NCBI GenBank assembly: GCA_009781635.1
Contig: WQXU01000006.1
Coordinates: forward strand, 1 to 64,000
Direction of reading: 5' to 3'
Source of the DNA: Treponema sp.
Lineage (GTDB): Bacteria; Spirochaetota; Spirochaetia; Treponematales; Breznakiellaceae
Length of the DNA stretch: 64,000 nucleotides
The notes under the pieces were generated by a model. It was given only the letters and a program-made list of their open reading frames with translations. It made no database searches and was not told where the DNA came from. How positions within the stretch are numbered: the stretch's first letter is position 1; each line of letters starts with the position of its first letter. Both the position numbers and the translations under genes were made by a program. Of this stretch, positions 1-64,000 are shown in pieces.

Positions 1-27
1 CCCTCCCTTACGGTCGGCGCAGCCTTC

Positions 28-41
28 GGAAGTTCAAGTCT
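28..41 (+). repeat. Inverted copy of the tRNA-Leu T-arm in its trailer
   Basis: GGAAGTTCAAGTCT at 28-41 is an exact 14-base reverse complement of 115-128, the 3' half of the tRNA-Leu T-arm. Seventy-three nt separate the two arms. A precursor RNA could therefore pair its T-arm with its own trailer. The same arrangement with the same spacing occurs beside tRNA-Arg (11086-11096 against 11169-11178). The sequence beyond it (CTTACGGTCGGCGC, 7-20) resembles the TACGGGCCG motifs near 11005 and 11070. Confidence 0.6.
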
Positions 42-103
42 GATTAATTTACACAATAAAACACTTTTTGGCTTTTCTGAGAATTATTTTTTATTTTTAC
101 ATT

Positions 104-185
104 TGCGGCCTAGAAGACTTGAACTTCCATGCCTCTCGGCACTAGCACCTCAAGCTAGCGTGTCTACCAGTTCCACCAAGGCCGC
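104..185 (-). tRNA. tRNA-Leu (anticodon GAG)
   Basis: Read on the minus strand, the segment folds as a class II tRNA with a long variable arm. The acceptor stem is GCGGCCT paired with AGGCCGC, and the anticodon loop TTGAGGT sits between CTAGC and GCTAG, giving anticodon GAG. The T-arm contains GTTCAAGTC. The discriminator base is A (position 104), and CCA is not encoded, so it must be added after transcription. A TTGACA/TAAAAA promoter lies just upstream. The trailer holds an inverted copy of the T-arm at 28-41. Confidence 0.95.
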
Positions 186-197
186 AAAATCTTCTAT

Positions 198-226
198 TTT
201 TTATCAAAATTCCTTATTAATGTCAA
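198..226 (-). promoter_or_regulatory. Promoter of tRNA-Leu
   Basis: On the minus strand a perfect -35 TTGACA (221-226) is followed after 17 bp by TAAAAA (198-203). The predicted transcription start is about 6 nt upstream of the mature tRNA 5' end. It diverges from the ankyrin gene. Confidence 0.55.
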
Positions 227-271
227 TACCTCTTCCTAATTCTAAAATATCATTATGCCGATGATATATAT

Positions 272-3112
272 ATGAAAAAGGCATCTTTTTTTCCATCGCC
301 AGTTGGCATTTTAACGGTTTTTCTGCTTCTGACTTTTAGCTGCGCAAGCGCTCCGGAGGCAGCTTATGAAGCTCCGGCTGAAGAAGATACTCCTATCAAT
401 CCCTCTTCCCCTGTCTGGGCCATGCTTCAGAAGGGAGATGATCAGGCCCGCAGATTCTTTCTTGGTGAAGTAGAAGTTAATGCTACGGATCATAACGGGA
501 AAACACCTCTTCATTATGCCGCTGAAAGAAGGGATGCTCCCCTTGCTTCTTTCTTTCTGGCGCTTGGCGCAAATCCAAACACGCTGGATAACGAAGGGCA
601 AAGCGCTCTTGGAATATGCATTAGTAATGATGATCCTGTAACCGCAAAAGTTATTACAGCAGGCGGCGCAAGTGGCGGCGCAAATATACATCTTCCAATT
701 GCGAATAACACAACTGCTGCGTCTTTTGCTCTTGATAAAGGAGCATACATTTTTAAGGCTCTTTTAACGCCTTCCTCTATTGCGTTAACTGACAGTGAAG
801 GCAGGACTGCTCTTCATCTTGCAAGCATAAAAGGCAATTTAGAGGCTGCAAAAGATGTTCTTTCAGTTCTTCCTTCATCAAGTGTTTCAATTAACTTAAA
901 AGACAATAGCGGCAACAATGCCCTTGACTATGCATTAAGCAATCCTGGTTCTAAAAGTCATATTGAAATTGCAGAACAGCTTATTCTTTCAGGTTCAAAT
1001 TCCGAATACCATATTTTTAGTTATTTTGGTCCTGCTGTCCGTACTGCAAATTACAATACCCGCCGCAATGAAGGCCTTGCTCCCATACATTATGCCGTTA
1101 TGGGCAATTATACCGGGCTTATTGAATTTTTACTTGAAAGAAATATTGATGTAAATATAAAAAGCACATCAGGTGCCACGGCTCTGCATGAAGCTGTCCG
1201 TAAAGGTAATATTAATATTATAAAAATGCTCCTTGAAAATGATGCTGATGTTAACGCAAGGGATGCAAAAGGAAACACGCCTCTTCATACAGGAATTCCT
1301 GCTTCTGTTCACAAGGAAGTTGTAATACTCTTTCTTGAAAAAGGGGCAGATCCCAATCTTCGTGATGAACATGGAGATACTCCCCTGCATATCGCAATTA
1401 TTTTAAACCGCTCTGTTGATGTAATTCAGGCCTTTCTGAACGGCGGAAGCGATGTTCATATAAGAAATATTGAAGGTAAAATCCCGCTTTATATTGCAGT
1501 TCAGGAAAACCGCGCTGAATTAATTCCTGTTTTATTATCATACGGTTCTGAAGTATTTGCAGCCGATAATTCCGGCGTAACGCCTTTTGATATTGCAACA
1601 AGATCTTCTGATGAAATTTTTAATCTGATGATTACAGTTGAAACTGTAAACCAGAGAGACTCATATGGAAATACCATGCTTCATGCAACTGTCAGAAACC
1701 GCGGAACACCTTCCCAGATTGGCAGAATTCTGGATCAGAGAGCTCCTGTCGACTCAAGAAACAGAGACGGAGATACAGCCCTTCATATCGCAGTAAGAAT
1801 GAATCAAAGGCAAAACGGGGAATTTTTAATATCAAGGGGAGCTAGTATTTTTTCACTAAATGCTGCAGGGCACAGTCCCCTGTTTCTTGCCCTTAGCCCT
1901 GCAAACGGCGCAATGCGTGATTGGATTATAAATTCTGATACTATCATTGCCAAAGACGGTCTTGGAAATAACATGCTTCACTATGCTGCAAGCTGGAATT
2001 TAATTAATGCGATTCCTGTTATTGTAAGAAACGGAATATCTGTAGAAGATGTAAACGCTACAGGACAAACTCCTCTTTTTATGGCTGTTATAACAGACTC
2101 ACCTCCAACCATAAGAGCTCTTGTTGATAACAACGCAAACATAAATGTTCGTGACACTCAGGGCAGCTCTCTTTTACATTCCGCTGTCCGCTGGAATGCG
2201 ATTAATTCCTCTTTGCTTCTTTTATCATTGGGAATAGATATTAATGTATTTTCTTTGAATGGAAATACTCCGCTCCATGATGCTGTTATTCTTGGAATGT
2301 CGGATATTGAATCGCTTCTTATAAGCGCAGGCGCTGATCTTGAAGTAAGAAATATTGACGGAAATACTCCATTTATGGAAGCTGTAAGATCAGGTTTGAT
2401 AGCATCTGTATTAAAATTAAACACTTACGGAGCGGATTCATCAACAAGAAATACAAGAGGCGATACTCCATTGCATATTGCAGTAAGCATGGAACGCTTT
2501 GATATTATTAATGTACTTCTTGGAATGAATGCTTCAATTCATGCACGTAACACAAGGGAAAGAACTCCTTTTCAAACAGCTTTGAGCCAGTCATCCCGTA
2601 TGGTCTCTGTTCTGCTTTCAGGTAATAGAACCAATATTTCCGATGATATGGGAAACACTGCCCTGCATATTGCAATACAGGAAAGAGCTCATCCTGAAAT
2701 AATAAAAACAATTATAACAGGAGCAGGCAGGATAAACGCAGTAGACAGTAACGGAAGAACTCCCCTGCGTCTTGCTGTAGATCTAAATGCATGGGAGCTT
2801 GCCAAATTAATTGCAGATGAAGGCGCAGATCCTTTCATTGCCGCCATTGATAATAAAACACCAGCCGAGATTGCATTCTCCAAGGGTGAAGAATGCATAA
2901 GAGCCATTTTTTCAGGAAGGGCGATAAATGCAAGGGACAGTTCAGGAAATACAATTCTTCATATTGCGGCAAGACACAGCAATCCTTTGATAATTTCCCT
3001 TCTTATAGAGTTAGGAGCTAACAGAACAATAAGAAATATTGCATCTGAGATTCCCTTTGATATTGCAGTAAGATGGAACAGAAATGACAATGCTGAACTT
3101 TTAAGAAGTTAG
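272..3112 (+). CDS. Giant ankyrin-repeat lipoprotein
   Basis: The 946-residue protein starts with a signal peptide ending in a spirochaete-type lipobox (LTFSC, Cys about residue 24). The mature protein is therefore probably lipid-anchored in the periplasm or on the surface. Nearly all of the remainder is tandem ankyrin repeats of about 33 residues with the usual G-x-TPLH-A and LL--GAD-N/V-R-- signatures (for example GNTPLHTGI, GDTPLHIAV). I estimate over 20 repeats, some degenerate. Ankyrin solenoids bind proteins and no catalytic domain is visible, so the partner is unknown. No Shine-Dalgarno precedes the ATG. The gene stands alone between a divergent tRNA-Leu and the Sia islet. The ankyrin call is secure; the role is not. 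Confidence 0.9.
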   Translation: MKKASFFPSPVGILTVFLLLTFSCASAPEAAYEAPAEEDTPINPSSPVWAMLQKGDDQARRFFLGEVEVNATDHNGKTPLHYAAERRDAPLASFFLALGANPNTLDNEGQSALGICISNDDPVTAKVITAGGASGGANIHLPIANNTTAASFALDKGAYIFKALLTPSSIALTDSEGRTALHLASIKGNLEAAKDVLSVLPSSSVSINLKDNSGNNALDYALSNPGSKSHIEIAEQLILSGSNSEYHIFSYFGPAVRTANYNTRRNEGLAPIHYAVMGNYTGLIEFLLERNIDVNIKSTSGATALHEAVRKGNINIIKMLLENDADVNARDAKGNTPLHTGIPASVHKEVVILFLEKGADPNLRDEHGDTPLHIAIILNRSVDVIQAFLNGGSDVHIRNIEGKIPLYIAVQENRAELIPVLLSYGSEVFAADNSGVTPFDIATRSSDEIFNLMITVETVNQRDSYGNTMLHATVRNRGTPSQIGRILDQRAPVDSRNRDGDTALHIAVRMNQRQNGEFLISRGASIFSLNAAGHSPLFLALSPANGAMRDWIINSDTIIAKDGLGNNMLHYAASWNLINAIPVIVRNGISVEDVNATGQTPLFMAVITDSPPTIRALVDNNANINVRDTQGSSLLHSAVRWNAINSSLLLLSLGIDINVFSLNGNTPLHDAVILGMSDIESLLISAGADLEVRNIDGNTPFMEAVRSGLIASVLKLNTYGADSSTRNTRGDTPLHIAVSMERFDIINVLLGMNASIHARNTRERTPFQTALSQSSRMVSVLLSGNRTNISDDMGNTALHIAIQERAHPEIIKTIITGAGRINAVDSNGRTPLRLAVDLNAWELAKLIADEGADPFIAAIDNKTPAEIAFSKGEECIRAIFSGRAINARDSSGNTILHIAARHSNPLIISLLIELGANRTIRNIASEIPFDIAVRWNRNDNAELLRS

Positions 3113-3130
3113 AGATGGGACTGGGGGCTT

Positions 3131-3285
3131 TCCTTTCGGCTCCTACGGACCGCAAAAAAGTTTCGAGTCCCGATTGTTTAGAGTATTTTTTCCATTAATT
3201 AAAATATCTAAATTGAAAAACTTTTTTTTACTTTTGACAGACGCAGGACTCACCTCCAGCTCCAGATGCTAGGTGTACCTTATTC
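3131..3285 (-). repeat. Left copy of tRNA-Arg 3' end plus trailer (att-like direct repeat)
   Basis: Same orientation and order as the right-hand copy at 11056-11175: the tRNA-Arg 3' end (GACAGACGCAGGACTC at 3236-3251), an AT-rich trailer containing AAAATATCTAAATTGAAAAA, an inverted T-arm copy TTTCGAGTCCC (3161-3171) and the motif TTTCGGCTCCTACGGACCGC (3133-3152). The tRNA portion is degenerate and cannot fold, which is what a distal attachment-site remnant would look like. Only the right copy has the intact tRNA. Confidence 0.75.
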
Positions 3286-3417
3286 TTACTTTCCTCTATA
3301 AATTAGGCATAGACAAATTATAGAAGAATGTAAATCAATATCAGTGATAAACAGGGATAAAGCAAAAAATGCTACAGCTTTGTGCTGCATTAAAAAAAAG
3401 AAAAAAAACATTTTAAC

Positions 3418-3446
3418 TTGACAAAATACAAAAACCATAATAAGAT
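3418..3446 (+). promoter_or_regulatory. Sigma-70-type promoter of the Sia operon
   Basis: TTGACA (3418-3423), a 17-bp spacer and TAAGAT (3441-3446) lie about 95 bp upstream of the first Sia gene. The leader ends in AAGGAG 10 nt before the ATG at 3541. All following genes to 10942 are tightly spaced on this strand, so this is probably the main islet promoter. Confidence 0.6.
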
Positions 3447-3540
3447 TTTTACATACTTTTTATAGAATAAAACGGTTGCATTAAATCAATCCTATACATG
3501 AAGTTTATAAAAAACATCGACAAGAAGGAGTTGACAAGTC

Positions 3541-6204
3541 ATGCTGACTTGCTTCAAGATTCTCAGTAAACAAGTAAAAAGAAAAGTAAAAGAAGTAATA
3601 ACATCACTTATTATTGCCGGATTATTTACTGTCATTTTTTCCGCTTGCTCAGCGCAACCGCAAATTTTGCAACAAAGTATACTGCGCAATCCGCAGTCAA
3701 ACTCAAACCCGTTCACATCATACTTGGACATACCTGGTTTAATGAAAAATGAAATCGAAGCCATCAAAGCATTACAAGCAGAGTATGATTATTTTGTTTT
3801 GGGTATGCACCCAACAACCGAAATTTTTGTGGCAAACGGCGAAATAAAAGGATATGCCGCATTATTGTGCGATTGGTTGACCGGGTTGTTTGGTATAACT
3901 TTCGTTCCCCGTATTCTAAACTGGAGTGACCTTATTTCGGGTTTGGAATCTCATGAAATAAACTTTACTGCTACATTGTCTCCCACAGAAGAACGCCGCA
4001 GAACATATATAATGACAGATGCCATTGTATGGCACACCATATCATATTTTACACTAACAGATTCAATACCGTTAGCCGAAATATCAACCCATAGTGTTCC
4101 CCGTTACGCTTTCCTTGAAGGGTCAATTATTTACAAAGAAGTGTCCCCGTTTATTTCCTACCCGTTTGAAGCGGTTTTTATCAGCGATTATGATACTGCA
4201 TATAAAATGCTCAAGAATGGCGAAATAGATGTATTCTTTGATAAAAACACAGCCGAAGGATCTTTTGAGGATTCAGCGCGGGAAACTTCGTTGCAAAATG
4301 CGCGGGAAACTTCGTTGCAAAATGCGCGGGAAACTTCGTTGCAAAATGCGCGGGAAACTGCGTTGCAAAATGTGCACATTAAAAACCATGATTTTTATCC
4401 GCTTATTTATATACCAATGTCCCTGGCAACACAAAACCCCGCACTTGAGCCGATTATTTCGGTGGTTCAAAAAGCATTACATGCAGGAGTTGTTCAATGT
4501 TTAGTTGAGTTGTATATCAAAGGTCATCAAGATTATTTATATTACACATTACAATCACGCCTTACTGCGGAAGAAAAACGATACATAAGCGAAAACCCTG
4601 TTATAAGAGTCGCTATGGAAACCAGTAATTATCCTGTCTCGTTTTTTAATGAACGCGAAAACGAATGGCAGGGTATCGCCATTGATATATTAAATGAAAT
4701 CGGGAGATTTACCGGGCTTCATTTTGAAAATGCAAACGATATAGACGCTGCCTTTGCTGATTTGTTAAGACTAACAGAAAACGGAGAAGCGGCAATTATA
4801 ACCGAAGTGTTCCGAACGCCTGAAAGGGAAAAGCAGTTTCTCTTACCTGACATTTCCTATATGACTGTTTACCCTGCGCTGATATCAGCATCAAACCACC
4901 GTAACATTACATTAAATGAAATATTGTATATGAGAATCGGTTTAATAGAAAATTATAGTCAAACCGCCTTGTTTAATCAGTGGTTCCCCAATCATTACTA
5001 TGTTAAATATTTTGACAGTAACTTGTCTGCGTTTAACGCGCTCGACCGGGGTGAGTTAGATATGGTTATGACAAGCAGCCATGACTTATTAATTCTAACG
5101 CATTATTTGGAAAGACCGGGATATAAATTGAACTTTATGTTCGATTACAGTTTCGAGTCAACATTCGGCATAAACCGAAACGACGCTGCCTTGCATTCAA
5201 TTATTAATAAATCATTGGATATTTTAAATACAACAATAATTTCGGAACAATGGGTATCACGGACATTCGATTACCGTGCGAATATTTTGGAAGCTCAGTT
5301 ACCGTGGATTTATGGAACAGGCGCACTGCTTCTGCTGCTTTTGATTGTGCTTCTGCTTTTAGTCATCTTTTTTTACAGGAAAACCGTTATAGAGAAAGCT
5401 GCACACCAGGCGGAACTTGCTAAAGGACATGCAGAAGCTGTCGCAGAAGCGATGAGAGCAGGTATCGAATACGCAGGCACTATCCAAACAAATACGCTGC
5501 CCCCTGACAATGACCTGGAAAAAATATTTTCCGATTATTCTATTATCTGGAAACCTCGTGACGGTGTGGGCGGCGATATATATTGGATGAAGAATTTCGA
5601 CAATGGCACGGTATTTTGCGTTTGTGACTGTACAGGACACGGAACACCAGGAGCATTGCTGACCATGCTGGTTGTCAGTGCGTTCGAGTCTGTGATAAGA
5701 CAAAACAACTGCCACAATACTGCCCACACAGTATGGGAATTGGAAAAACGGCTTTATAATGTTTTCAATGTTTCCGGAAGAAACGAAGAAGACTTAAAAG
5801 ACGGTTGTGACCTGGCTGTGTTGTTTATTGCAAAAGACGGAAATATTACTGTTTCTGCCGCTAACACCGATGTTTTTGTTTGCGACGGTAATGAAGTCAT
5901 GCGTTATAGAGGACAAAGGATATTTATAGGTGAAGGCAATATAAAGAGTGAAGATAATATTAAAACCGTTTATATTACAGCCAATCCCAATAATAAATAT
6001 TATATCGCTTCTGACGGATTGTATGACCAGCCAAGCCCTGTCTGCAGAGGCTCCTTCGGGTATAAGAGATTTAGTGAACTTATCCTGGCTCACCACAATG
6101 AGAAGTTATCTGTTATATCTGATAAGGTATGGGAAGCTTTTGAAGCCCATCGCGGCAGCTTCGTTCGCGTAGATGATTTCCAGTTAATCACATTTAAGTT
6201 GTAA
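3541..6204 (+). CDS. SiaA-type PP2C phosphatase with two periplasmic solute-binding sensor domains
   Basis: 887 residues. A hydrophobic N-terminal segment ends in a lipobox-like IFSAC. Two bacterial extracellular solute-binding (SBP family 3) domains follow, about 65-330 and 345-585, then one membrane helix (LPWIYGTG plus a Leu-rich run, about 587-615), a short coiled coil, and a SpoIIE/PP2C serine/threonine phosphatase domain (about 660-887). Metal-site motifs are VGGDIYW, CDCTGHGTPGALL, DGCDLAVLF, DGLYDQ and VDDF. In the Pseudomonas SiaABCD pathway, SiaA dephosphorylates SiaC. Here the HAMP/Cache input is replaced by ligand-binding lobes, so an amino-acid-like ligand is a plausible but inferred signal. 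Four in-frame 24-bp repeats interrupt the first sensor domain (residues 246-277). AAGGAG lies 10 nt before the ATG. Confidence 0.85.
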   Translation: MLTCFKILSKQVKRKVKEVITSLIIAGLFTVIFSACSAQPQILQQSILRNPQSNSNPFTSYLDIPGLMKNEIEAIKALQAEYDYFVLGMHPTTEIFVANGEIKGYAALLCDWLTGLFGITFVPRILNWSDLISGLESHEINFTATLSPTEERRRTYIMTDAIVWHTISYFTLTDSIPLAEISTHSVPRYAFLEGSIIYKEVSPFISYPFEAVFISDYDTAYKMLKNGEIDVFFDKNTAEGSFEDSARETSLQNARETSLQNARETSLQNARETALQNVHIKNHDFYPLIYIPMSLATQNPALEPIISVVQKALHAGVVQCLVELYIKGHQDYLYYTLQSRLTAEEKRYISENPVIRVAMETSNYPVSFFNERENEWQGIAIDILNEIGRFTGLHFENANDIDAAFADLLRLTENGEAAIITEVFRTPEREKQFLLPDISYMTVYPALISASNHRNITLNEILYMRIGLIENYSQTALFNQWFPNHYYVKYFDSNLSAFNALDRGELDMVMTSSHDLLILTHYLERPGYKLNFMFDYSFESTFGINRNDAALHSIINKSLDILNTTIISEQWVSRTFDYRANILEAQLPWIYGTGALLLLLLIVLLLLVIFFYRKTVIEKAAHQAELAKGHAEAVAEAMRAGIEYAGTIQTNTLPPDNDLEKIFSDYSIIWKPRDGVGGDIYWMKNFDNGTVFCVCDCTGHGTPGALLTMLVVSAFESVIRQNNCHNTAHTVWELEKRLYNVFNVSGRNEEDLKDGCDLAVLFIAKDGNITVSAANTDVFVCDGNEVMRYRGQRIFIGEGNIKSEDNIKTVYITANPNNKYYIASDGLYDQPSPVCRGSFGYKRFSELILAHHNEKLSVISDKVWEAFEAHRGSFVRVDDFQLITFKL
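4276..4371 (+). repeat. Four tandem 24-bp in-frame repeats inside siaA1
   Basis: Four head-to-tail 24-bp units (4276-4299, 4300-4323, 4324-4347, 4348-4371) begin GCGCGGGAAACTTCGTTGCA and end AAAT. The first three are identical; the fourth has one change (ACTTCG to ACTGCG). Each is translated as ARETSLQN (last unit ARETALQN). The unit is 8 codons long, so frame is kept. Related units occur at 7518-7589 (inverted) and 10160-10207. Confidence 0.97.
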
Positions 6205-6222
6205 TAGACAGGAGTTAATTTC

Positions 6223-6963
6223 ATGGAAATAGATATTTATGAAGAAGAACAGAAAATATATGATGAAGCGGCTGCTCGTGTTTTGGAAATTAAAAACGGA
6301 GCGCATTTTGATTTTGCTGAATACGCAAAACTCACAAAAGAGTACGGAGGAATCCTAAAGCAGCTCCGCCGGATTACCCGAATTACCGATCGCACCGCAA
6401 GGGGTCTGCATGAGAACAATTTGGATTTAACCGACAAGGTACATTATGATGCGCTGACCGGGATTTATAACAGACGCTTTATGGAAGATAACTTGAAGCG
6501 GATTATAAAAACATTATCACGTTCTGCCGGCAGCGAACTTAGCGTATTGATGATGGATATTGACTTTTTCAAGAAGTACAACGACACATACGGACACAGC
6601 GAAGGCGATATTTGCTTAAAAGCAATCGCAGAAACTATAACGGAATGCCTGTTACGCCCCGATGATTTCGTGGCCAGATACGGCGGCGAGGAATTTGTTG
6701 TAATCCTGCCTAACACCGATGAAAGCGGAGCACGTGTCATGGCAAATAAAATCCTCGCTAACATTCAGGCAAAAAACATTCCTCATGAAAAAAATGAAGT
6801 TGCAAGTTGTGTAACCACCTCAATTGGAATTACGACAAGTGAAGTAAAACGAGGACAAGAAGGAAGCGCTTATATAAAACGAGCTGATGAAGCGTTGTAT
6901 GTGTCAAAGCAAAACGGCCGTAACCGGTATACCTTTATAGAATTAAAAGGGGAAGAAGTATGA
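6223..6963 (+). CDS. SiaD-like GGDEF diguanylate cyclase
   Basis: 246 residues, cytoplasmic, with no membrane segment. An N-terminal helical region (about 1-80) precedes a GGDEF domain with the active-site motif GGEEF (about residue 154) and an inhibitory I-site RPDD five residues upstream, so it should make c-di-GMP and be subject to product inhibition. Size and the absence of a sensor match SiaD of Pseudomonas, which is activated by unphosphorylated SiaC. The gene lies between siaA1 and siaB1, overlaps siaB1 by ATGA (6960-6963) and is preceded by CAGGAG. It is the only cyclase in the islet and so could be the shared output of both Sia modules. Confidence 0.88.
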   Translation: MEIDIYEEEQKIYDEAAARVLEIKNGAHFDFAEYAKLTKEYGGILKQLRRITRITDRTARGLHENNLDLTDKVHYDALTGIYNRRFMEDNLKRIIKTLSRSAGSELSVLMMDIDFFKKYNDTYGHSEGDICLKAIAETITECLLRPDDFVARYGGEEFVVILPNTDESGARVMANKILANIQAKNIPHEKNEVASCVTTSIGITTSEVKRGQEGSAYIKRADEALYVSKQNGRNRYTFIELKGEEV

Positions 6964-7607
6964 AGATGGATATTGAGCAATACAATGAAATGCTGAATAA
7001 AAATAACATCGGCGTTATTTACAGCGGCCCGATTTGGTCGGATGGCATTGACGGCATGGCGGAGATTATGAAAAAACGGCTTGAATTTGATGATATGCCT
7101 TACACCGCATCTAAATCCGTATTCTCGATTTTTGTTGAACAAATCAATAATATGATGATGTATTCGGCGGAAAAGGAAAAAAAAATAAACGCAGAGAGAT
7201 GCGAAACGGAAATAGTAAAGGGTGTTTTTATTTTAGGGCTTCAAGAAGACACATATTTTATTCAAACCGGGAATTTAGTAACGAACAGCAACGCCGAAAT
7301 TCTTAAAAAGCGAATTGACCACCTTAACTCCCTTGATAAAAAACAACTGCGCCAATACCATAAAGAGCGAATGAATGCTGAAAACGATAATCCGGAAAGT
7401 CATGGCGCGGGGATTGGACTTATCGAAGTGGCGCGACGCTCGACTTCCCCTATTGAATACTCTCTTAATCCTCGCGGTGATAAAATGCAATATTTTACAA
7501 TGTATTTAACCGTAACACATAATGCAACGGAGTTTCCCGCGCATAATGCAACGGAGTTTCCCGCGCATAATGCAACGGAGTTTCCTGTACAAGGAGGTAA
7601 GTTATAA
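6960..7607 (+). CDS. SiaB-like kinase (first copy), with repeat-extended C-terminus
   Basis: 215 residues, matching the SiaB/DUF6272 family, which phosphorylates SiaC. The motif GAGIGLIEVARR (about 142-153) resembles the G-box of GHKL ATPases, and NNMMMYSAE marks the N-terminal helix. It aligns throughout with the second copy (9944-10549): shared stretches include YSGP-W-DGIDGMAE, RIDHLN-LD and GAGIGLIEVARR. The paralogue stops after YVTI, whereas this protein continues past YLTVT with three HNATEFPA-type units encoded by the inverted 24-bp repeat, then VQGGKL. The start overlaps the cyclase stop (ATGA). The stop overlaps the siaC1 start (TAATG), consistent with translational coupling. Confidence 0.82.
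   Translation: MKMDIEQYNEMLNKNNIGVIYSGPIWSDGIDGMAEIMKKRLEFDDMPYTASKSVFSIFVEQINNMMMYSAEKEKKINAERCETEIVKGVFILGLQEDTYFIQTGNLVTNSNAEILKKRIDHLNSLDKKQLRQYHKERMNAENDNPESHGAGIGLIEVARRSTSPIEYSLNPRGDKMQYFTMYLTVTHNATEFPAHNATEFPAHNATEFPVQGGKL
7518..7589 (-). repeat. Three tandem 24-bp repeats in reverse orientation at the 3' end of siaB1
   Basis: Three 24-bp units (7518-7541, 7542-7565, 7566-7589), each starting CATAATGCAACGGAGTTTCC. The reverse complement CGCGGGAAACTCCGTTGCA matches the units at 4276-4371 with about three differences per 24. They are translated in frame as HNATEFPA, twice, then HNATEFPV. The last unit has diverged in its final bases just before the ribosome-binding site (AAGGAGG) of siaC1. 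Confidence 0.95.
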
Positions 7608-7987
7608 TGGCATTCTATTTAGAAAAAGAAAAAACGTTTTCAACCCCTTACATCATTATAGATGAGAAAAAAGGCTACATGAAAATGGAAGGACAATGCT
7701 TCCATGAAAATGTTGTTGTATTATTCAAAGAAATTAACGATTGGTTAGACATTTATCTTAAAACAGATTTCGGTTTGTTTACCTTTGACTGCGACATTGA
7801 ATATTTGAACAGCTCTACTTTAAAGCTGTTAAATGTTTTACTGTTAAAACTTGATAAGCATTCCTGTGAAAATAATAAAATTATCGTAAACTGGATTACA
7901 ATTGAAGAAGATGACATAATGATTGAGTGCGGTGAGGATTATCAAGAGGAAATGGAAAGTTTAAAATTTAATTTACTTACAAAGTAA
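7607..7987 (+). CDS. SiaC-like switch protein (first copy; DUF1987)
   Basis: 126 residues, the normal length of SiaC/DUF1987 proteins. In the Pseudomonas pathway SiaC is phosphorylated on a threonine by SiaB, dephosphorylated by SiaA, and binds SiaD only when unphosphorylated. The segment YLNSSTLKLL contains the likely phosphoacceptor region; Ser69 and Thr71 are conserved in the second copy (YFNSATSKLL). AAGGAGG lies about 8 nt upstream of the ATG, and the start overlaps the siaB1 stop. The phosphosite is inferred from family knowledge. Confidence 0.85.
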   Translation: MAFYLEKEKTFSTPYIIIDEKKGYMKMEGQCFHENVVVLFKEINDWLDIYLKTDFGLFTFDCDIEYLNSSTLKLLNVLLLKLDKHSCENNKIIVNWITIEEDDIMIECGEDYQEEMESLKFNLLTK

Positions 7988-8028
7988 TAACATCTGATAA
8001 AAAATCATTTTTAAGGAGACTTAGAATA

Positions 8029-9927
8029 TTGTTAAAAACAATCCGCATGAAACTCTTGTTGCCCATTCTGTGCGCCATCATCATGGGCAGCTTAATAATT
8101 GGTATCGTTGGATACCGGCTTGCGGCGGACATTGTTATCGGCGCGTTTGAAGAAGACGGGGTGCGCTCTGCAAGTTATCTGCGCGAATACATGGATATGG
8201 TCATAAGCAAAGCGGAACTTGATTTGTCCGCGCTTTCTGTTGCTCCGTCTGTTAAGTATCTTTTGCAAGGGGATGAAGCATCCGAAGAACTGGTAGAGGG
8301 CTACATAATGGCGCTTGTAGACCAGCACGGCATCTATAACAGCATAACTATCCTAAATACCAAAGGTATCATCGTTGCAAGCACCTCCGGCAGTACAGGC
8401 GGGGATAGAAGCAACAGGGAATACTTTCAAGATAACATGAAAGGTTTGTTCCATATCTCCGGGGTCGAGTTGAGCCGCCAGACCGGACGGCTTGCTACAT
8501 TTATCTCCATACCAATACGTAACATGGATGACGGTGCTATAATTGGCGCGGCGCTGACTGTCATCAGACTTGAAGAGCTTAACGCCCGTTATGTTGTTCC
8601 TGTTAATCTGTTGGGCAGCCACGGCTATGCAATGGTTGTATCGGGTGAAGGTGAAATCATCGCGCACAGAGATGAGAATATGATTTTAGACCCCGGCAAT
8701 GAAGAACGCTCTGAAACTGACGGCATCGTTACTGAGGAAACGCGCAAGCATCTTTTGACTGTAACTGAAGGCGGCGGCAGTATTGCGTTTAATACAACAA
8801 TGGACGGTGTGAACTTTAGGGCTTTTGCGGAGCGCAGCCATTATACAGACTGGTATGCTGTTGTGATTTGCCCTATCAGCGAGTTTTATGAAGCGGCATA
8901 TGGATTAGCCTGGACAACCGCCATTCTCATTATTGCCGTTATTCTGTTTATCATGGTAATTATATTGATTGCAGTTAACGGAGTAACAAAAGCATTAAGT
9001 ACCACAATCCGCTATGCCGACACTGTCGAGAAAGGCGAGTTAGATACGCAGCTTTATGTAAAGCGTGATGATGAAGTTGGAGTTTTAGCAGATTCCTTAC
9101 GCGGTATGGTCGGAAAATTGAAAACAATGATAGATGAAGCAAAAGCGACTTCGGCAACGATTATGGCGGGTATAAATTATGCCAGCAAAATTCAAGGCGA
9201 CCTTCTTCCTAAGAATCAAGCCTTTAATAAAGCGTTCAAAGACTATTCAATCATATGGAAACCGCGGGATATAGTAGGCGGCGATATATTCTGGTTAAAA
9301 AACTTTGAGGGCGGAACTATACTTTGTGTTTGCGACTGCACAGGTCACGGAGCACCCGGTGCAATGCTGACAATGCTTGTCGTGTCCGCTTTTGAGGATA
9401 TGGTGAATGAAAGCAACTGCCATGATACTGCAGGCATTATATTCAATCTTGAGCAAAGACTTGTAGATGGGTTTGGCGTTGAAGCTCTTGAAAAAGGGCT
9501 TGCAGGCGCAGACATACATGATGGTTGCGACCTGGCAGTTCTTTTCATAAAAAAAGATGGAGCTATCAATCTATCTTCTGCTAATATGCCAGTATTCATC
9601 TGTAACGGAAAAGAGGTCAACCATATCAAAGGTCAGCGGCTCTGTATAGGCGAAGGTATATTGAAAAACAAAGACGAAATCAAAACGGTATTTATCCCCG
9701 CCTGTAGAGACAATAAGTATTACATTGCATCCGACGGATTATTTGATCAACCCGGCGGAAAAGAGAAAATTATACCATTCGGTTACAGGCAGTTCAAAGA
9801 AATAATATTGAAAAATCACAATGAAAGCCAGGATATTATTTCCGACAAAATATGGACTGCATTTGAAGATTACAGGGGATTCGAGCCGAGGGTCGACGAC
9901 CTTGAGTTAATTACTTTTAAACCGTAG
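8029..9927 (+). CDS. SiaA-type PP2C phosphatase with dCache and HAMP (second copy)
   Basis: 632 residues. A membrane helix (about 8-30), a periplasmic dCache-like sensor (about 35-290), a second helix (about 293-316), HAMP (317-370), and a SpoIIE/PP2C phosphatase domain (about 402-632) with VGGDIFW, CDCTGHGAPGAML, DGCDLAVLF, DGLFDQ and VDDLELITF. This is the canonical SiaA architecture. The catalytic half closely resembles siaA1 while the sensor differs entirely, so the two modules appear to share an output but sense different cues. The start is TTG at 8029, placed by AAGGAG 10 nt upstream; an ATG at 8047 is less well spaced. Confidence 0.88.
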   Translation: MLKTIRMKLLLPILCAIIMGSLIIGIVGYRLAADIVIGAFEEDGVRSASYLREYMDMVISKAELDLSALSVAPSVKYLLQGDEASEELVEGYIMALVDQHGIYNSITILNTKGIIVASTSGSTGGDRSNREYFQDNMKGLFHISGVELSRQTGRLATFISIPIRNMDDGAIIGAALTVIRLEELNARYVVPVNLLGSHGYAMVVSGEGEIIAHRDENMILDPGNEERSETDGIVTEETRKHLLTVTEGGGSIAFNTTMDGVNFRAFAERSHYTDWYAVVICPISEFYEAAYGLAWTTAILIIAVILFIMVIILIAVNGVTKALSTTIRYADTVEKGELDTQLYVKRDDEVGVLADSLRGMVGKLKTMIDEAKATSATIMAGINYASKIQGDLLPKNQAFNKAFKDYSIIWKPRDIVGGDIFWLKNFEGGTILCVCDCTGHGAPGAMLTMLVVSAFEDMVNESNCHDTAGIIFNLEQRLVDGFGVEALEKGLAGADIHDGCDLAVLFIKKDGAINLSSANMPVFICNGKEVNHIKGQRLCIGEGILKNKDEIKTVFIPACRDNKYYIASDGLFDQPGGKEKIIPFGYRQFKEIILKNHNESQDIISDKIWTAFEDYRGFEPRVDDLELITFKP

Positions 9928-9943
9928 CAAAGGAGGTTTTAAA

Positions 9944-10549
9944 ATGAAAATTGATATGTTGCAATACAACAAAATGCTTATGGAAAATAACATCTCCATC
10001 ATCTACAGCGGTCCCTTGTGGGCGGACGGAATCGATGGGATGGCAGAGTTTCTTCAAAGGCGGCTTCATATGGACGATATGACGTTAAGTGCGTCACAGT
10101 CTGTTTTTTCAGTCTTTGTCGAGCAATTGAACAATATGTTGATGTATTCAACTGAAAATGCGCGGGAAACTTCGTTGCAAGATGCGCGGGAAACTTCGTT
10201 GCATAATGCAGAAGCCGACTGTTCGGAAAAAGCAAAATCAAATATACCAAAAGGCATCTTTTTGATGGGCAAGCATGATAATAAGTACTTTTTACAAACA
10301 GGTAATTACATGAAAAGCTGCAGCGTAGAGCTTTTGAAAAATCGAATTGACCATTTGAATACGCTTGATAACCAACAGTTGCGGCAGTTCATGAAAGATC
10401 AAAGAAGAGCTGAAGATGATAATCCCGATAGCAAAGGTGCAGGAATAGGGCTTATTGAAGTGGCGAGGCGAGCTACATCCAAGATTGATTATGAGTTTAT
10501 TCCATGTGAAGACGGATTCACTTATTTCACTATATATGTGACGATATAG
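9944..10549 (+). CDS. SiaB-like kinase (second copy), with internal repeat insertion
   Basis: 201 residues, paralogous to 6960-7607. It keeps the GHKL-like GAGIGLIEVARR motif and ends at YVTI, the family-like C-terminus. After MLMYSTEN it carries two 24-bp repeat units, translated ARETSLQD and ARETSLHN, at a position where the first copy has none. The insertion is probably a surface loop. AAAGGAGG lies about 8 nt before the ATG. It follows siaA2 by 16 bp and precedes siaC2 by 12 bp. No second siaD is present. Confidence 0.82.
   Translation: MKIDMLQYNKMLMENNISIIYSGPLWADGIDGMAEFLQRRLHMDDMTLSASQSVFSVFVEQLNNMLMYSTENARETSLQDARETSLHNAEADCSEKAKSNIPKGIFLMGKHDNKYFLQTGNYMKSCSVELLKNRIDHLNTLDNQQLRQFMKDQRRAEDDNPDSKGAGIGLIEVARRATSKIDYEFIPCEDGFTYFTIYVTI
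10160..10207 (+). repeat. Two 24-bp in-frame repeats inside siaB2
   Basis: Units 10160-10183 and 10184-10207 start GCGCGGGAAACTTCGTTGCA, the same orientation and reading phase as in siaA1 (ARETSLQ). The second unit ends TAAT instead of AGAT, making its last bases like the reversed units in siaB1. Confidence 0.95.
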
Positions 10550-10561
10550 GAGGGTATAAAA

Positions 10562-10942
10562 ATGGCTTTATATTTAGAAAAAGAGAAAACGACCTCAACG
10601 CCGTATCTTCTTATTGATGAGAAGAATGGTTATATGAAATTAGAAGGACGAAGCTTTCATGAAAGTATAACGGAGTTCTTTAAGGAGGTTTTTAATTGGC
10701 TGGACGTTTACCTAAAGACTGACTTTGGTTCTTTTACTTTTGATCTTGAAATGGATTATTTCAACAGTGCCACATCTAAGCTTTTGCATAATATGCTGAT
10801 GAAGATGGACTGTTATACTACTGATAAAAACAGCATTACTGTCAACTGGATTACTACAGAAGATAACGACATCATCATTGAGTGCGGCGAGGATTTACTG
10901 GATGAAGTCGAAAAATTGACGTTTAATATGGTGATTAAATAG
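10562..10942 (+). CDS. SiaC-like switch protein (second copy; DUF1987)
   Basis: 126 residues, about 60% identical by eye to the first copy, with the same MA-YLEKEKT-STPY N-terminus and the conserved S-x-T in YFNSATSKLL (Thr71). It should be the substrate of SiaB2 and SiaA2. As no second cyclase is encoded, it may act on the single SiaD, compete with SiaC1, or have another partner. AGGAGG lies 6 nt before the ATG. It is the last gene of the islet operon. Confidence 0.85.
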   Translation: MALYLEKEKTTSTPYLLIDEKNGYMKLEGRSFHESITEFFKEVFNWLDVYLKTDFGSFTFDLEMDYFNSATSKLLHNMLMKMDCYTTDKNSITVNWITTEDNDIIIECGEDLLDEVEKLTFNMVIK

Positions 10943-10956
10943 GTCATTATTATTTT

Positions 10957-10975
10957 GACAGACGCGGGACTCCCC
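10957..10975 (-). repeat. Extra tRNA-Arg 3'-end fragment
   Basis: GACAGACGCGGGACTC at 10957-10972 is an exact copy of the 3' end of tRNA-Arg (11160-11175), in the same orientation, followed by unrelated sequence. It is a second partial tRNA copy inside the right boundary, so this end may have undergone more than one event. Confidence 0.8.
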
Positions 10976-11023
10976 TACAGCCCTCGGCATCCTGCCTCAG
11001 GCTTACGGGCCGTCTTTTTTGCT

Positions 11024-11045
11024 AAACGTGCGTCCCTGCACGTTT
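11024..11045. repeat. Perfect 8-bp inverted repeat (hairpin)
   Basis: AAACGTGC and GCACGTTT are separated by six bases. It lies in the G+C-rich palindromic block between the Sia operon and tRNA-Arg. Its function is unknown. Confidence 0.6.
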
Positions 11046-11055
11046 GCCCTGCGGA

Positions 11056-11158
11056 GCCTTTCGGCTCCTACGGGCCGCAAAAAAGTTTCGAGTCCCAATT
11101 GGTTAGAGTATTATTACAATAATTAAAATATCTAAATTGAAAAATTAGTTCTAACCTT

Positions 11159-11175
<17 letters not shown>
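11056..11175 (-). repeat. Right copy of tRNA-Arg 3' end plus trailer (att-like direct repeat)
   Basis: Matches 3131-3251 in order and orientation. It includes TTTCGGCTCCTACGGGCCGC, TTTCGAGTCCC (11086-11096, an inverted copy of the T-arm at 11169-11178 with a 72-nt gap), TTAGAGTATT, AAAATATCTAAATTGAAAAA and the tRNA 3' end. Next to the inverted T-arm, AATTGGTTAGAG resembles a tRNA D-loop. Confidence 0.75.
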
Positions 11176-11232
<57 letters not shown>

Positions 11233-11240
11233 TTTTTATT

Positions 11241-11269
11241 AACCTAATAATTTCTCGATTTATTGTCAA
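11241..11269 (-). promoter_or_regulatory. Promoter of tRNA-Arg
   Basis: On the minus strand TTGACA (11264-11269) and TAGGTT (11241-11246) are 17 bp apart. The -10 ends 8 nt upstream of the mature tRNA 5' end. Confidence 0.5.
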
Positions 11270-11322
11270 TCACCATTAATGCCTATCATTAAATCAAACC
11301 TTGTCAAGAATTGTAAAAACTC

Positions 11323-11351
11323 TTGACGAATAATATATTATGAATTATCCT
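11323..11351 (+). promoter_or_regulatory. Putative promoter of the DUF234 ATPase gene
   Basis: TTGACG (11323-11328), 17 bp, TATCCT (11346-11351). Transcription would begin just before the perfect palindrome at 11364-11396. Confidence 0.45.
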
Positions 11352-11363
11352 TAAATTAATAAT

Positions 11364-11396
11364 GTTGAAACACGATTATACTAATCGTGTTTCAAC
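11364..11396. promoter_or_regulatory. Perfect 15-bp palindrome in the leader of the ATPase gene
   Basis: GTTGAAACACGATTA (11364-11378) and its exact reverse complement (11382-11396) flank the spacer TAC. It lies between the putative promoter and the ribosome-binding site. It could be a repressor operator or an mRNA hairpin. There is no T-run after it, so a terminator is unlikely. Confidence 0.7.
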
Positions 11397-11424
11397 TAAT
11401 AACATTGAACCTAAGGAGTATAAT

Positions 11425-12864
11425 GTGTTTTTTGGCCGTGTAAGAGAACTGGAAATAATGGAAAAAATGTATAAGAAACACGGGTTTGAATTGCTTGTTT
11501 TATATGGCCGCCGCCGAATAGGTAAAACTACTCTTATTTCGCATTTTATACAGAATAAACAGGCAATTTTTTTCTCAGCTCAGGAAGCAAATGATGTAAT
11601 TAATCTTAAGATGTTCTCGCAGTTAATCTACAAATTCTCTGGCCTGGAAAAATCCGGTTTACCTGCTTTTACAGACTGGAATAGCGCTTTTTTATATCTT
11701 GCGGATAAAATCCGTAATAAGCGCCTTGTTTTAGTAATAGATGAATTTCCCTATGCTGCAGGAGCGAACAAGGGGTTAAAATCTATCTTACAGAATGTTA
11801 TCGATCATAAATTAAGAAATACAAATATTTTTATTATTCTTTCGGGCAGTCATATTGGTTTCATGGAAAATGAAGTTTTAGGAAGCAAAAGTCCGTTGTT
11901 TGGCAGAAGGACAGCACAGATGAAACTGAGCGGCTTTGATTATATTGATGCAGCGGATATGCTTTCGAAATTCAGCAACGAAGATAAAATAAAATTATAT
12001 TCCTGTATTGGCGGCACGCCTTATTATCTATCCAGAATTGATAAACGGCTAAGTTTTGAGAAAAATCTGGAAACGCTTTTTTTCGAACCATCGGGCTATT
12101 TATACGAAGAACCTCTTATGCTGCTTAAACAGGAATTAAGAGAAGGAGCAGTATACAATTCCATTATTTCAGCAATTGCTTTGGGAGCAACAAAATTAAA
12201 TGATATTTCCTTAAAGACAGGAGAAGAACGTTCAAAAACGATTAAATATCTTGACACATTAATTGGTCTTAATATTTTATACAAAGAATTTCCTTTTGGA
12301 GAAAACCCGGAAAAAAGCAGAAAGGGAATATATCGAATAAATGATAATTGTTATCGTTTCTGGTATCGTTATGTGTTTATGAACAAAACCAGTATTGAAC
12401 AGGGCACCGGCGCGGCTCTTTTAAAGTTTTATCTGCCAGAATTAAACAGCTATATTGGCGGTCCATTTGAAGATATTTGTATGCAGTATATGATAAGGAT
12501 GAATAATCTTCTGGAGCTGCCTTTTATTTTCTCTCAATCCGGAAGATGGTGGCGGCCGGATTCTGAAATCGATATGGTTTTCTCCGATGCAAGCCGAAAG
12601 AAAATTATTTTTGCCGAGTGTAAATGGCGTAATGAGTTAAAAGATACAGCCGCTTTAAAAAAACTAATAGAAAAATCAAAATTGTTTAACAATGTTAGTT
12701 ATTTAGCAGCCAGAGAGAATACATATTATTACATGTTTTCCAAAACACCTTTTTCAAAATCCTGTGAATCGCTTGCAAATCAAACCGGAAATATCAAATT
12801 GATTTGTCTTAAAGATCTCTTTTTTACCAGCCAGGGGAAAAATAACCAAAACCTGTACTCTTGA
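11425..12864 (+). CDS. DUF234-family AAA+ ATPase with C-terminal nuclease-like domain
   Basis: About 479 residues from the GTG at 11425. An N-terminal P-loop ATPase of the archaeal/STAND-like ATPase family has Walker A GRRRIGKT (about 28-35) and Walker B LVLVIDEF (about 100). A winged-helix stretch follows, then a C-terminal DUF234 region with D-E-I-D...FAECKW, a PD-(D/E)xK nuclease-like signature. The first ATG (11362) gives 21 extra residues but lies at the edge of a 15-bp palindrome. GTG 11425 has AAGGAG 6 nt upstream and begins VFFGRVREL, where the family usually starts. The biological role of these ATPases is poorly known. The gene stands alone next to tRNA-Arg. Confidence 0.8.
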   Translation: MFFGRVRELEIMEKMYKKHGFELLVLYGRRRIGKTTLISHFIQNKQAIFFSAQEANDVINLKMFSQLIYKFSGLEKSGLPAFTDWNSAFLYLADKIRNKRLVLVIDEFPYAAGANKGLKSILQNVIDHKLRNTNIFIILSGSHIGFMENEVLGSKSPLFGRRTAQMKLSGFDYIDAADMLSKFSNEDKIKLYSCIGGTPYYLSRIDKRLSFEKNLETLFFEPSGYLYEEPLMLLKQELREGAVYNSIISAIALGATKLNDISLKTGEERSKTIKYLDTLIGLNILYKEFPFGENPEKSRKGIYRINDNCYRFWYRYVFMNKTSIEQGTGAALLKFYLPELNSYIGGPFEDICMQYMIRMNNLLELPFIFSQSGRWWRPDSEIDMVFSDASRKKIIFAECKWRNELKDTAALKKLIEKSKLFNNVSYLAARENTYYYMFSKTPFSKSCESLANQTGNIKLICLKDLFFTSQGKNNQNLYS

Positions 12865-12889
12865 CATATCCTATACAACAGTATAGTAT
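12861..12889 (+). promoter_or_regulatory. Promoter giving a probable leaderless DUF72 mRNA
   Basis: TTGACA (12861-12866), 17 bp, TAGTAT (12884-12889), then only 6 nt to the ATG at 12896. Transcription should start at or within 1-2 nt of the start codon. There is no Shine-Dalgarno sequence. Confidence 0.65.
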
Positions 12890-12895
12890 TATGAT

Positions 12896-13693
12896 ATGGG
12901 AACAATTGCCATCGGAACAAGCGGTTACTCTTACAATGAATGGGTAGGCCCATTCTACCCTCCAAAAACAAGGCAAGAGGATTATCTGCCCTTTTATGCA
13001 GAGCAGTTTTCTACTGTAGAACTGAATTTTTCCTATTATGCCATGCCCAAGGCGGAGCAACTGCGCCGTATGGTGGAAGCTGCAGGCAGCCTCTCCTACT
13101 CTATAAAGGCTCCCCAATCTCTAACCCATAAGGTAGACCCCCAAAAATGGCAGGATGAAGCTAAAATCTACCTTACCTCCCTGGAGCCATTGCTGGAAGC
13201 CGGAAGACTGGAAGCTGTTCTGTTTCAATTTCCCTTTTCATTTCACTACGAGGCGGATAACCGGCGTCATCTTGCAAATGTCTTAAACGAATTTGCCGGT
13301 ATCCCCTCTGCTGTGGAATTCAGAAACACGGATTGGAGCAACAACCGCGTAATCGACGAGCTTAAAAAACGGGAAATTGCATATGTTTCTACAGATATGC
13401 CTGACCTAAAGGGATTACCGCCAATCCTGGATGTCTCCACTTCCTCTATAGCGTACTTCCGCCTGCACGGCAGAAATACCCAAACATGGTGGGGCTCGGA
13501 CAGCCGCTCAAGATACGATTATCTTTACAGCGACAAGGAGCTTGAAGGCGCGGCGGAGAGAATAAAACGTATCGTGGTAAAAGCAAACAAAATACTTGTC
13601 TACTTCAATAATCATGCAAGAGCCCAGGCTGTAAAAAACGCAATAACTCTAAAAAAGCTTTTGGCCCAATTAAATGAACATAGCTCACCTTAA
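12896..13693 (+). CDS. DUF72 family protein
   Basis: 265 residues with the typical start G-T-I-A-I-GTSGYSYNEWVGPFYP, the middle motif VLFQFPFSF and VEFRNTDW, and the late YFRLHGRN, all hallmarks of the TIM-barrel-like DUF72 (YecE) family. Function is not established; a link to DNA repair has been suggested for some members because of gene neighbourhoods. It overlaps the next gene by 20 bp, a Y-family polymerase-like protein, which fits a repair-related pair. The gene appears to be translated from a leaderless mRNA. Confidence 0.88.
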   Translation: MGTIAIGTSGYSYNEWVGPFYPPKTRQEDYLPFYAEQFSTVELNFSYYAMPKAEQLRRMVEAAGSLSYSIKAPQSLTHKVDPQKWQDEAKIYLTSLEPLLEAGRLEAVLFQFPFSFHYEADNRRHLANVLNEFAGIPSAVEFRNTDWSNNRVIDELKKREIAYVSTDMPDLKGLPPILDVSTSSIAYFRLHGRNTQTWWGSDSRSRYDYLYSDKELEGAAERIKRIVVKANKILVYFNNHARAQAVKNAITLKKLLAQLNEHSSP

Positions 13694-14894
13694 TATTATA
13701 GGCTTTAGGGCGGCTGTAGCGGCGTTAAAAGACCGCTCCCTAAAAGGGCGCCCGTATGTAATTGCAGGCAGAACCGGCGGACAGACTGTGGCTAAGGATG
13801 TATCGCCCGCCGCGCTTAAGGAAGGAATAAAAATCGGCTCGTCTCTTGCCTCAGCAGCGCATCTTGTAAAAGAGCTTGCAGTTATAGAACCTGATCCTGC
13901 TGCCTGTTTCAGTGTTAATAAGACTCTGGAAAATGTTATAAACCGCTACGCCCCCGTATGGCAAAATGACGGAATCGGCAACATCTACTTTGACATTACA
14001 GGCACTCAAAGGCTTTTCGGCCCGGCCGCCGACTGCGTGTGCCATATCCAAAATGAAATTATCTCCGCCCTAAAAATTGAAGCTGCGGCGGCAACAGGGA
14101 CAAACAAACTTGTATGCAAAGTGGCAAGCAGAACAATACGCCCTGAAGGACTTATAGAAATCCGTCCCGGAGAGGAGGCTGCCTTTCTCGCGCATCAGGA
14201 TATTGCCCTTCTGCCTGGAATCGGCCAGTCATTAATGAAAACTATTCGCGTAACAGGTTTTACCGAGGTGGGCGAACTTGCGGTATTATCGGACAGCGAG
14301 GTCTTGTCTCTTTTCGGCAAAAAGGGGATTTTACTGCGGGAAAGGGCGCGCGGTATCGACAATTCACCTGTTGCCCCGGGCAAGGGACGCTCTATAGAAA
14401 GCCGCGCCGATTTCCCGGAAGATGTAATTGACGAGGCTGTTATCCGCGGATCCATTGCCTGTCTTGCCGAACATGCGGGGCTGCAATTAAGAAGGGAAAA
14501 ACTTGGAGCTTATGCTATCCGTTTTTCTGCTGTTTACGCAGACGGAATACACTCTGACGCAAACGAAAAGAGAAAGTATCCCCTTGTGCTTGATAAGGAC
14601 ATAATAAAATCTGCCGTTAATCTGTGCCAAAAGGCCGTAAGCCGCCGTATACGCATAAGAGGGATATGCCTTTCCCTTGAAGATCTGCGCCCTCTTGACT
14701 ATGAACCTGATTTGTTTGAACCGGAGACAGAGACCAGCAGCCGTAAATTGCAGGAGGCAGTTGATTCAATAAAAAGACGCTACGGAACCGGAAAAATCAC
14801 ACGCGGCATTGTCCTTTATCCGCCTCTGCGTACAAATGCATCCCTGTATCCAATACTTCTGAATCTGGAAAGTACTGCTGCGCTTTCACCCTGA
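13674..14894 (+). CDS. Y-family DNA polymerase-like protein lacking the catalytic carboxylates (ImuB/DinP-like)
   Basis: 406 residues with the Y-family order of palm, fingers, thumb (helix-hairpin-helix LLPGIGQSLMKTI, about 180) and little finger. Active members start with a D-x-D/F motif (MDAFFASVE) and have SIDE in the palm. Here these are HLNIIGFRAAV and GIGNIYFDITG (about residues 99-108), so the first Asp and the S-x-DE acids are missing, leaving one Asp. This recalls ImuB, an inactive Y-family clamp adaptor in the ImuA-ImuB-DnaE2 mutasome, but neither partner gene is nearby. Its 3' end overlaps the opposing gene by 79 bp. The fold call is good; loss of activity is inferred. Confidence 0.75.
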   Translation: MNIAHLNIIGFRAAVAALKDRSLKGRPYVIAGRTGGQTVAKDVSPAALKEGIKIGSSLASAAHLVKELAVIEPDPAACFSVNKTLENVINRYAPVWQNDGIGNIYFDITGTQRLFGPAADCVCHIQNEIISALKIEAAAATGTNKLVCKVASRTIRPEGLIEIRPGEEAAFLAHQDIALLPGIGQSLMKTIRVTGFTEVGELAVLSDSEVLSLFGKKGILLRERARGIDNSPVAPGKGRSIESRADFPEDVIDEAVIRGSIACLAEHAGLQLRREKLGAYAIRFSAVYADGIHSDANEKRKYPLVLDKDIIKSAVNLCQKAVSRRIRIRGICLSLEDLRPLDYEPDLFEPETETSSRKLQEAVDSIKRRYGTGKITRGIVLYPPLRTNASLYPILLNLESTAALSP

Positions 14895-16036
14895 TTTAAG
14901 GGGCCTATAAGTATACGATATGTATTGCTTGTGTCCCTGAATATAAAAGGATCGTAACTTCTGTCTATTTGCCTTACTGCATTCTCAATGCTATCTGCTG
15001 AAAGAACGGCTAGCTGCACATAATATTGTCCTCTGTCAAGATGAGAAATTGTACGTACAGAAAACGAATGTTCAGGTGCAGCAGGTACAGGCTGCGCCGG
15101 AAGAATCTGCTCGGGAACTATAATGGGTTTTTGCGCAGAAGTTATTGCAGGAATTATATCATCAGGATTAATTCCGTAGATATTCTGCGAAGGAGGCTGC
15201 TCTGTTGTTTCTACAAGATTATATGCAATATAATCCCTGTCTAAAAAATCATTTATAATTTCATTACTCTCATCTTCTGCAATCAATACAGGCTGCTCTA
15301 TATTATCCCAAAAGTTATCTGCAATAAAATCAAATATTTCTTCATTGTCAATCTTTAAATCATCATCTGTAAATCTTCCCTGCGTTTCTTCTGCAATCAA
15401 AGGCGGATGTTCTTCGGCAAGAAAGGGATTTTCTTCTTCAATATTAAAACGCTCTACAGGCTCTATATTAAAGACAGGAATATCCACAATGCTAAGCCTT
15501 CCTGTTCCGCCCCATTCAGGTTCAATAATATAACTTGGTCCTGATATTCCGGCGGCAGGGGGACTTGCCTGTTCCTGATTCCAGATATCAGCCGGAACAG
15601 GTATGTATGAATCGCTGCCGTATACTTCAGCTAACAAAGAATCTTCGTCAATAACGCTGCCTGAATCAAAGGGCGGATTTCCCAGCATTAAATTTTCTGT
15701 AAAACGCAGGTATGCAATCGGATCTGAGGGCTGAATCATTCTTATTCTGCTTACAGAACCCTGACGCATTCCGATTAAATCAGCAGCTTCGCGGGAAACA
15801 ATTGCAAGAAGCCCTGGGCTGTTTAATGTGTTTGCAACAATAGCTCTTGTACTCTTTCCGGTTTCGATATTTGTAATATTCACAACTGTATTGCGGGGAA
15901 ATGAATTTGTCGCAACAAAAAAACCGGTTGCCGGGAGCTCTCCTGCAGGGGCAACTGAAGCAGCCCCTTCCCAGGGTGTAGACCCCATAAGAAACAGTGT
16001 AGCAGCGGCTAATAATAAAAATACCTTTAATTTCAT
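14816..16036 (-). CDS. RlpA-like double-psi barrel protein with C-terminal SPOR domain
   Basis: About 406 residues from the ATG at 16036 (MKLKVFLLL), chosen because GGAG lies 9 nt upstream and it clears the upstream gene's stop by 4 bp; an in-frame ATG at 16063 would overlap that gene. A signal peptide leads to an RlpA-like double-psi beta-barrel (GFFVATNSFPRNTVVNITN ... REAADLIG), a long acidic, low-complexity linker (about 130-320), and a SPOR domain (YYVQLAVLSADS to the end) that binds denuded peptidoglycan at septa. Likely role: periplasmic cell-wall remodelling or septation. The catalytic Asp of lytic RlpA enzymes is not obvious here. Partner gene is 16041-16520. Confidence 0.8.
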   Translation of the reverse strand: MKLKVFLLLAAATLFLMGSTPWEGAASVAPAGELPATGFFVATNSFPRNTVVNITNIETGKSTRAIVANTLNSPGLLAIVSREAADLIGMRQGSVSRIRMIQPSDPIAYLRFTENLMLGNPPFDSGSVIDEDSLLAEVYGSDSYIPVPADIWNQEQASPPAAGISGPSYIIEPEWGGTGRLSIVDIPVFNIEPVERFNIEEENPFLAEEHPPLIAEETQGRFTDDDLKIDNEEIFDFIADNFWDNIEQPVLIAEDESNEIINDFLDRDYIAYNLVETTEQPPSQNIYGINPDDIIPAITSAQKPIIVPEQILPAQPVPAAPEHSFSVRTISHLDRGQYYVQLAVLSADSIENAVRQIDRSYDPFIFRDTSNTYRILIGPLNQGESAAVLSRFRSIGYRDAFVRRGG

Positions 16037-16040
16037 AATC

Positions 16041-16520
16041 TTAATCTCCAATATAAGGGACAAGCCCTCTTACAATTGATCTTATATCGTCAAGCTCTTC
16101 CCTTGCCGTTCTGTAGGATTTCCCCGGGATTATTCTTTCAAGAATTTTTTGTCTGGGGACAAGTCTGTATATATAAAAGGATATTTCGCCGGGAGATGGC
16201 AGATTCCCTGAATAATCGAGCATGGCTATTAAAACATATTCAATTCCGCCGCCCCTGTCATCAATAATATCGAATGCAACTGCCTGTAATATATCTCCTT
16301 TCGGCTTTGTATCAAGGCGCAGAATCGGCGCATTGCTTACAATGTGTCCTGCATCGAAAAATACGTCCATGAATGCGTCTTCCCAAATTTCGGCGTGCCT
16401 TACCGATTCAATACCGTTACTGAGGCCCGCTTCAACCACATAAAAAGAGACCATTGATGCTCCAATATTGTAATTAAGAAAAAGACCAAAAATAAAAACA
16501 AGGACCGCACCCTTTTTCAT
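16041..16520 (-). CDS. Exported protein of unknown function
   Basis: About 159 residues from the ATG at 16520 (MKKGAVLVF), placed by AGGAGG four nt upstream; the longer reading frame adds six residues. A signal peptide or single N-terminal membrane helix (to about residue 25) is followed by a mixed alpha/beta domain with no motif I recognise. It ends four bp before the RlpA/SPOR gene and is presumably co-transcribed with it, so an envelope or cell-wall role is inferred from context only. Confidence 0.65.
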   Translation of the reverse strand: MKKGAVLVFIFGLFLNYNIGASMVSFYVVEAGLSNGIESVRHAEIWEDAFMDVFFDAGHIVSNAPILRLDTKPKGDILQAVAFDIIDDRGGGIEYVLIAMLDYSGNLPSPGEISFYIYRLVPRQKILERIIPGKSYRTAREELDDIRSIVRGLVPYIGD

Positions 16521-16568
16521 TACTCCTCCTGCGAACATCGGTTATCCCCTATATCATTATCGGCACTT

Positions 16569-16634
16569 AAAGTGAAGTTTCCAGCTTTTTACAGCGAAAA
16601 TTCTGACCTTTTAAAGCGAAAATTCCCAATTCCG
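16569..16634. repeat. Three imperfect 22-bp tandem repeats upstream of loaP
   Basis: Three consecutive units of exactly 22 bp (16569-16590, 16591-16612, 16613-16634) share A-x-AG-GAA-(A/G)TT-C followed by a T-run. AAAGTGAAGTTTCCAGC, ACAGCGAAAATTCTGACC and AAAGCGAAAATTCCCAATT are the cores. They lie immediately upstream of the loaP promoter. They could be operator sites; they also recall the multiple ~22-bp terminal repeats of IS21-family elements, though no transposase is present. Confidence 0.65.
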
Positions 16635-16676
16635 GCACTCTTTTCAAAACACGAAATTGGATTCATACTGTGAATA

Positions 16677-17216
16677 ATGAACTATTACGCAATTCAGGTT
16701 AGAGCGCGCGCAGAAGAGAAATTCATTAAACTCTTTAAGGCACTGCATCCAAAAGTCTTATTCCCGGTTCATTTTCCCCGCAGACGCATTGATATAAGAA
16801 AGGCCGGAAAAATAAAAACGACAACGCCTGCTGTTTTTCCGGGTTATTTATTTATTGAAGCTGCAAGTGACGAAGAAATACAATCCTGCCAGTGGGAGTT
16901 CAGGAAGACAGAAGGTTTCTACCGTTTTCTGAAATCAAACAAGGACATTACCCCGCTTAAAGACAGAGACCTGGAACTTGTACTTCATTTTATTAAAAAC
17001 TCAGGTCCCATTGTTGGAAGATCAAAAGTATATTTTAATGAGAATTCCCGCATTGTTGTTGTAGAAGGTCCTCTTATGGGTCTTGAAGGAAGAATCGTAA
17101 AGGTGGATAAAAGAAAAGAAAGAGCAAAAATTAAACTTGATATTTATAATGATTCTTTTACAATAGATCTTGCCTTTGAAGTAATCGGATCTACAGAAAT
17201 CGACAAGAGGAAATGA
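16677..17216 (+). CDS. LoaP/NusG-type transcription antiterminator
   Basis: 179 residues: an N-terminal NGN domain (YYAIQVRARAEEKF ... TPAVFPGYLFIE) and a C-terminal KOW domain (VVVEGPLMGLEGRIVKVDKRK). The size and sequence pattern match specialised NusG paralogues (LoaP, UpxY/RfaH-like), which promote elongation through long surface-glycan or secondary-metabolite operons. The next gene, overlapping by ATGA, is a CapD-type glycan enzyme. However, this plus-strand unit is only two genes long before it meets the opposing operon, so its targets may lie elsewhere. There is no Shine-Dalgarno; TACTGT 5 nt upstream suggests an almost leaderless mRNA. Confidence 0.78.
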   Translation: MNYYAIQVRARAEEKFIKLFKALHPKVLFPVHFPRRRIDIRKAGKIKTTTPAVFPGYLFIEAASDEEIQSCQWEFRKTEGFYRFLKSNKDITPLKDRDLELVLHFIKNSGPIVGRSKVYFNENSRIVVVEGPLMGLEGRIVKVDKRKERAKIKLDIYNDSFTIDLAFEVIGSTEIDKRK

Positions 17217-18661
17217 TGGCAAAATCCAGGCGTTTATATATTATCGGAGCCGGGTTTGCCGGACGCGCGCTTGCAAACGAGATAATAAAAAAAACTATTT
17301 TCGGCGAAGTAGTCGCGTTTTTGGATGACGACCCTCAGAAAATAGGACGAAGAATTGACAATATCCCTGTTCTTGGCCCAATAAATGATGTGACTCTTTT
17401 ACTACGGACAAATCCTGCAGACGAAGCGATAATTGCAATCCCAAGCGCCGGCAGGGAGTATTTAAAAGAGCTTTATTCTGTTTTGAAACATGCAAACTTT
17501 CAGAAAATCAGAATCCTTCCCGGAATTTCACAGATAATCGAAGGGGAAGCTCATTTTATCCAGACCCGTTCAATAGACTTGCAGGATCTTCTTGGCAGAA
17601 ACCCAATCACCATAAAATTAAAACAGAGCCTTGCCTATGTCCGTGCAAAGCGCGTCCTTGTGACAGGAGCAGGCGGATCTATCGGCAGCGAACTTTGCAG
17701 GCAATTATTATCAGGCGGTGTTTCCAGGCTCTACCTTTTGGGTCATGGCGAAAATTCAATTTATCAGATTGACAGGGAATTGCGCCTCTTGCAGGATGAG
17801 GGTGTCGGTGAAAAAGCTGCAATAGTTCCAGTCATCGGTGATTTAAAAGACTTTGACTACATGGATTATATTTTAAACCAGCTGAAAGCCGATACAATTT
17901 TTCATACAGCAGCTTATAAACATGTTCCAATGATGGAAGAAAATCCTGTTGCAGCAATAGAAAATAATGTCCTTGGAACTGAAAACCTTATTAATGCTGC
18001 AATAAAACATAAAACAAAACGTTTTATTCATATCTCAACCGACAAGGCTGTAAGCCCTGTCTGCGTATACGGCGCATCAAAGTACATCTGCGAGCAAATG
18101 GTTCTTGCCGCAAGCTTAAATGAAGGACCTGAATTTGTTGTTGTCCGTTTCGGCAATGTGCTTGGCTCCCGCGGCTCAATTGTTCCGCTCTTCCAGCAGC
18201 AGATAGAAAAGGGAGGCCCTGTTACAGTCACACATCCGGATACAAGCCGCTATTTTATGACAATAAGCGAAGCTTGCTCTCTTGTTTTAAAAGCAGGCGG
18301 CGTTGGTGAAAACGGCGGCTTGTATCTTCTTGACATGGGCGAGCCTGTGCGAATCCGTGAACTTGCCGAGCAGTTAATCCGCTTTCATGGTTATGAGCCT
18401 GAAACAGATATTAAAATAGATTACATAGGCCTTCGTCCCGGAGAGAGGCTCGATGAATATCTTCTTTCTGATGATGAAATACCTTCATTAACCGACTACA
18501 GCCGCATTCTTCGCATTAACAGAAAAGTTCCTTCAGCTTTGGATATAAAATCTCTTATTGATGAATTAAGGCCGATTTGCCGTCTTTGCTCATGTAATCC
18601 GCAGGAATACAGAAACGTAAAATCCTTAAAAAATATTTTTGAACGCTATAAAATATTATAA
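17213..18661 (+). CDS. CapD/PglF-type nucleotide-sugar 4,6-dehydratase (soluble form)
   Basis: 482 residues. An N-terminal NAD-binding-like region (LYIIGAGFAGRALANEI ... VAFLDDDPQKIG) precedes a polysaccharide biosynthesis SDR domain with GAGGSIGSELCRQL, HTAAYKHVPMMEENP, STDKAVSPVCVYGASK and VRFGNVLGSRGS. These are typical of UDP-GlcNAc 4,6-dehydratases that open bacillosamine, QuiNAc or FucNAc pathways. It lacks the four membrane helices of full-length CapD/WbpM proteins (about 600 aa), so it is a short form. The substrate is inferred. It overlaps loaP by ATGA and converges with the minus-strand glycan operon with only 4 bp between them. Confidence 0.85.
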   Translation: MMAKSRRLYIIGAGFAGRALANEIIKKTIFGEVVAFLDDDPQKIGRRIDNIPVLGPINDVTLLLRTNPADEAIIAIPSAGREYLKELYSVLKHANFQKIRILPGISQIIEGEAHFIQTRSIDLQDLLGRNPITIKLKQSLAYVRAKRVLVTGAGGSIGSELCRQLLSGGVSRLYLLGHGENSIYQIDRELRLLQDEGVGEKAAIVPVIGDLKDFDYMDYILNQLKADTIFHTAAYKHVPMMEENPVAAIENNVLGTENLINAAIKHKTKRFIHISTDKAVSPVCVYGASKYICEQMVLAASLNEGPEFVVVRFGNVLGSRGSIVPLFQQQIEKGGPVTVTHPDTSRYFMTISEACSLVLKAGGVGENGGLYLLDMGEPVRIRELAEQLIRFHGYEPETDIKIDYIGLRPGERLDEYLLSDDEIPSLTDYSRILRINRKVPSALDIKSLIDELRPICRLCSCNPQEYRNVKSLKNIFERYKIL

Positions 18662-18665
18662 GTTT

Positions 18666-21392
18666 TTATCTAATAACAACAGAGCTCCAGTTTTCTTTCT
18701 CAAAAATATTTGTATGTACATGCAGCCATTCATCCGGCTTAATATCAAAATGATACCTTGGATGCCGTTCAACTTCCCAAATTACTGATGTTGTAAGAGT
18801 AGCTCCGTCTTCTTTACCGCTTTTAATTTCTTTTCCCGTATACGGATTTACCGGATTTAAAACGATATTGTCAAGCGCAATCACAGGAACATCCGCATTA
18901 GTCATAAAATCATTATTAACCTGTAATTTTCCGTGACTGTTAAAATCCTTAACCATTAAAAGCGCAGTGTAATTTGCAAGACATTTATTATTCGGAAGAA
19001 TAATATTGCCTTCATAATCGCTGTATAATTCTAAACCATGATCTGATACTACAATTACTCTTGTGTTATCATAAGCGTCATTTTCTTTTAAATAATCCAG
19101 CCATTTTCCAATTAATAAAATAGCTGCAATATTCACATGATAATTTTTTTCATCTGCAAATTTTCCACCTCCGATATTTGTTACGCTGCTTACAAGAGTA
19201 TAATCCGGAGCTTGTAAAAAATGATAAGGTTCATGCGTTAAATTATTTATAATTGAATTATATGTATTTATATTTTTATCTGTAATTTGTGTTATATCCG
19301 GTAAAATATCGAGGGCTATATAATTATTTAAAAATGCAGATAAAAATGATTCCCCATATGAATTTGAATATTTCATTGTAGACAGCCATCTGCCGTGATC
19401 ATATATAAAATTTCTGAACATCATCGGTATTATTCTGAAAAATGAAAACCTTATTAAATTTGAATTAATTACTTCTGTCAAATTTATACTGATTAAATCA
19501 GGCCTGTTAATAAGCCATGATATTGCATTTTTATCTATTACGTTATCTACATTAATTTGCGGATAATTATTAAAAATGCTTAAATCCGGTATTAAACTGT
19601 AATTTGCGTATGACGGATCCGTAACAGTTACTTCAAATTCATTTTCAAGGAATATTCTTGGCAGCAACAGTAAAGCTTCATTATGTTTATCAACAAGAGC
19701 CACTTCCCTTCTGGCCTGCATTCCAAGAGGTGTATATTCATATCCTCCGAATAATCCAGGGAGCCCGAAATTAGTTGTTGTCCCAAATGAAACTGTATTT
19801 CTATACCAGGTAAAACCGTCAAATGAATCGTATAATCCGGGTTTCTCTTCAAAAATATAAGGAATAAATCCGCTTAAGGCGCGATCTATCATAATTATTA
19901 CTACATTTTTTCCTGTTTTTGACAATGTGTATGTATTATTATTACTTGCAATAATTTCATTATTGGCTCTTTGTTCTGTGAATGATATAAATCTGTTATT
20001 TATATTTATGCTGTTTACAATTCCATACAAAAATAAAGCGCATGCAAAAACTGTAAGAATTGATGTTTTAATATTTTTAAATCTGTAAATTATAAGCATA
20101 AATATAATGACAATAAAAATTATCAGCATATTATATGTATAATAAATATTTTCAGATTCCAGTACTTTTGAGAAAAAGAAAGTTATTGTCATATAACCGT
20201 AATCACCAGGGAACATAAATACATTAATAAGGGAAACACATGCTATACAGGCAGCTGTTATGGCAAATATTTTTTTTATTTTTGAAGAGAACAGAAAATA
20301 TATACATAAAGGCCATAATACAAACAATCCTAATGACTGCATTAGAGTGCTGATAATAAACGGAAAAGGACTTGTATTATTTTCAATATATGAATACTCC
20401 TGAACCGATGAAACAATCAGCAATGAAGGAATTACAAGTCCTGTTAATAAAAATAATGTAATAATTGAAAGAATAAATATTCTTGTATTTTTTTTATCAT
20501 TATTTTCTATAACGGAAGTTTTTATTATTCCTTTCTTTATTAATATATTTTTTATATCCTGTATTATTTTTATTGCTGCCTTGTACAAGAAGGGTAAAAC
20601 AGGAATTACAGTAATTATAGAAACAAGGGTAAGACGTTTAATCAACGCACCATCATGAAAAAACAGAATATAAATATCCATAAATAAACATAGGGCGGAA
20701 ATTATAATCATGATTATCAGCTTTGGATATTTTGTTTTTTGAATAATATTTTTAACAAGTGAAAATAAATTGTTTCCTGTCCAATAAAGAACAATGCCTG
20801 CAGGAGAGCTGTAAAGCAGAATCAAAAAAACCACAGCCATGCCGTATAATTGAATTTTATCCTTTAAAAATAATCCTTTGGTATAAACTAAGGCCGACAT
20901 ACAATTTATTATTGTCATTATTATTGGCAGTATATTTATATTAAGGTTATTTATTTGAAGCATAGAATCCGCTTTTGCAAGATCATTTATAGGGCCAAAA
21001 GAAACTTCTCTTATCATTTCAAGATTAACAAGAAAATGATATGCCGCTATAAAAAACGGAATCTGTATAATCAGGGAAATGCTTGATCTTAGCGAATAAA
21101 CCGGATGATATCCATTTTGCCTGTAATATGCAGAAAGAAGCATAAACCTTTCATCGCCGGAATACACCGATTTAATGTTATCAATATCTTTCTTCATTCT
21201 TTTTTGAATTTCACGTTCGGATTTTTGATGCTTTTCCGCCATGAAATACAATGGCAAAGTAATAATACTTACCGCAAATGAAACTCCCAATATTGACAAG
21301 GCAGGACTGTTAAATACCCTTAATACAAACATATAAGACAGCTCTATAATCTGTTCCAATGGAAAAATAAAGATGTTATAAAAAAAATCCAT
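18666..21392 (-). CDS. YidC/Oxa1-like membrane domain fused to an LtaS/sulfatase-like catalytic domain
   Basis: 908 residues in three parts. Residues 1-220 match the YidC/Oxa1 core (ALSILGVSFAVSIITLPLYF, YRQNGYHPVYSLRSSISLI, SPAGIVLYWTGNNLFSLV). Residues about 225-470 are further membrane helices. Residues about 495-880 are an alkaline-phosphatase/sulfatase-superfamily domain with NVVIIMIDRALSGF (metal Asp503), GTTTNFG (candidate nucleophile Thr538-540), HEPYHF (His720) and VVSDHGLEL (Asp784-His785), resembling lipoteichoic-acid synthase. The conserved groove Arg of insertases is absent (SIITLPLYF instead of a TL-I-R-like helix), so insertase activity is doubtful. Next to a CDP-glycerol-type transferase, a polyol-phosphate transfer role on a surface polymer is inferred. 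Confidence 0.8.
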   Translation of the reverse strand: MDFFYNIFIFPLEQIIELSYMFVLRVFNSPALSILGVSFAVSIITLPLYFMAEKHQKSEREIQKRMKKDIDNIKSVYSGDERFMLLSAYYRQNGYHPVYSLRSSISLIIQIPFFIAAYHFLVNLEMIREVSFGPINDLAKADSMLQINNLNINILPIIMTIINCMSALVYTKGLFLKDKIQLYGMAVVFLILLYSSPAGIVLYWTGNNLFSLVKNIIQKTKYPKLIIMIIISALCLFMDIYILFFHDGALIKRLTLVSIITVIPVLPFLYKAAIKIIQDIKNILIKKGIIKTSVIENNDKKNTRIFILSIITLFLLTGLVIPSLLIVSSVQEYSYIENNTSPFPFIISTLMQSLGLFVLWPLCIYFLFSSKIKKIFAITAACIACVSLINVFMFPGDYGYMTITFFFSKVLESENIYYTYNMLIIFIVIIFMLIIYRFKNIKTSILTVFACALFLYGIVNSININNRFISFTEQRANNEIIASNNNTYTLSKTGKNVVIIMIDRALSGFIPYIFEEKPGLYDSFDGFTWYRNTVSFGTTTNFGLPGLFGGYEYTPLGMQARREVALVDKHNEALLLLPRIFLENEFEVTVTDPSYANYSLIPDLSIFNNYPQINVDNVIDKNAISWLINRPDLISINLTEVINSNLIRFSFFRIIPMMFRNFIYDHGRWLSTMKYSNSYGESFLSAFLNNYIALDILPDITQITDKNINTYNSIINNLTHEPYHFLQAPDYTLVSSVTNIGGGKFADEKNYHVNIAAILLIGKWLDYLKENDAYDNTRVIVVSDHGLELYSDYEGNIILPNNKCLANYTALLMVKDFNSHGKLQVNNDFMTNADVPVIALDNIVLNPVNPYTGKEIKSGKEDGATLTTSVIWEVERHPRYHFDIKPDEWLHVHTNIFEKENWSSVVIR

Positions 21393-21395
21393 ATA

Positions 21396-22625
21396 TTAAC
21401 AAGTCTCCTTATCTGTTGTTTCCACCATGAAATCAACAACGCGTTTTGCAGACTCACCTTGATGTTGCCACATTATCTTTTTTATTTCCTGTCTGTTTTC
21501 CATTATTTGGGTATCCTGCGAAATACTGTTAATTGTCTGTTCAATATTATCAAGTTCAAGTCCGTTAAGTTCTTTTCCTGTTTTTTTTATAGATTCTAAA
21601 AAATACGGTTGTATATTTACCGTATATGCATCAAGACGCCGGAAATCAAGATCATTTATATTTAATAAAACAGGTTTATCAAATAAAAATACAAAGTCAT
21701 AAATTATACTTGAAAAATCAGAAATCATTATATCAGATTTTGACAGGGAATAAATATTTTCATTATTGTAATCCCACTCTATATTCAAATTATTTTTGTA
21801 TCTTTCCTGTAATCTGTCAAGCATTGCCTTCTCATTTATTACTGATTGAGGATGCGGTCTTATAATAATACGCCATCTAGTTTTAGAAAGCGGATCAAGG
21901 AGTTTCTCTCCATAAATTTTTAGTAATGCGGAAGGACCCCACGAAGGAGAAACAAGAACTGTAAAAAAATGTTCCTCTTCTTTGGGAAGATCTTTTATTT
22001 TTTTTATGCATCTGTCAAAAAAAGTGTTTCCTGCAACAATAATTTGTTTTTCCGCAATGTTTCTTGCTTTTTCCAGCATGCGGATTTCTGATATTTCTAC
22101 CTCTCCTGCAACAAGAACAGAATCAAAATAATCCAACGAAAAAAGACGGTATAAAAGTGTTCCCCCTGCTCCATGTACTAAATGGCTGTAATGCTTGACG
22201 TTTTTTGACCTCTTCCACTGGAATACATCAAGGTGCGGAGTGGTTGCTAATACAAATGAAGCCGACATCAAATTAAGATATGCGTATGCCTTATTCCCGG
22301 TTCCGATATATTTTGGCTTTACATATTCATACCTTGAAATAAAAACAGGATCATCTAAAGACATAGTCAGGTAATTTACCTCAATCTGCCGCGCTTCAAA
22401 TTCATCAAGAATATTTTCAAAATACGGATAATATCTTTTTTCTTCAGCAAAAATCACATATTTAAAATTTTGATTTTCATTCTTTCTTTTACCAAAAAAA
22501 AGAACTCCGAATTTTAAGAATAAACCTCTGCCCAGAAAATATAATGTTGCAGCTATTCCAATCGCAATGGAAAAAAGAGCGCTTCCTGTTCCAGGATCTA
22601 TATATAACGGATATACATTTATCAT
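21396..22625 (-). CDS. CDP-glycerol:poly(glycerophosphate) glycerophosphotransferase-like protein
   Basis: 409 residues. An N-terminal membrane segment (about 8-45) anchors a GT-B fold domain of the TagB/TagF family. Diagnostic motifs are HLVHGAGGT (about 145), VSPSWGPS, RIIIRPHPQS and SDIMISDFSSIIYDFVFLFDKPV. The family transfers glycerol- or ribitol-phosphate from CDP-polyols in teichoic-acid-like polymers; in diderms it occurs in capsule or LPS modification. It lies 3 bp from the YidC-sulfatase fusion, so the two probably act on one phosphate-containing glycan. No CDP-glycerol synthase (TagD-like) is in the window, so the donor is unknown. Confidence 0.8.
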   Translation of the reverse strand: MINVYPLYIDPGTGSALFSIAIGIAATLYFLGRGLFLKFGVLFFGKRKNENQNFKYVIFAEEKRYYPYFENILDEFEARQIEVNYLTMSLDDPVFISRYEYVKPKYIGTGNKAYAYLNLMSASFVLATTPHLDVFQWKRSKNVKHYSHLVHGAGGTLLYRLFSLDYFDSVLVAGEVEISEIRMLEKARNIAEKQIIVAGNTFFDRCIKKIKDLPKEEEHFFTVLVSPSWGPSALLKIYGEKLLDPLSKTRWRIIIRPHPQSVINEKAMLDRLQERYKNNLNIEWDYNNENIYSLSKSDIMISDFSSIIYDFVFLFDKPVLLNINDLDFRRLDAYTVNIQPYFLESIKKTGKELNGLELDNIEQTINSISQDTQIMENRQEIKKIMWQHQGESAKRVVDFMVETTDKETC

Positions 22626-22707
22626 AATTTCCTATTGCCTCTCTTGTAAACGTTAATATATTATTAACTGTTTTTCTTTTCCGGTTAACAATATTTAATT
22701 TCTTTTA

Positions 22708-23655
22708 TCAAATTCCCTGATTTTCAAAATTAATTCTTTCCTCTTCTATAACAAGAGGCCTATTCATAAGTCTGGAATTTATCGACATTACATATTCACC
22801 AATAAATCCTATAAAAAACAATTGTATAGAACCAAAGAAAAACACACCAATTATAAGCGGCGCAATTCCTACTGGAAAACTATTCCAATATAATAATTTT
22901 AATATAAAATATATCAAAGCAATGATAAGTGTTAAGAAAGCTATTATTATACCAAATATTGAAGCAAGACGCAGTCCAATTTTTGTATATGAAGTAAAGC
23001 TAAGCATAGCAGCATCATATAATGTATACCAATTATTTTTTGTTTTTCCTGATTTTCTTTTTTGCTGTTCGTAATTTATATCTTTTCTTTTAAAACCTAA
23101 TTCTGCCACAATTCCCCTAAAAAAAGGTATTGGATCATTTAATTTACGCAATATATCTATAAATGTTTTGTCATATAATCCAAAACCTGTAAAATGTTCA
23201 ATCATTTCAATATCTGACATTTTTTCTATTAATTTATAATAACAACTGCGTAAAAAACGTATTATTTTATTTTCTTTGCTTTTTGTTTTTATTCCGGAAA
23301 CAATCTTATAACCTTTTTCCCATTCATTAACAAATGTAATAATTAATTCAGGCGGATCCTGAAAATCAGCACACATACTAATAGTACAATCACCAGTTGT
23401 TTGGCATAATCCATAATATGGTGAATTAAACTGTCCAAAATTACGGATATTAAATATTGATTTTATTTTTTTATTATTCTTGCATATTTCCTTTAATAAT
23501 TTTCTTGTATTATCAATTGAACAATTATCTATAAATATTATTTCGTAATCATAATTTTTTAAATCATTTTCAAATATTTTAACAATTTCATTGCCAAGCA
23601 GAACAACATTTTCCTGTTCATTATAACAAGGAATCAAAATACTAATTTTCTTCAT
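22708..23655 (-). CDS. GtrB-like membrane glycosyltransferase (GT2, polyprenyl-phosphate type)
   Basis: 315 residues. A GT2 domain starts ISILIPCYNEQENV, with the D-x-D-like FIDNCSIDNT and ADFQDPPEL. Two C-terminal membrane helices (about 230-300) follow. This is the ArnC/GtrB/DPM-like pattern that loads a sugar onto undecaprenyl phosphate for later periplasmic transfer. The start overlaps the GtrA gene by 14 bp, the usual GtrA-GtrB pairing. The coding sequence is very AT-rich compared with 11-18 kb, hinting at acquisition by transfer. Confidence 0.85.
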   Translation of the reverse strand: MKKISILIPCYNEQENVVLLGNEIVKIFENDLKNYDYEIIFIDNCSIDNTRKLLKEICKNNKKIKSIFNIRNFGQFNSPYYGLCQTTGDCTISMCADFQDPPELIITFVNEWEKGYKIVSGIKTKSKENKIIRFLRSCYYKLIEKMSDIEMIEHFTGFGLYDKTFIDILRKLNDPIPFFRGIVAELGFKRKDINYEQQKRKSGKTKNNWYTLYDAAMLSFTSYTKIGLRLASIFGIIIAFLTLIIALIYFILKLLYWNSFPVGIAPLIIGVFFFGSIQLFFIGFIGEYVMSINSRLMNRPLVIEEERINFENQGI

Positions 23656-24082
23656 TTATTATTACCTTCCCTATATTTTTTGCTTTAAATACCCAAAGTT
23701 TATTTAAAAAGAAATTTAATGGTACTGTTATTATCAGACTTATCAGTGGAGCGATATATTTAGAAATATATAATACATCAATAAATATAAATAATAAAAT
23801 ATTCTGCAATACAATTCCTGTAAATGCATAAGATAAATATGTTTTCATAAGTGAATATAATATATTACGATTTTGATTTTCTTTTTTCTTAAAAACATAT
23901 TTATTATTCCAAAAAAAAGAATTGGCAACACTTATAATAAATGCAGTAATACTTGCAGCTATATAATGTATCCCTAAATATACCAGGCAAACATATATTA
24001 TATACGATATTATTGTATTAGATAAACCTACAATACCAAATTTTATGAATTGAATTAAATTTTTACAAATCAATGTTTTCAA
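23642..24082 (-). CDS. GtrA-family small flippase
   Basis: 146 residues, almost wholly four membrane helices, with the GtrA/DPMS signature FIKFGIVGLSNTIISYIIY at the N-terminus and FFWNNKYVFK in the middle. GtrA proteins move undecaprenyl-phosphate-linked sugars across the inner membrane. It overlaps both its GtrB partner (14 bp) and the upstream epimerase gene (20 bp). A second GtrA gene lies at 46383-46802. Confidence 0.85.
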   Translation of the reverse strand: MKTLICKNLIQFIKFGIVGLSNTIISYIIYVCLVYLGIHYIAASITAFIISVANSFFWNNKYVFKKKENQNRNILYSLMKTYLSYAFTGIVLQNILLFIFIDVLYISKYIAPLISLIITVPLNFFLNKLWVFKAKNIGKVIINEEN

Positions 24083-24968
24083 TTATTTTTTTTATTCCTT
24101 CTTCAAAAGTAATTTCCGGTTTCCAGCCTGTGTCTTTTGTTAATTCCGATATATCAGCGCAAAGATACATTGGCTGATGCGGATAATATTCCTTTTCTCC
24201 ATATTTTAGTATTATATTTGGATCAATAATATTTTTAATTATCTCAATATAATCAGATAATCTTTTTTTATTGCCGGAACCCAAAGGATAAACTTTTTCG
24301 TTTTTACCGTATTTTCCAATAGAAATAAGTGCTCTTGCAGCATCATCACAATAAAGATAATCCCATATTTGTTCACATTTAGTTAATTCAGGAGATCTTC
24401 CTTCTTTTAACTCATTTATTGCATACATAATTAATGTATGTAATCCATCTAACTGTCCAAAAACACTTAATATTCTAACCCAATTAAATTTTAAATCAAC
24501 TCGAGAACAAAGATTGCCGCTTAATTTTCCAGCCGCATATTTTGCAATACCGTAACTGCTTTTTGGATTTATATTTGTATCATGCATAAGGTTATCATTT
24601 ACAATACCATATTCTGCCTGTGAACCTATACCAATAAATTTTTCACAGCCAATACGTTTTGCAAGATTTACTGCATCTATAGTATATTGAATATTTTTTA
24701 TTTGTATATCCGTATCATCTCTGGATGGACCATGTGTCTTTTCCCATGCAAGATGATAAAATGCATCATATTTACTGTTTATATTAATACTATTATATTC
24801 ATCAATACTACAATATTCAATATTTAATAATTTTGATTTTGGTATATTATTTATTCTGTTCGAATATTTGTTTATTAAGCAAAGAATTGTCATATTATTT
24901 TTTATGGCATTTCTTGCCAATGCTGCTCCAATCATACCTGTAGCGCCTGTAATAACAATTTTATTCAT
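24063..24968 (-). CDS. NAD-dependent epimerase/dehydratase/reductase (extended SDR)
   Basis: 301 residues with the nucleotide-binding motif ITGATGMIGAALARN at the N-terminus, GIGSQAEYG and SYGIAKYAAGK (the YxxxK catalytic pair), and YLYCDDAARAL. It is an extended SDR acting on nucleotide sugars. Given the RfbFGH and TPP-enzyme genes upstream, it may reduce the ketosugar or branched side chain of a CDP-3,6-dideoxyhexose, as YerF does for yersiniose; this is inference. It overlaps the HAD gene by 8 bp. Confidence 0.8.
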   Translation of the reverse strand: MNKIVITGATGMIGAALARNAIKNNMTILCLINKYSNRINNIPKSKLLNIEYCSIDEYNSININSKYDAFYHLAWEKTHGPSRDDTDIQIKNIQYTIDAVNLAKRIGCEKFIGIGSQAEYGIVNDNLMHDTNINPKSSYGIAKYAAGKLSGNLCSRVDLKFNWVRILSVFGQLDGLHTLIMYAINELKEGRSPELTKCEQIWDYLYCDDAARALISIGKYGKNEKVYPLGSGNKKRLSDYIEIIKNIIDPNIILKYGEKEYYPHQPMYLCADISELTKDTGWKPEITFEEGIKKIIENIDL

Positions 24969-25611
24969 AAGATTTTTCTCTTAAAAATTTATTTAATTGC
25001 TTTATATCATCAAATAAAAAATCACAGTTATCTTTTAATTCCTCTTTTGTCCCTGTACCCCATAAAACACCAATTGTCATAATATTATTTTCTTTTGCTG
25101 CAATACAATCATTTACCATATCACCAATACCAATAAAACAAGAATTATTATATTTATTTATTACATTTTTAAATAGCTCTGTTTTTGTTTTTTTATTTCT
25201 ATTTATTTCTGTATAAGGCGTACTAATACTTGAAATATAATTTTTCCAGCCTAATATATCCAATATTCTATTTGTTGATAAATCCGGTTTATTTGTAACA
25301 ATATGATGAAAGTAATCCGTATTATTGAATATTATTTCTTCTATATCATTATAAGGTTTAGTATTTTCAAAATTTGAATTATCATATAATTCCCTGAAAT
25401 TTTCAATTATTTTTTTCAATACATTTTCTTTTATAATACTCTCAGGAAAGGATTGTTTTATAATTATATCAATAGTAGGACCTATAACAAAAGGTTTAAT
25501 TTGCATAGATAAATCAATACCTGTATTTTTTATTGCCAATTCAAGATATTTTTTAATATCCTTTGTTGAATCTATTAATGTTCCATCAAGATCCCATATA
25601 ATACTAATCAT
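24961..25611 (-). CDS. HAD-superfamily phosphatase (Gph-like)
   Basis: 216 residues with HAD motif I IIWDLDGTLIDS at the N-terminus, motif II/III region HHIVTNKPDLS, and motif IV CFIGIGDMVNDCIAAKENN. The cap helices resemble phosphoglycolate-phosphatase-like enzymes. The substrate is unknown; an intermediate made by the neighbouring aldolase or TPP enzyme is a reasonable guess. Its ATG overlaps the last base of the aldolase stop codon (TAATG at 25611). Confidence 0.8.
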   Translation of the reverse strand: MISIIWDLDGTLIDSTKDIKKYLELAIKNTGIDLSMQIKPFVIGPTIDIIIKQSFPESIIKENVLKKIIENFRELYDNSNFENTKPYNDIEEIIFNNTDYFHHIVTNKPDLSTNRILDILGWKNYISSISTPYTEINRNKKTKTELFKNVINKYNNSCFIGIGDMVNDCIAAKENNIMTIGVLWGTGTKEELKDNCDFLFDDIKQLNKFLREKSYE

Positions 25612-27206
25612 TATAAATACTTTGTCGGCGTTATTGATTTAATATTCATATATTCTGATAAATACAATATTTCTTTTTTTATTGCATCATTTCTTAAAAA
25701 TACATTATCTTGACAATATAAAAATCTTGTATAATCATCATAATAATTACTATTATTGTCTTGCGTATATCCGTCAAAGCCAGCCAGCCAAACTTCATTT
25801 ATATTTATATTTTTTAATAATTTTAAAAACATTATTAAAGGATTATCTTTTATTACTTTATTATCAGATAAAAGAGTAGAATAATTTACAATATATTCAA
25901 TCTTCATTCCTGCTTCAGTAATATTTGACGTGCATATTAATTTTGCCTTTGAATTATCATCATGTATTAAATGAAAGAATTGACTGTATCTCTTTGCATT
26001 ACTCATAAATATATAATCAATATTAAACAATTCTATTAAGAAATTTATTGATACAGTTATTGGATTGTTTTTCTTTATAAATTCATCAATAATATCTGCA
26101 TTATCCTGAATTGATCTTCCAGGCCCCAAAAGTAGTATTTTTTTATTAAGCATTTCATCTTTTATACTTTTTATAGTAATTATATCATCACAATAATTAT
26201 CCTGATATTCATTATATAACTTTTCAATAAGTTTTTCCTCATATGATAATTTTTTATCATTCTCTATTTTTTTTAATATTTCATTAACTGATTTTACAGA
26301 TAGTGTTTTTTCTTTTAATAAATATTGAACATATGAAGGATGACAATCATTAAGAGCTGCTATATAATATTCAAAATTATATCCCCAGTATTTTTTATCA
26401 TGCTCTTTTAATATATCTACATCTATTGCTTCCTGTATTTGATGTATATTAAAATTTCTTTCGAAGAATTCATTCATATACATTGCTAAAAGTTCCGTAC
26501 ACACATTTCCGGCGCTTTTACCCATTCCGAATAATGAACTGTCAATTGCCAGCCGTCTTTCCAAACTTTTATTCATCAGAGTAATGGAATTTGCATATGC
26601 CATTTGAAAATTATTATGCGCATGATAACCAAGAATAATATTTTTATCAAGTTTACTATTAAATATATCAAAATAATTAAGCAATTCCTTTGAGTGCATT
26701 AACCCATAAGTATCGACTATAGAAACCGCATATGGTTTTATTTTATTTAATTTTTCAATTAATATTGACACTTCATCATTAGTATAGCTTGTGATAGATA
26801 CAGGATTTGCAAATATTTTGTATCCCTTATCTTTTATTTGTTTAAGAAAATCTATAGCTTCTTCCTGATCTTCTTTCTTAAAAATAACTCTTATTCCATC
26901 CAGGCAGGAATCATCTTTATTAGATACTTTATTTATACTGCAGGTGCCATAATCAATCATTCCAACAATAATAGCACTTGGTTTTTGGATTGATTCAAAT
27001 ATTTTTTTTATTGATTCTGTATCCGGAAATATTGATCTGTTTTCATCATATGCTCTTCTTTCATCAATAAAACCTATTTCTATAATATCAACTCCAGCAT
27101 AATCAAGTCTGCTTATTATGCTCTTTATGCTTCCAATGCCGAAATTCCAATCATTTACAAATCCTCCGTCTCTTAATGTACAATCAAGTAATAATGGTGA
27201 AATCAT
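25611..27206 (-). CDS. HMGL-like aldolase with C-terminal extension, glycan cluster type
   Basis: 531 residues. Residues 1-270 are an HMG-CoA-lyase-like/DmpG-type aldolase barrel: LLDCTLRDGGFVNDW (metal Asp and catalytic Arg), VDTYGLM and YHAHNNFQMAYAN (metal His pair), and GMGKSAGN. A helical linker (about 280-345) precedes a C-terminal domain (about 350-531) that starts KILLLGPGRSI and resembles a Rossmann-like unit. Such aldolases next to acetolactate-synthase-like genes occur in several O-antigen clusters, but the substrate is unknown. The start overlaps the TPP-enzyme stop (ATGA). Confidence 0.75.
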   Translation of the reverse strand: MISPLLLDCTLRDGGFVNDWNFGIGSIKSIISRLDYAGVDIIEIGFIDERRAYDENRSIFPDTESIKKIFESIQKPSAIIVGMIDYGTCSINKVSNKDDSCLDGIRVIFKKEDQEEAIDFLKQIKDKGYKIFANPVSITSYTNDEVSILIEKLNKIKPYAVSIVDTYGLMHSKELLNYFDIFNSKLDKNIILGYHAHNNFQMAYANSITLMNKSLERRLAIDSSLFGMGKSAGNVCTELLAMYMNEFFERNFNIHQIQEAIDVDILKEHDKKYWGYNFEYYIAALNDCHPSYVQYLLKEKTLSVKSVNEILKKIENDKKLSYEEKLIEKLYNEYQDNYCDDIITIKSIKDEMLNKKILLLGPGRSIQDNADIIDEFIKKNNPITVSINFLIELFNIDYIFMSNAKRYSQFFHLIHDDNSKAKLICTSNITEAGMKIEYIVNYSTLLSDNKVIKDNPLIMFLKLLKNININEVWLAGFDGYTQDNNSNYYDDYTRFLYCQDNVFLRNDAIKKEILYLSEYMNIKSITPTKYL

Positions 27207-29008
27207 ATCTCCCCCAGTTCAGAGTTTATTAATTCCATTTCTTCTTCCGGAAGAAATGGAAACATGTCTTCTAACGATGGCGAAATCATTGTACCATCCT
27301 GTAATTTTTTAGCTGAAAGTTTTGGTTCAAAATATTGTTCATGATCTATTATAACTTCAATAATTACCGGGCCGTCAATTAAAAATGCCTTTTTTATTTC
27401 TTCGTTTATCGATGATTTTGTTTTTATTTTAAAAAAGGGAATATTATAAGCATAAGCTATTCTTTGCGCATCAGGAAAACTAATTCCATTATCACTACTG
27501 ACCCCGCATAAAGGCGGATTAAAAAGATTTGCCTGCGTTTGTCTTATTGAATGATATCCATTATTATTCAGCCAAAATATTTTTATATTTAAGCTGTTAT
27601 GTTTTATAGTTTGCAGCTCCTGTATATTCATTTGAATGCTTCCGTCACCTTCAAGGCAAATAACCCGTTCTCCCTTTCTCTTGACCGCTACACCTAATGA
27701 TGCCGGAAGGCCATATCCCATACTTGCACAGCCAGAATTTGTAAACAAGCGCTGTTTTTCCTTTATAATTGCAGCTTGAAATGAGCATACGCATGCACTG
27801 CCATTTGACGTAACAATTACATCACCTTCATCAAGATTTAAAAATAATTCATTCATAAAAACATAAGGATTAACAGGCTGTTCTTTTTCATAATATTTTT
27901 GCTGGCATATTAAGTATTTTTTATTAATTTCTTTGCACCAATTTAACCAATTTTCATGATTACCTGTATTTACATTTAAAAATGAATTCATTTTATTTAT
28001 TAGATCTTTAATATCTGCGTATATTGGCATATCTATTGAAAGTGTCGGTTTTAGCAATTCACCCGGATCTATGTCAACCATTATTTTATAAGCACCAGAT
28101 GCGAAATTCTCCCAGTTATAGCTTATTTGACGTATATTTAATCTGCAGCCAAGAATAATTAATAAATCACTTTTTTGAACAGTAAAATTACCTCCGCGAT
28201 TTCCTATTGTTCCAGGACGCCCGCAATATAATGGATGTTCATCCCAAAGTATATCATGTGAATTCCATGCAGTAACTACCGGTATTTGCAATTTATTAAT
28301 CAATTCTAAAAAATCCATATAAGCGCCTGAAGAGCGAATTGCAGAACCTGCAAGTATAACCGGTCTTTTTGATTTTTTAATTTTTTCAATTATATTTTCA
28401 ATAATTTTATTATTAATATCAGGCGGATTCTCTTCTGAGTTTTCCGTTTGATTGTAATGACGAAGCTCATCAGTTTCTATAATAGCACCTTGAACATTTA
28501 ATGGAATGTCTAACCATACCGGACCAGGCCGTCCATTTGTCGCTATATATAAAGCTTTCTCAAGATAATATGCAATATCAATTGGATTAATAATCATTTC
28601 ACTGAATTTTGTAAAAGTTTTAGCGCAATCTGTAATATTAAATTCTTGATCTCCAAGCTGTCTCAAAGGTATTTTTGTAGATTTTACAGATGTAGAGTGT
28701 TTAATTTGACCTGATAATATAAACATGGGAATAGAATCAAGCCATCCTCCGAGAACCCCTGTAATCGCATTAGTGCCTCCAGGACCTGTTGTAACACATA
28801 CAGCAGCCAGCTTTCCGGAATATCTTGTATATCCTTCAGAAGCAATTGCACAAGCCTGTTCGTGATGATTATATATGCAATTTAATTCCGGGTGATGTCC
28901 AAAAGCATCGTTCAGATGCATCGCTCCTCCGCCCGTTACTGTAAATATATCTTTAATATTATTATCATTTAAAAAATCCGCAATATAATCAGCTACTCTT
29001 TGTTTCAT
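27203..29008 (-). CDS. Thiamine-diphosphate enzyme of the acetolactate synthase family (YerE-like candidate)
   Basis: 601 residues with the three-domain TPP layout: an N-terminal Pyr domain with the activating glutamate in NHHEQACA (Glu50) and TTGPGGTNA; a central domain (about 200-340); and a C-terminal PP domain with the TPP motif CLEGDGSIQMN ... NNNGYHS. Next to rfbF, rfbG and rfbH it recalls YerE, which adds a two-carbon acetyl unit from pyruvate to a CDP-4-keto-3,6-dideoxyhexose during yersiniose synthesis. A plain acetolactate synthase is unlikely in this setting, as no ilvN or ilvC is present. The exact reaction is inferred. It overlaps both neighbouring genes by ATGA. Confidence 0.78.
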   Translation of the reverse strand: MKQRVADYIADFLNDNNIKDIFTVTGGGAMHLNDAFGHHPELNCIYNHHEQACAIASEGYTRYSGKLAAVCVTTGPGGTNAITGVLGGWLDSIPMFILSGQIKHSTSVKSTKIPLRQLGDQEFNITDCAKTFTKFSEMIINPIDIAYYLEKALYIATNGRPGPVWLDIPLNVQGAIIETDELRHYNQTENSEENPPDINNKIIENIIEKIKKSKRPVILAGSAIRSSGAYMDFLELINKLQIPVVTAWNSHDILWDEHPLYCGRPGTIGNRGGNFTVQKSDLLIILGCRLNIRQISYNWENFASGAYKIMVDIDPGELLKPTLSIDMPIYADIKDLINKMNSFLNVNTGNHENWLNWCKEINKKYLICQQKYYEKEQPVNPYVFMNELFLNLDEGDVIVTSNGSACVCSFQAAIIKEKQRLFTNSGCASMGYGLPASLGVAVKRKGERVICLEGDGSIQMNIQELQTIKHNSLNIKIFWLNNNGYHSIRQTQANLFNPPLCGVSSDNGISFPDAQRIAYAYNIPFFKIKTKSSINEEIKKAFLIDGPVIIEVIIDHEQYFEPKLSAKKLQDGTMISPSLEDMFPFLPEEEMELINSELGEI

Positions 29009-30342
29009 TGAGCAATACCATCTTTTATTACATCAATCATCCTATTAATCATTTCTTCTGTCATACCAGGATACACACCAACCCAAAAAGTATTATTCAT
29101 AATACGATCAGTTTCTTCTAAATTTCCAATTACACGATAACCTTCGTTATTTTTACGTAATTCATCAAAACATGGGTGTTTAACAAGATTCCCTGCAAAA
29201 AGCATCCTTGTTTGTATATTCCTGTTTTCTATATATTGTACCAATTTGTTACGGTTTACTCCGTCTCTGCATGTTATTAAAAATCCAAACCAGCTTGGAT
29301 CTGAATCAGGTGAAGCTTCCGGCAGTATTAATTTATCCTGTAAACATTCCAAACCCTTATATAGACATTTAAAGTTATATTTTCTTTTTTCTATAAAAGA
29401 TGGAAATTTTTCCAGCTGCGCACAACCTATTGCAGCCTGCATATCTGTCGCCTTCAAATTATAACCAAAATGACTATAAACATATTTATGATCATAACCT
29501 AAAGGAAGTTCACCAAATTTGATATTAAAACGATTACCGCAAAAATTATCCTGCCCTGATGTACAAGCGCAATCTCTGCCCCAATCTCTTAATGAACGTA
29601 TTATTTTATTAAGTAATTGATTTGAAGTGTATACAGCTCCTCCTTCACCCATTGTCATATGGTGAGGAGGATAAAAACTTGATGTTCCGATATCACCAAT
29701 AGTTCCTGTATACCTTGAAACATTGTCAATTACATATTTTGAACCAAGAGCATCACAATTATCTTCAATAAGCCAAAGTTTATTCTCATTGCAAAACTTT
29801 TTAACTGCATGTAAATTAAATGGATTTCCAAGAGTGTGTGCAAGCATAACAGCTTTTGTTTTTTCAGATAATGCTCTTTCAAGATATGTTATATCAATAT
29901 TATATTGGGGAATTGTAACATCCACAAATACAGGAATTGCACCAAACTGTAAAATCGGCGTAACTGTAGTCGGAAAACCTGCAGCAACTGTTATTACTTC
30001 ATCTCCTCTTTTTATTGCCTTTTCACCTAAAAGAGGAGATGTTAGAGCCATAAATGCAATTAAGTTTGCAGAAGAACCCGAATTTACCAGAGAACAAAAG
30101 GGAATTCCAAGATAATCACTGAATTTCTTTTCAAATTGTTCAGTATAACGTCCTGATGTAAGCCAAAATTCAAGAGAGCTGTCTACCAGATTAATTAATT
30201 CATTTTCATCAAAAACACGTGAGGCATAAGGAATACGATCTCCGTCCTTATACTGAGGTTTTATCATATATTTATAATAGTATTCTTTTACATTATCCAG
30301 AATATGTTTAATAGCTTTCTCTTTTGTCATTAATTCAAACAT
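29005..30342 (-). CDS. rfbH: CDP-4-keto-6-deoxyglucose-3-dehydrase (E1, RfbH/DdhC)
   Basis: 445 residues of the DegT/DnrJ aminotransferase fold. The usual PLP-binding lysine is replaced by His (SFYPPHHMTMGEGGAV, about His228), diagnostic of the E1 dehydrase that uses PMP. A cysteine cluster (Cys258, Cys260, Cys268 and probably Cys195) matches the E1 [2Fe-2S] site. The enzyme removes the C-3 hydroxyl of CDP-4-keto-6-deoxyglucose with an E3 reductase (RfbI/DdhD). No rfbI was seen in the window, so the electron donor must be encoded elsewhere. It overlaps rfbG by 8 bp. Confidence 0.92.
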   Translation of the reverse strand: MFELMTKEKAIKHILDNVKEYYYKYMIKPQYKDGDRIPYASRVFDENELINLVDSSLEFWLTSGRYTEQFEKKFSDYLGIPFCSLVNSGSSANLIAFMALTSPLLGEKAIKRGDEVITVAAGFPTTVTPILQFGAIPVFVDVTIPQYNIDITYLERALSEKTKAVMLAHTLGNPFNLHAVKKFCNENKLWLIEDNCDALGSKYVIDNVSRYTGTIGDIGTSSFYPPHHMTMGEGGAVYTSNQLLNKIIRSLRDWGRDCACTSGQDNFCGNRFNIKFGELPLGYDHKYVYSHFGYNLKATDMQAAIGCAQLEKFPSFIEKRKYNFKCLYKGLECLQDKLILPEASPDSDPSWFGFLITCRDGVNRNKLVQYIENRNIQTRMLFAGNLVKHPCFDELRKNNEGYRVIGNLEETDRIMNNTFWVGVYPGMTEEMINRMIDVIKDGIAQ

Positions 30343-31393
30343 AGTTTTCTCTTGAAAAATATTCCTTTATTTGTTTTTCAACACAAGCTTTTTTTTCATC
30401 ATCTGATTTTGTTTTAGCAAATTCTACTGTTTTCTCAACTGCTGTTTTTATATCCCAGTACGGTTTCCAGTCAAATACAGCCTTTGCTTTTGAACAATCC
30501 AACTTTAAAATATCAGCTTCATGCGGTCCAGAATCCCCCTTATTTATCCAAGCGGCGTTTTGTCCCCATGCATCACAAAAAATAGATGCAAGTTCTCCAG
30601 TTGTAACACAGCTTTCATCATATGGACCAAAATTGTATGCTCCTTCAAGTCTCTTGTCATTATACTGTCTTTGCGCAAGATGTAAATAACCAGAAAGACA
30701 CTCAAGTACGTGCTGATATGGACGTATTGAATTTGGATTTCTTATAATAATATCGCTTTTTGCTTCCATTGCCCTGATACAATCAGGAATAACACGATCT
30801 TCAGCATAATCACCGCCGCCAATTACATTACCAGAACGGGCAGTAGAAACCGCGCAATCATCTTTATTATAAAAAAAAGATTTACGATAACTGTATGTTA
30901 CAAGTTCACTGCAGGATTTACTGTTCGAATACGGATCTAAACCGCAAAGATTTTCATTTTCACGATAGCCCCAATGCCATTCTTTATTTTCATAGACTTT
31001 ATCCGTTGTAATATTTATAAACGATTTAACTGATGATGTTAGCCGGATTGCTTCCAAAATATTAACAGTTCCCATAACATTTGTTTCGTATGTCAATGCA
31101 GGTTTATTATACGAAAGACGCACTATGGGCTGTGCTGCCATGTGAAAAATTATATCTGGTTTTGCTTTTTTTACATTTATTATAAGAGCATCACGATTTA
31201 TTACATCAGAAATTATTGAGTTTATTTCTTTTTCTGTTCCAGTTTGAATAAAAAGAGATGGTTTTGTAGGCGGCTCAAGTGCATATCCTGTAACATTTGC
31301 ACCTGCTTGCAGAAGAATCCTGCACAGCCACGTTCCTTTAAACCCAGTGTGTCCTGTTATAAAAATATTTTTATCTTTGTAAAAATCAAGCAT
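30335..31393 (-). CDS. rfbG: CDP-glucose 4,6-dehydratase
   Basis: About 352 residues from the ATG at 31393 (MLDFYKDKNIFITGHTGFKG), which overlaps the rfbF stop as ATGCTTGA; the reading frame stays open 37 codons further but that part lies inside rfbF. Motifs include GHTGFKGTWL (NAD site), HMAAQPIVRLSY, NITTDKVYEN and YSNSKSCSE (a Tyr-Lys variant), and a long match to RfbG-type SDRs. It converts CDP-glucose to CDP-4-keto-6-deoxyglucose, step two of the 3,6-dideoxyhexose route. Confidence 0.92.
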   Translation of the reverse strand: MLDFYKDKNIFITGHTGFKGTWLCRILLQAGANVTGYALEPPTKPSLFIQTGTEKEINSIISDVINRDALIINVKKAKPDIIFHMAAQPIVRLSYNKPALTYETNVMGTVNILEAIRLTSSVKSFINITTDKVYENKEWHWGYRENENLCGLDPYSNSKSCSELVTYSYRKSFFYNKDDCAVSTARSGNVIGGGDYAEDRVIPDCIRAMEAKSDIIIRNPNSIRPYQHVLECLSGYLHLAQRQYNDKRLEGAYNFGPYDESCVTTGELASIFCDAWGQNAAWINKGDSGPHEADILKLDCSKAKAVFDWKPYWDIKTAVEKTVEFAKTKSDDEKKACVEKQIKEYFSRENYV

Positions 31394-32171
31394 TATCCAA
31401 CCATAATGCCCAAGGGGCACATTCCTTTTTCCACATGTCTGATAATTCATTTTTATCACGCAGTGTATCCATAGCGCGCCAAAAACCATGATGTTTATAT
31501 GCATTTAACATGCCTTTTTCCGCTAATGTTTCCAATGGTTTACGTTCAAGTATTGTCATATCGCCATCATCAAGATAATCAAATATACCTGGTTCCATAA
31601 CAAAAAATCCGCCGTTTATCCATGCTTTGTCACCGATTGGTTTTTCCTTAAATGAGTTTACATTTCCATTTTTATTTATCTCTATTGCTCCAAACCGTCC
31701 GCCTGGCTGTACAGAAGTTAATGTTACCAACTTTTTTGAAGTCTCATGACATTTAATAAGCTCATTAATATTTACATCGCTTACTCCGTCTCCGTATGTA
31801 AGCATAAAACGCTGATTACAAAGAAAATCCTTGGCTCTTAAAAGACGGCCTCCTGTTTGTGTATCAGGCTTGGTATAAAGCATTGTTACTTTCCATGGCT
31901 CATTTCTTATATTATGAATATCAACAGAGTTATTCGACATATCTACAGTTATATCTGAATATCTTGTATAATAATTAATAAAATAATCCTTAATTATATT
32001 AGATTTATATCCTGTAAGTATTATAAAATCGTTAAAACCCCAATATGAGTATATCTTCATAATATGCCATATTATCGGACGAGTACCTATTTCTACCATT
32101 GGCTTGGGAATTAGAACTGTTTCTTCTGATAAACGGGTTCCAAGACCGCCAGCCAATATCACTACTTTCAT
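31386..32171 (-). CDS. rfbF: Glucose-1-phosphate cytidylyltransferase
   Basis: 261 residues with the nucleotidyltransferase start VVILAGGLGTRLSEETVLIPKP, and TYGDGVSDVNI and GGFFVMEPGIFDYL typical of RfbF. It makes CDP-glucose from glucose-1-phosphate and CTP, the first step toward CDP-3,6-dideoxyhexoses. First of the rfbF-rfbG-rfbH series. The gene upstream (32180-33589) ends 8 bp away. Confidence 0.93.
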   Translation of the reverse strand: MKVVILAGGLGTRLSEETVLIPKPMVEIGTRPIIWHIMKIYSYWGFNDFIILTGYKSNIIKDYFINYYTRYSDITVDMSNNSVDIHNIRNEPWKVTMLYTKPDTQTGGRLLRAKDFLCNQRFMLTYGDGVSDVNINELIKCHETSKKLVTLTSVQPGGRFGAIEINKNGNVNSFKEKPIGDKAWINGGFFVMEPGIFDYLDDGDMTILERKPLETLAEKGMLNAYKHHGFWRAMDTLRDKNELSDMWKKECAPWALWLDNA

Positions 32172-32179
32172 TTTATTAT

Positions 32180-33589
32180 CTAATTCCTTCTTAATTCTTT
32201 ACTAATTTTCCATGGTGGAATAATTATTTGCCTTATTCTTTTCTCTCTATCCTCCCACAAATTATCCATAGGCTCATAATTAATTTTAATTGATTTTATA
32301 CCATAGTAACTTGCAACACTTGTATTCTGCCAGGATTTTTCATCTATTACCAGATCATCAAGGCCGTATAATGCCGCATGTTTTTCCGTTGTATTAATAA
32401 CTTTTACATCGATATCATAATTATTTTTATCTTTTTCTGCCTGAATAAATTCAATGCGATCATACCACCTTAGATACACTGCCAATATTTTTCTCGTTGA
32501 ATCGATAAATGTAAAAGACAAGCATACAAACACAATAATTACAATAAATAATTTATTATTTTCTATTATTTCAGGTATCTTTAAATTCATTTGTCTTATT
32601 ATATTACCTAAGGTAATTATTGCAAAAACTGTTACAATAAAAAACGCGCGTGTCGGAAAATACGGAGCTACTATCATTGAATAAGCTCCCGCTATTGCTG
32701 CTAAAGCATAAAAATATGTAAAAGTATATAATTTTTGTTTTTTATGATAAATTAAATTAAAACCCAATATAAAAGAAATGCCAATAATTAAAAATCCATG
32801 ATTCTCTATAAAACTTATTGTGACAGATACTATTCTCTTTATAAACGTTACAATGAATAAATTATTATCCGATTGCTGGAAAACATCAGCACGTATATAA
32901 TTACCAGGTGCGGCAATTAATAATGAGAATCCAGCCAGAAATCCAATAATGCCAAGAATTTCAAATAATGTATATTTATCCTTATTAATAACTTTAATTA
33001 TTAAATATGCTATAAGTAAAAATAAAACTGCAGCTCCGGAATTTTCAACACTCCATCCGGCCAGAATACCTAAAAATAATAATAAAACAGAAAGAGGTAC
33101 ACATAATTTGTAATCAGGATTATCATATTTTATTCTGAAAGGAACAAGGAATAAAAGAATTATTGTTGATGTCCACAGATAATGACAGCTTCCTGTAAGC
33201 CATAAAAAATTTTGCCCCCATACAGGCATAAAAAACCAGAAGAATATATTTAAAATTAAAAATAATAATAAATTTATTTTTTTAAATGATCCTGTTATAT
33301 GAAATTGAATAATAATAATAAAGAGGCAGTATATAATTGTATTTGCAATATTGAATAAGGGTTTACCGGTCAATAACCAGAATTGTACAAAAAAACTTGC
33401 AACAACTCTCCCTCCCCAGCCAAAATAATATTCATATTGAGATCTAATAACGTCATTAAATGTATTAATCCCAAGTGAATTTGTAAAATCATCAGCTATT
33501 AACGGAGTGTATATATTAAGTATCAGGAATAGCATAACTACAAAGCAGCAAGCTATAATCAATAATATTTTAGAATTACGTATTGTCAT
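32180..33589 (-). CDS. Polytopic membrane protein (DUF6056-like, GT-C-type)
   Basis: 469 residues with about 11-12 membrane helices. The first periplasmic loop has NIYTPLIADDFTNS, an acidic pair typical of GT-C lipid-linked-sugar glycosyltransferases, and GGRVVASFFVQFW. This matches DUF6056-type proteins in O-antigen modification clusters with GtrA/GtrB pairs. The C-terminal soluble part (about 375-469) ends in a basic segment. It probably transfers an undecaprenyl-linked sugar to the polymer in the periplasm (inference). First gene of the minus-strand operon; AAGGAG lies 10 nt upstream of the ATG and a promoter at 33672-33701. Confidence 0.65.
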   Translation of the reverse strand: MTIRNSKILLIIACCFVVMLFLILNIYTPLIADDFTNSLGINTFNDVIRSQYEYYFGWGGRVVASFFVQFWLLTGKPLFNIANTIIYCLFIIIIQFHITGSFKKINLLLFLILNIFFWFFMPVWGQNFLWLTGSCHYLWTSTIILLFLVPFRIKYDNPDYKLCVPLSVLLLFLGILAGWSVENSGAAVLFLLIAYLIIKVINKDKYTLFEILGIIGFLAGFSLLIAAPGNYIRADVFQQSDNNLFIVTFIKRIVSVTISFIENHGFLIIGISFILGFNLIYHKKQKLYTFTYFYALAAIAGAYSMIVAPYFPTRAFFIVTVFAIITLGNIIRQMNLKIPEIIENNKLFIVIIVFVCLSFTFIDSTRKILAVYLRWYDRIEFIQAEKDKNNYDIDVKVINTTEKHAALYGLDDLVIDEKSWQNTSVASYYGIKSIKINYEPMDNLWEDREKRIRQIIIPPWKISKELRRN

Positions 33590-33671
33590 TTCTAATCTTC
33601 TCCTTAATTATTAAACGCACTATCAAAATTAATCAAATTGACCCTTAGAATAAACAACATCAGTACACTAC

Positions 33672-33701
33672 ATAATACGAATATATTAATTAAAAAGTCA
33701 A
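33672..33701 (-). promoter_or_regulatory. Promoter of the minus-strand glycan operon
   Basis: On the minus strand TTGACT (33696-33701) and TATTAT (33672-33677) are separated by 18 bp. The leader to the ATG at 33589 is about 75 nt. All genes down to 18666 follow in one direction, mostly with overlaps. Confidence 0.6.
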
Positions 33702-33763
33702 TGTACTTTAAATTGTATAATATATTGCCGGTAAACAGCAGAATATGCATTATTCCAAATACC

Positions 33764-33793
33764 TTGCCACTTTATCGCCCTGTATGGTAAATT
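33764..33793 (+). promoter_or_regulatory. Putative promoter of the molybdo-enzyme operon
   Basis: TTGCCA (33764-33769) and TAAATT (33788-33793) are 18 bp apart; the -10 ends 7 nt before the ATG at 33801. No Shine-Dalgarno precedes that ATG. This suggests another leaderless transcript, but the hexamers are weaker than those at 12861 and 56453. Confidence 0.4.
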
Positions 33794-33800
33794 CATATTA

Positions 33801-35930
33801 ATGGAATCACTGCCCTTCCTGGAAGACATTTATCCGCAGGACCTTTTATACGCCAAAACAATCAGATCGCCTGTTGCAAGGGGTATCATAAAGTTTATAA
33901 AGACTCCCAAGCTTCCTGATAATTATACTTTTTTTACGGCAAGAAATATTCCTGGTGTGAATCTCCTTGAAGGCACGTTAATTCCAATCCTTGCGGAAAA
34001 GGAACTATCTTACATTGGGGAGCCTGTTGCCATTTTATTGGGACCAAACAAGGTTAAACTGGAAGAGCTTGCGGCAAAATGCATTGTTTACGCCGATGAA
34101 GAAAAAGCCGTTTTTGACATTAAAGATGAAAACAGTAAAATTGAGGCGAAAAGAGAAATAAAAATAGGTAACGCGCAGGAAATATTTGAAAAAAACGAAA
34201 AAATCATTACAGGTAGTTATACAACGGGGATTCAGGAACACTGGTATGCCGAACCTGCAGGCGCCGTATGCTTTTTAAGAGAACAAAAAGACAGCGAGGA
34301 TAAAGTAGAGGCAAAAAATAAAAAAACAGCAAAAGAGTCCTTTAAAAATAATTTTGTCTTAAGAACTGCAAGTCAATGGCCCTACCATGTAAAGCGCTCT
34401 GTTTCCAGGGTGTTGGATATTGAACAGACCAATGTTATTATTGAGCCCACCTCCTTAAATCTTCATATGGACGGCAAATTATGGTATCCCTCCCTTATTG
34501 CATGCCATGCAGCTCTTGGCTCATTTATCACAAAAAAAGCAGTACGTCTTATTTTAACAAAGGAAGAAGATTTCCTTTTTACGCCAAAACGTTTTTATTC
34601 AAATATTGATATTACAACCGCAATCAAAGAAAACGGCGATATCTCTGCTGCAGAAATCGATATCTCTGTTAACCTTGGCGCATATGGGGTTAACGCTAAT
34701 GAAATTCTGGATCATGTATGTCTTGGCGTTTTAGCTTTTTATAGAATTCCTGATATAAAATTGACAGCAAAAGCATACTGTACGAATATTCCGCCGCAGG
34801 GGCCATTTTCCGGCTTTGGTCTTGCGCAGGGACTTTTTGCAAAGGAGAGGCATGTATCACAAATCGCAGATACGCTTAAGCTTGATCCTGCGCAGTGGAG
34901 ATTAAATTGCATAGAACCCAATTTTGTTTTACCTGTAAACCAGCAAAAAAATTCTCTTTCCGGTGAGGAATTAATAAAAACGGCAGCGAATTTAAGCGAT
35001 TACTACCGCAAGTGGTCTTCCCATGAATTACTGCTTCATAGCCGCAAGGAAAAATTACCTGACAAAAATGACAATCCCCGCGGCATTGGATTGGCTGTAG
35101 CTTATCAAAATAACGGCCTTCTCTATCATGGCAGGGATAATGGCGTCTATAGCGTGGAAGTAACATTAACAAAGGAATGTATTCTGGAAATCAGGGCAAG
35201 CATAACAACGCCGGAAGACTATAACAAGATATGGGAGAAAGTTGCCCTTGAAACCATGTCTATAAAACCGGAAATGGTGCGGATTATTTCAACAGGCGCG
35301 CCTGACTGCGGCCCCTCTTGCTCTTCAAGAAACATTACAGTTATTACAAAACTGGTTGAAAGATGCTGCCTTGCGATCCGCAAACAGCGGTTCCATGACC
35401 CGCTTCCGATAACTGTGCGCCGTTCAGTTAAACCTCAAAACGGCGCTTTATTAAGCGGGCATTTCACAGCGCCTCCGGGAAAAGTGATGGACATTAACAG
35501 TTTCTCAAAATTGGGTATGGCTGCCGCAGTTGTTGAAGTATCAATCGATATTGTCGAGTGTGTTCCGAAAATCCGCGGCGTTTGGCTTGCTGTTGACGGC
35601 GGAAAAATCATATCAAAAAACAGAGCCAAAAGAAGCATCATGCGCGGCACGGCTCAGGCTCTTGGCTGGGCATTTACGGAGAACATCGAATACATTGACG
35701 GTATTTTGCCAAGGAAACAGTATGACAATTATAATATTTTTTCGCCAATGGAAATCCCGCCTATACACATACATTTTATTGAAAATGATTTTAGTGAGCC
35801 AAAAGGAATTGGAGATCTGCCTTCATCATGCATACCGGCAGCTTTTCTGCAGGCTGTTTCACAGGCAACAGGAAATTGCTTTAAATCGATCCCCATAAAA
35901 AGAAAAGATATTTGGGAAATAGTCAGATGA
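33801..35930 (+). CDS. Xanthine dehydrogenase-family molybdopterin-binding subunit (atypical active site)
   Basis: 709 residues with the a/b-hammerhead start (MESLPFLEDIYPQDLLYAKTI is too long a match to quote fully; the first part is clear) and the Mo-cofactor domains of the XDH/CO-dehydrogenase family. Three family signatures are altered. The GGGFGGK loop is replaced by LNLHMDGK (about 218-226), the AFRGFG motif reads PFSGFG (about 333), and the catalytic Glu of GVGE near the C-terminus reads GIGD (about 670). The order Mo subunit, FeS subunit, FAD subunit is the usual three-gene operon. The substrate cannot be assigned. No molybdenum-cofactor maturation gene is nearby. Confidence 0.8.
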   Translation: MESLPFLEDIYPQDLLYAKTIRSPVARGIIKFIKTPKLPDNYTFFTARNIPGVNLLEGTLIPILAEKELSYIGEPVAILLGPNKVKLEELAAKCIVYADEEKAVFDIKDENSKIEAKREIKIGNAQEIFEKNEKIITGSYTTGIQEHWYAEPAGAVCFLREQKDSEDKVEAKNKKTAKESFKNNFVLRTASQWPYHVKRSVSRVLDIEQTNVIIEPTSLNLHMDGKLWYPSLIACHAALGSFITKKAVRLILTKEEDFLFTPKRFYSNIDITTAIKENGDISAAEIDISVNLGAYGVNANEILDHVCLGVLAFYRIPDIKLTAKAYCTNIPPQGPFSGFGLAQGLFAKERHVSQIADTLKLDPAQWRLNCIEPNFVLPVNQQKNSLSGEELIKTAANLSDYYRKWSSHELLLHSRKEKLPDKNDNPRGIGLAVAYQNNGLLYHGRDNGVYSVEVTLTKECILEIRASITTPEDYNKIWEKVALETMSIKPEMVRIISTGAPDCGPSCSSRNITVITKLVERCCLAIRKQRFHDPLPITVRRSVKPQNGALLSGHFTAPPGKVMDINSFSKLGMAAAVVEVSIDIVECVPKIRGVWLAVDGGKIISKNRAKRSIMRGTAQALGWAFTENIEYIDGILPRKQYDNYNIFSPMEIPPIHIHFIENDFSEPKGIGDLPSSCIPAAFLQAVSQATGNCFKSIPIKRKDIWEIVR

Positions 35931-36412
35931 TAATAAATTTTATTTTAAACGGCGAGGATGTTGTTTTCCGCGGAGATGCCGGCACAAGACTAATCGACAT
36001 TCTGCGCGGAAACTTTGGTTTGTTCGGAGCAAAACCAGGCTGCCTTGCAGGACAATGCGGCGCATGCTCTGTATTTCTTAATGGAAACGTCAGCCTTGCA
36101 TGCCTGATCCCGGCATTTAAAATCCGGGGAAGTGAAATAATTACAATCGAAGGTTTTTCACAAACAAATGAGTACGAGGAAATAATTACAGCTTTTGCAA
36201 ATGTTCATCTGGGTAATTGCGGTTACTGCGAGGCTGGAAAAATACTTTGTACAGAGGCATTGCTTGATAAAAACCTGACACCCTCCGATGAAGAAATATT
36301 AATGGGATTTTCCGGAATTAAATGCCGCTGCACAAATGCCCAAAGGCTTGTGAAAGCCGTAAATAATATCTCGCTAATACGCAAAAAGAGGATTTATGGA
36401 CGCTCCTTATAA
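35927..36412 (+). CDS. XDH-family [2Fe-2S] subunit
   Basis: About 161 residues from the ATG at 35927, which overlaps the Mo-subunit stop (ATGA). An N-terminal plant-type ferredoxin fold has GCLAGQCGACSVFLNG with a further Cys in LACL. The C-terminal four-helix domain has GNCGYCEAG and KCRCTN. All eight cysteines for two [2Fe-2S] clusters are present. It shuttles electrons from the molybdenum site to the FAD subunit. An in-frame ATG at 35912 would add five residues but lies inside the preceding gene. Confidence 0.9.
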   Translation: MIINFILNGEDVVFRGDAGTRLIDILRGNFGLFGAKPGCLAGQCGACSVFLNGNVSLACLIPAFKIRGSEIITIEGFSQTNEYEEIITAFANVHLGNCGYCEAGKILCTEALLDKNLTPSDEEILMGFSGIKCRCTNAQRLVKAVNNISLIRKKRIYGRSL

Positions 36413-37256
36413 TCAGGTGCTTTTTCCTGTCTCATTCCAGGAACTGTTTACGGTGTGGAGCCGTTTCCCCGATGCCATCCCCCATGCCGGAGGAACTAAC
36501 CTTATAAGAAGAGCTCTGCATACATCTGTTTTCCTGTGTCTTGACAATATCGAAGAGCTAAGCCGGATTACAAGAACTGAACATTACCTTGAAATTGGTT
36601 CTATGGTCAAATTAAGCAAACTTATAAATCTTGGAAAAATAGTACCCCAGACTCTCAGATCCTGTTTAAATAATATCGCCGGAGTTCAACTCAGGAACAC
36701 AGCTGCAATCGGCGGTAATATTTGCAGCACCTTAAGGCTTCTTGATTTGCCGGCAGCCCTTACCGCTCTTGATGCGCAGTATGAACTTCGCAGTAATCAG
36801 AGCTCACGCTGGATTTCAGCCTCACGTTTTCATTCTGTAGAATATGACTCTCTTGCCAAAGGTTCATTGGAAAACAGGTACAAGGTCTGTAATGCTCTTA
36901 ATAAACAGGAACTGCTTACCAGAATAAGGCTGCCCCTTCATCAGTGGAATTATGCAGTTTATAAAAAATTTTATTGCGAAGACCAGAATATTAGTGAATT
37001 ATTGTTCTTTCTTGCCAGGACACAAAAAAACATATTATCCGAAATAAGGGTATTATTTAAAGGAAATACAATTTTACGTAATAAAAGCTGTGAGGATATC
37101 CTTAACGGGAAGTCTTTACCCTTAAGCAAAAGGACAACCGATGAATTTATCGAAGGCTGGAAAGAATTCCTTGCTCCTAAACATGAGTTAAGTGAATTTC
37201 TTAAAAATTCCCTTATAAACAGCATAGAAGAAAATATTTACAATCTTTCGGAATAA
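36396..37256 (+). CDS. XDH-family FAD-binding subunit
   Basis: 286 residues with FAD-binding motifs in order: PHAGGTNLIRR (for AGGTDLL) near residue 30, and TAAIGGNICST near residue 107. The C-terminal CO-dehydrogenase flavoprotein domain follows. It should accept electrons from the [2Fe-2S] subunit and pass them to NAD+ or another acceptor. It overlaps the FeS gene by 17 bp and is the last gene of the operon. Confidence 0.85.
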   Translation: MDAPYNQVLFPVSFQELFTVWSRFPDAIPHAGGTNLIRRALHTSVFLCLDNIEELSRITRTEHYLEIGSMVKLSKLINLGKIVPQTLRSCLNNIAGVQLRNTAAIGGNICSTLRLLDLPAALTALDAQYELRSNQSSRWISASRFHSVEYDSLAKGSLENRYKVCNALNKQELLTRIRLPLHQWNYAVYKKFYCEDQNISELLFFLARTQKNILSEIRVLFKGNTILRNKSCEDILNGKSLPLSKRTTDEFIEGWKEFLAPKHELSEFLKNSLINSIEENIYNLSE

Positions 37257-37297
37257 AAAATTAATTTAAAAAGTATTACAAATTTTCGTAACCCCCC

Positions 37298-37325
37298 TTG
37301 ACAAATATCCATTTTGAGATATATT
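37298..37325 (+). promoter_or_regulatory. Promoter of the ChW protein gene
   Basis: Perfect -35 TTGACA (37298-37303), 16-bp spacer, TATATT (37320-37325). The leader of about 65 nt ends in AAGGAG 6 nt before the ATG at 37397. This strong arrangement predicts high expression. Confidence 0.65.
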
Positions 37326-37396
37326 AGCTACATATGTCTTGTTATAGACTACTTGCTAAAAATAAGACGGCGGGAAAGACCGCAAAGGAGATGACA

Positions 37397-37888
37397 ATGA
37401 AAAAATTATTTGTTGTTTTTCTTGTACTTATGTTAGTACCGATTTGTGCTTTTGCGCAACAGGCCGCTGCCGCTGCCACTGCTGAAGTACGCTATAGCGT
37501 ACACATGTCAAACATTGGTTGGGGTGGATTTGCAGTTGATGGTGAAACCGCTGGAACCACTGGACAGAACCGCCAGATCGAAGCAATCAGAGCTAGCGTT
37601 ATTTCCAATGTAACCGGAAGCATCCGCTATGATGTTCATGTTCAGAATGTTGGCTGGTTAGGCTGGCAGTTTGATAATGACATTGCAGGAACCACTGGAA
37701 GAAACCTCCAGGTCGAAGCAATCAGAGTACAGCTTTCCGGACAGTTAGCAGCACGCTTTGACGTACGCTATCGCGTCCACATGTCGAATCAGGGCTGGTC
37801 TGGCTGGTCAGTAAATGGCGAAGCTGCCGGAACCACAGGACAGAATCGTCAGCTGGAAGCAATTGAAATCAGACTTGTTGCAAAATAA
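37397..37888 (+). CDS. Secreted protein of three ChW repeats
   Basis: 163 residues from the ATG at 37397, placed by AAGGAG 6 nt upstream; an ATG at 37334 in frame has no ribosome site. The signal peptide (MKKLFVVFLVLMLVPICAFA) ends about residue 20. The mature protein is three repeats of about 45 residues with the pattern Y-VH-QN-GW-GW--(D/N)GE-AGTTGQN-Q-EAI, the clostridial hydrophobic-W (ChW) domain. ChW proteins are known mainly from Clostridium acetobutylicum and relatives, where they are surface or extracellular and may bind polymers or proteins. Having no other domain is unusual. It is a single-gene unit with its own promoter and terminator. Binding target unknown. Confidence 0.85.
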   Translation: MKKLFVVFLVLMLVPICAFAQQAAAAATAEVRYSVHMSNIGWGGFAVDGETAGTTGQNRQIEAIRASVISNVTGSIRYDVHVQNVGWLGWQFDNDIAGTTGRNLQVEAIRVQLSGQLAARFDVRYRVHMSNQGWSGWSVNGEAAGTTGQNRQLEAIEIRLVAK

Positions 37889-37912
37889 GAAAAACAATTT
37901 TTCAATTTTGAA

Positions 37913-37941
37913 GGTTCCGGTGTTTGCCGGAGCCTTTTTTT
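37913..37941 (+). terminator. Rho-independent terminator of the ChW gene
   Basis: GGTTCCGG (37913-37920) pairs with CCGGAGCC (37927-37934) with one G-T pair, loop TGTTTG, followed by seven T residues. Confidence 0.85.
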
Positions 37942-37970
37942 ATACCCTTACTCCAAAAATCTAATATACC

Positions 37971-38106
37971 TTGTAAATCATTTTTTTTTGTGATACTGTT
38001 CTTTTACCGGTACTATATCAGGCAAATCATCAGATTCATTGAGCGTGTTACGGCCGCCGTTGGTATCTTTTGTTCCCCTGTTTAATTAAAACAGGGAATT
38101 TTTTCA
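37971..38106 (+). promoter_or_regulatory. Candidate leader/attenuator or small RNA upstream of aroB
   Basis: TTGTAA (37971-37976), 17 bp, TACTGT (37994-37999) could start a transcript near 38006. At 38076-38096 a perfect hairpin CCCTGTTT/AAACAGGG is followed by a T-run (38099-38104), a terminator-like structure about 40 bp before aroB. The transcript would be about 100 nt, containing ACGGCCGCCGT near 38050. It may be an attenuated aroB leader or an independent small RNA. I recognise no known riboswitch. Confidence 0.4.
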
Positions 38107-38143
38107 TTAAAAATTTCCGTTTTTTGTCCGGAAAGGTTGAGTT

Positions 38144-39214
38144 TTGCTTTTTTCATTTGGTAATTATAAAACTTGTGTTCATATCATACATGAAATACCG
38201 GAAATCGGCGGGATTTTTAAAGATGTATCGTGTAATGTTTCCAATACGCTTCTAATTGCTGACGAAAATACTGCATATATTGCGCAAAAAATCACTTGTG
38301 ATTTAAAATTGCCGCTTTGCATTTTAAAGAGCGGCGAGGATAACAAGAGCTGGCAGTCTGTTCAAACAATAATTGAAGCCGCACGCAATGCCGGCCTTGG
38401 AAGAGATGGCGTATTTATCGCTGTCGGCGGCGGCGTTATTGGTGATATAGCAGGTTTTGCAGCGTCAATTTATATGCGAGGCTGCCGTCTTGTAATGGTG
38501 CCTACTACCCTGCTTTCAATGGTAGATGCCTCAGTCGGGGGTAAGACCGGCTTTGACTTATTTGATATTAAGAACCTTGCAGGCAGTTTTTATCCTGCAG
38601 AAAATGTCTACATACCGCTAAAAGCTCTTTTATCTCTGCCGCAAAAAGAAATGAAAAGCGGAATGGCGGAGTTAATAAAAACTGCCATTCTTTGCGGCGG
38701 CAATTTTCTTGAAGAGCTTTATTCTCTTTGCGGTAATATTACAGAAGATGCTCTTTTTAATTTCATTAAAAGAGCTGTTAAATATAAGGGCAGCATTGTT
38801 AAAACAGATCCTTTAGAAAAAGGCAAAAAACGTATTCTCCTTAATCTGGGGCATACATTCGGTCATGCTCTTGAAAGCGCATCAGGTCTTGGAAATATCA
38901 CCCATGGAGAAGCTGTAGCCTGGGGAATTGCACGCTCCTGTGAGCTGGGTATAGCTTTTGGCATTACCCCAAAAGAAAGAGCAAAAAAAATTAAGGATTT
39001 ACTTACAGCATTTGATTACTATACTGCCTGCCCTCATTATCTTGTTAAGGATAATGAAACATTAATCAATGCGATGTATAGTGATAAAAAAAAGAGAGAC
39101 GGAAAACTTACATTTATCATTCCGGATAAAAACAGCGCCCATCCTTTGGTTCTGGAAACTGAAAACGAATTAAATATTTTAAGGAATATATTATCATGCA
39201 CAAGTACAATATGA
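38144..39214 (+). CDS. aroB: 3-dehydroquinate synthase
   Basis: 356 residues with AroB signatures: SGEDNKSWQSVQTI, VGGGVIGDIAGFAASIYMRG (NAD-binding), PTTLLSMVDASVGGKTG, MAELIKTAI and NLGHTFGHALE (zinc-binding His). It converts DAHP to 3-dehydroquinate in the shikimate pathway. The start is TTG at 38144 with AAAGG 8 nt upstream; no ATG is suitably placed. A terminator-like hairpin in the leader suggests attenuation. The next gene overlaps its 3' end. Confidence 0.93.
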   Translation: MLFSFGNYKTCVHIIHEIPEIGGIFKDVSCNVSNTLLIADENTAYIAQKITCDLKLPLCILKSGEDNKSWQSVQTIIEAARNAGLGRDGVFIAVGGGVIGDIAGFAASIYMRGCRLVMVPTTLLSMVDASVGGKTGFDLFDIKNLAGSFYPAENVYIPLKALLSLPQKEMKSGMAELIKTAILCGGNFLEELYSLCGNITEDALFNFIKRAVKYKGSIVKTDPLEKGKKRILLNLGHTFGHALESASGLGNITHGEAVAWGIARSCELGIAFGITPKERAKKIKDLLTAFDYYTACPHYLVKDNETLINAMYSDKKKRDGKLTFIIPDKNSAHPLVLETENELNILRNILSCTSTI

Positions 39215-40719
39215 ATCTGCGTTTATTATCATTTTTTCTTCTTTTTGTTTTTTCATTTGTCCCTGTTTTCTCCCAGGATGAAACAGGGTATAGATCTGAC
39301 TCAACATTTATTATTAATTCGTTTACTTTCAGTATAATCGGTTTCACCCAGCCTTTTGCGTTAATTAACAAGGCTGATTTAGTTACAGGCGAAGTGATAA
39401 CTGGATTTAACTATCTTGAAAAATATATACAGGATAAAACACAGCTTCTTGTTAATGAAAGAGTATTAAAAGACAATGTTAAAATCGAATATACAATCGA
39501 CGAAATTACTGATGATGAAAAATTTCCTGTTGATCTGACTATTTATGTCGAAGACACATGGAATATTGTCGCCATTCCGCGCCCCCAATACACTTCCAAT
39601 TCCGGTTTTGACCTGACAGTAAAAGCGCGCGACTATAATTTCCTCGGCACAATGAGTCCTTTAAGGCTTGATGTTGGATACCAGCGCGATCTTGAAGAGC
39701 GGAATTTTGTCACTGTAATGCTTGATTCCGGTATTCCGTTCAGGGCTTTTGGTTATAACTGGCACTTCAATTTTGATCACGATGTACAATACCGTCCCAA
39801 TATGGAACAGCACTGGTATTATTATAATGTTACAGGCATATCCGTAGATATACCTGTTTTTTTTACTACGCCTACTTTTGGTTTTGAAGTAGCATTTACT
39901 GTAAACGAAGAGAACTCTGATTTTGATAAACCTGATTACGGTAATTTCCAGGAGGGGCTTTATATATCTACACGTCCTTTTATTTCCTGGAAGATACCTA
40001 CAAGCCTTATGATCGGCGAATACGGGGAGCTGATTTATACTCCGGGAGTATCAACAACTTTCAATCATGAAATCTCACCGTGGATATTATCAGATAACAG
40101 AAGAGGCCCCTTCTTTGACCTTTATCACTCGCTTGGTTTTGGACGTATAAACTGGATTGGCAATTTCCAGGAAGGTTTTTCTGCAAAATTGTCCAATTCA
40201 TTTAAGTATGATTTTTACAGATACGCATATCATATTTACCCTTTAAGCAGCAGTATTCATATGGCCGGTATAGGTCATTTTACAATTACAAATTTCATGG
40301 GCTTCTCTACCAGGCTTATGTACCGTCACTGGTTTAACACTTTTAACGATAAGGCAGGCGATGCTCTGCGCGGAGTATACGACAGGGATATAAAGGCGGA
40401 TTTCATGGTTTCCTTAAATCTTGATCTTCCTTTAAGAGCTTTAAGAATAAGGCCGTCTGAATGGTTTGGCATGCGCCGCAATGTATTCGATTTTGATCTT
40501 CATATAAGTCCTGTTTTGGACATGGCCGTTTATCAGCATCCCGGAACGCAGGGAGATTTTAATTCTGATAGCTTTCTTATCTCAGGCGGTTTTGAGATTA
40601 TTGTATTTCCCGATTTTTTCCGGAGTCTTTACTTAAGAATTTCTGCAGGATGGGATTTTTCTGATATTTCCAAAAGAACTCCCATGGAATTATTCGTAGG
40701 CACTGAGCTTCACTTTTAA
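39196..40719 (+). CDS. Outer-membrane beta-barrel protein with POTRA-like N-terminus (BamA/TamA-like)
   Basis: 507 residues. A signal peptide ends near VPVFSQ. Residues about 35-120 resemble one POTRA unit (FSIIGFTQPFALIN ... EYTIDEITDDEKFPVDLTIYVEDTW). The rest is rich in alternating aromatic strands and ends in GTELHF, the terminal Phe typical of barrels recognised by the BAM complex. A short Omp85-like transporter is the best guess, but the barrel could be another class. It overlaps aroB by 19 bp. AAGGA lies 10 nt before the ATG at 39196; a second ATG at 39211 overlaps the aroB stop. Confidence 0.6.
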   Translation: MHKYNMNLRLLSFFLLFVFSFVPVFSQDETGYRSDSTFIINSFTFSIIGFTQPFALINKADLVTGEVITGFNYLEKYIQDKTQLLVNERVLKDNVKIEYTIDEITDDEKFPVDLTIYVEDTWNIVAIPRPQYTSNSGFDLTVKARDYNFLGTMSPLRLDVGYQRDLEERNFVTVMLDSGIPFRAFGYNWHFNFDHDVQYRPNMEQHWYYYNVTGISVDIPVFFTTPTFGFEVAFTVNEENSDFDKPDYGNFQEGLYISTRPFISWKIPTSLMIGEYGELIYTPGVSTTFNHEISPWILSDNRRGPFFDLYHSLGFGRINWIGNFQEGFSAKLSNSFKYDFYRYAYHIYPLSSSIHMAGIGHFTITNFMGFSTRLMYRHWFNTFNDKAGDALRGVYDRDIKADFMVSLNLDLPLRALRIRPSEWFGMRRNVFDFDLHISPVLDMAVYQHPGTQGDFNSDSFLISGGFEIIVFPDFFRSLYLRISAGWDFSDISKRTPMELFVGTELHF

Positions 40720-40739
40720 ATATCTACACACAGGAATAT

Positions 40740-42446
40740 ATGCAGGTTTCATCTTTATTATCCATACCCAAAAAATTAAACAGATTATTAACAAAAAGAC
40801 AAAAAATATTTTTATTTATTTTATTGTTATTAACAATATTTTTATCACTTGTTGAAACTGCCGGAATATCGGCAATTATGCCTTTTATCACAGTTGCATC
40901 CAATCCGGATGTTCTTAATGAAGGGTACTATAAATATGCTTTTGATCTTTTTGGATTTACAGATAAAAACGCTTTTATTATTTTCTTTGGCCTTGTAATA
41001 ATAATTTTTTATGTCTTCCGTTCTTTTTATAATATTTTATATACATATATATTAAACAGATATTCACTTGGTACGTATAGAATACTTTCATTAAATCTGT
41101 TTAAAATATTCTGCTCCATCCCGTATAAAAATTTTGTTCAAAAGAATGCAGGAGAAATAATTCAGACTATTAATACGGAAACAGTCAAAGTAAGCCGTCT
41201 TTTAATGTTCTGCCTTCAGGTTTTTTCTGAATTGTTTACAGTATTATTGCTTTATAGCTTATTAATTATTGTTAACTGGAGAATGTCATTAATTTTAACT
41301 GCCATCTTGCTTGTTGTAACCTTAATAGTTCTTGTTTCACTTGTAGAGATTTCCAGGCGCCAGGGAAAGAAAACAACAGAAGCTGTTTTAAGGCAGTCAA
41401 GGATACTTCATGAAGCATTTTATAACTACAAATTTATAAAGCTTCGCGGGAATGAAAGAGATTTTTATGAAAGCTATGACAGCTCTGCAAGATCTGCTGT
41501 CCGTGCAAGTATAATTTCCACAACACTCGGCGTTCTTCCAAGAAATTTTTTGGAGAACTTCGGTTTCTCATTGCTAATATGTATTATAGTTTTTATTACA
41601 TGGTCGATGGGTACTCCGGAAGTTATTATTCCTGTTATCAGCATGTATGCTCTTGCCTTGTACAGGATGCTCCCTGCAATAACAAGAATGCTAAGTTATT
41701 TTAATGAAATAGCTTTTAATTATAACGCTCTTGATCTATATTACAATTCCATGAATCAGGAAGTTGAAAAAGAAGATGATATTAAACTTGACTTTAAAAA
41801 ATCTTTCACTGTCGACTCTGTTGATTTTAAATACAACACTGGTAACGATGTTTTAAAAAATACTTCTTTAGAAGTTATAAAGGGTGAAAGCATTGCAATT
41901 ACAGGCGAATCGGGTTCCGGCAAATCAACTCTTGTAGATATTATTATAGGTATCCACAAACCTAATTCCGGTAATCTTTATTCTGACGGCGTGCGTATTA
42001 CAAATGAAAATATACGTTCATGGAGAAAAAAAATCGGATACATACCTCAGAATATCTATCTCTTTGACGGAACTGTAGCAGACAATGTTACATTTTCCGC
42101 AGAATATAATGAAGAACGCCTTATTGAAAGCCTTAAAATGGCAAATATTTGGGATTTCCTTCTAAAGAACGATGGCATTAATACCCAGGTTGGAGAGGGA
42201 GGCATTCAGTTGTCAGGGGGGCAAAAGCAGCGTATTGGCATTGCCCGCGCGCTTTATACCAATCCAGAAATACTTGTTCTTGATGAAGCGACAAGTTCTC
42301 TTGACAATGAAACCGAAAGTAAAATAATGGATGAGATATATGATTTAAGCAGGGATAAAACCCTTATAATTATCGCCCATCGTTTAAGTACGGTTGAACG
42401 TTGTAATAGAAAAATACTGCTTGATAATGGCGCTATCATAGAATGA
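40740..42446 (+). CDS. ABC exporter (membrane domain plus ATPase), lipid-linked glycan flippase-like
   Basis: 568 residues: six membrane helices (about 1-330) fused to an ATPase with Walker A GESGSGKST (about 390), signature LSGGQKQRIGIARAL (about 491) and Walker B ILVLDEATSSLD (about 511). The architecture is that of MsbA, PglK or peptidase-less type I exporters. In front of a long glycosyltransferase series and without a clear Wzx in the window, a PglK-like flippase of lipid-linked glycan is plausible. Confidence 0.85.
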   Translation: MQVSSLLSIPKKLNRLLTKRQKIFLFILLLLTIFLSLVETAGISAIMPFITVASNPDVLNEGYYKYAFDLFGFTDKNAFIIFFGLVIIIFYVFRSFYNILYTYILNRYSLGTYRILSLNLFKIFCSIPYKNFVQKNAGEIIQTINTETVKVSRLLMFCLQVFSELFTVLLLYSLLIIVNWRMSLILTAILLVVTLIVLVSLVEISRRQGKKTTEAVLRQSRILHEAFYNYKFIKLRGNERDFYESYDSSARSAVRASIISTTLGVLPRNFLENFGFSLLICIIVFITWSMGTPEVIIPVISMYALALYRMLPAITRMLSYFNEIAFNYNALDLYYNSMNQEVEKEDDIKLDFKKSFTVDSVDFKYNTGNDVLKNTSLEVIKGESIAITGESGSGKSTLVDIIIGIHKPNSGNLYSDGVRITNENIRSWRKKIGYIPQNIYLFDGTVADNVTFSAEYNEERLIESLKMANIWDFLLKNDGINTQVGEGGIQLSGGQKQRIGIARALYTNPEILVLDEATSSLDNETESKIMDEIYDLSRDKTLIIIAHRLSTVERCNRKILLDNGAIIE

Positions 42447-42458
42447 ACTGGAGCCATT

Positions 42459-43406
42459 TTGAGTAATCCCTTATTTTCTGTTGTTGTGCTTACATATAAT
42501 CAGGAGCATTATATATCAAGAACACTTGACAGTATTCTTGAGCAGGAACATAAATATCAATACGAAATCTTAATCGGAGAAGACTGTTCTAAAGATAATA
42601 CCCGTAATATTATTTTGGAATACAAAAAATCATATCCTGATATAATTAAACTTCTTTTAAATGAACATAACATGGGAATGATTAAAAACTTTTTTAATGT
42701 TTTACAGCATTGCAAAGGTAAATATATCTTTTTTTGCGCCGGGGATGATTACTGGTTAAATGGAAAAGTAAGCACCCAGATTGATTTTATGGAAAAAAAT
42801 CCTGATATAGGCATGTGCTGCGCAAATGCAGTTTATTTACATGAAAACGGAAAAAAAATATTAACAAAAATAAAAAATGGACTTCATAATTATGAAGATT
42901 TAATTCAGAATAATGATATAGTTCAGGTTACTGCTTGTATAAAAAATCAGTTTATTCCTGAATATATTAAATGCATAGATCCTGTAAACAAAAACTGGCT
43001 GACAGAAGATTATCCTATATGGCTGTATTTTGCTGTTAACAATATAAATATTTACCGTCTTCCTGATGTTTTGGCTGTACATAGATATATTATTAATTCC
43101 ATATCTCATCCCAAAGATTATAATAAAATAAAAAACTGGTTTTTAATGATATTTGACATAAGAAAATATTTTTTGGATTTATGCCAATTGCCTTTTATTA
43201 GGGAAAAACTGGAATATGAATTAAATTGTGATTTGGTTTCACTTGCTGCAAAAAATAATAATTACGAAGATTATTGCGCCTATAATTCAAAGATTGATAA
43301 TAAAAATACCAAAAATAAGATTAACAAGTACATAGCTAAACACCGTTTTTTATTTAATATTGTTTATCAATACTATAATATCAGGAAAAGACTGTTAAGT
43401 AAATGA
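42459..43406 (+). CDS. Glycosyltransferase family 2
   Basis: 315 residues. The GT-A domain starts LFSVVVLTYNQEHYISRTLDS with IGEDCSKDNT and FFCAGDDYWL as the nucleotide-sugar/metal region. No membrane helices. A cytoplasmic sugar transferase in polymer assembly; the sugar is not predictable. The start is TTG at 42459 with GGAG 5 nt upstream. The stop overlaps the next gene by ATGA. Confidence 0.82.
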   Translation: MSNPLFSVVVLTYNQEHYISRTLDSILEQEHKYQYEILIGEDCSKDNTRNIILEYKKSYPDIIKLLLNEHNMGMIKNFFNVLQHCKGKYIFFCAGDDYWLNGKVSTQIDFMEKNPDIGMCCANAVYLHENGKKILTKIKNGLHNYEDLIQNNDIVQVTACIKNQFIPEYIKCIDPVNKNWLTEDYPIWLYFAVNNINIYRLPDVLAVHRYIINSISHPKDYNKIKNWFLMIFDIRKYFLDLCQLPFIREKLEYELNCDLVSLAAKNNNYEDYCAYNSKIDNKNTKNKINKYIAKHRFLFNIVYQYYNIRKRLLSK

Positions 43407-44569
43407 ATATTTTGGTTTTAAGTGACAGGGATCTGCACGAAACAGAAGCCGGAGGCTCAAGAACCATAATAATGGTTAATAATTATCTTGCCGAGCAGGA
43501 TGGAATAACTGTTTTTTCATCTTACAGGCATCTTTCAGGTGCAAATAAAAAAATTATAGAAATACCAATAACAGATAAATTTAATAAGGAAGAAATAAAT
43601 AAAATAATAAACGGGAATAATATAAATATATTGCTTATACCGGAAGGCGATAAATATGCCCGGCTTGGAAGACAGGCAGTAAATAAAACAAATTGCAAAG
43701 TAATTACCGGGTTCCATACGAAACCGGGCCATGAAACTCATTGTCTGTGGTATGATGCTTTTAATACTCTTTTTATGAGCGGTATAACTTTAAAAAGAAG
43801 ATTAAGGGCTTTTATTAAGCTAATCTTTTTTCCTGTATTGGGTTTATTTATAAAATTTAAAAATTTAGAAAGATTTCAAAGAGCTTATTACGATGCCGAC
43901 CGGCTTGTTGTCCTGGCACGATCATACATAAAAGAGTACAAGAAGCAATATTTTTTAAAGGATGATCATAAGATCGCAGCTATTGAAAATGCCCTGTCAT
44001 TTAAAAACGAAATTACAGATGAAGATTTTATTAAAAAGGAAAAAAGAATACTTGTTGTGTCACGTTTGGAAGAACGCAATAAGAGGCTGAGTATTGTTTT
44101 AAAACTTTGGAAAAAAATACAAAACTTGTATCCGGACTGGAATCTGGACATTGTAGGTTCCGGTATAGATGAACATTACTATAAAAATTTTGCTTTTAAA
44201 CATAAATTAAAAAATATAGTATTTTACGGCCGTGTAGATCCGCAAAATTATTATACCAGAGCATCAATATTGCTATTAACCTCCGTTTATGAGGGTTGGC
44301 CCATGGTATTGACAGAATCAATGCAGAAAGGATGCGTTCCTGTTTGCATGGATAATTTCAGTTCTGTTCATGATATTATTAACAATAATAATGATGGTTT
44401 TATAGTGCCTGATAATACCAATAAATTAATGGAAAAGACTGTTTTTCTTATGAATAACCCGGAAATAAGGAAAAAGATGGCTTATAGTGGCTTAATCAGC
44501 TGTAAACGCTTTTCCATGGATAATATAGGGCCTAAATGGATTGCTTTATTTAATCAGATTTTATCTTAA
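43403..44569 (+). CDS. Glycosyltransferase family 4
   Basis: 388 residues with a GT-B fold: GGSRTIIMVNNYLAEQ near the N-terminus, KRILVVSRLEERNKR at the start of the C-terminal lobe, and the donor-binding E-x7-E region SVYEGWPMVLTESMQKG. A retaining cytoplasmic sugar transferase. A hydrophobic helix near residues 135-150 could give membrane association. Overlaps the preceding gene by ATGA. Confidence 0.85.
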   Translation: MNILVLSDRDLHETEAGGSRTIIMVNNYLAEQDGITVFSSYRHLSGANKKIIEIPITDKFNKEEINKIINGNNINILLIPEGDKYARLGRQAVNKTNCKVITGFHTKPGHETHCLWYDAFNTLFMSGITLKRRLRAFIKLIFFPVLGLFIKFKNLERFQRAYYDADRLVVLARSYIKEYKKQYFLKDDHKIAAIENALSFKNEITDEDFIKKEKRILVVSRLEERNKRLSIVLKLWKKIQNLYPDWNLDIVGSGIDEHYYKNFAFKHKLKNIVFYGRVDPQNYYTRASILLLTSVYEGWPMVLTESMQKGCVPVCMDNFSSVHDIINNNNDGFIVPDNTNKLMEKTVFLMNNPEIRKKMAYSGLISCKRFSMDNIGPKWIALFNQILS

Positions 44570-44576
44570 AAGGATA

Positions 44577-44605
44577 TTGTAATTTTTATAATATAAATAT
44601 AGACT
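44577..44605 (+). promoter_or_regulatory. Putative internal promoter in the glycan operon
   Basis: TTGTAA (44577-44582), 17 bp, TAGACT (44600-44605). It would give a leader of about 12 nt before the ATG at 44624, which has no Shine-Dalgarno. Confidence 0.4.
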
Positions 44606-44623
44606 ATAGACAAACTTAATATT

Positions 44624-45700
44624 ATGCGTAATAAGAGTAAAAAGATTCTAATAAATGGTGATTTCTTCTGCCGCAGGCTTACCGGTATTGAGCGTTATGC
44701 TTTTGAGATAACAAATCAGCTGGATAAAATAAGCAAACCGGGAGAAATCTCGATAATTATTCCAAATAATACAGAAAATGTACCAGTTTTTTCAAACATA
44801 AATGTAATCCGTCACAAAAAAAACATTAATTCGCAGTTTTTTTGGCAGCTATTTACCTTACAGTGGTTTCTAATTACCCATAAAGAATATATTATTCTTG
44901 AATTCGGCAATACCGCTCTGCCCTTTTCTCCGGGTATTGTTTTCCTTCATGATATATACTGTGAATTTTATCCCAAGGATTTTATCGGTTTTAGAGACAA
45001 GCTTATACGTACATACAACCGCCTGCAATACCGTTTAATCGCAAAGAAAGCAAAGAAAATTGTTACTGTCTCACATTACAGCAGGAATGAAATCAGCAAG
45101 ACCTTCAAAATAGATCCTTCAAGGATAAGTATTATTTACAGCAGCGCAGATCATATGAGTTCCATTGTTTCCGATACTTCAATATTTACAGATTTTCCGG
45201 TCCTTGCAAAAGAGCCGTTTTACTTTTCTTTGGGTAGTTTATCTAAGCGCAAAAACATACGATGGATTCTTGAATATGCCAATAAACATCCGCAGGTTAT
45301 TTTTGCCATTTCCGGAACCAGCCTTTCAACTGTCAAGATCGATGAACTTAGTTCATTTAACCCCGGGAATATTATATTACTCGGTTATCTTGATGATGGA
45401 AAAGTTAAAGCTCTTATGGAAAGATGCAAGGCTTTTATCCTTCCTTCCTATTATGAGGGTTTTGGCCTTACCCCCCTTGAAGCATTATCATGCGGAGTAC
45501 AGGTAATTGTATCTTATGCTGCAAGCCTGCCTGAAGTCTTCGGCAACACCGCTCATTACATAGATCCCTTCAATACAGATGTTGAACTTGATAAGTTGCT
45601 GCTTGAACCTGTTGAACCTCCTGAGCAACTTCTTTCCAAATATTCTTATTATAAAGCTGCATGTCTTGTTTATGAAATAGTAAGGGAATATTCAAAGTGA
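44624..45700 (+). CDS. Glycosyltransferase family 4
   Basis: 358 residues with RRLTGIERYAFEITNQL at the N-terminus, FLHDIYCEFYP, TVSHYSRNEI, SLGSLSKRKNIRW opening the donor lobe, and LPSYYEGFGLTPLEALSCG as the donor motif. This is the mannosyl/rhamnosyltransferase-like GT4 pattern. It follows a 54-bp gap with a possible promoter. The stop overlaps the GTG start of the next gene. Confidence 0.85.
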   Translation: MRNKSKKILINGDFFCRRLTGIERYAFEITNQLDKISKPGEISIIIPNNTENVPVFSNINVIRHKKNINSQFFWQLFTLQWFLITHKEYIILEFGNTALPFSPGIVFLHDIYCEFYPKDFIGFRDKLIRTYNRLQYRLIAKKAKKIVTVSHYSRNEISKTFKIDPSRISIIYSSADHMSSIVSDTSIFTDFPVLAKEPFYFSLGSLSKRKNIRWILEYANKHPQVIFAISGTSLSTVKIDELSSFNPGNIILLGYLDDGKVKALMERCKAFILPSYYEGFGLTPLEALSCGVQVIVSYAASLPEVFGNTAHYIDPFNTDVELDKLLLEPVEPPEQLLSKYSYYKAACLVYEIVREYSK

Positions 45701-46407
45701 CATCTTCTTCTTTTTTAATAATTATTCCAACATATAATGAGAGTGAAAATATTATATCTCTTATTGGTTCCATAAATGTTATTTCACCGCAGGCGCATAT
45801 ACTTGTTGTAGATGACAATTCTCCTGACGGCACTGCTCTTTTAGTTGAACAATTAATGAATCAAAATAGTTCATTGCACATTTTAAAAAGAGAGGGTAAA
45901 CAGGGGGTTGCAACTGCTTTTCTTCAGGGTTTTGCCTGGGGCATTAAAAATAATTTTGATATTTTACTTGCAATGGATGCAGATTTCTCTCATGACCCAA
46001 AATATATACCTGATATGCTCGATGCAATTGAAAATGCTGATCTTGTTATCGGCTCCCGTAATGTAAAAGGCGGCGGAATTGAAAATCGTACTTTTATAAG
46101 AAACTTTCTTACCAAAGGCGCTTCATTTTATTGTCATGCCATTTTAAAATGCCCTGTTAAAGATATAACAGGCGGTTATAACATGTGGCGTAAGACAACG
46201 CTTGAAAATATTGGATTAGACAGCATTGTCTGTAATATGGGATATTCATTCCAGATAGAAATGAAATATAAAACTTACCGCAGTAATTTAATCATTAAAG
46301 AAATTCCGATTATCTTTCCTGATCGAAAAAAAGGACAGTCTAAAATGTCCGGCAATTTTCTTTTTAAGGCCTTGGGGGATGTTTGGAAAATAAGAAAGCT
46401 CGCTTAA
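45697..46407 (+). CDS. Polyprenol-phosphate mannosyltransferase-like GT2 (DPM1-like)
   Basis: 236 residues with the DPM1 series: IIPTYNESENI, VVDDNSPDGT, REGKQGVATAFLQGF, AMDADFSHDP and GSRNVKGGGIENRT. No C-terminal membrane helices. It loads a hexose onto polyprenyl phosphate. The start is GTG (45697), overlapping the previous stop by GTGA. The following GtrA protein is its natural partner, and the membrane GT at 46795 the probable user. Confidence 0.88.
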   Translation: MTSSSFLIIIPTYNESENIISLIGSINVISPQAHILVVDDNSPDGTALLVEQLMNQNSSLHILKREGKQGVATAFLQGFAWGIKNNFDILLAMDADFSHDPKYIPDMLDAIENADLVIGSRNVKGGGIENRTFIRNFLTKGASFYCHAILKCPVKDITGGYNMWRKTTLENIGLDSIVCNMGYSFQIEMKYKTYRSNLIIKEIPIIFPDRKKGQSKMSGNFLFKALGDVWKIRKLA

Positions 46408-46802
46408 TTATCCAATTTATAAAATTTGGCATTACAGGCGGACTTGGCACTATAACCAATTTACTTATTTTCTTTGTTTTGGTGGATTTATCAGGCTTTC
46501 CGGAAATACCTGTTAGTATCCTCTGTTTTATTATTGCAGGAACACAGAATTATTTATTACATCATTTATGGTCATTCAGAGAATATACAGCTAATACAAA
46601 GGCTTCATTAAAAAAATGGTTTATATTTCTTGCCGGATCTCTTATAGGTCTTGTTATTAATATTTCTGTAATGTACACTATTATTTTATTTTTTCTACTT
46701 CCCTTTAAATTTATTGCGCAGGCATTTGGGATTGCAGCAGGAATGATCATTAATTTTATAATATCTAAATTATTTATTTTTAAGAGAACGGAAAATGCTT
46801 GA
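46383..46802 (+). CDS. GtrA-family small flippase (second copy)
   Basis: 139 residues, four membrane helices, with FIKFGITGGLGTITNLLIFF and a central HHLWSFRE motif. The start is TTG at 46383, 25 bp inside the DPM1-like gene; the family signature begins about ten residues later, so a start a few codons downstream is possible. It forms the second GtrA/GT2 pair of the window (the other is 22708-24082). Confidence 0.82.
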   Translation: MENKKARLIIQFIKFGITGGLGTITNLLIFFVLVDLSGFPEIPVSILCFIIAGTQNYLLHHLWSFREYTANTKASLKKWFIFLAGSLIGLVINISVMYTIILFFLLPFKFIAQAFGIAAGMIINFIISKLFIFKRTENA

Positions 46803-48276
46803 TATAAAAAAACATAAATTCAATATCTTATTCTACACTACTCTTTTTATTATTTCCTTCATTGTTGTTTATACTTCCTCTTTAAATCCACTAACTAATA
46901 GAATAATGAATGTTGATACATCTGTATATGTTTCTGTTACTCAAGGTATTTCACGCGGACAAATGCTTTACAGGGATCTTGCTGATAACAAGGGGCCTTT
47001 AAATTATTTTATAAGTGTACCAGGTTTTATTATTGGCGGACTTACTGGTATATGGATTACAGAATTTATCTTTATTTTTATTACATTTCTGTTTATGTAC
47101 AAGACTGCTCTTTTTTTTACAGATAATAAAAAATCATTATTAACCGTACTTTTTACATCCCTTGCAATGCTTCCTTTTTATTATGTAAATGCAGGTTCTG
47201 AAATTTATTCCTTGCCGTTTTTAACCATATCTCTTTATATTTTCACTAAATATTATATAAATCATAATTCTCATATTTTGGAAATAATCGTATTGGGTAT
47301 TTGCTTCTCCTGTTCTGTAATGATTCGTCTTAATATGTTTCCTCTTTGGACTGGTTTTTGCTTTTTTATAATAATAAAAAATATAGCAGAAAAAAAATAT
47401 TTACTTTTAATTATATATATTTTTTCATTTATAACCGGTGCGGTTATTGCTCTTCTTCCTTTTTTAATATTTATTAATATAAACGGAATATTTAATGATT
47501 TTTACTATAATGTAATATATGGCGGCGTTACAAGAGGTTTCAGATTATCCTATCTTAACGATATTGTGAATAATTTTTTTACCGTTATTAACAGAAGCTT
47601 TTCATTTATCCCGCTTTGCATAGGGATTATATGGTATTTTATTAAATATAAAAATATAAATAAATATTATTTTCTGGGATTTATATTTTCATATTTTTTT
47701 AGTATTCTTTTTCTTTCTTTTGCAACCGGCAGCAGCCATTATAATTTAATTCTTGTTCCATTTTTTGTCCCTGTTATAGCGTTTCTTGCAGATTCATTAT
47801 TAACTTTATTTTCAAAAATAAGGCATAAATATCTTGTAATGATACTTTTCTTTTGTCTGATATTTTCAGAAGGAATTGTCAGATTATCCTATTATTTTAT
47901 GTTTAATTTTTCAACAGGTAATAATCTTAAAATTGCAGGCAGAATAATAGATGAGCATACAGAACCCGGCGATAAGATAATAAATCTTGGATGGAATGGT
48001 TATATATACCCTTATACAAAGCTGGATTATGCTTCAAAATATATATATCAAAATGAATCATTCGATCATATACCCGGTGCAAGATTTGAATTTATATCTG
48101 CAATTAATAACAATAAACCAAAGGTTATCACAATATTCACAGATAATGATACTGACGGATTAAATCAATTCAGGCCGGGATGGCATGCGTATATATATAC
48201 TTTACTGGATACTTATTATACCCTTATCTCTGATGAATATGGTTTTAAAATATATATAAGAAAAAATACAGGATAA
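46795..48276 (+). CDS. GT39-like membrane glycosyltransferase
   Basis: 493 residues with about 11 membrane helices. The first periplasmic loop contains [15 protein letters not shown] and [14 protein letters not shown], the acidic motif and D-x-KPP-like element of GT-C (ArnT/PMT-like) enzymes. It would take sugar from a polyprenyl-phosphate donor made by the DPM1-like protein. Overlaps the GtrA gene by 8 bp (ATGCTTGA). The AT content is high. Confidence 0.78.
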
Positions 48277-48280
48277 TTTA

Positions 48281-49315
48281 ATGCTGGTACGTTCTAAAGC
48301 GCCGCTAAGGCTTGGACTTGCAGGCGGCGGCACTGATATTGCAAATTACTATAACCGTTTCGGCGGTTATGTTTTAAATGCAACAATAGACATGTATGCT
48401 TACTGTACTATCGAACCAACAGATAATGGTTTGGTAGAATTTATTGCAGCCGATTTAAACAAAAAGGAAGAGTATCCTTCAACTGAAGTATTATCCCTTT
48501 CTTCCGTTCTGCCTCTTCACACTGGAATATATAACAGAATTGTATCTGATTTTGTTAAAAAGCCTTTGTCGTTTAAAATGACAACCTATTCTGATGCTCC
48601 GGCAGGTTCAGGTCTTGGGTCATCATCAACAATGGTTGTAGCTATTATTAAGGCATATGAAGAATGGCTTAATCTTCCTTTCGGCGAATATGACATTGCA
48701 GCTAACGCATACAGGATTGAAAGAGAAGATATAGGCCTTGCAGGCGGCAAACAGGATCAATATGCGGCAACTTTCGGCGGTTTTAATTTCATGGAATTTT
48801 ATGATAATGAGAGGGTTATAGTAAACCCATTAAGGCTAAAACGCTGGATTCGCAATGAACTTGAGTCCTCTCTGGTTTTATATTATACAGGCGTATCAAG
48901 AGAAAGCGCTAATATTATTAAAGAACAAATCCAGCACACTGAAAAAGGCGATACAAAAAATATTGAAAGTATGCATGAAATGAAAAATCAAGCAATTTTT
49001 ATGAAAGAAGCTCTTTTAAAGGGGGATTTTAAAGGATTTTCCAACTGTCTTATACATGGCTGGCTTGCAAAAAAGAATGCGGCATCCTCAATATCAAATA
49101 TATTTTTGGATGAACTGTATCAATATGCGCTTGACAACGGAGCTGAATCAGCCAAAATATCCGGGGCAGGCGGAGGCGGTTTTATGATGATTTATTGTAA
49201 TCCCTGCCGCCGTATATCTCTTATTAACGCTTTAAAAGAAAAACAACAGGGCATGGTTTTAACTCCCAGCTTTACAGAAACAGGAACACAGGCATGGACC
49301 ATTTACAACAATTAG
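48281..49315 (+). CDS. hddA: D-glycero-alpha-D-manno-heptose-7-phosphate kinase
   Basis: 344 residues of the GHMP kinase family: [17 protein letters not shown] at the N-terminus, [18 protein letters not shown] (ATP-binding, about 103-120) and [14 protein letters not shown] near the C-terminus. The HddA subfamily matches the AGGGTD start and the neighbouring GmhA and HddC-GmhB. It makes heptose 1,7-bisphosphate in the GDP-heptose route. Overlaps gmhA by 22 bp. Confidence 0.92.
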
Positions 49316-49920
49316 TTCAGCGCTATCCGCTGCTTAAAGACAGTGTTAATGATATAAATGCCGCTTTTGAAATTATTAAAGAATCATACACAGGCGGAGG
49401 AAAATTATTAATCGCAGGCAATGGAGGCAGCGCATCTGATGCTGAGCATATTGCAGGTGAACTAATGAAAACTTTTGCCAAAAAGAGAGTTTTACCTGAT
49501 TTTTTTGTATCTGAATTAAAAAAAGTTGACTGCGAAATGTATGAATATCTTCTTCCGCGTTTACAGCCCGGTCTTCCTGCTATTGCCCTTTCCGGCCATG
49601 CTTCGTTAAACACCGCATGTATAAACGATATTGACGGAAATATAACATTTGCCCAGCAGGTCTACGGTTACGGAAAAGAAGCTGATGTTCTTCTTGGCAT
49701 TTCAACTTCCGGCAATTCAAAAAATGTTCTTCATGCCTGTGCCGTTGCAAAGGCAAAAAAATTGAAAATTATTGCCCTTACAGGAGCGGGCGGAGGAAAA
49801 CTAAAGCAATATGCTGATGTCTGCATCAGTGTTCCGGAAACGCAAACATATAAAATTCAGGAATTGCATTTGCCGGTTTATCATATTATCTGCATGATGC
49901 TTGAAGATTATTTTTTTTAA
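49294..49920 (+). CDS. gmhA: Sedoheptulose-7-phosphate isomerase
   Basis: 208 residues of the SIS family with the GmhA features [38 protein letters not shown] and [17 protein letters not shown]. It makes D-glycero-D-manno-heptose 7-phosphate, the first step of the heptose route. It overlaps hddA and precedes the fused hddC-gmhB gene. Confidence 0.93.
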
Positions 49921-49936
49921 TAAGGATAAATAACCA

Positions 49937-51241
49937 ATGAAAACCGTGATAATGGCCGGCGGGAAAGGAACTCGTGTTGCTTCTATCGCTGACGATATTC
50001 CAAAACCGATGATTCAGATTTGCGGTAAACCCATTCTTGAATATCAGATTGACTGCTTAAAAAGAAACGGCCTTACGGATATTATCATTGTTGTAGGCCA
50101 TCTTGGGCAGTATATAAAGGATTATTTTAAAGACGGCAGCAGCTTCGGATGCAATATTTCTTATTATACAGAAACTGCGCCCCTTGGCACTGCGGGATCT
50201 CTTTTTAAAATTGATAATTTATCAGATGATTTTCTTTTATTAAACGGCGATGTCATTTTAGATATGGATTTTTCCAGAATGATTTCATTCCATAAAGAGA
50301 AAAATGCTTTCGCTACGCTTGCAGTTCACCCAAATAACCATCCCTTTGACAGCGCTCTTATTACAAGCAACAATGATGATCTTGTAACAGGATGGCTTAA
50401 TAAAGAGGAAAAAAGAACCTGGTATAAAAATCAGGTCAATGCGGGAGTTCATATTTTATCGCTTGAATTTCTTAATAATTGTCATTTTGATAATGAAAAA
50501 ATTGATCTTGATCGCGACATATTAAAGCCCAATATACCGGGAGGTAAAATATATGCCTACTCTACTCCTGAGTATATAAAGGATATGGGAACGCCCGAAC
50601 GTTATGCTCAGGTTACAGCTGCTATTGAAAAAGACATTGTTAAAGGCAGAAATTTAAAAAACAGGCAAAAAGCTGTATTTCTTGACAGGGACGGAACAAT
50701 TAATACATTCAGGGATTTCATGGAAAAACCAATAAGTTTTCTTACAAACCCGGATGATTTGGAATTAATTGAAGGAGCTTCAGATGCAATTAAAAAGATA
50801 AACTCTTTAGGTTATCTTGCTATTGTAATTACAAATCAGCCTGTTATTGCGCGCGGAGATATTGATTTTCAAACTCTTGATTTAATACATATGAAAATGG
50901 AAACAGAATTAGGCATACAAGGAGCATACATTGACGATCTTTTTTATTGCCCTCACCATCCTGATAAAGGTTTTGAAGGAGAGAGGCCGGAATTTAAAAT
51001 TGAATGTGATTGCAGAAAACCAAAACCAGGATTGATATTAAAAGCTGCAAAAAAATACAATATTGATCTTTCAAAATCATACATGGCAGGCGATCATATT
51101 CGTGATGTGCAATCAGGCATTAATGCAGGATGCATACCTGTTTATCTGGCCAGTAATGAAAAATCAATAAAAAATATTGACGGCATTGATGTAAAAGTAT
51201 ATTCTTCTTTAAAAGAATTTACCGGTACTTTGGCAGATTAA
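49937..51241 (+). CDS. Fusion of GDP-heptose pyrophosphorylase-like (HddC) and heptose bisphosphatase-like (GmhB) domains
   Basis: 434 residues in two domains. Residues 1-235 are a nucleotidyltransferase (VIMAGGKGTRVASIADDIPKP, LLNGDVILDMDF, GVHILSLEF). Residues about 243-434 are a HAD phosphatase with KAVFLDRDGTIN, ITNQPVIARG, the Zn-type CPHHPDKG ... CDCRKPKPG loop and YMAGDHIRDVQSG, all typical of GmhB. The two missing steps of the GDP-D-glycero-alpha-D-manno-heptose pathway (7-phosphatase and guanylyltransferase) are therefore in one polypeptide. Such fusions exist in other bacteria; guanylyl rather than adenylyl specificity is inferred from the hddA neighbour. AAGGATAAA lies upstream of the ATG. 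Confidence 0.88.
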   Translation: MKTVIMAGGKGTRVASIADDIPKPMIQICGKPILEYQIDCLKRNGLTDIIIVVGHLGQYIKDYFKDGSSFGCNISYYTETAPLGTAGSLFKIDNLSDDFLLLNGDVILDMDFSRMISFHKEKNAFATLAVHPNNHPFDSALITSNNDDLVTGWLNKEEKRTWYKNQVNAGVHILSLEFLNNCHFDNEKIDLDRDILKPNIPGGKIYAYSTPEYIKDMGTPERYAQVTAAIEKDIVKGRNLKNRQKAVFLDRDGTINTFRDFMEKPISFLTNPDDLELIEGASDAIKKINSLGYLAIVITNQPVIARGDIDFQTLDLIHMKMETELGIQGAYIDDLFYCPHHPDKGFEGERPEFKIECDCRKPKPGLILKAAKKYNIDLSKSYMAGDHIRDVQSGINAGCIPVYLASNEKSIKNIDGIDVKVYSSLKEFTGTLAD

Positions 51242-52305
51242 TGACAATTGCTATTGACTGCCGCATGGTTAACGCAAGCGGTATTGGGGTTTACTTAAGA
51301 GGCGCTCTGCCATGGTTTTTTAATACAGACAATAATTTTTTTCTTATTGGAAATTTTAATGATTTGCAGCAATATAAATCATTAAAAAATATAACCATAA
51401 TTACCTGTAATGTAAAACCTTTTTCAATTAATGAATTAGTATTCTTTCCTAAAGAGATTTTAAAACAAATAAACAAAGCGGACATTTTCTATTCGCCTTT
51501 TTTTAATATACCATGCGGTATCAAGATACCTGTTTATACTACAATACATGACATTATATTTGCTGATATTCCCGGACTTTCATCAAGGATTGGGTTTGCT
51601 GTCCGTATGCGGTTCTTTAAAAGAGCCTACATAAAATCAAAAAAAATATTTACGGTTTCTGAATTTTCCAAATCAAGAATTAATCATCATCTTGGAAATG
51701 AAAAAGAAATAATTGTTACATATTCTGCCATTCAGCAAATGTTTCTGGATTATAAGTCTTCTTTAATCAATAAAAAAGAAACAATTGTTTTTATCGGTAA
51801 TATAAAAAAACACAAGGGACTTGACTGCCTTCTTGACGCATACAAAGCTGCAAGAGACGAAGGTTTAACGTACAAACTTGTTATTATTGGATCAAATAAT
51901 AATTTTCGTTCATCAGATAAAGCAATCTTAAAAAAAATTGAATCAATTGGGAATATTATTTTTACCGGGTTTATATCAGACAATGAGTTAATGGAACATC
52001 TTTGTTCAGCCTCCCTTCTTGTACAACCGTCGCTGTACGAGGGATTCTGTCTTCCCCCACTTGAAGCAATGACTCTTGGCACTCAGGTTCTAATTTCTGA
52101 CATTCCGGTTTTAAAGGAAGTCTACGAAGGTTTTCCTGTAACTTTTTTTAAAACTAATAACTCAAACGATTTAAAAGAAAAACTTTTGGAATTGTTATAT
52201 AAAAAAACAATTATTACTCTGTCAATTCAGGAGCATCTTTTATCAAAGTACACCTTTAAAAAGACAGCTTCTGTAATACTTGACAATTTACAACCGGCTT
52301 TTTAA
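51241..52305 (+). CDS. Glycosyltransferase family 4
   Basis: 354 residues with VNASGIGVYLRGALP at the N-terminus, TTIHDIIFADIPG, FTVSEFSKSRI, VFIGNIKKHKGLDCLLDAY and the donor motif QPSLYEGFCLPPLEAMTLG. It belongs to the mannosyltransferase-like GT4 group. Start overlaps the previous stop (TAATG). The sugar donor might be the GDP-heptose made by the three genes before it; this is a positional inference. Confidence 0.85.
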   Translation: MTIAIDCRMVNASGIGVYLRGALPWFFNTDNNFFLIGNFNDLQQYKSLKNITIITCNVKPFSINELVFFPKEILKQINKADIFYSPFFNIPCGIKIPVYTTIHDIIFADIPGLSSRIGFAVRMRFFKRAYIKSKKIFTVSEFSKSRINHHLGNEKEIIVTYSAIQQMFLDYKSSLINKKETIVFIGNIKKHKGLDCLLDAYKAARDEGLTYKLVIIGSNNNFRSSDKAILKKIESIGNIIFTGFISDNELMEHLCSASLLVQPSLYEGFCLPPLEAMTLGTQVLISDIPVLKEVYEGFPVTFFKTNNSNDLKEKLLELLYKKTIITLSIQEHLLSKYTFKKTASVILDNLQPAF

Positions 52306-52342
52306 AAATCAAAAATACAAATTAATATTTAAGGAGAATATT

Positions 52343-53623
52343 ATGAAGTTATTTAAGTTTTTTCTGCTTTCTTTAGTTGTTTTATCATTGGTCTCTATTT
52401 CATGTTCAACAACTTCGATGCCACGTTCAGGTCCGTATGATATTCCGCAGGATTTTTTTGGTCTTGTGCATGCAGGTCAAAACATTGAACATTATGAACT
52501 TTTAAATGAATTGGGCGCAGTCTGGTGTCTTCATACTTTCTACTGGGAATTTATGGAAACTAAAAAAGGCGAGTTCGATTTTTTATGGTCTGACCTCTTT
52601 GTAGATTTGGCTAAATCGCAAGGCAAGAAAGTAATTGCTGTTGTAGGCTATGAAACCCCGTGGATTTTCCCTGAGGGAAAAAGAAAAAGGTATATTCCAA
52701 AAGAAAATGTACCTGATTTTCTTAATTTTCTGGAAATTACAGTTAACCGTTACAAGGGAAAAGTTGATGCATGGCAAATCTGGAATGAGCCAAACTGGAT
52801 ATACTGGAAGGGTCCAAATAAAGAGTTCTATGAACTGATAAGACTTTCAAATCAAAGAATCAGGGAGACAGACCCTGATGCATACATAGTAGGGGGCGGT
52901 TTCTGGAGAAATCCAAAAAATTTTATAAGAGAAATGCACAGGGCCGGAGCTTTTGAAAACATTGATGCTGTTTCATTTCATCCATATGCGACAACTCCAA
53001 GAGGATCCACGAATATTTACGATGATTTTGTTAAACTTATGGCTGAACTTAATTTTACTGGCGATATATGGATTACGGAAGTCGGCTATCCTACAGCAGG
53101 ATGGTACCCTACAACGGTATCACTTGCAAACTATCCTTCTTTTATAATAAAAACAATTGCAGGATCCGCTGCACGGGGAGCCAGAGCTTTGCTCTGGTAT
53201 GAGTTTTTTGATTCTTACAACATGGGAGAAGCTCCGAATAACACTGATTCAGAAATGTTTTTCGGCCTTGTTTATCCTGATCTGACAAGAAAAGACGGCG
53301 CATGGTCATATGAGTTATGCGCCCGTTATCTGCCGGGAACAAGGTATAATCCGGATCTTCCTGTAAGAGAAAATGTCAATGCAAATATTGTTTCCTTCTG
53401 TTTCACAGCAGGAACATCAGCTAACAATGTTTTGTTGCTTTGGAATGACAGAAAAAGCACTCAAAAGATCAGAGTAACCCTTGGCTCGTCTTTTACGCTG
53501 CATGATATAGCAACAGGAGAAAGCGTTGTAATGCAGGATAATTCCATATTGGATATATCAAATCAACCTTCATTTATTACATGGCAGGGTTCTGTAAATC
53601 CTGCAATAACACGAATCCCATAA
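52343..53623 (+). CDS. PslG-like glycoside hydrolase lipoprotein (GH39-type)
   Basis: 426 residues from the ATG at 52343 (AAGGAG 6 nt upstream). The signal peptide ends in a lipobox, LVSISC. The (beta/alpha)8 domain has the two glutamates of clan A glycosidases: acid/base in WQIWNEPNW (about 145) and nucleophile in WITEVGYPT (about 244). HPYATTP and a small C-terminal beta domain follow. Pseudomonas PslG, a periplasmic GH39-type enzyme in an exopolysaccharide operon, is the closest analogue I know. Likely role: trimming the polymer made here during export. Family placement is by motif only. Confidence 0.72.
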   Translation: MKLFKFFLLSLVVLSLVSISCSTTSMPRSGPYDIPQDFFGLVHAGQNIEHYELLNELGAVWCLHTFYWEFMETKKGEFDFLWSDLFVDLAKSQGKKVIAVVGYETPWIFPEGKRKRYIPKENVPDFLNFLEITVNRYKGKVDAWQIWNEPNWIYWKGPNKEFYELIRLSNQRIRETDPDAYIVGGGFWRNPKNFIREMHRAGAFENIDAVSFHPYATTPRGSTNIYDDFVKLMAELNFTGDIWITEVGYPTAGWYPTTVSLANYPSFIIKTIAGSAARGARALLWYEFFDSYNMGEAPNNTDSEMFFGLVYPDLTRKDGAWSYELCARYLPGTRYNPDLPVRENVNANIVSFCFTAGTSANNVLLLWNDRKSTQKIRVTLGSSFTLHDIATGESVVMQDNSILDISNQPSFITWQGSVNPAITRIP

Positions 53624-54726
53624 TGAAAACAGCCATTGTTCATTACTGGCTTGTAAACATGCGCGGCGGAGAGAAGATGCTCGAAGCCCTGCTTGAAATA
53701 TACCCTGATGCTGACATTTATACCCATGTTTACAAGCCTTCTTCGGTTTCTGGTTTAATAAAAAACAGGCGCATTTTTACATCCCGTATAAACCGCCTTC
53801 CTTTTGCAGGGAAACTCTATCCCCTTTATATGCCCCTTATGCCGAATGCGCTTTTGGATTTTAACCTGCAGGACTACGATCTTGTAATTTCAAGCGAGGC
53901 CGGTCCTGCAAAAGGCGTTATTCCAAACCCATACGCATATCACATTTGTTATTGCCACAGCCCTATGCGCTACCTTTGGGATATGTACCATGAGTATTTC
54001 CGTGAAACAAACCCTCTTGTAAGGTTTTTCATGAAGCGCCTTATACCTTCGCTAAGAGTCTGGGATGTAACATCTTCAAACCTTGTTGACCGTTTTATTA
54101 CAAATTCAAATTATGTTGCAAAAAGAATTCTTCGCATTTATAACAGAAAAGCGGAAGTTGTATACGGACCTGCGCCAATTGAACCTTACCTTAATATTGA
54201 AAGAAAAAAAGATGACTATTATCTGTTTTTTGGACAGCTTGCTGGCTACAAACGAGCTGATATAGCAATTGAAGCATGTATTAAATCCGGAAAAAAACTT
54301 GTTGTTGCAGGAGCATCTTCAAATAAAAAAATAATTAAAAAGTATTCCAAAAACAGCCTTATTACATTTGCAGGAAGAGTATCAAATGAAAAGGCTGCAT
54401 CTCTTTTTTCCGGAGCGCGCGCCCTGCTCTTCCCTGGCATTGAAGATTTGGGACTTGTCCCAATAGAAGCCCAGGCAGCAGGCTGTCCTGTTATTGCCTT
54501 TCGCTGCGGCGGTGTTTTGGATACCGTTTTGGAAAACATTACAGGTATATTTTTTGATGAGCAAACGCCTTCTTCTCTTTGTGATGCCATTGACCGTTTT
54601 GAAAATATGGAAAAAGAAGGCGTCTTTTCAAACCGTGAAATCTTTAGCGAACACGTAAAGCAATTTTCTCCCTCTGTATTTAAAGAGAGGGTTAAAAGGA
54701 TAATCGCCGAACGTAAACGCATATAA
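53623..54726 (+). CDS. Glycosyltransferase family 4 (WbaZ-like)
   Basis: About 367 residues from the ATG at 53623 that overlaps the preceding stop (TAATG); the reading frame extends 14 codons upstream inside that gene. Motifs: IVHYWLVNMRGGEKMLEALLEIYPDADIY is the family start, then YCHSPMRYLWD, FFGQLAGYKRADIAIEA and LFPGIEDLGLVPIEAQAAG. It is a retaining mannosyl/rhamnosyltransferase-like enzyme working on the lipid-linked intermediate. Confidence 0.86.
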   Translation: MKTAIVHYWLVNMRGGEKMLEALLEIYPDADIYTHVYKPSSVSGLIKNRRIFTSRINRLPFAGKLYPLYMPLMPNALLDFNLQDYDLVISSEAGPAKGVIPNPYAYHICYCHSPMRYLWDMYHEYFRETNPLVRFFMKRLIPSLRVWDVTSSNLVDRFITNSNYVAKRILRIYNRKAEVVYGPAPIEPYLNIERKKDDYYLFFGQLAGYKRADIAIEACIKSGKKLVVAGASSNKKIIKKYSKNSLITFAGRVSNEKAASLFSGARALLFPGIEDLGLVPIEAQAAGCPVIAFRCGGVLDTVLENITGIFFDEQTPSSLCDAIDRFENMEKEGVFSNREIFSEHVKQFSPSVFKERVKRIIAERKRI

Positions 54727-54755
54727 AATATAATTTTTTTCAGGGAGCATTATTT

Positions 54756-56438
54756 ATGAAATCAAAAACGCTTTTTCTTTTCCTTTTATTTTTTATTGCA
54801 ATTTCACTTAACGCCCAGACTGTTCATGATCCCAACAGCGGAATATACAAGGATATTGACATCTGGTTTATTCAGGGGTATATAACTGATTTTCTTCCGA
54901 TGGTTCGTCCGTATCCTGTCAAACTTGTTAACAAGTTACTTGATCAGGTAATTGAAAACGGCGATGAAATTGCGCAGGAAAAAGCTGCCTTTTACAGGGC
55001 ATTTTTTACACCCAAAGGACGCGCTTTATATCCCGGGGTTGAAGCTTACATCCAGGGAGATGAAGATGAACGCAGTATTCTTGTATCTCCATATGCAGAA
55101 GGTGCATTTTTTATCGGCGATTTAATGAATGTCAGCTATAACATGTCTTTTCATGCTTTTACAAAAAATGGGGAACATTTTAATGTGCCGGGAACATATT
55201 CACCCTATCCCGATCTTGTCGTTGATACCGCAAATATAGGAAGGTTTACTGTTTTGCAGAACTGGACAAGCCTTGTATCTTTCGGAAGCAGCGACGTATA
55301 TTTTCAGGCCGGCCTTAGCAGATCTTCTTTTGGACCCTTTTATGATAATGGCGTTGTTTTAGGCCCGCAAGCTCCCAGAGCAGGTCATTTTAGTTTTATG
55401 TACTGGGATCCGCTTTATTCATTCGAGGTACTCTTCCAGACAATTGTTGCAACCGATGATTTTGGCTATGGTGTTTTTCCTGCCAAGTATAACATTATTC
55501 ATTCTATTAATTTTCGTCCTGTTAATAATTTGGAATTGGGAGTTGTTCAATCATTAATTTACGGTGAGCGTATTGATCCTCTGTACTTTGTTCCGTTCAG
55601 TTTCCTTTTTGGCTCTCAGACTATAAATGGTTTTGGCGATAATGCGCTAATCGGCCTTCATCTCCGCTGGAAAGCCCTTAATGATTTTCTTGTAAACGGA
55701 CAAGTCTATATTGATGATTTTTCATTTAACGGAATATTAAAAGGAGAACCTCATTTTAAAGCTGCAGGTCAACTTGGCTTTTCTTTTACTCCAAAAAGCA
55801 CCATCCTTTCCAGGCTGGATTTTGATTACACTGCCGTTTTACCTTACATGTATACGCATTGGCCGGAGCCGGAAACAAACAGATACAATGGCCCGGATGA
55901 TCCTTCAAACCCAAAGTCACTTCCCATTGGAATAGGGGGACCCAGGATTCCCAATTATTTGAATTATACCCATATGGGAAGAAGTCTTGGGACAGATCTT
56001 CCTCCCAATTCTGACAGAGTACTATTAAAAACAAACTGGAGAGTTTTTTCAAATTTGCAGTTTAATGTATCGGCATATCTTACACGTCATGGCAATGCTT
56101 CCGCCGGCAGAGATTATTATGATCCTGAATATCATGACGGCTCCATTTTTGATTACGGGAGTATCGATCCATGGCTTGATCCAACAGACAGCCCTGATGC
56201 CGGCTGGGGAAATCACCTGTTAAACAACTTCTACAAAGATATTCCCTTCCTTACACAGAGCGTCATCGAAACAAAACTTGGCGGAACATTTGGCATAACA
56301 TGGACATTACCTTCTTCATTTGGAATATTTAAATTGACAGGTGACTACGGCATACAGTACGGCTGGAACAGAAGACTGGTTAAAGACAATAACGGCATTA
56401 ACCATTTCTGGAGTTTCGGCGGCATATGGAGCTATTAA
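54756..56438 (+). CDS. Wzi-like outer-membrane beta-barrel protein (first copy)
   Basis: 560 residues. A signal peptide ends at LNAQ. The N-terminal part has helical bundles (WFIQGYITDFLPMVRPYP) followed by a long amphipathic, aromatic-rich beta region with RSSFGPFYDNGVVLGPQAPRAG, in which the arginine-rich start and FGPFYD-like motif match capsule-assembly Wzi family proteins, which hold polysaccharide at the surface. It ends WSFGGIWSY. GGGAG lies about 8 nt before the ATG. Its place among export genes supports a glycan-anchoring role; the family call is tentative. Confidence 0.6.
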   Translation: MKSKTLFLFLLFFIAISLNAQTVHDPNSGIYKDIDIWFIQGYITDFLPMVRPYPVKLVNKLLDQVIENGDEIAQEKAAFYRAFFTPKGRALYPGVEAYIQGDEDERSILVSPYAEGAFFIGDLMNVSYNMSFHAFTKNGEHFNVPGTYSPYPDLVVDTANIGRFTVLQNWTSLVSFGSSDVYFQAGLSRSSFGPFYDNGVVLGPQAPRAGHFSFMYWDPLYSFEVLFQTIVATDDFGYGVFPAKYNIIHSINFRPVNNLELGVVQSLIYGERIDPLYFVPFSFLFGSQTINGFGDNALIGLHLRWKALNDFLVNGQVYIDDFSFNGILKGEPHFKAAGQLGFSFTPKSTILSRLDFDYTAVLPYMYTHWPEPETNRYNGPDDPSNPKSLPIGIGGPRIPNYLNYTHMGRSLGTDLPPNSDRVLLKTNWRVFSNLQFNVSAYLTRHGNASAGRDYYDPEYHDGSIFDYGSIDPWLDPTDSPDAGWGNHLLNNFYKDIPFLTQSVIETKLGGTFGITWTLPSSFGIFKLTGDYGIQYGWNRRLVKDNNGINHFWSFGGIWSY

Positions 56439-56452
56439 CAATATTTTTTAAC

Positions 56453-56481
56453 TTTACATAAAAGAACCGCTATGCTACACT
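56453..56481 (+). promoter_or_regulatory. Promoter giving a probable leaderless mRNA for the second barrel gene
   Basis: TTTACA (56453-56458), 17 bp, TACACT (56476-56481), then 6 nt to the ATG at 56488. The geometry is identical to the DUF72 promoter at 12861. No Shine-Dalgarno is present. Confidence 0.6.
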
Positions 56482-56487
56482 TTCCTT

Positions 56488-58128
56488 ATGAACACCCTGC
56501 GTATCTTTTTTGCTGTTCTTTTTATATTTTCTGCAGTTAATGTTTTCCCCGCCCCCTATGACATGATTCCGGCAGGGGATCCTGTACTTGAGGATCTGCT
56601 CTTCCTTTCGCTGGAATCAGGAAATCCCATCCTTTCTTTTACGCCTCCCCTGTCTCCCCATGAAATTAAAATATTTCTTGACTCTCTTGATACTGATTCA
56701 TTGTCTGCTTCTGCCCGGAATGCCTATGACAGAATTGAAAAAAGAATTAATCCTCAGACAAGAATAAATCTAAAAAGTGATTATTTTCTTTTTACCTTAA
56801 ACATAAATTCCACCCTGGAAACAAGAACCCGGTTTAACAGCGATATTTCCTGGTTCCCGCAATATCCCGATATACCCTCCCTTGTTGCACTTCCCCTAAA
56901 TTTTTATTTTTCAGATTCTCTTCAATTGTACATTGAGCCGGCGCTCATAATGGATCCCTTTTCCTATGCAAATGCCGGTTGTTTTGCGCATAACGTTCCC
57001 ATGGATATGCAGGATTTGGATCAAACTGTTCCGTTAAGGGCTTTTATTGCCCTGGGAAATTCCTGGTGGAATATTCAGCTTGGAAGAGACCGGCTTTCAT
57101 TTGGCACAGGACAATCCGGAAACCTTGCAATCTCGGATAATCCTCAATTCCATGAATTTGCACGCCTTTCATTTTTTTCAAAATATTTTAAATATTCCAT
57201 GCTTGTAAGCCAGATGCCTCTGGAACTAAATGAGGATATTGTTAATTATTTGGAAGCTGACAGTTTAAGACAGACAACCCAGAGATATTTTTATTATCAC
57301 AGAATTGATTTTTCTATTAAAAACATTTTAACTGTCAGTTTGTCTGAAGGCGTTATGGCAGGAAACACGCCTCTTGAGATCCGCTACCTTAATCCCACAA
57401 TTATTTTTCATTCGTTGTATTCATTCTGGAATTATCCAAAATGGGACGGAAGCGGCGGTTATCCCAATGATGGAACAGGAGATATGAACGGCTCTCTTTT
57501 CTCTTTTGAAATAAACTGGAATGTAATCAAATCACTTGCCGTTTACGGTCAATTTGTAATGAATCAAATTTCAACTCCGTACAAAGAACAGCAATTTGGA
57601 GACCAGCCGCCAAACGGTTTTGGCTATCTTGTAGGCTCGCGTTATTCTCACTCCCTTGGCAGATGGGGCTGCATATATCACCTTGAGTTTGCCTACACAG
57701 ACCCCTACCTTCATATGAATCCAAGCCCCTTTGCAAGTCATATTCATATGCGTTATCTGGGTGTTCATCCCGGCCGTCTTCAATATTCATTTATGGGTTA
57801 TCCCAGAGACCGTATTTTAACTACAGCCGGCGCCAGCATTTTTAATAACGATACATTATTATTAACAGGCGAGTTTACATGGATTAGTCAGGGTGAACAT
57901 ACCATAAAGTGGGATTGGGAAAAAACAGAAGATTCCTTCAAAGCGTCAACGCCGACAGGTATTGCAGAAAACAGGTATATTTTATCTTTGGGCGCAAAAT
58001 GGAAAATTAACTCATTTTTTACCTGTAAGAGCTCTGTTACAGGGATTTTTTCCGTTAATAATGCCCACAAAACAGGTATGAATATTGCCGGCGGACAGCT
58101 AATGGCATCAATTAGTTTTCAATATTAG
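56488..58128 (+). CDS. Wzi-like outer-membrane beta-barrel protein (second copy)
   Basis: 546 residues with a signal peptide ending near VFPA. Like its neighbour, it has a helical N-terminal domain (LSPHEIKIFLDSLDTDSL) then many aromatic beta strands, GRDRLSFGTGQSGNLAISDN in the barrel and a C-terminal strand ending SISFQY. GRDRLSFG-type motifs occur in Wzi-family proteins. It differs from the first copy, so the two may bind different parts of the polymer. It is apparently expressed from its own leaderless promoter. Confidence 0.6.
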   Translation: MNTLRIFFAVLFIFSAVNVFPAPYDMIPAGDPVLEDLLFLSLESGNPILSFTPPLSPHEIKIFLDSLDTDSLSASARNAYDRIEKRINPQTRINLKSDYFLFTLNINSTLETRTRFNSDISWFPQYPDIPSLVALPLNFYFSDSLQLYIEPALIMDPFSYANAGCFAHNVPMDMQDLDQTVPLRAFIALGNSWWNIQLGRDRLSFGTGQSGNLAISDNPQFHEFARLSFFSKYFKYSMLVSQMPLELNEDIVNYLEADSLRQTTQRYFYYHRIDFSIKNILTVSLSEGVMAGNTPLEIRYLNPTIIFHSLYSFWNYPKWDGSGGYPNDGTGDMNGSLFSFEINWNVIKSLAVYGQFVMNQISTPYKEQQFGDQPPNGFGYLVGSRYSHSLGRWGCIYHLEFAYTDPYLHMNPSPFASHIHMRYLGVHPGRLQYSFMGYPRDRILTTAGASIFNNDTLLLTGEFTWISQGEHTIKWDWEKTEDSFKASTPTGIAENRYILSLGAKWKINSFFTCKSSVTGIFSVNNAHKTGMNIAGGQLMASISFQY

Positions 58129-58137
58129 TCAATTAGC

Positions 58138-58166
58138 TTGAAAAAGCAGTATAATTACGATATATT
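58138..58166 (+). promoter_or_regulatory. Promoter of the WbaP-like gene, short or no leader
   Basis: TTGAAA (58138-58143), 17 bp, TATATT (58161-58166), with 8 nt to the ATG at 58175. The predicted leader is 0-2 nt. No Shine-Dalgarno is present. Confidence 0.6.
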
Positions 58167-58174
58167 GGTAGCAA

Positions 58175-59632
58175 ATGACACTTAATGATTTTGATATCTG
58201 GTACCGAACCAGATACCGCCGCACAAGCTCTTCTCTTACCACAACAGCTTTTATTTTATCTGATCTTTTAGCTGTTTTGCTGACTTTCGCCTGGGGATTT
58301 TTCTGGGTAAGAATATACGGGTTTATTATTAATGACGGCAGCGTTATAAATGCCAAGTCCTTTATTACATATTGGCCGTATCTGCCTGTTTTTATTATCA
58401 TTTTCCAAATTCACAGTTTATATCCGGGTATATCCCTTGCTCCATCAGAAGAAATGAGACGTTTTTTTATTGGCTCAATTATCGCTTACGGCGGTATTAT
58501 CATGTCACGTATTGTAGAGTATCAGCTTTGGGATTACATTAATACTGCATTTTTGATCAGTTGTGTATTTTCAACTATAATTCTGTTAATAGCAAGAAGC
58601 GCTACTCACTGGCTTTTATATAAAACAAGACTTGGCGGTATTCCAACTGTAATTTATGGATCCGGCACTACGGGAAAATTTGTTGTTGATTGTCTTTTAG
58701 GCAGTATAAGAACAGGCTATGTTCCTGTTTTAATTCTGGATGATAAACCCTCTGGCAATGATGAATACAGAAACATCCCTATAATTCACGATTTGGATGC
58801 CGGGCCTGAAATTGTAAAAAAATACAATATAAAAATGGCAATTGTTGCAATGCCGAAGCTGGATTCACAAAAACTAAAAGCACTGCAAAATAAATCCGTT
58901 TCCGCATTCCGCTACAATATTATTATTCCGAACTTTTTTAATATCTCAAGCATCTGGATGTCTGTCCGCGATTTTAACGGCATTCTTGGGATTGACACCA
59001 GTAATAAATTCAATCTTTCAGTCAATAAACTGATAAAACGTCTTATGGATTTAACCTTTGTAACACTTGGAGGCATTCTTGTTTTACCTTTTCTTTTAAT
59101 TACAGCTATTTTAATCAAGATAACTTCCGCAGGGCCTGTACTGTATAAACAAAAAAGGCTTGGATGCAATGGTAAATATTTTTATACATACAAGTTCAGA
59201 TCCATGGTAATTGACGCCGATGAAAAACTCAAGAAACTTCTGGAAGAAGATCCCAATCTAAAAAAGGAATGGGAAGAAAACCACAAGCTTCAAAATGATC
59301 CAAGAATAACAGGCATCGGCAGATTTTTGCGGCGGACAAGTATTGATGAGTTCCCTCAAATTATAAATATTTTAAAAGGTGAAATGTCACTTGTTGGTCC
59401 TCGCCCCATTGTTGACAAGGAAGTAGAAAAATACGGAGAAGATTATAATAGAGTCTTTTCCATCAAGCCTGGTTTAACAGGGCTTTGGCAGGTTTCGGGA
59501 AGATCTGATTCAAATTATCTTGACAGAGTTGCATATGACATATATTATCTGCAAAGCTGGTCTGTATGGCTTGATCTTTGGATTATTTTTAAAACATTTG
59601 GCGTAGTGCTGATTGGAAAAGGCGCGTATTAA
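58175..59632 (+). CDS. Polyprenyl-phosphate hexose-1-phosphate transferase (WbaP/WcaJ type)
   Basis: 485 residues. Four N-terminal membrane helices, a central CoA-binding-like region (PTVIYGSGTTGKFVVDCLLG, about 155) and a C-terminal bacterial sugar transferase domain (about 287-485) with KRLMDLTFVTLGG, YKFRSMVIDADE, RRTSIDEFPQIINIL, GEMSLVGPRP and KPGLTGLWQVSGRS. It starts glycan assembly by moving hexose-1-phosphate to undecaprenyl phosphate. As the only initiating transferase recognised here, it is probably the first enzyme of the plus-strand pathway. Confidence 0.92.
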   Translation: MTLNDFDIWYRTRYRRTSSSLTTTAFILSDLLAVLLTFAWGFFWVRIYGFIINDGSVINAKSFITYWPYLPVFIIIFQIHSLYPGISLAPSEEMRRFFIGSIIAYGGIIMSRIVEYQLWDYINTAFLISCVFSTIILLIARSATHWLLYKTRLGGIPTVIYGSGTTGKFVVDCLLGSIRTGYVPVLILDDKPSGNDEYRNIPIIHDLDAGPEIVKKYNIKMAIVAMPKLDSQKLKALQNKSVSAFRYNIIIPNFFNISSIWMSVRDFNGILGIDTSNKFNLSVNKLIKRLMDLTFVTLGGILVLPFLLITAILIKITSAGPVLYKQKRLGCNGKYFYTYKFRSMVIDADEKLKKLLEEDPNLKKEWEENHKLQNDPRITGIGRFLRRTSIDEFPQIINILKGEMSLVGPRPIVDKEVEKYGEDYNRVFSIKPGLTGLWQVSGRSDSNYLDRVAYDIYYLQSWSVWLDLWIIFKTFGVVLIGKGAY

Positions 59633-60424
59633 ATGAGAAACATATTAGCTGCAATAATATTCTTTACATGTATAACAGTCTCTTTCTCCCAGCTGCGCTC
59701 ATTTAATAATATATTTCCGAATATTACTGAGGAAATACACTCTGCCGTATTTAGTGAAACAGGCTATGTCAGATCCAGCCAGAGAACAAGCGGCTTTTTC
59801 ATTTTGGGAAACGAACGCAGCTGCGGTCTGCATTCATCAATTGTAAATAATGTATTAAGAAGAAATCCCGGTTATTTTGTAGAATCCATTTCGATTATTC
59901 GCTGTAACCCAGGAGATGTAAGCCTTTTAAATATTTATAACGCCCTTGGGAATATACGCGATCTAAGAGGCAGGCTCTATGATTCTGCAACAAGAGGTCA
60001 GCACATTCCCCTGTTTGAAGAGGCCACCCGTATTGAAAGTGAAAGGCAATTAAGCGCAATCCCTGATCCTCCTCCCGCCATTTCTCTGCCAAGATCGGAA
60101 ATTGTCTTTATAAGGCTTCGCGATGTAAATTTCGGCAATACATTTTACCGCGGGGAGATGTCGCTTGTTCAGAACGGTTTACAATATACCATGTCAAATT
60201 TCAGGAACATGAGTTATTTATTTGTTCCTGTAATAAGAGAAGGAAGATTTATCGCCCAGCTCTATTTTGAACCGATTCAGGAAGGAGTCCTTGTGTACAG
60301 CGTTGCAGGTGCCGATATTTCCGATTTTTTCGCTTCAAGGATACATGTGGATTCTGCCATTTCTAAAAGGCTTGCGGTTATAACAAGCTGGGCTGCAGAC
60401 GGAATAAGACAAAACAGCCGGTAA
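59633..60424 (+). CDS. Exported protein of unknown function (spirochaete-type)
   Basis: 263 residues with a signal peptide ending VSFSQ. The mature part has two halves: about 20-150 with two cysteines (RSCGLHSSI, IIRCNPGD), and about 150-255 with a beta-rich segment (IVFIRLRDVNFGNTFYRGEM). I recognise no enzyme motif. It starts directly at the stop of the WbaP-like gene, so it is very likely co-transcribed and may act in envelope glycan assembly, on context alone. Confidence 0.6.
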   Translation: MRNILAAIIFFTCITVSFSQLRSFNNIFPNITEEIHSAVFSETGYVRSSQRTSGFFILGNERSCGLHSSIVNNVLRRNPGYFVESISIIRCNPGDVSLLNIYNALGNIRDLRGRLYDSATRGQHIPLFEEATRIESERQLSAIPDPPPAISLPRSEIVFIRLRDVNFGNTFYRGEMSLVQNGLQYTMSNFRNMSYLFVPVIREGRFIAQLYFEPIQEGVLVYSVAGADISDFFASRIHVDSAISKRLAVITSWAADGIRQNSR

Positions 60425-60430
60425 AACCTT

Positions 60431-61327
60431 TTATACCCTGTAGGTTTCATCCAGGTTTTTTAATTCATTAAATGTATCTATCTCGATAATGTCATCAAAA
60501 GTGCATTCTCTTACCTCAACGCTGTATTCTTTAATAAAGTATTCCAGCGCTGCCTGATCCCAGTAACATTCTTTTCCTCCCGGCATCTGGTAGACCTGTT
60601 TGATATGATCTGCCAATTTAGCGCCGTCATTTTGATTCCAGTAGGAAATACCAAACCACTGGTGGCAATTTATTCCTCCAAGCTTTATTTTTGTTATTAT
60701 TCCATTACGGGTTTCAAAACACCAGTCATCGGTTCTTTCTACAGGAACTCCAAGATAATTGCTTGAATATTGATATTTTGTAATTAAGGCAGGATTTTTA
60801 AGAAGTATATCGGAATCCAGCACATAGGCATTTTGCAGCAAATACCGGGCGCACATCATCGAAGAAATATTATTTGCTTCATTGTACAGGGGATTTTCCA
60901 GGAATTTTATAGTTGGATATTTATATTTTAATTGATCAAACTGCTCGCCAAGATAACCGCGGACTATTACTATATCTTCTATGCCAACTGCGCACACAGC
61001 ATCAAGCATGGTATCAATAATTCTTACGCCTTTTACCCTGACAAGCGGTTTTGGCGTATTAAGGGTAATTGGAACCAGGCGTGAGCCAAAACCTGCGGCA
61101 ATGAAAACGGCTCTTTTAACCTGATAAGGCTCCAGAGCTGCAATGCCCTTTGCAGTTAATTTATTATTTTCAATCAAGCCGTTTTCATTTAGAAAAACAA
61201 GAGTTTTATTTACCGTGCCTACCGACAGTTCTGTCCAGCGGGCAATAGCCCGCTGGGTCATATTTTTTTCATCGTTCACCCGTTCAAGAAAAGTAAGTAC
61301 GGTAAATTGGGGTCTTGTTAAATTCAT
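60431..61327 (-). CDS. licC: LicC-type CTP:phosphocholine cytidylyltransferase with N-terminal winged helix
   Basis: 298 residues. Residues 1-65 form a winged helix-turn-helix (RPQFTVLTFLERV, RAIARWTELSVGTVNKTL). Residues about 70-298 are a nucleotidyltransferase with FIAAGFGSRLVPITLNTPKPL and VLDSDILLKNPAL, plus NPLYNEANNISSM typical of LicC. It activates phosphocholine as CDP-choline. The attached DNA-binding domain suggests autoregulation or a structural role. Last gene of the minus-strand lic operon, 11 bp after the BCCT gene. Its C-terminal pattern ECYWDQAALEY ... IEIDTFNELKNLDETYR is repeated in the fusion protein at 62950. Confidence 0.86.
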   Translation of the reverse strand: MNLTRPQFTVLTFLERVNDEKNMTQRAIARWTELSVGTVNKTLVFLNENGLIENNKLTAKGIAALEPYQVKRAVFIAAGFGSRLVPITLNTPKPLVRVKGVRIIDTMLDAVCAVGIEDIVIVRGYLGEQFDQLKYKYPTIKFLENPLYNEANNISSMMCARYLLQNAYVLDSDILLKNPALITKYQYSSNYLGVPVERTDDWCFETRNGIITKIKLGGINCHQWFGISYWNQNDGAKLADHIKQVYQMPGGKECYWDQAALEYFIKEYSVEVRECTFDDIIEIDTFNELKNLDETYRV

Positions 61328-61338
61328 TTACAATTAAA

Positions 61339-62928
61339 TTATCCTTGTAATTTGCTTCTTTTACTCAGTTCTTTAAGGAATCCAAAAATTATAATCAGCA
61401 TAATAAATGATAACGGGAAAGCAACAACAATTGATACAGTTCTGATTGCCATAACAGTCTGCTCCGCCCAGATAAGCGCAATGGGAAGAATAATAAAAAC
61501 GAATGCCCAGATTATACGCAGTTTTTTTTCAGGATACTCATTTCCCTTTAATTCCCTCCTTGAAAACCCCGCGACAACCATTGTGATAGCGTCAAATGTA
61601 CTTGCGTAAAATACTATCATTAAAACAATAAGGAATAATAAAATAATATTAGTTAACGGCAGCTTATCGAATAACTGTATGATAACTTGCTGAGGATCAA
61701 CATCTGCAGCAAGCATGCCGGCAGGACTAGCGGGGGCAACTATTCCTCCTTCCAGCAATGGATAACGAACCTGCTGATGAAGCCCAAAATTGCCAAAAAT
61801 AATGAACGAAGTAAACGTACCGGCAATCCCATAAAAATATGCGCCGCCTATCATATTGCGAAGAGTACGCCCTTCGCTGATTTTGGCGATAAAAAACGGT
61901 GTAGCGATAAACCATGCGATCCAGTATGCCCAGTAAAAAATAGTCCATGTTTGCGGGAAACCGGAAGAGCCAGGATCGGTCCATACTCCTTCTGTCAGTC
62001 TTAGAGGATCGGTCCATGAAGCCCAGCCAACGAAATTCTGCAGCATGTTTCCAATACCTGAAACGCCGCTTTCAATAATAAATCTGCCTGAACCGCTGAA
62101 AATAAAAACAAAAGCAAGAAGGGCAAAAAACATTATAATATTGATGATTGCAAGTTTTGTAATTGCCTTCATTCCAATTACAACAGCAACTGTAAAAATT
62201 ATTCCTGTTATCAATAAAATAATTATTGTCGCACCTTTTCCCGCATCAAAACCAAATACAGTATTAAATGCGCTTGTCATTAATGGAGTAGTAAAAGCAA
62301 ATGTGGTAGCGGTTCCGCCTAGAAGACCAACAACCGCAACAATATTAATTATCTTTCCAAGTATGCCGTCAACCTTATCATTAAAAACCGGACGGCATGC
62401 CTCAGCCAGAGTTTGCCTTTTACCTTTCCAGACAAAGAACATATACGCATAGGCTGCCGCAGGCAAAATATAAAAAGCCCAGGGAATAGGTCCCCAGTGA
62501 AACAATGGATAAGAAGAGGCAATTTGATGGCGCTGAACTTCTGATACTTGAGCAATTCCCATAGGATTGGCACCGTAATAATAACCCCATTCAATTAATG
62601 ACCAAAAAATAATATCAGCAGCCATTGTTGCGGTAAATATTAATGAACCCCATTTCCAGCCCGGGTATCTTGGTTTTTCCAAAGAACCAAGTTTTATATT
62701 TCCGTATTTTGAAACTGCAATATAAATACTGCAGCTCAATACAAAAAGTCCTAAAACGATGTAATATACACCCAGCTTATTTGTAAAAATATCAAATAAT
62801 CCGTCAATAATTCCTGATGCTCCGTCCGGAAACAGGAAAATCAAAGCTGCCAAAAACCCGATAATACCTAAAGGGAAAAACAAAACGGACATGCTCGTTG
62901 TTTTTTCTTTTACTGTCTTTTCTTTCAT
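61339..62928 (-). CDS. BCCT-family choline/betaine transporter
   Basis: 529 residues with twelve membrane helices. The BCCT signature is visible: SLIEWGYYYGANPMG (helix 3 aromatic box), FHWGPIPWAFYILPAAAYAYMF, GMGIGWA-like region and WTIFYWAYWIAWFIATPFFIAKISEGR (conserved TrpW helix 8). It should import choline (or betaine) coupled to an ion gradient. It sits between licC and the licCA fusion and replaces the LicB-type permease of Haemophilus; choline is the inferred substrate. Confidence 0.9.
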   Translation of the reverse strand: MKEKTVKEKTTSMSVLFFPLGIIGFLAALIFLFPDGASGIIDGLFDIFTNKLGVYYIVLGLFVLSCSIYIAVSKYGNIKLGSLEKPRYPGWKWGSLIFTATMAADIIFWSLIEWGYYYGANPMGIAQVSEVQRHQIASSYPLFHWGPIPWAFYILPAAAYAYMFFVWKGKRQTLAEACRPVFNDKVDGILGKIINIVAVVGLLGGTATTFAFTTPLMTSAFNTVFGFDAGKGATIIILLITGIIFTVAVVIGMKAITKLAIINIIMFFALLAFVFIFSGSGRFIIESGVSGIGNMLQNFVGWASWTDPLRLTEGVWTDPGSSGFPQTWTIFYWAYWIAWFIATPFFIAKISEGRTLRNMIGGAYFYGIAGTFTSFIIFGNFGLHQQVRYPLLEGGIVAPASPAGMLAADVDPQQVIIQLFDKLPLTNIILLFLIVLMIVFYASTFDAITMVVAGFSRRELKGNEYPEKKLRIIWAFVFIILPIALIWAEQTVMAIRTVSIVVAFPLSFIMLIIIFGFLKELSKRSKLQG

Positions 62929-62949
62929 GTTACAAACTCCTTATATTTA

Positions 62950-64000
62950 TTAAAGCCTCTGCATAATACATGCATAAAAATCTTTTGCATAACGATACAT
63001 TTTCATTCCGTATTCGCCAAACTCGACTCCAAAGGACTGCTTGTACTGGGTCCATAATGACCACAGGTATCCTCCCAGCGCAGCATAGGCGTACAGCCTT
63101 ATCGTTTCATCACGGGCCGGCTCTCGCTGCAAATAAATTTTCAGCAATTCATCGGTTTGTTCTTTTGAATAATATGAATAAATCGCATACATTGATATAT
63201 CAATAATAGGATCGCACATGCCTGCATATTCCCAGTCAATCAGCCTGACTGTACCGTTTTCCATTTTGATAAAATTATCCGGGTTACTGTCGATGTGGCA
63301 TAATACTTTAGGTAAGTTCATATCATTGACAAGCCTGATAATGACCTTCATTTTTTCCAGTGTTTCAAAGTTATCTAAAAATCTTATTGCGTCTCTTTCA
63401 TTACACAAATTAAGGTAACAGAAAATTTCACTTTCAATATCAAATAAATGTTTAACAGCTAAACCGCTCTGGTGAAGATTTCTTATAATACTCATTGATT
63501 TTTTTACGTCATCAAAATCGGCGGCGCTTGTGTTTACCGCATCATTGTAAAACCGTGAAATTTTAATTCCGTTTTCTTCGTCAAAAAAAATAATCTCGTC
63601 ACAAATATCAAGAGGCTTTATGGTCTTGTATGCCTCCAGCTCCTGTTTTCTGTTAATTAATTTATCGGTCCCTTCACCGGGGAGGCGGAATATCCAGGAT
63701 TCACCGTTAACGGAAAAGGTAAAAGACCTGTTGGTCATCCCTGCCTTTTGGCTTTTAATGCACGTAATCTCATTTTCTTTTACTTTAAAAATATTTTCGA
63801 TCAGTTTGATATGGTTATTCGGCAGCCCTTCTCTGTAGCAGGGATCGAATTCCCGTAGTTCTTCCAGGGTTTCAAATTCATAAACATTATCGCTGGGCTG
63901 CATATTAATATAAATACTAAATTGCTTCAGCTCATCGATGAGAACATTCTCCCACATATAGTTTTCAGTTCCCGGTTTTTGAAAATACTCTTCTATTTTA
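62950..64000 (-). CDS. LicC-LicA fusion: cytidylyltransferase C-terminus plus choline kinase (5' end outside window)
   Basis: The reading frame stays open to position 64000, so the gene enters from outside the window; the ATG at 63957 is not the true start. The visible N-terminal part (up to about residue 60 of the visible protein) has GTENYMWENVLID ... EFETLEELREFDPCYR, closely matching the C-terminal end of the neighbouring LicC. This is followed by a choline kinase/aminoglycoside-phosphotransferase domain: KSQKAGMTNRSFTF, VLCHIDSNPDNF (catalytic HxDxxxxN) and LIDWEYAGMCDPIIDI. One protein thus probably makes phosphocholine and CDP-choline. First gene of the lic operon seen here. Confidence 0.85.
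   Translation of the reverse strand, partial: KIEEYFQKPGTENYMWENVLIDELKQFSIYINMQPSDNVYEFETLEELREFDPCYREGLPNNHIKLIENIFKVKENEITCIKSQKAGMTNRSFTFSVNGESWIFRLPGEGTDKLINRKQELEAYKTIKPLDICDEIIFFDEENGIKISRFYNDAVNTSAADFDDVKKSMSIIRNLHQSGLAVKHLFDIESEIFCYLNLCNERDAIRFLDNFETLEKMKVIIRLVNDMNLPKVLCHIDSNPDNFIKMENGTVRLIDWEYAGMCDPIIDISMYAIYSYYSKEQTDELLKIYLQREPARDETIRLYAYAALGGYLWSLWTQYKQSFGVEFGEYGMKMYRYAKDFYACIMQRL

Follow-up and report, generated by a model that had tools for sequence, protein, structure and literature searches.

A 24-bp repeat unit that interrupts three sia genes of a Treponema genome is probably a very small non-autonomous mobile hairpin, similar to REPs and to Rickettsia palindromic elements (RPEs), which amplifies in tandem and is kept within genes. 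The support is comparative throughout: between related genomes, GCGCA-like sites have gained 24n bp, arrays have grown in tandem, units have dispersed and a short hairpin covaries. Few mobile-looking elements as small as this unit are known inside bacterial genes, and a literature search found no earlier description of it in Treponema. Most of what is known of mobile palindromes within genes comes from Rickettsia, where the mechanism has been open for 25 years. The present element is far smaller; its sharply defined empty sites, identifiable target and range of 0 to 141 copies in close species make gain, target choice, tandem growth and protein tolerance measurable, and its insertions amount to a natural scan of housekeeping enzymes with 8-residue inserts.

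Tandem arrays in the sia islet

The window, a stretch of 64,000 nt from contig WQXU01000006.1, contains three arrays of the unit, each within a gene of the sia islet:

4276-4371, + strand: array 1, four 24-bp units in siaA1; 96-bp insertion compared with its sister genome, G017
7518-7589, - strand: array 2, three inverted units at the 3' end of siaB1; 72-bp insertion, placed at 7516-7587 in the alignment
10160-10207, + strand: array 3, two units inside siaB2; 48-bp insertion relative to G017
3541-6204, + strand: siaA1-like gene, host of array 1; SBP_bac_3 domains and SpoIIE-type phosphatase
6960-7607, + strand: siaB1, host of array 2; SiaB family protein kinase (DUF6272)
9944-10549, + strand: siaB2, host of array 3; SiaB family protein kinase (DUF6272)

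The nine units and their coordinates agree with those of a first-pass annotation of this DNA, and its gene names are confirmed as far as the families go, by NCBIfam (SiaB family kinase, SiaA-type phosphatase domain) and by Pfam (SiaC). TRF assigned a period of 24 to all three arrays, and the 20-bp core of the unit, GCGCGGGAAACTTCGTTGCA, was matched eight times in the window with at most three mismatches, compared with 0 expected in shuffles. The third and last unit in siaB1 is degenerate (...TTTCCTGTACA). All three ORFs remain open across the arrays, each unit corresponding to 8 codons, which are translated as ARETSLQN in siaA1 and siaB2 and as HNATEFPA in siaB1.

The sister genome G017, with 86-91% DNA identity over the islet, is without all three arrays, and the gaps in its alignment to the source genome measure exactly 96, 72 and 48 bp. 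The empty sites read GAGGATTCA/GCGCGTATTAG in siaA1, GTAA/TACAAGGAGG in siaB1 and GTTGAAAAT/ACAGAAATAG in siaB2, the slash marking the junction. No other SiaB homologue in the protein alignments of the genus contained the siaB2 insert or the siaB1 tail, and the ARETSLQN block was missing from all six SiaA1 homologues. Empty sites and homologues without inserts together show that the arrays were gained in the source lineage and are insertions, not ancestral sequence. The proposal that a repeat had entered these genes in either orientation, each time with the frame preserved, and had recently expanded in tandem is supported. The opposite reading, a repeat ancestral in these proteins and lost elsewhere, is hardly conceivable: no evidence in its favour was found, no insert is present in the SiaB, SiaA1, Der and hydratase homologues compared within the genus, and the units are near-identical while their flanks have diverged. 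It is refuted by the sister-genome and homologue alignments, and the octapeptide is neither an old part of Sia proteins nor the product of a repeat found nowhere else in the genome.

The islet itself is flanked by direct repeats at window positions 3132-3251 and 11057-11175 (72 and 65 nt, identity 85-88%). Of the two, the right-hand one extends into tRNA-Arg(ccg) at 11159-11232 (- strand), which together with the direct repeats suggests that the islet was inserted or duplicated at the tRNA.

Copy number, host genes and reading frames

Unit counts are based on pattern searches, which yielded 29 units in the source genome at up to three mismatches, including two lone three-mismatch matches. Outside the islet, the arrays of this genome are:

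contig C7: two arrays in one histidine-kinase gene, in two frames (NATQFPAQ and SCNEVPRA)
contig C29: five units in a histidine kinase gene
contig C36, L011:156-295: six-unit array, seemingly intergenic, between the halves of another inverted repeat

The islet arrays are clustered but not exclusive, as they account for three of the seven arrays of the source genome. The view that the repeat is tied to a single pathway or islet is not supported, with 141 units spread across the housekeeping genes of a congener. Every source-genome array within a clear gene sits in a signalling protein, which is not the case in that congener (G007). The 39 other genomes of the genus carry between 0 and 141 units each; beyond the genus, counts were close to a reversed-pattern control, and bulk copy numbers are confined to the genus. 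The richest genome, G007 (94% complete), is the MAG Treponema sp. Crp329_bin9, which, judging by isolate codes, may come from a termite or cockroach gut. One unit was found in a response-regulator-like gene (L105) on a short contig labelled Oscillospiraceae (Co191P1bin31), and this occurrence in the bin of another phylum may be due to misbinning or transfer. Phages and plasmids were dismissed as vehicles, since the short queries had no exact match in viral contigs and matched neither phages nor plasmids.

In gut treponemes, many unrelated genes are invaded mid-gene, essential ones included. The hosts in G007 comprise purN, fabD, hflX, mutS2, der, folC, fmt, argJ, cysS, truA, mnmA, hisC, rnhB and a gene for an aconitase-like hydratase, and in Spirochaetia bacterium MS495-2 metH and pyrK are occupied. 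HisC carries exactly 8 additional residues relative to its solved homologue, while the Der insert consists of two units within a linker of variable length. In rnhB (RNase HII, L112), three fresh units are accompanied by an apparent old, decayed one (ALETTLHN, ~577-596) inside a 13-residue insertion. Dominant ORFs contain 69 of the 78 arrays at G007 loci, at a crude coding fraction of 0.92, which shows neither a clear avoidance of genes nor a clear preference for them. No strand bias relative to GC skew was detected (37 vs 30).

All six reading frames are used by the 93 arrays within dominant ORFs (24/23/18/10/10/8), and the spacers TAA, TGA and TTA never occur in frames where they would create a stop. 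Use of every frame in both orientations excludes selection for one peptide. ARETSLQN and HNATEFPA, the two peptides given in the first-pass annotation, are indeed present in the sia proteins, but they are only two of the six translations in use. A functional octapeptide, with ARETSLQN-type repeats useful as adaptor, linker or phase-variable length, would fit the signalling proteins that carry the source-genome arrays and the differing unit number at one kinase. It is strongly disfavoured and highly improbable given six peptides from six frames and both orientations, hosts that are unrelated enzymes, and positions that resemble loops, linkers and ends, where nearly anything is tolerated. Arrays are enriched in the first fifth and last tenth of the protein, where 48 of the 93 lie.

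Hairpin, insertion site and differences between species

The unit consists of the invariant core and a 4-bp spacer, the sequence of which depends on the locus (AAAT, AGAT, TTAT, TAAT and others). On the hairpin strand it reads THW-TGC-AAC-GNA-GTT-TCCCGC-GCA, with an interrupted stem of 3+3 bp (6 bp total). In diverged copies, AAC/GTT is replaced by AGC/GCT or AAT/ATT, and TGC/GCA by TAC/GTA or TCC/GGA. Among 71 distinct units, collected by similarity and with related copies counted several times, we counted 25 double-compensated cells compared with at most 7 for slid pairings, and none of 500 shuffles matched the covariation score. We relied on covariation because the folding energy was not significant: the main-family hairpin has a weak predicted value of -0.7 kcal/mol, no better than shuffles, and energy was dropped as evidence. 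The loop base that varies freely occupies the central position of a GNA triloop; triloops of this class are known to form very stable DNA mini-hairpins.

The spacer is more variable than the core, and simple copying of one master unit does not explain this. The flanks of the unit are WDAT and YYYT, and the core lacks a GTAG or CGTC tag. While the common spacers AAAT and AGAT leave all six frames open, TAAT, TTAT and TGAT do not. As about 5% of shuffled 24-mers share this openness, it is suggestive only and was discarded as proof of adaptation.

Flank profiles of 114 arrays revealed G at position +5 (96), C at +6 (89) and G at +7 (69) on the 3' side of the unit, following its 24th base and corresponding to GCGCA on the hairpin strand, and a T precedes the unit at its 5' end in 103 of 112. 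The motif pre-exists in empty sites, as GCGCG in siaA1 and as GCGC, GGCA or CGCA in G007 genes. Single-unit gains in G007, at two sites of the hydratase gene and in a second gene, amount to exactly 24 bp or 8 residues relative to orthologues and are precise at both ends. Each insertion thus adds 24n bp at a pre-existing GCGCA-like site, the motif being strongest at its last CA. The entry point on the hairpin strand lies 3' of this motif, and the unit's own last bases are GCGCA. After insertion, the site motif (GCA to GCGCA) stands on both sides, although the unit itself ends in these bases, and no parent IS of the kind from which a MITE derives was found; target choice, microhomology or a short target duplication may explain the pattern. 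A conventional 4-bp target duplication taken from the spacer was rejected as a general rule, because spacers before and after a unit agreed little more than in shuffles (182 vs a mean of 156 and a maximum of 176).

Unit number and orientation differ between species at several loci. The kinase gene on C29 holds five units in the source genome and one at the identical site in G021, and an HK gene is filled in G013 and empty in G021. Orthologous hybrid kinases of G021 and G013 (L093:4002-4021, L144:1219-1238) have one unit each, in opposite orientation, a few bases apart and both in frame, which may reflect an insertion hot spot or inversion in place. The 20-mer is identical in species whose orthologous genes differ by ~10-30%, pointing either to recent acquisition by each lineage separately or to exchange among lineages.

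Proposed mode of spread and related repeats

We propose that the hairpin unit disperses into GCRCA (GCGCA-like) sites; the empty sites show that exactly 24 bp are gained and that the motif comes to lie on both sides. A subset of insertions subsequently grows by head-to-tail amplification in 24-bp steps, as the five versus one units at the same kinase site show. Genic insertions would rarely be destructive, because 24 equals 3 x 8 and the frames can be read without stops. From the positions of the arrays we infer that insertions into loops, linkers and protein ends persist, survival depending on tolerance of 8-residue inserts. Recognition of the hairpin would call for an enzyme, and we tentatively favour an HUH-like one that acts in trans, now or formerly, since a hairpin plus a fixed short motif at both the insertion point and the 3' end of the element is the trace expected from single-strand transposition of the IS200/IS605 (HUH) type.

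The searches linked no HUH-type gene to the unit, and no transposase gene flanked by the unit was found. Between 13 and 15 units are present in G021, G022 and G014, which have no Y1_Tnp match, while G009 has three Y1_Tnp genes and no units; moreover, no unit lies within ~1.5 kb of any of 30 Y1_Tnp loci. A RAYT/Y1 transposase was rejected as the cause for lack of flanking units and of an association with copy number. A reverse transcriptase is likewise unlikely, as the richest genome, G007 with its 141 units, has no RVT_1 match. An enzyme-free route is a serious rival, even if we judge it unlikely: template switching or illegitimate recombination at GCGCA microhomology by the cell's repair machinery, followed by slippage, would account for the missing transposase, for a target motif equal to the unit's end bases, for the common tandem arrays and for the clustering of sites in G007 (8 gaps below 1 kb vs 2.2 expected). 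However, such copying does not require a covarying hairpin, and it sits poorly with gains of exactly one 24-bp period with both ends precise at single sites and with a 20-mer unchanged across species with diverged orthologues. Less likely than not is a far-reaching version of the mobile-hairpin reading, in which a selfish 24-nt ssDNA hairpin would be the smallest transposing unit known, with its 8-codon length, stop-free frames and GCGCA target selected for genic life, and would be moving actively in gut treponemes via an undescribed enzyme.

Among known repeats, intragenic REPs and RPEs are the closest kinds in the way the unit works. RPEs are ~105-150 bp long, have long palindromic stems and encode a conserved peptide (Ogata et al. 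2000/2002, reviewed in PMC2229807, PMC10969869). The early comparison with them is borne out insofar as both are short palindromic DNA that interrupts numerous unrelated and often conserved protein genes without a frame shift, are common to related species and have no known autonomous partner. In contrast, our unit has 24 bp, its 6-bp stem is interrupted, and it is read in all six frames instead of as one conserved peptide; it forms in-register tandem arrays and resides in a spirochaete instead of Rickettsia. REPs with a GTAG or CGTC tag (Di Nocera et al. 2013, PMC3733652) are 20-40 bp hairpins, some of them intragenic and encoding extra residues; certain families (CGTC) have no known transposase, and a number of species carry tandem clusters. 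The unit shares with them the size class, the covarying hairpin and many dispersed copies (141 in G007). It differs in having no such tag in or beside it, in its mostly genic location at about coding density, whereas REPs are predominantly extragenic, in its regular 24-bp head-to-tail arrays and in not flanking RAYT genes. By length, tag, location, peptide and RAYT flanking, it is therefore not filed as a member of either class.

PARCEL repeats, a 25-residue protein motif found largely in membrane-targeted proteins (PMC2996958), are similarly intragenic, tandem, possibly mobile and of dyad symmetry at the DNA level, but the unit spans 8 residues and has no conserved peptide. With intragenic VNTRs or minisatellites it has in common the head-to-tail units, a number that varies by species and a length that is a multiple of 3; it is set apart by the presence of one unit at dozens of unrelated loci and by precise single-unit empty and filled sites.

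Several other repeats were observed in these genomes. The RAYT-like Y1 genes (L218, which is G000 C6:110522-110860, as well as L212 and L221) are flanked by repeats of the form GTAGTGT...CACCATATATAGCG, apparently their own GTAG-type REPs. A second 24-bp family (SPSEASRE) occurs at L010:8504-8603 on C29, in the kinase gene with the five-unit array; it shares the inner hairpin (GGAAGCTTCGCTG), but its outer stem, TCCC/GGGA, differs. A version of 21 bp lies in a kinase-like gene on contig C1 (L180). Related repeats in G008 (L258-L275, CCTGCTGGAAGCTTCGCTGCAAGACC...) have longer conserved flanks and are mostly outside long ORFs; about 15 of 18 of this GGAAGCTTCGCTG type are not in a long ORF, unlike the main unit. 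The G007 MAG also contains separate 23-bp tandem arrays (L099:950-1064, L120:5216-5352, L067:493-604), an unrelated repeat class with a period that is not a multiple of 3.
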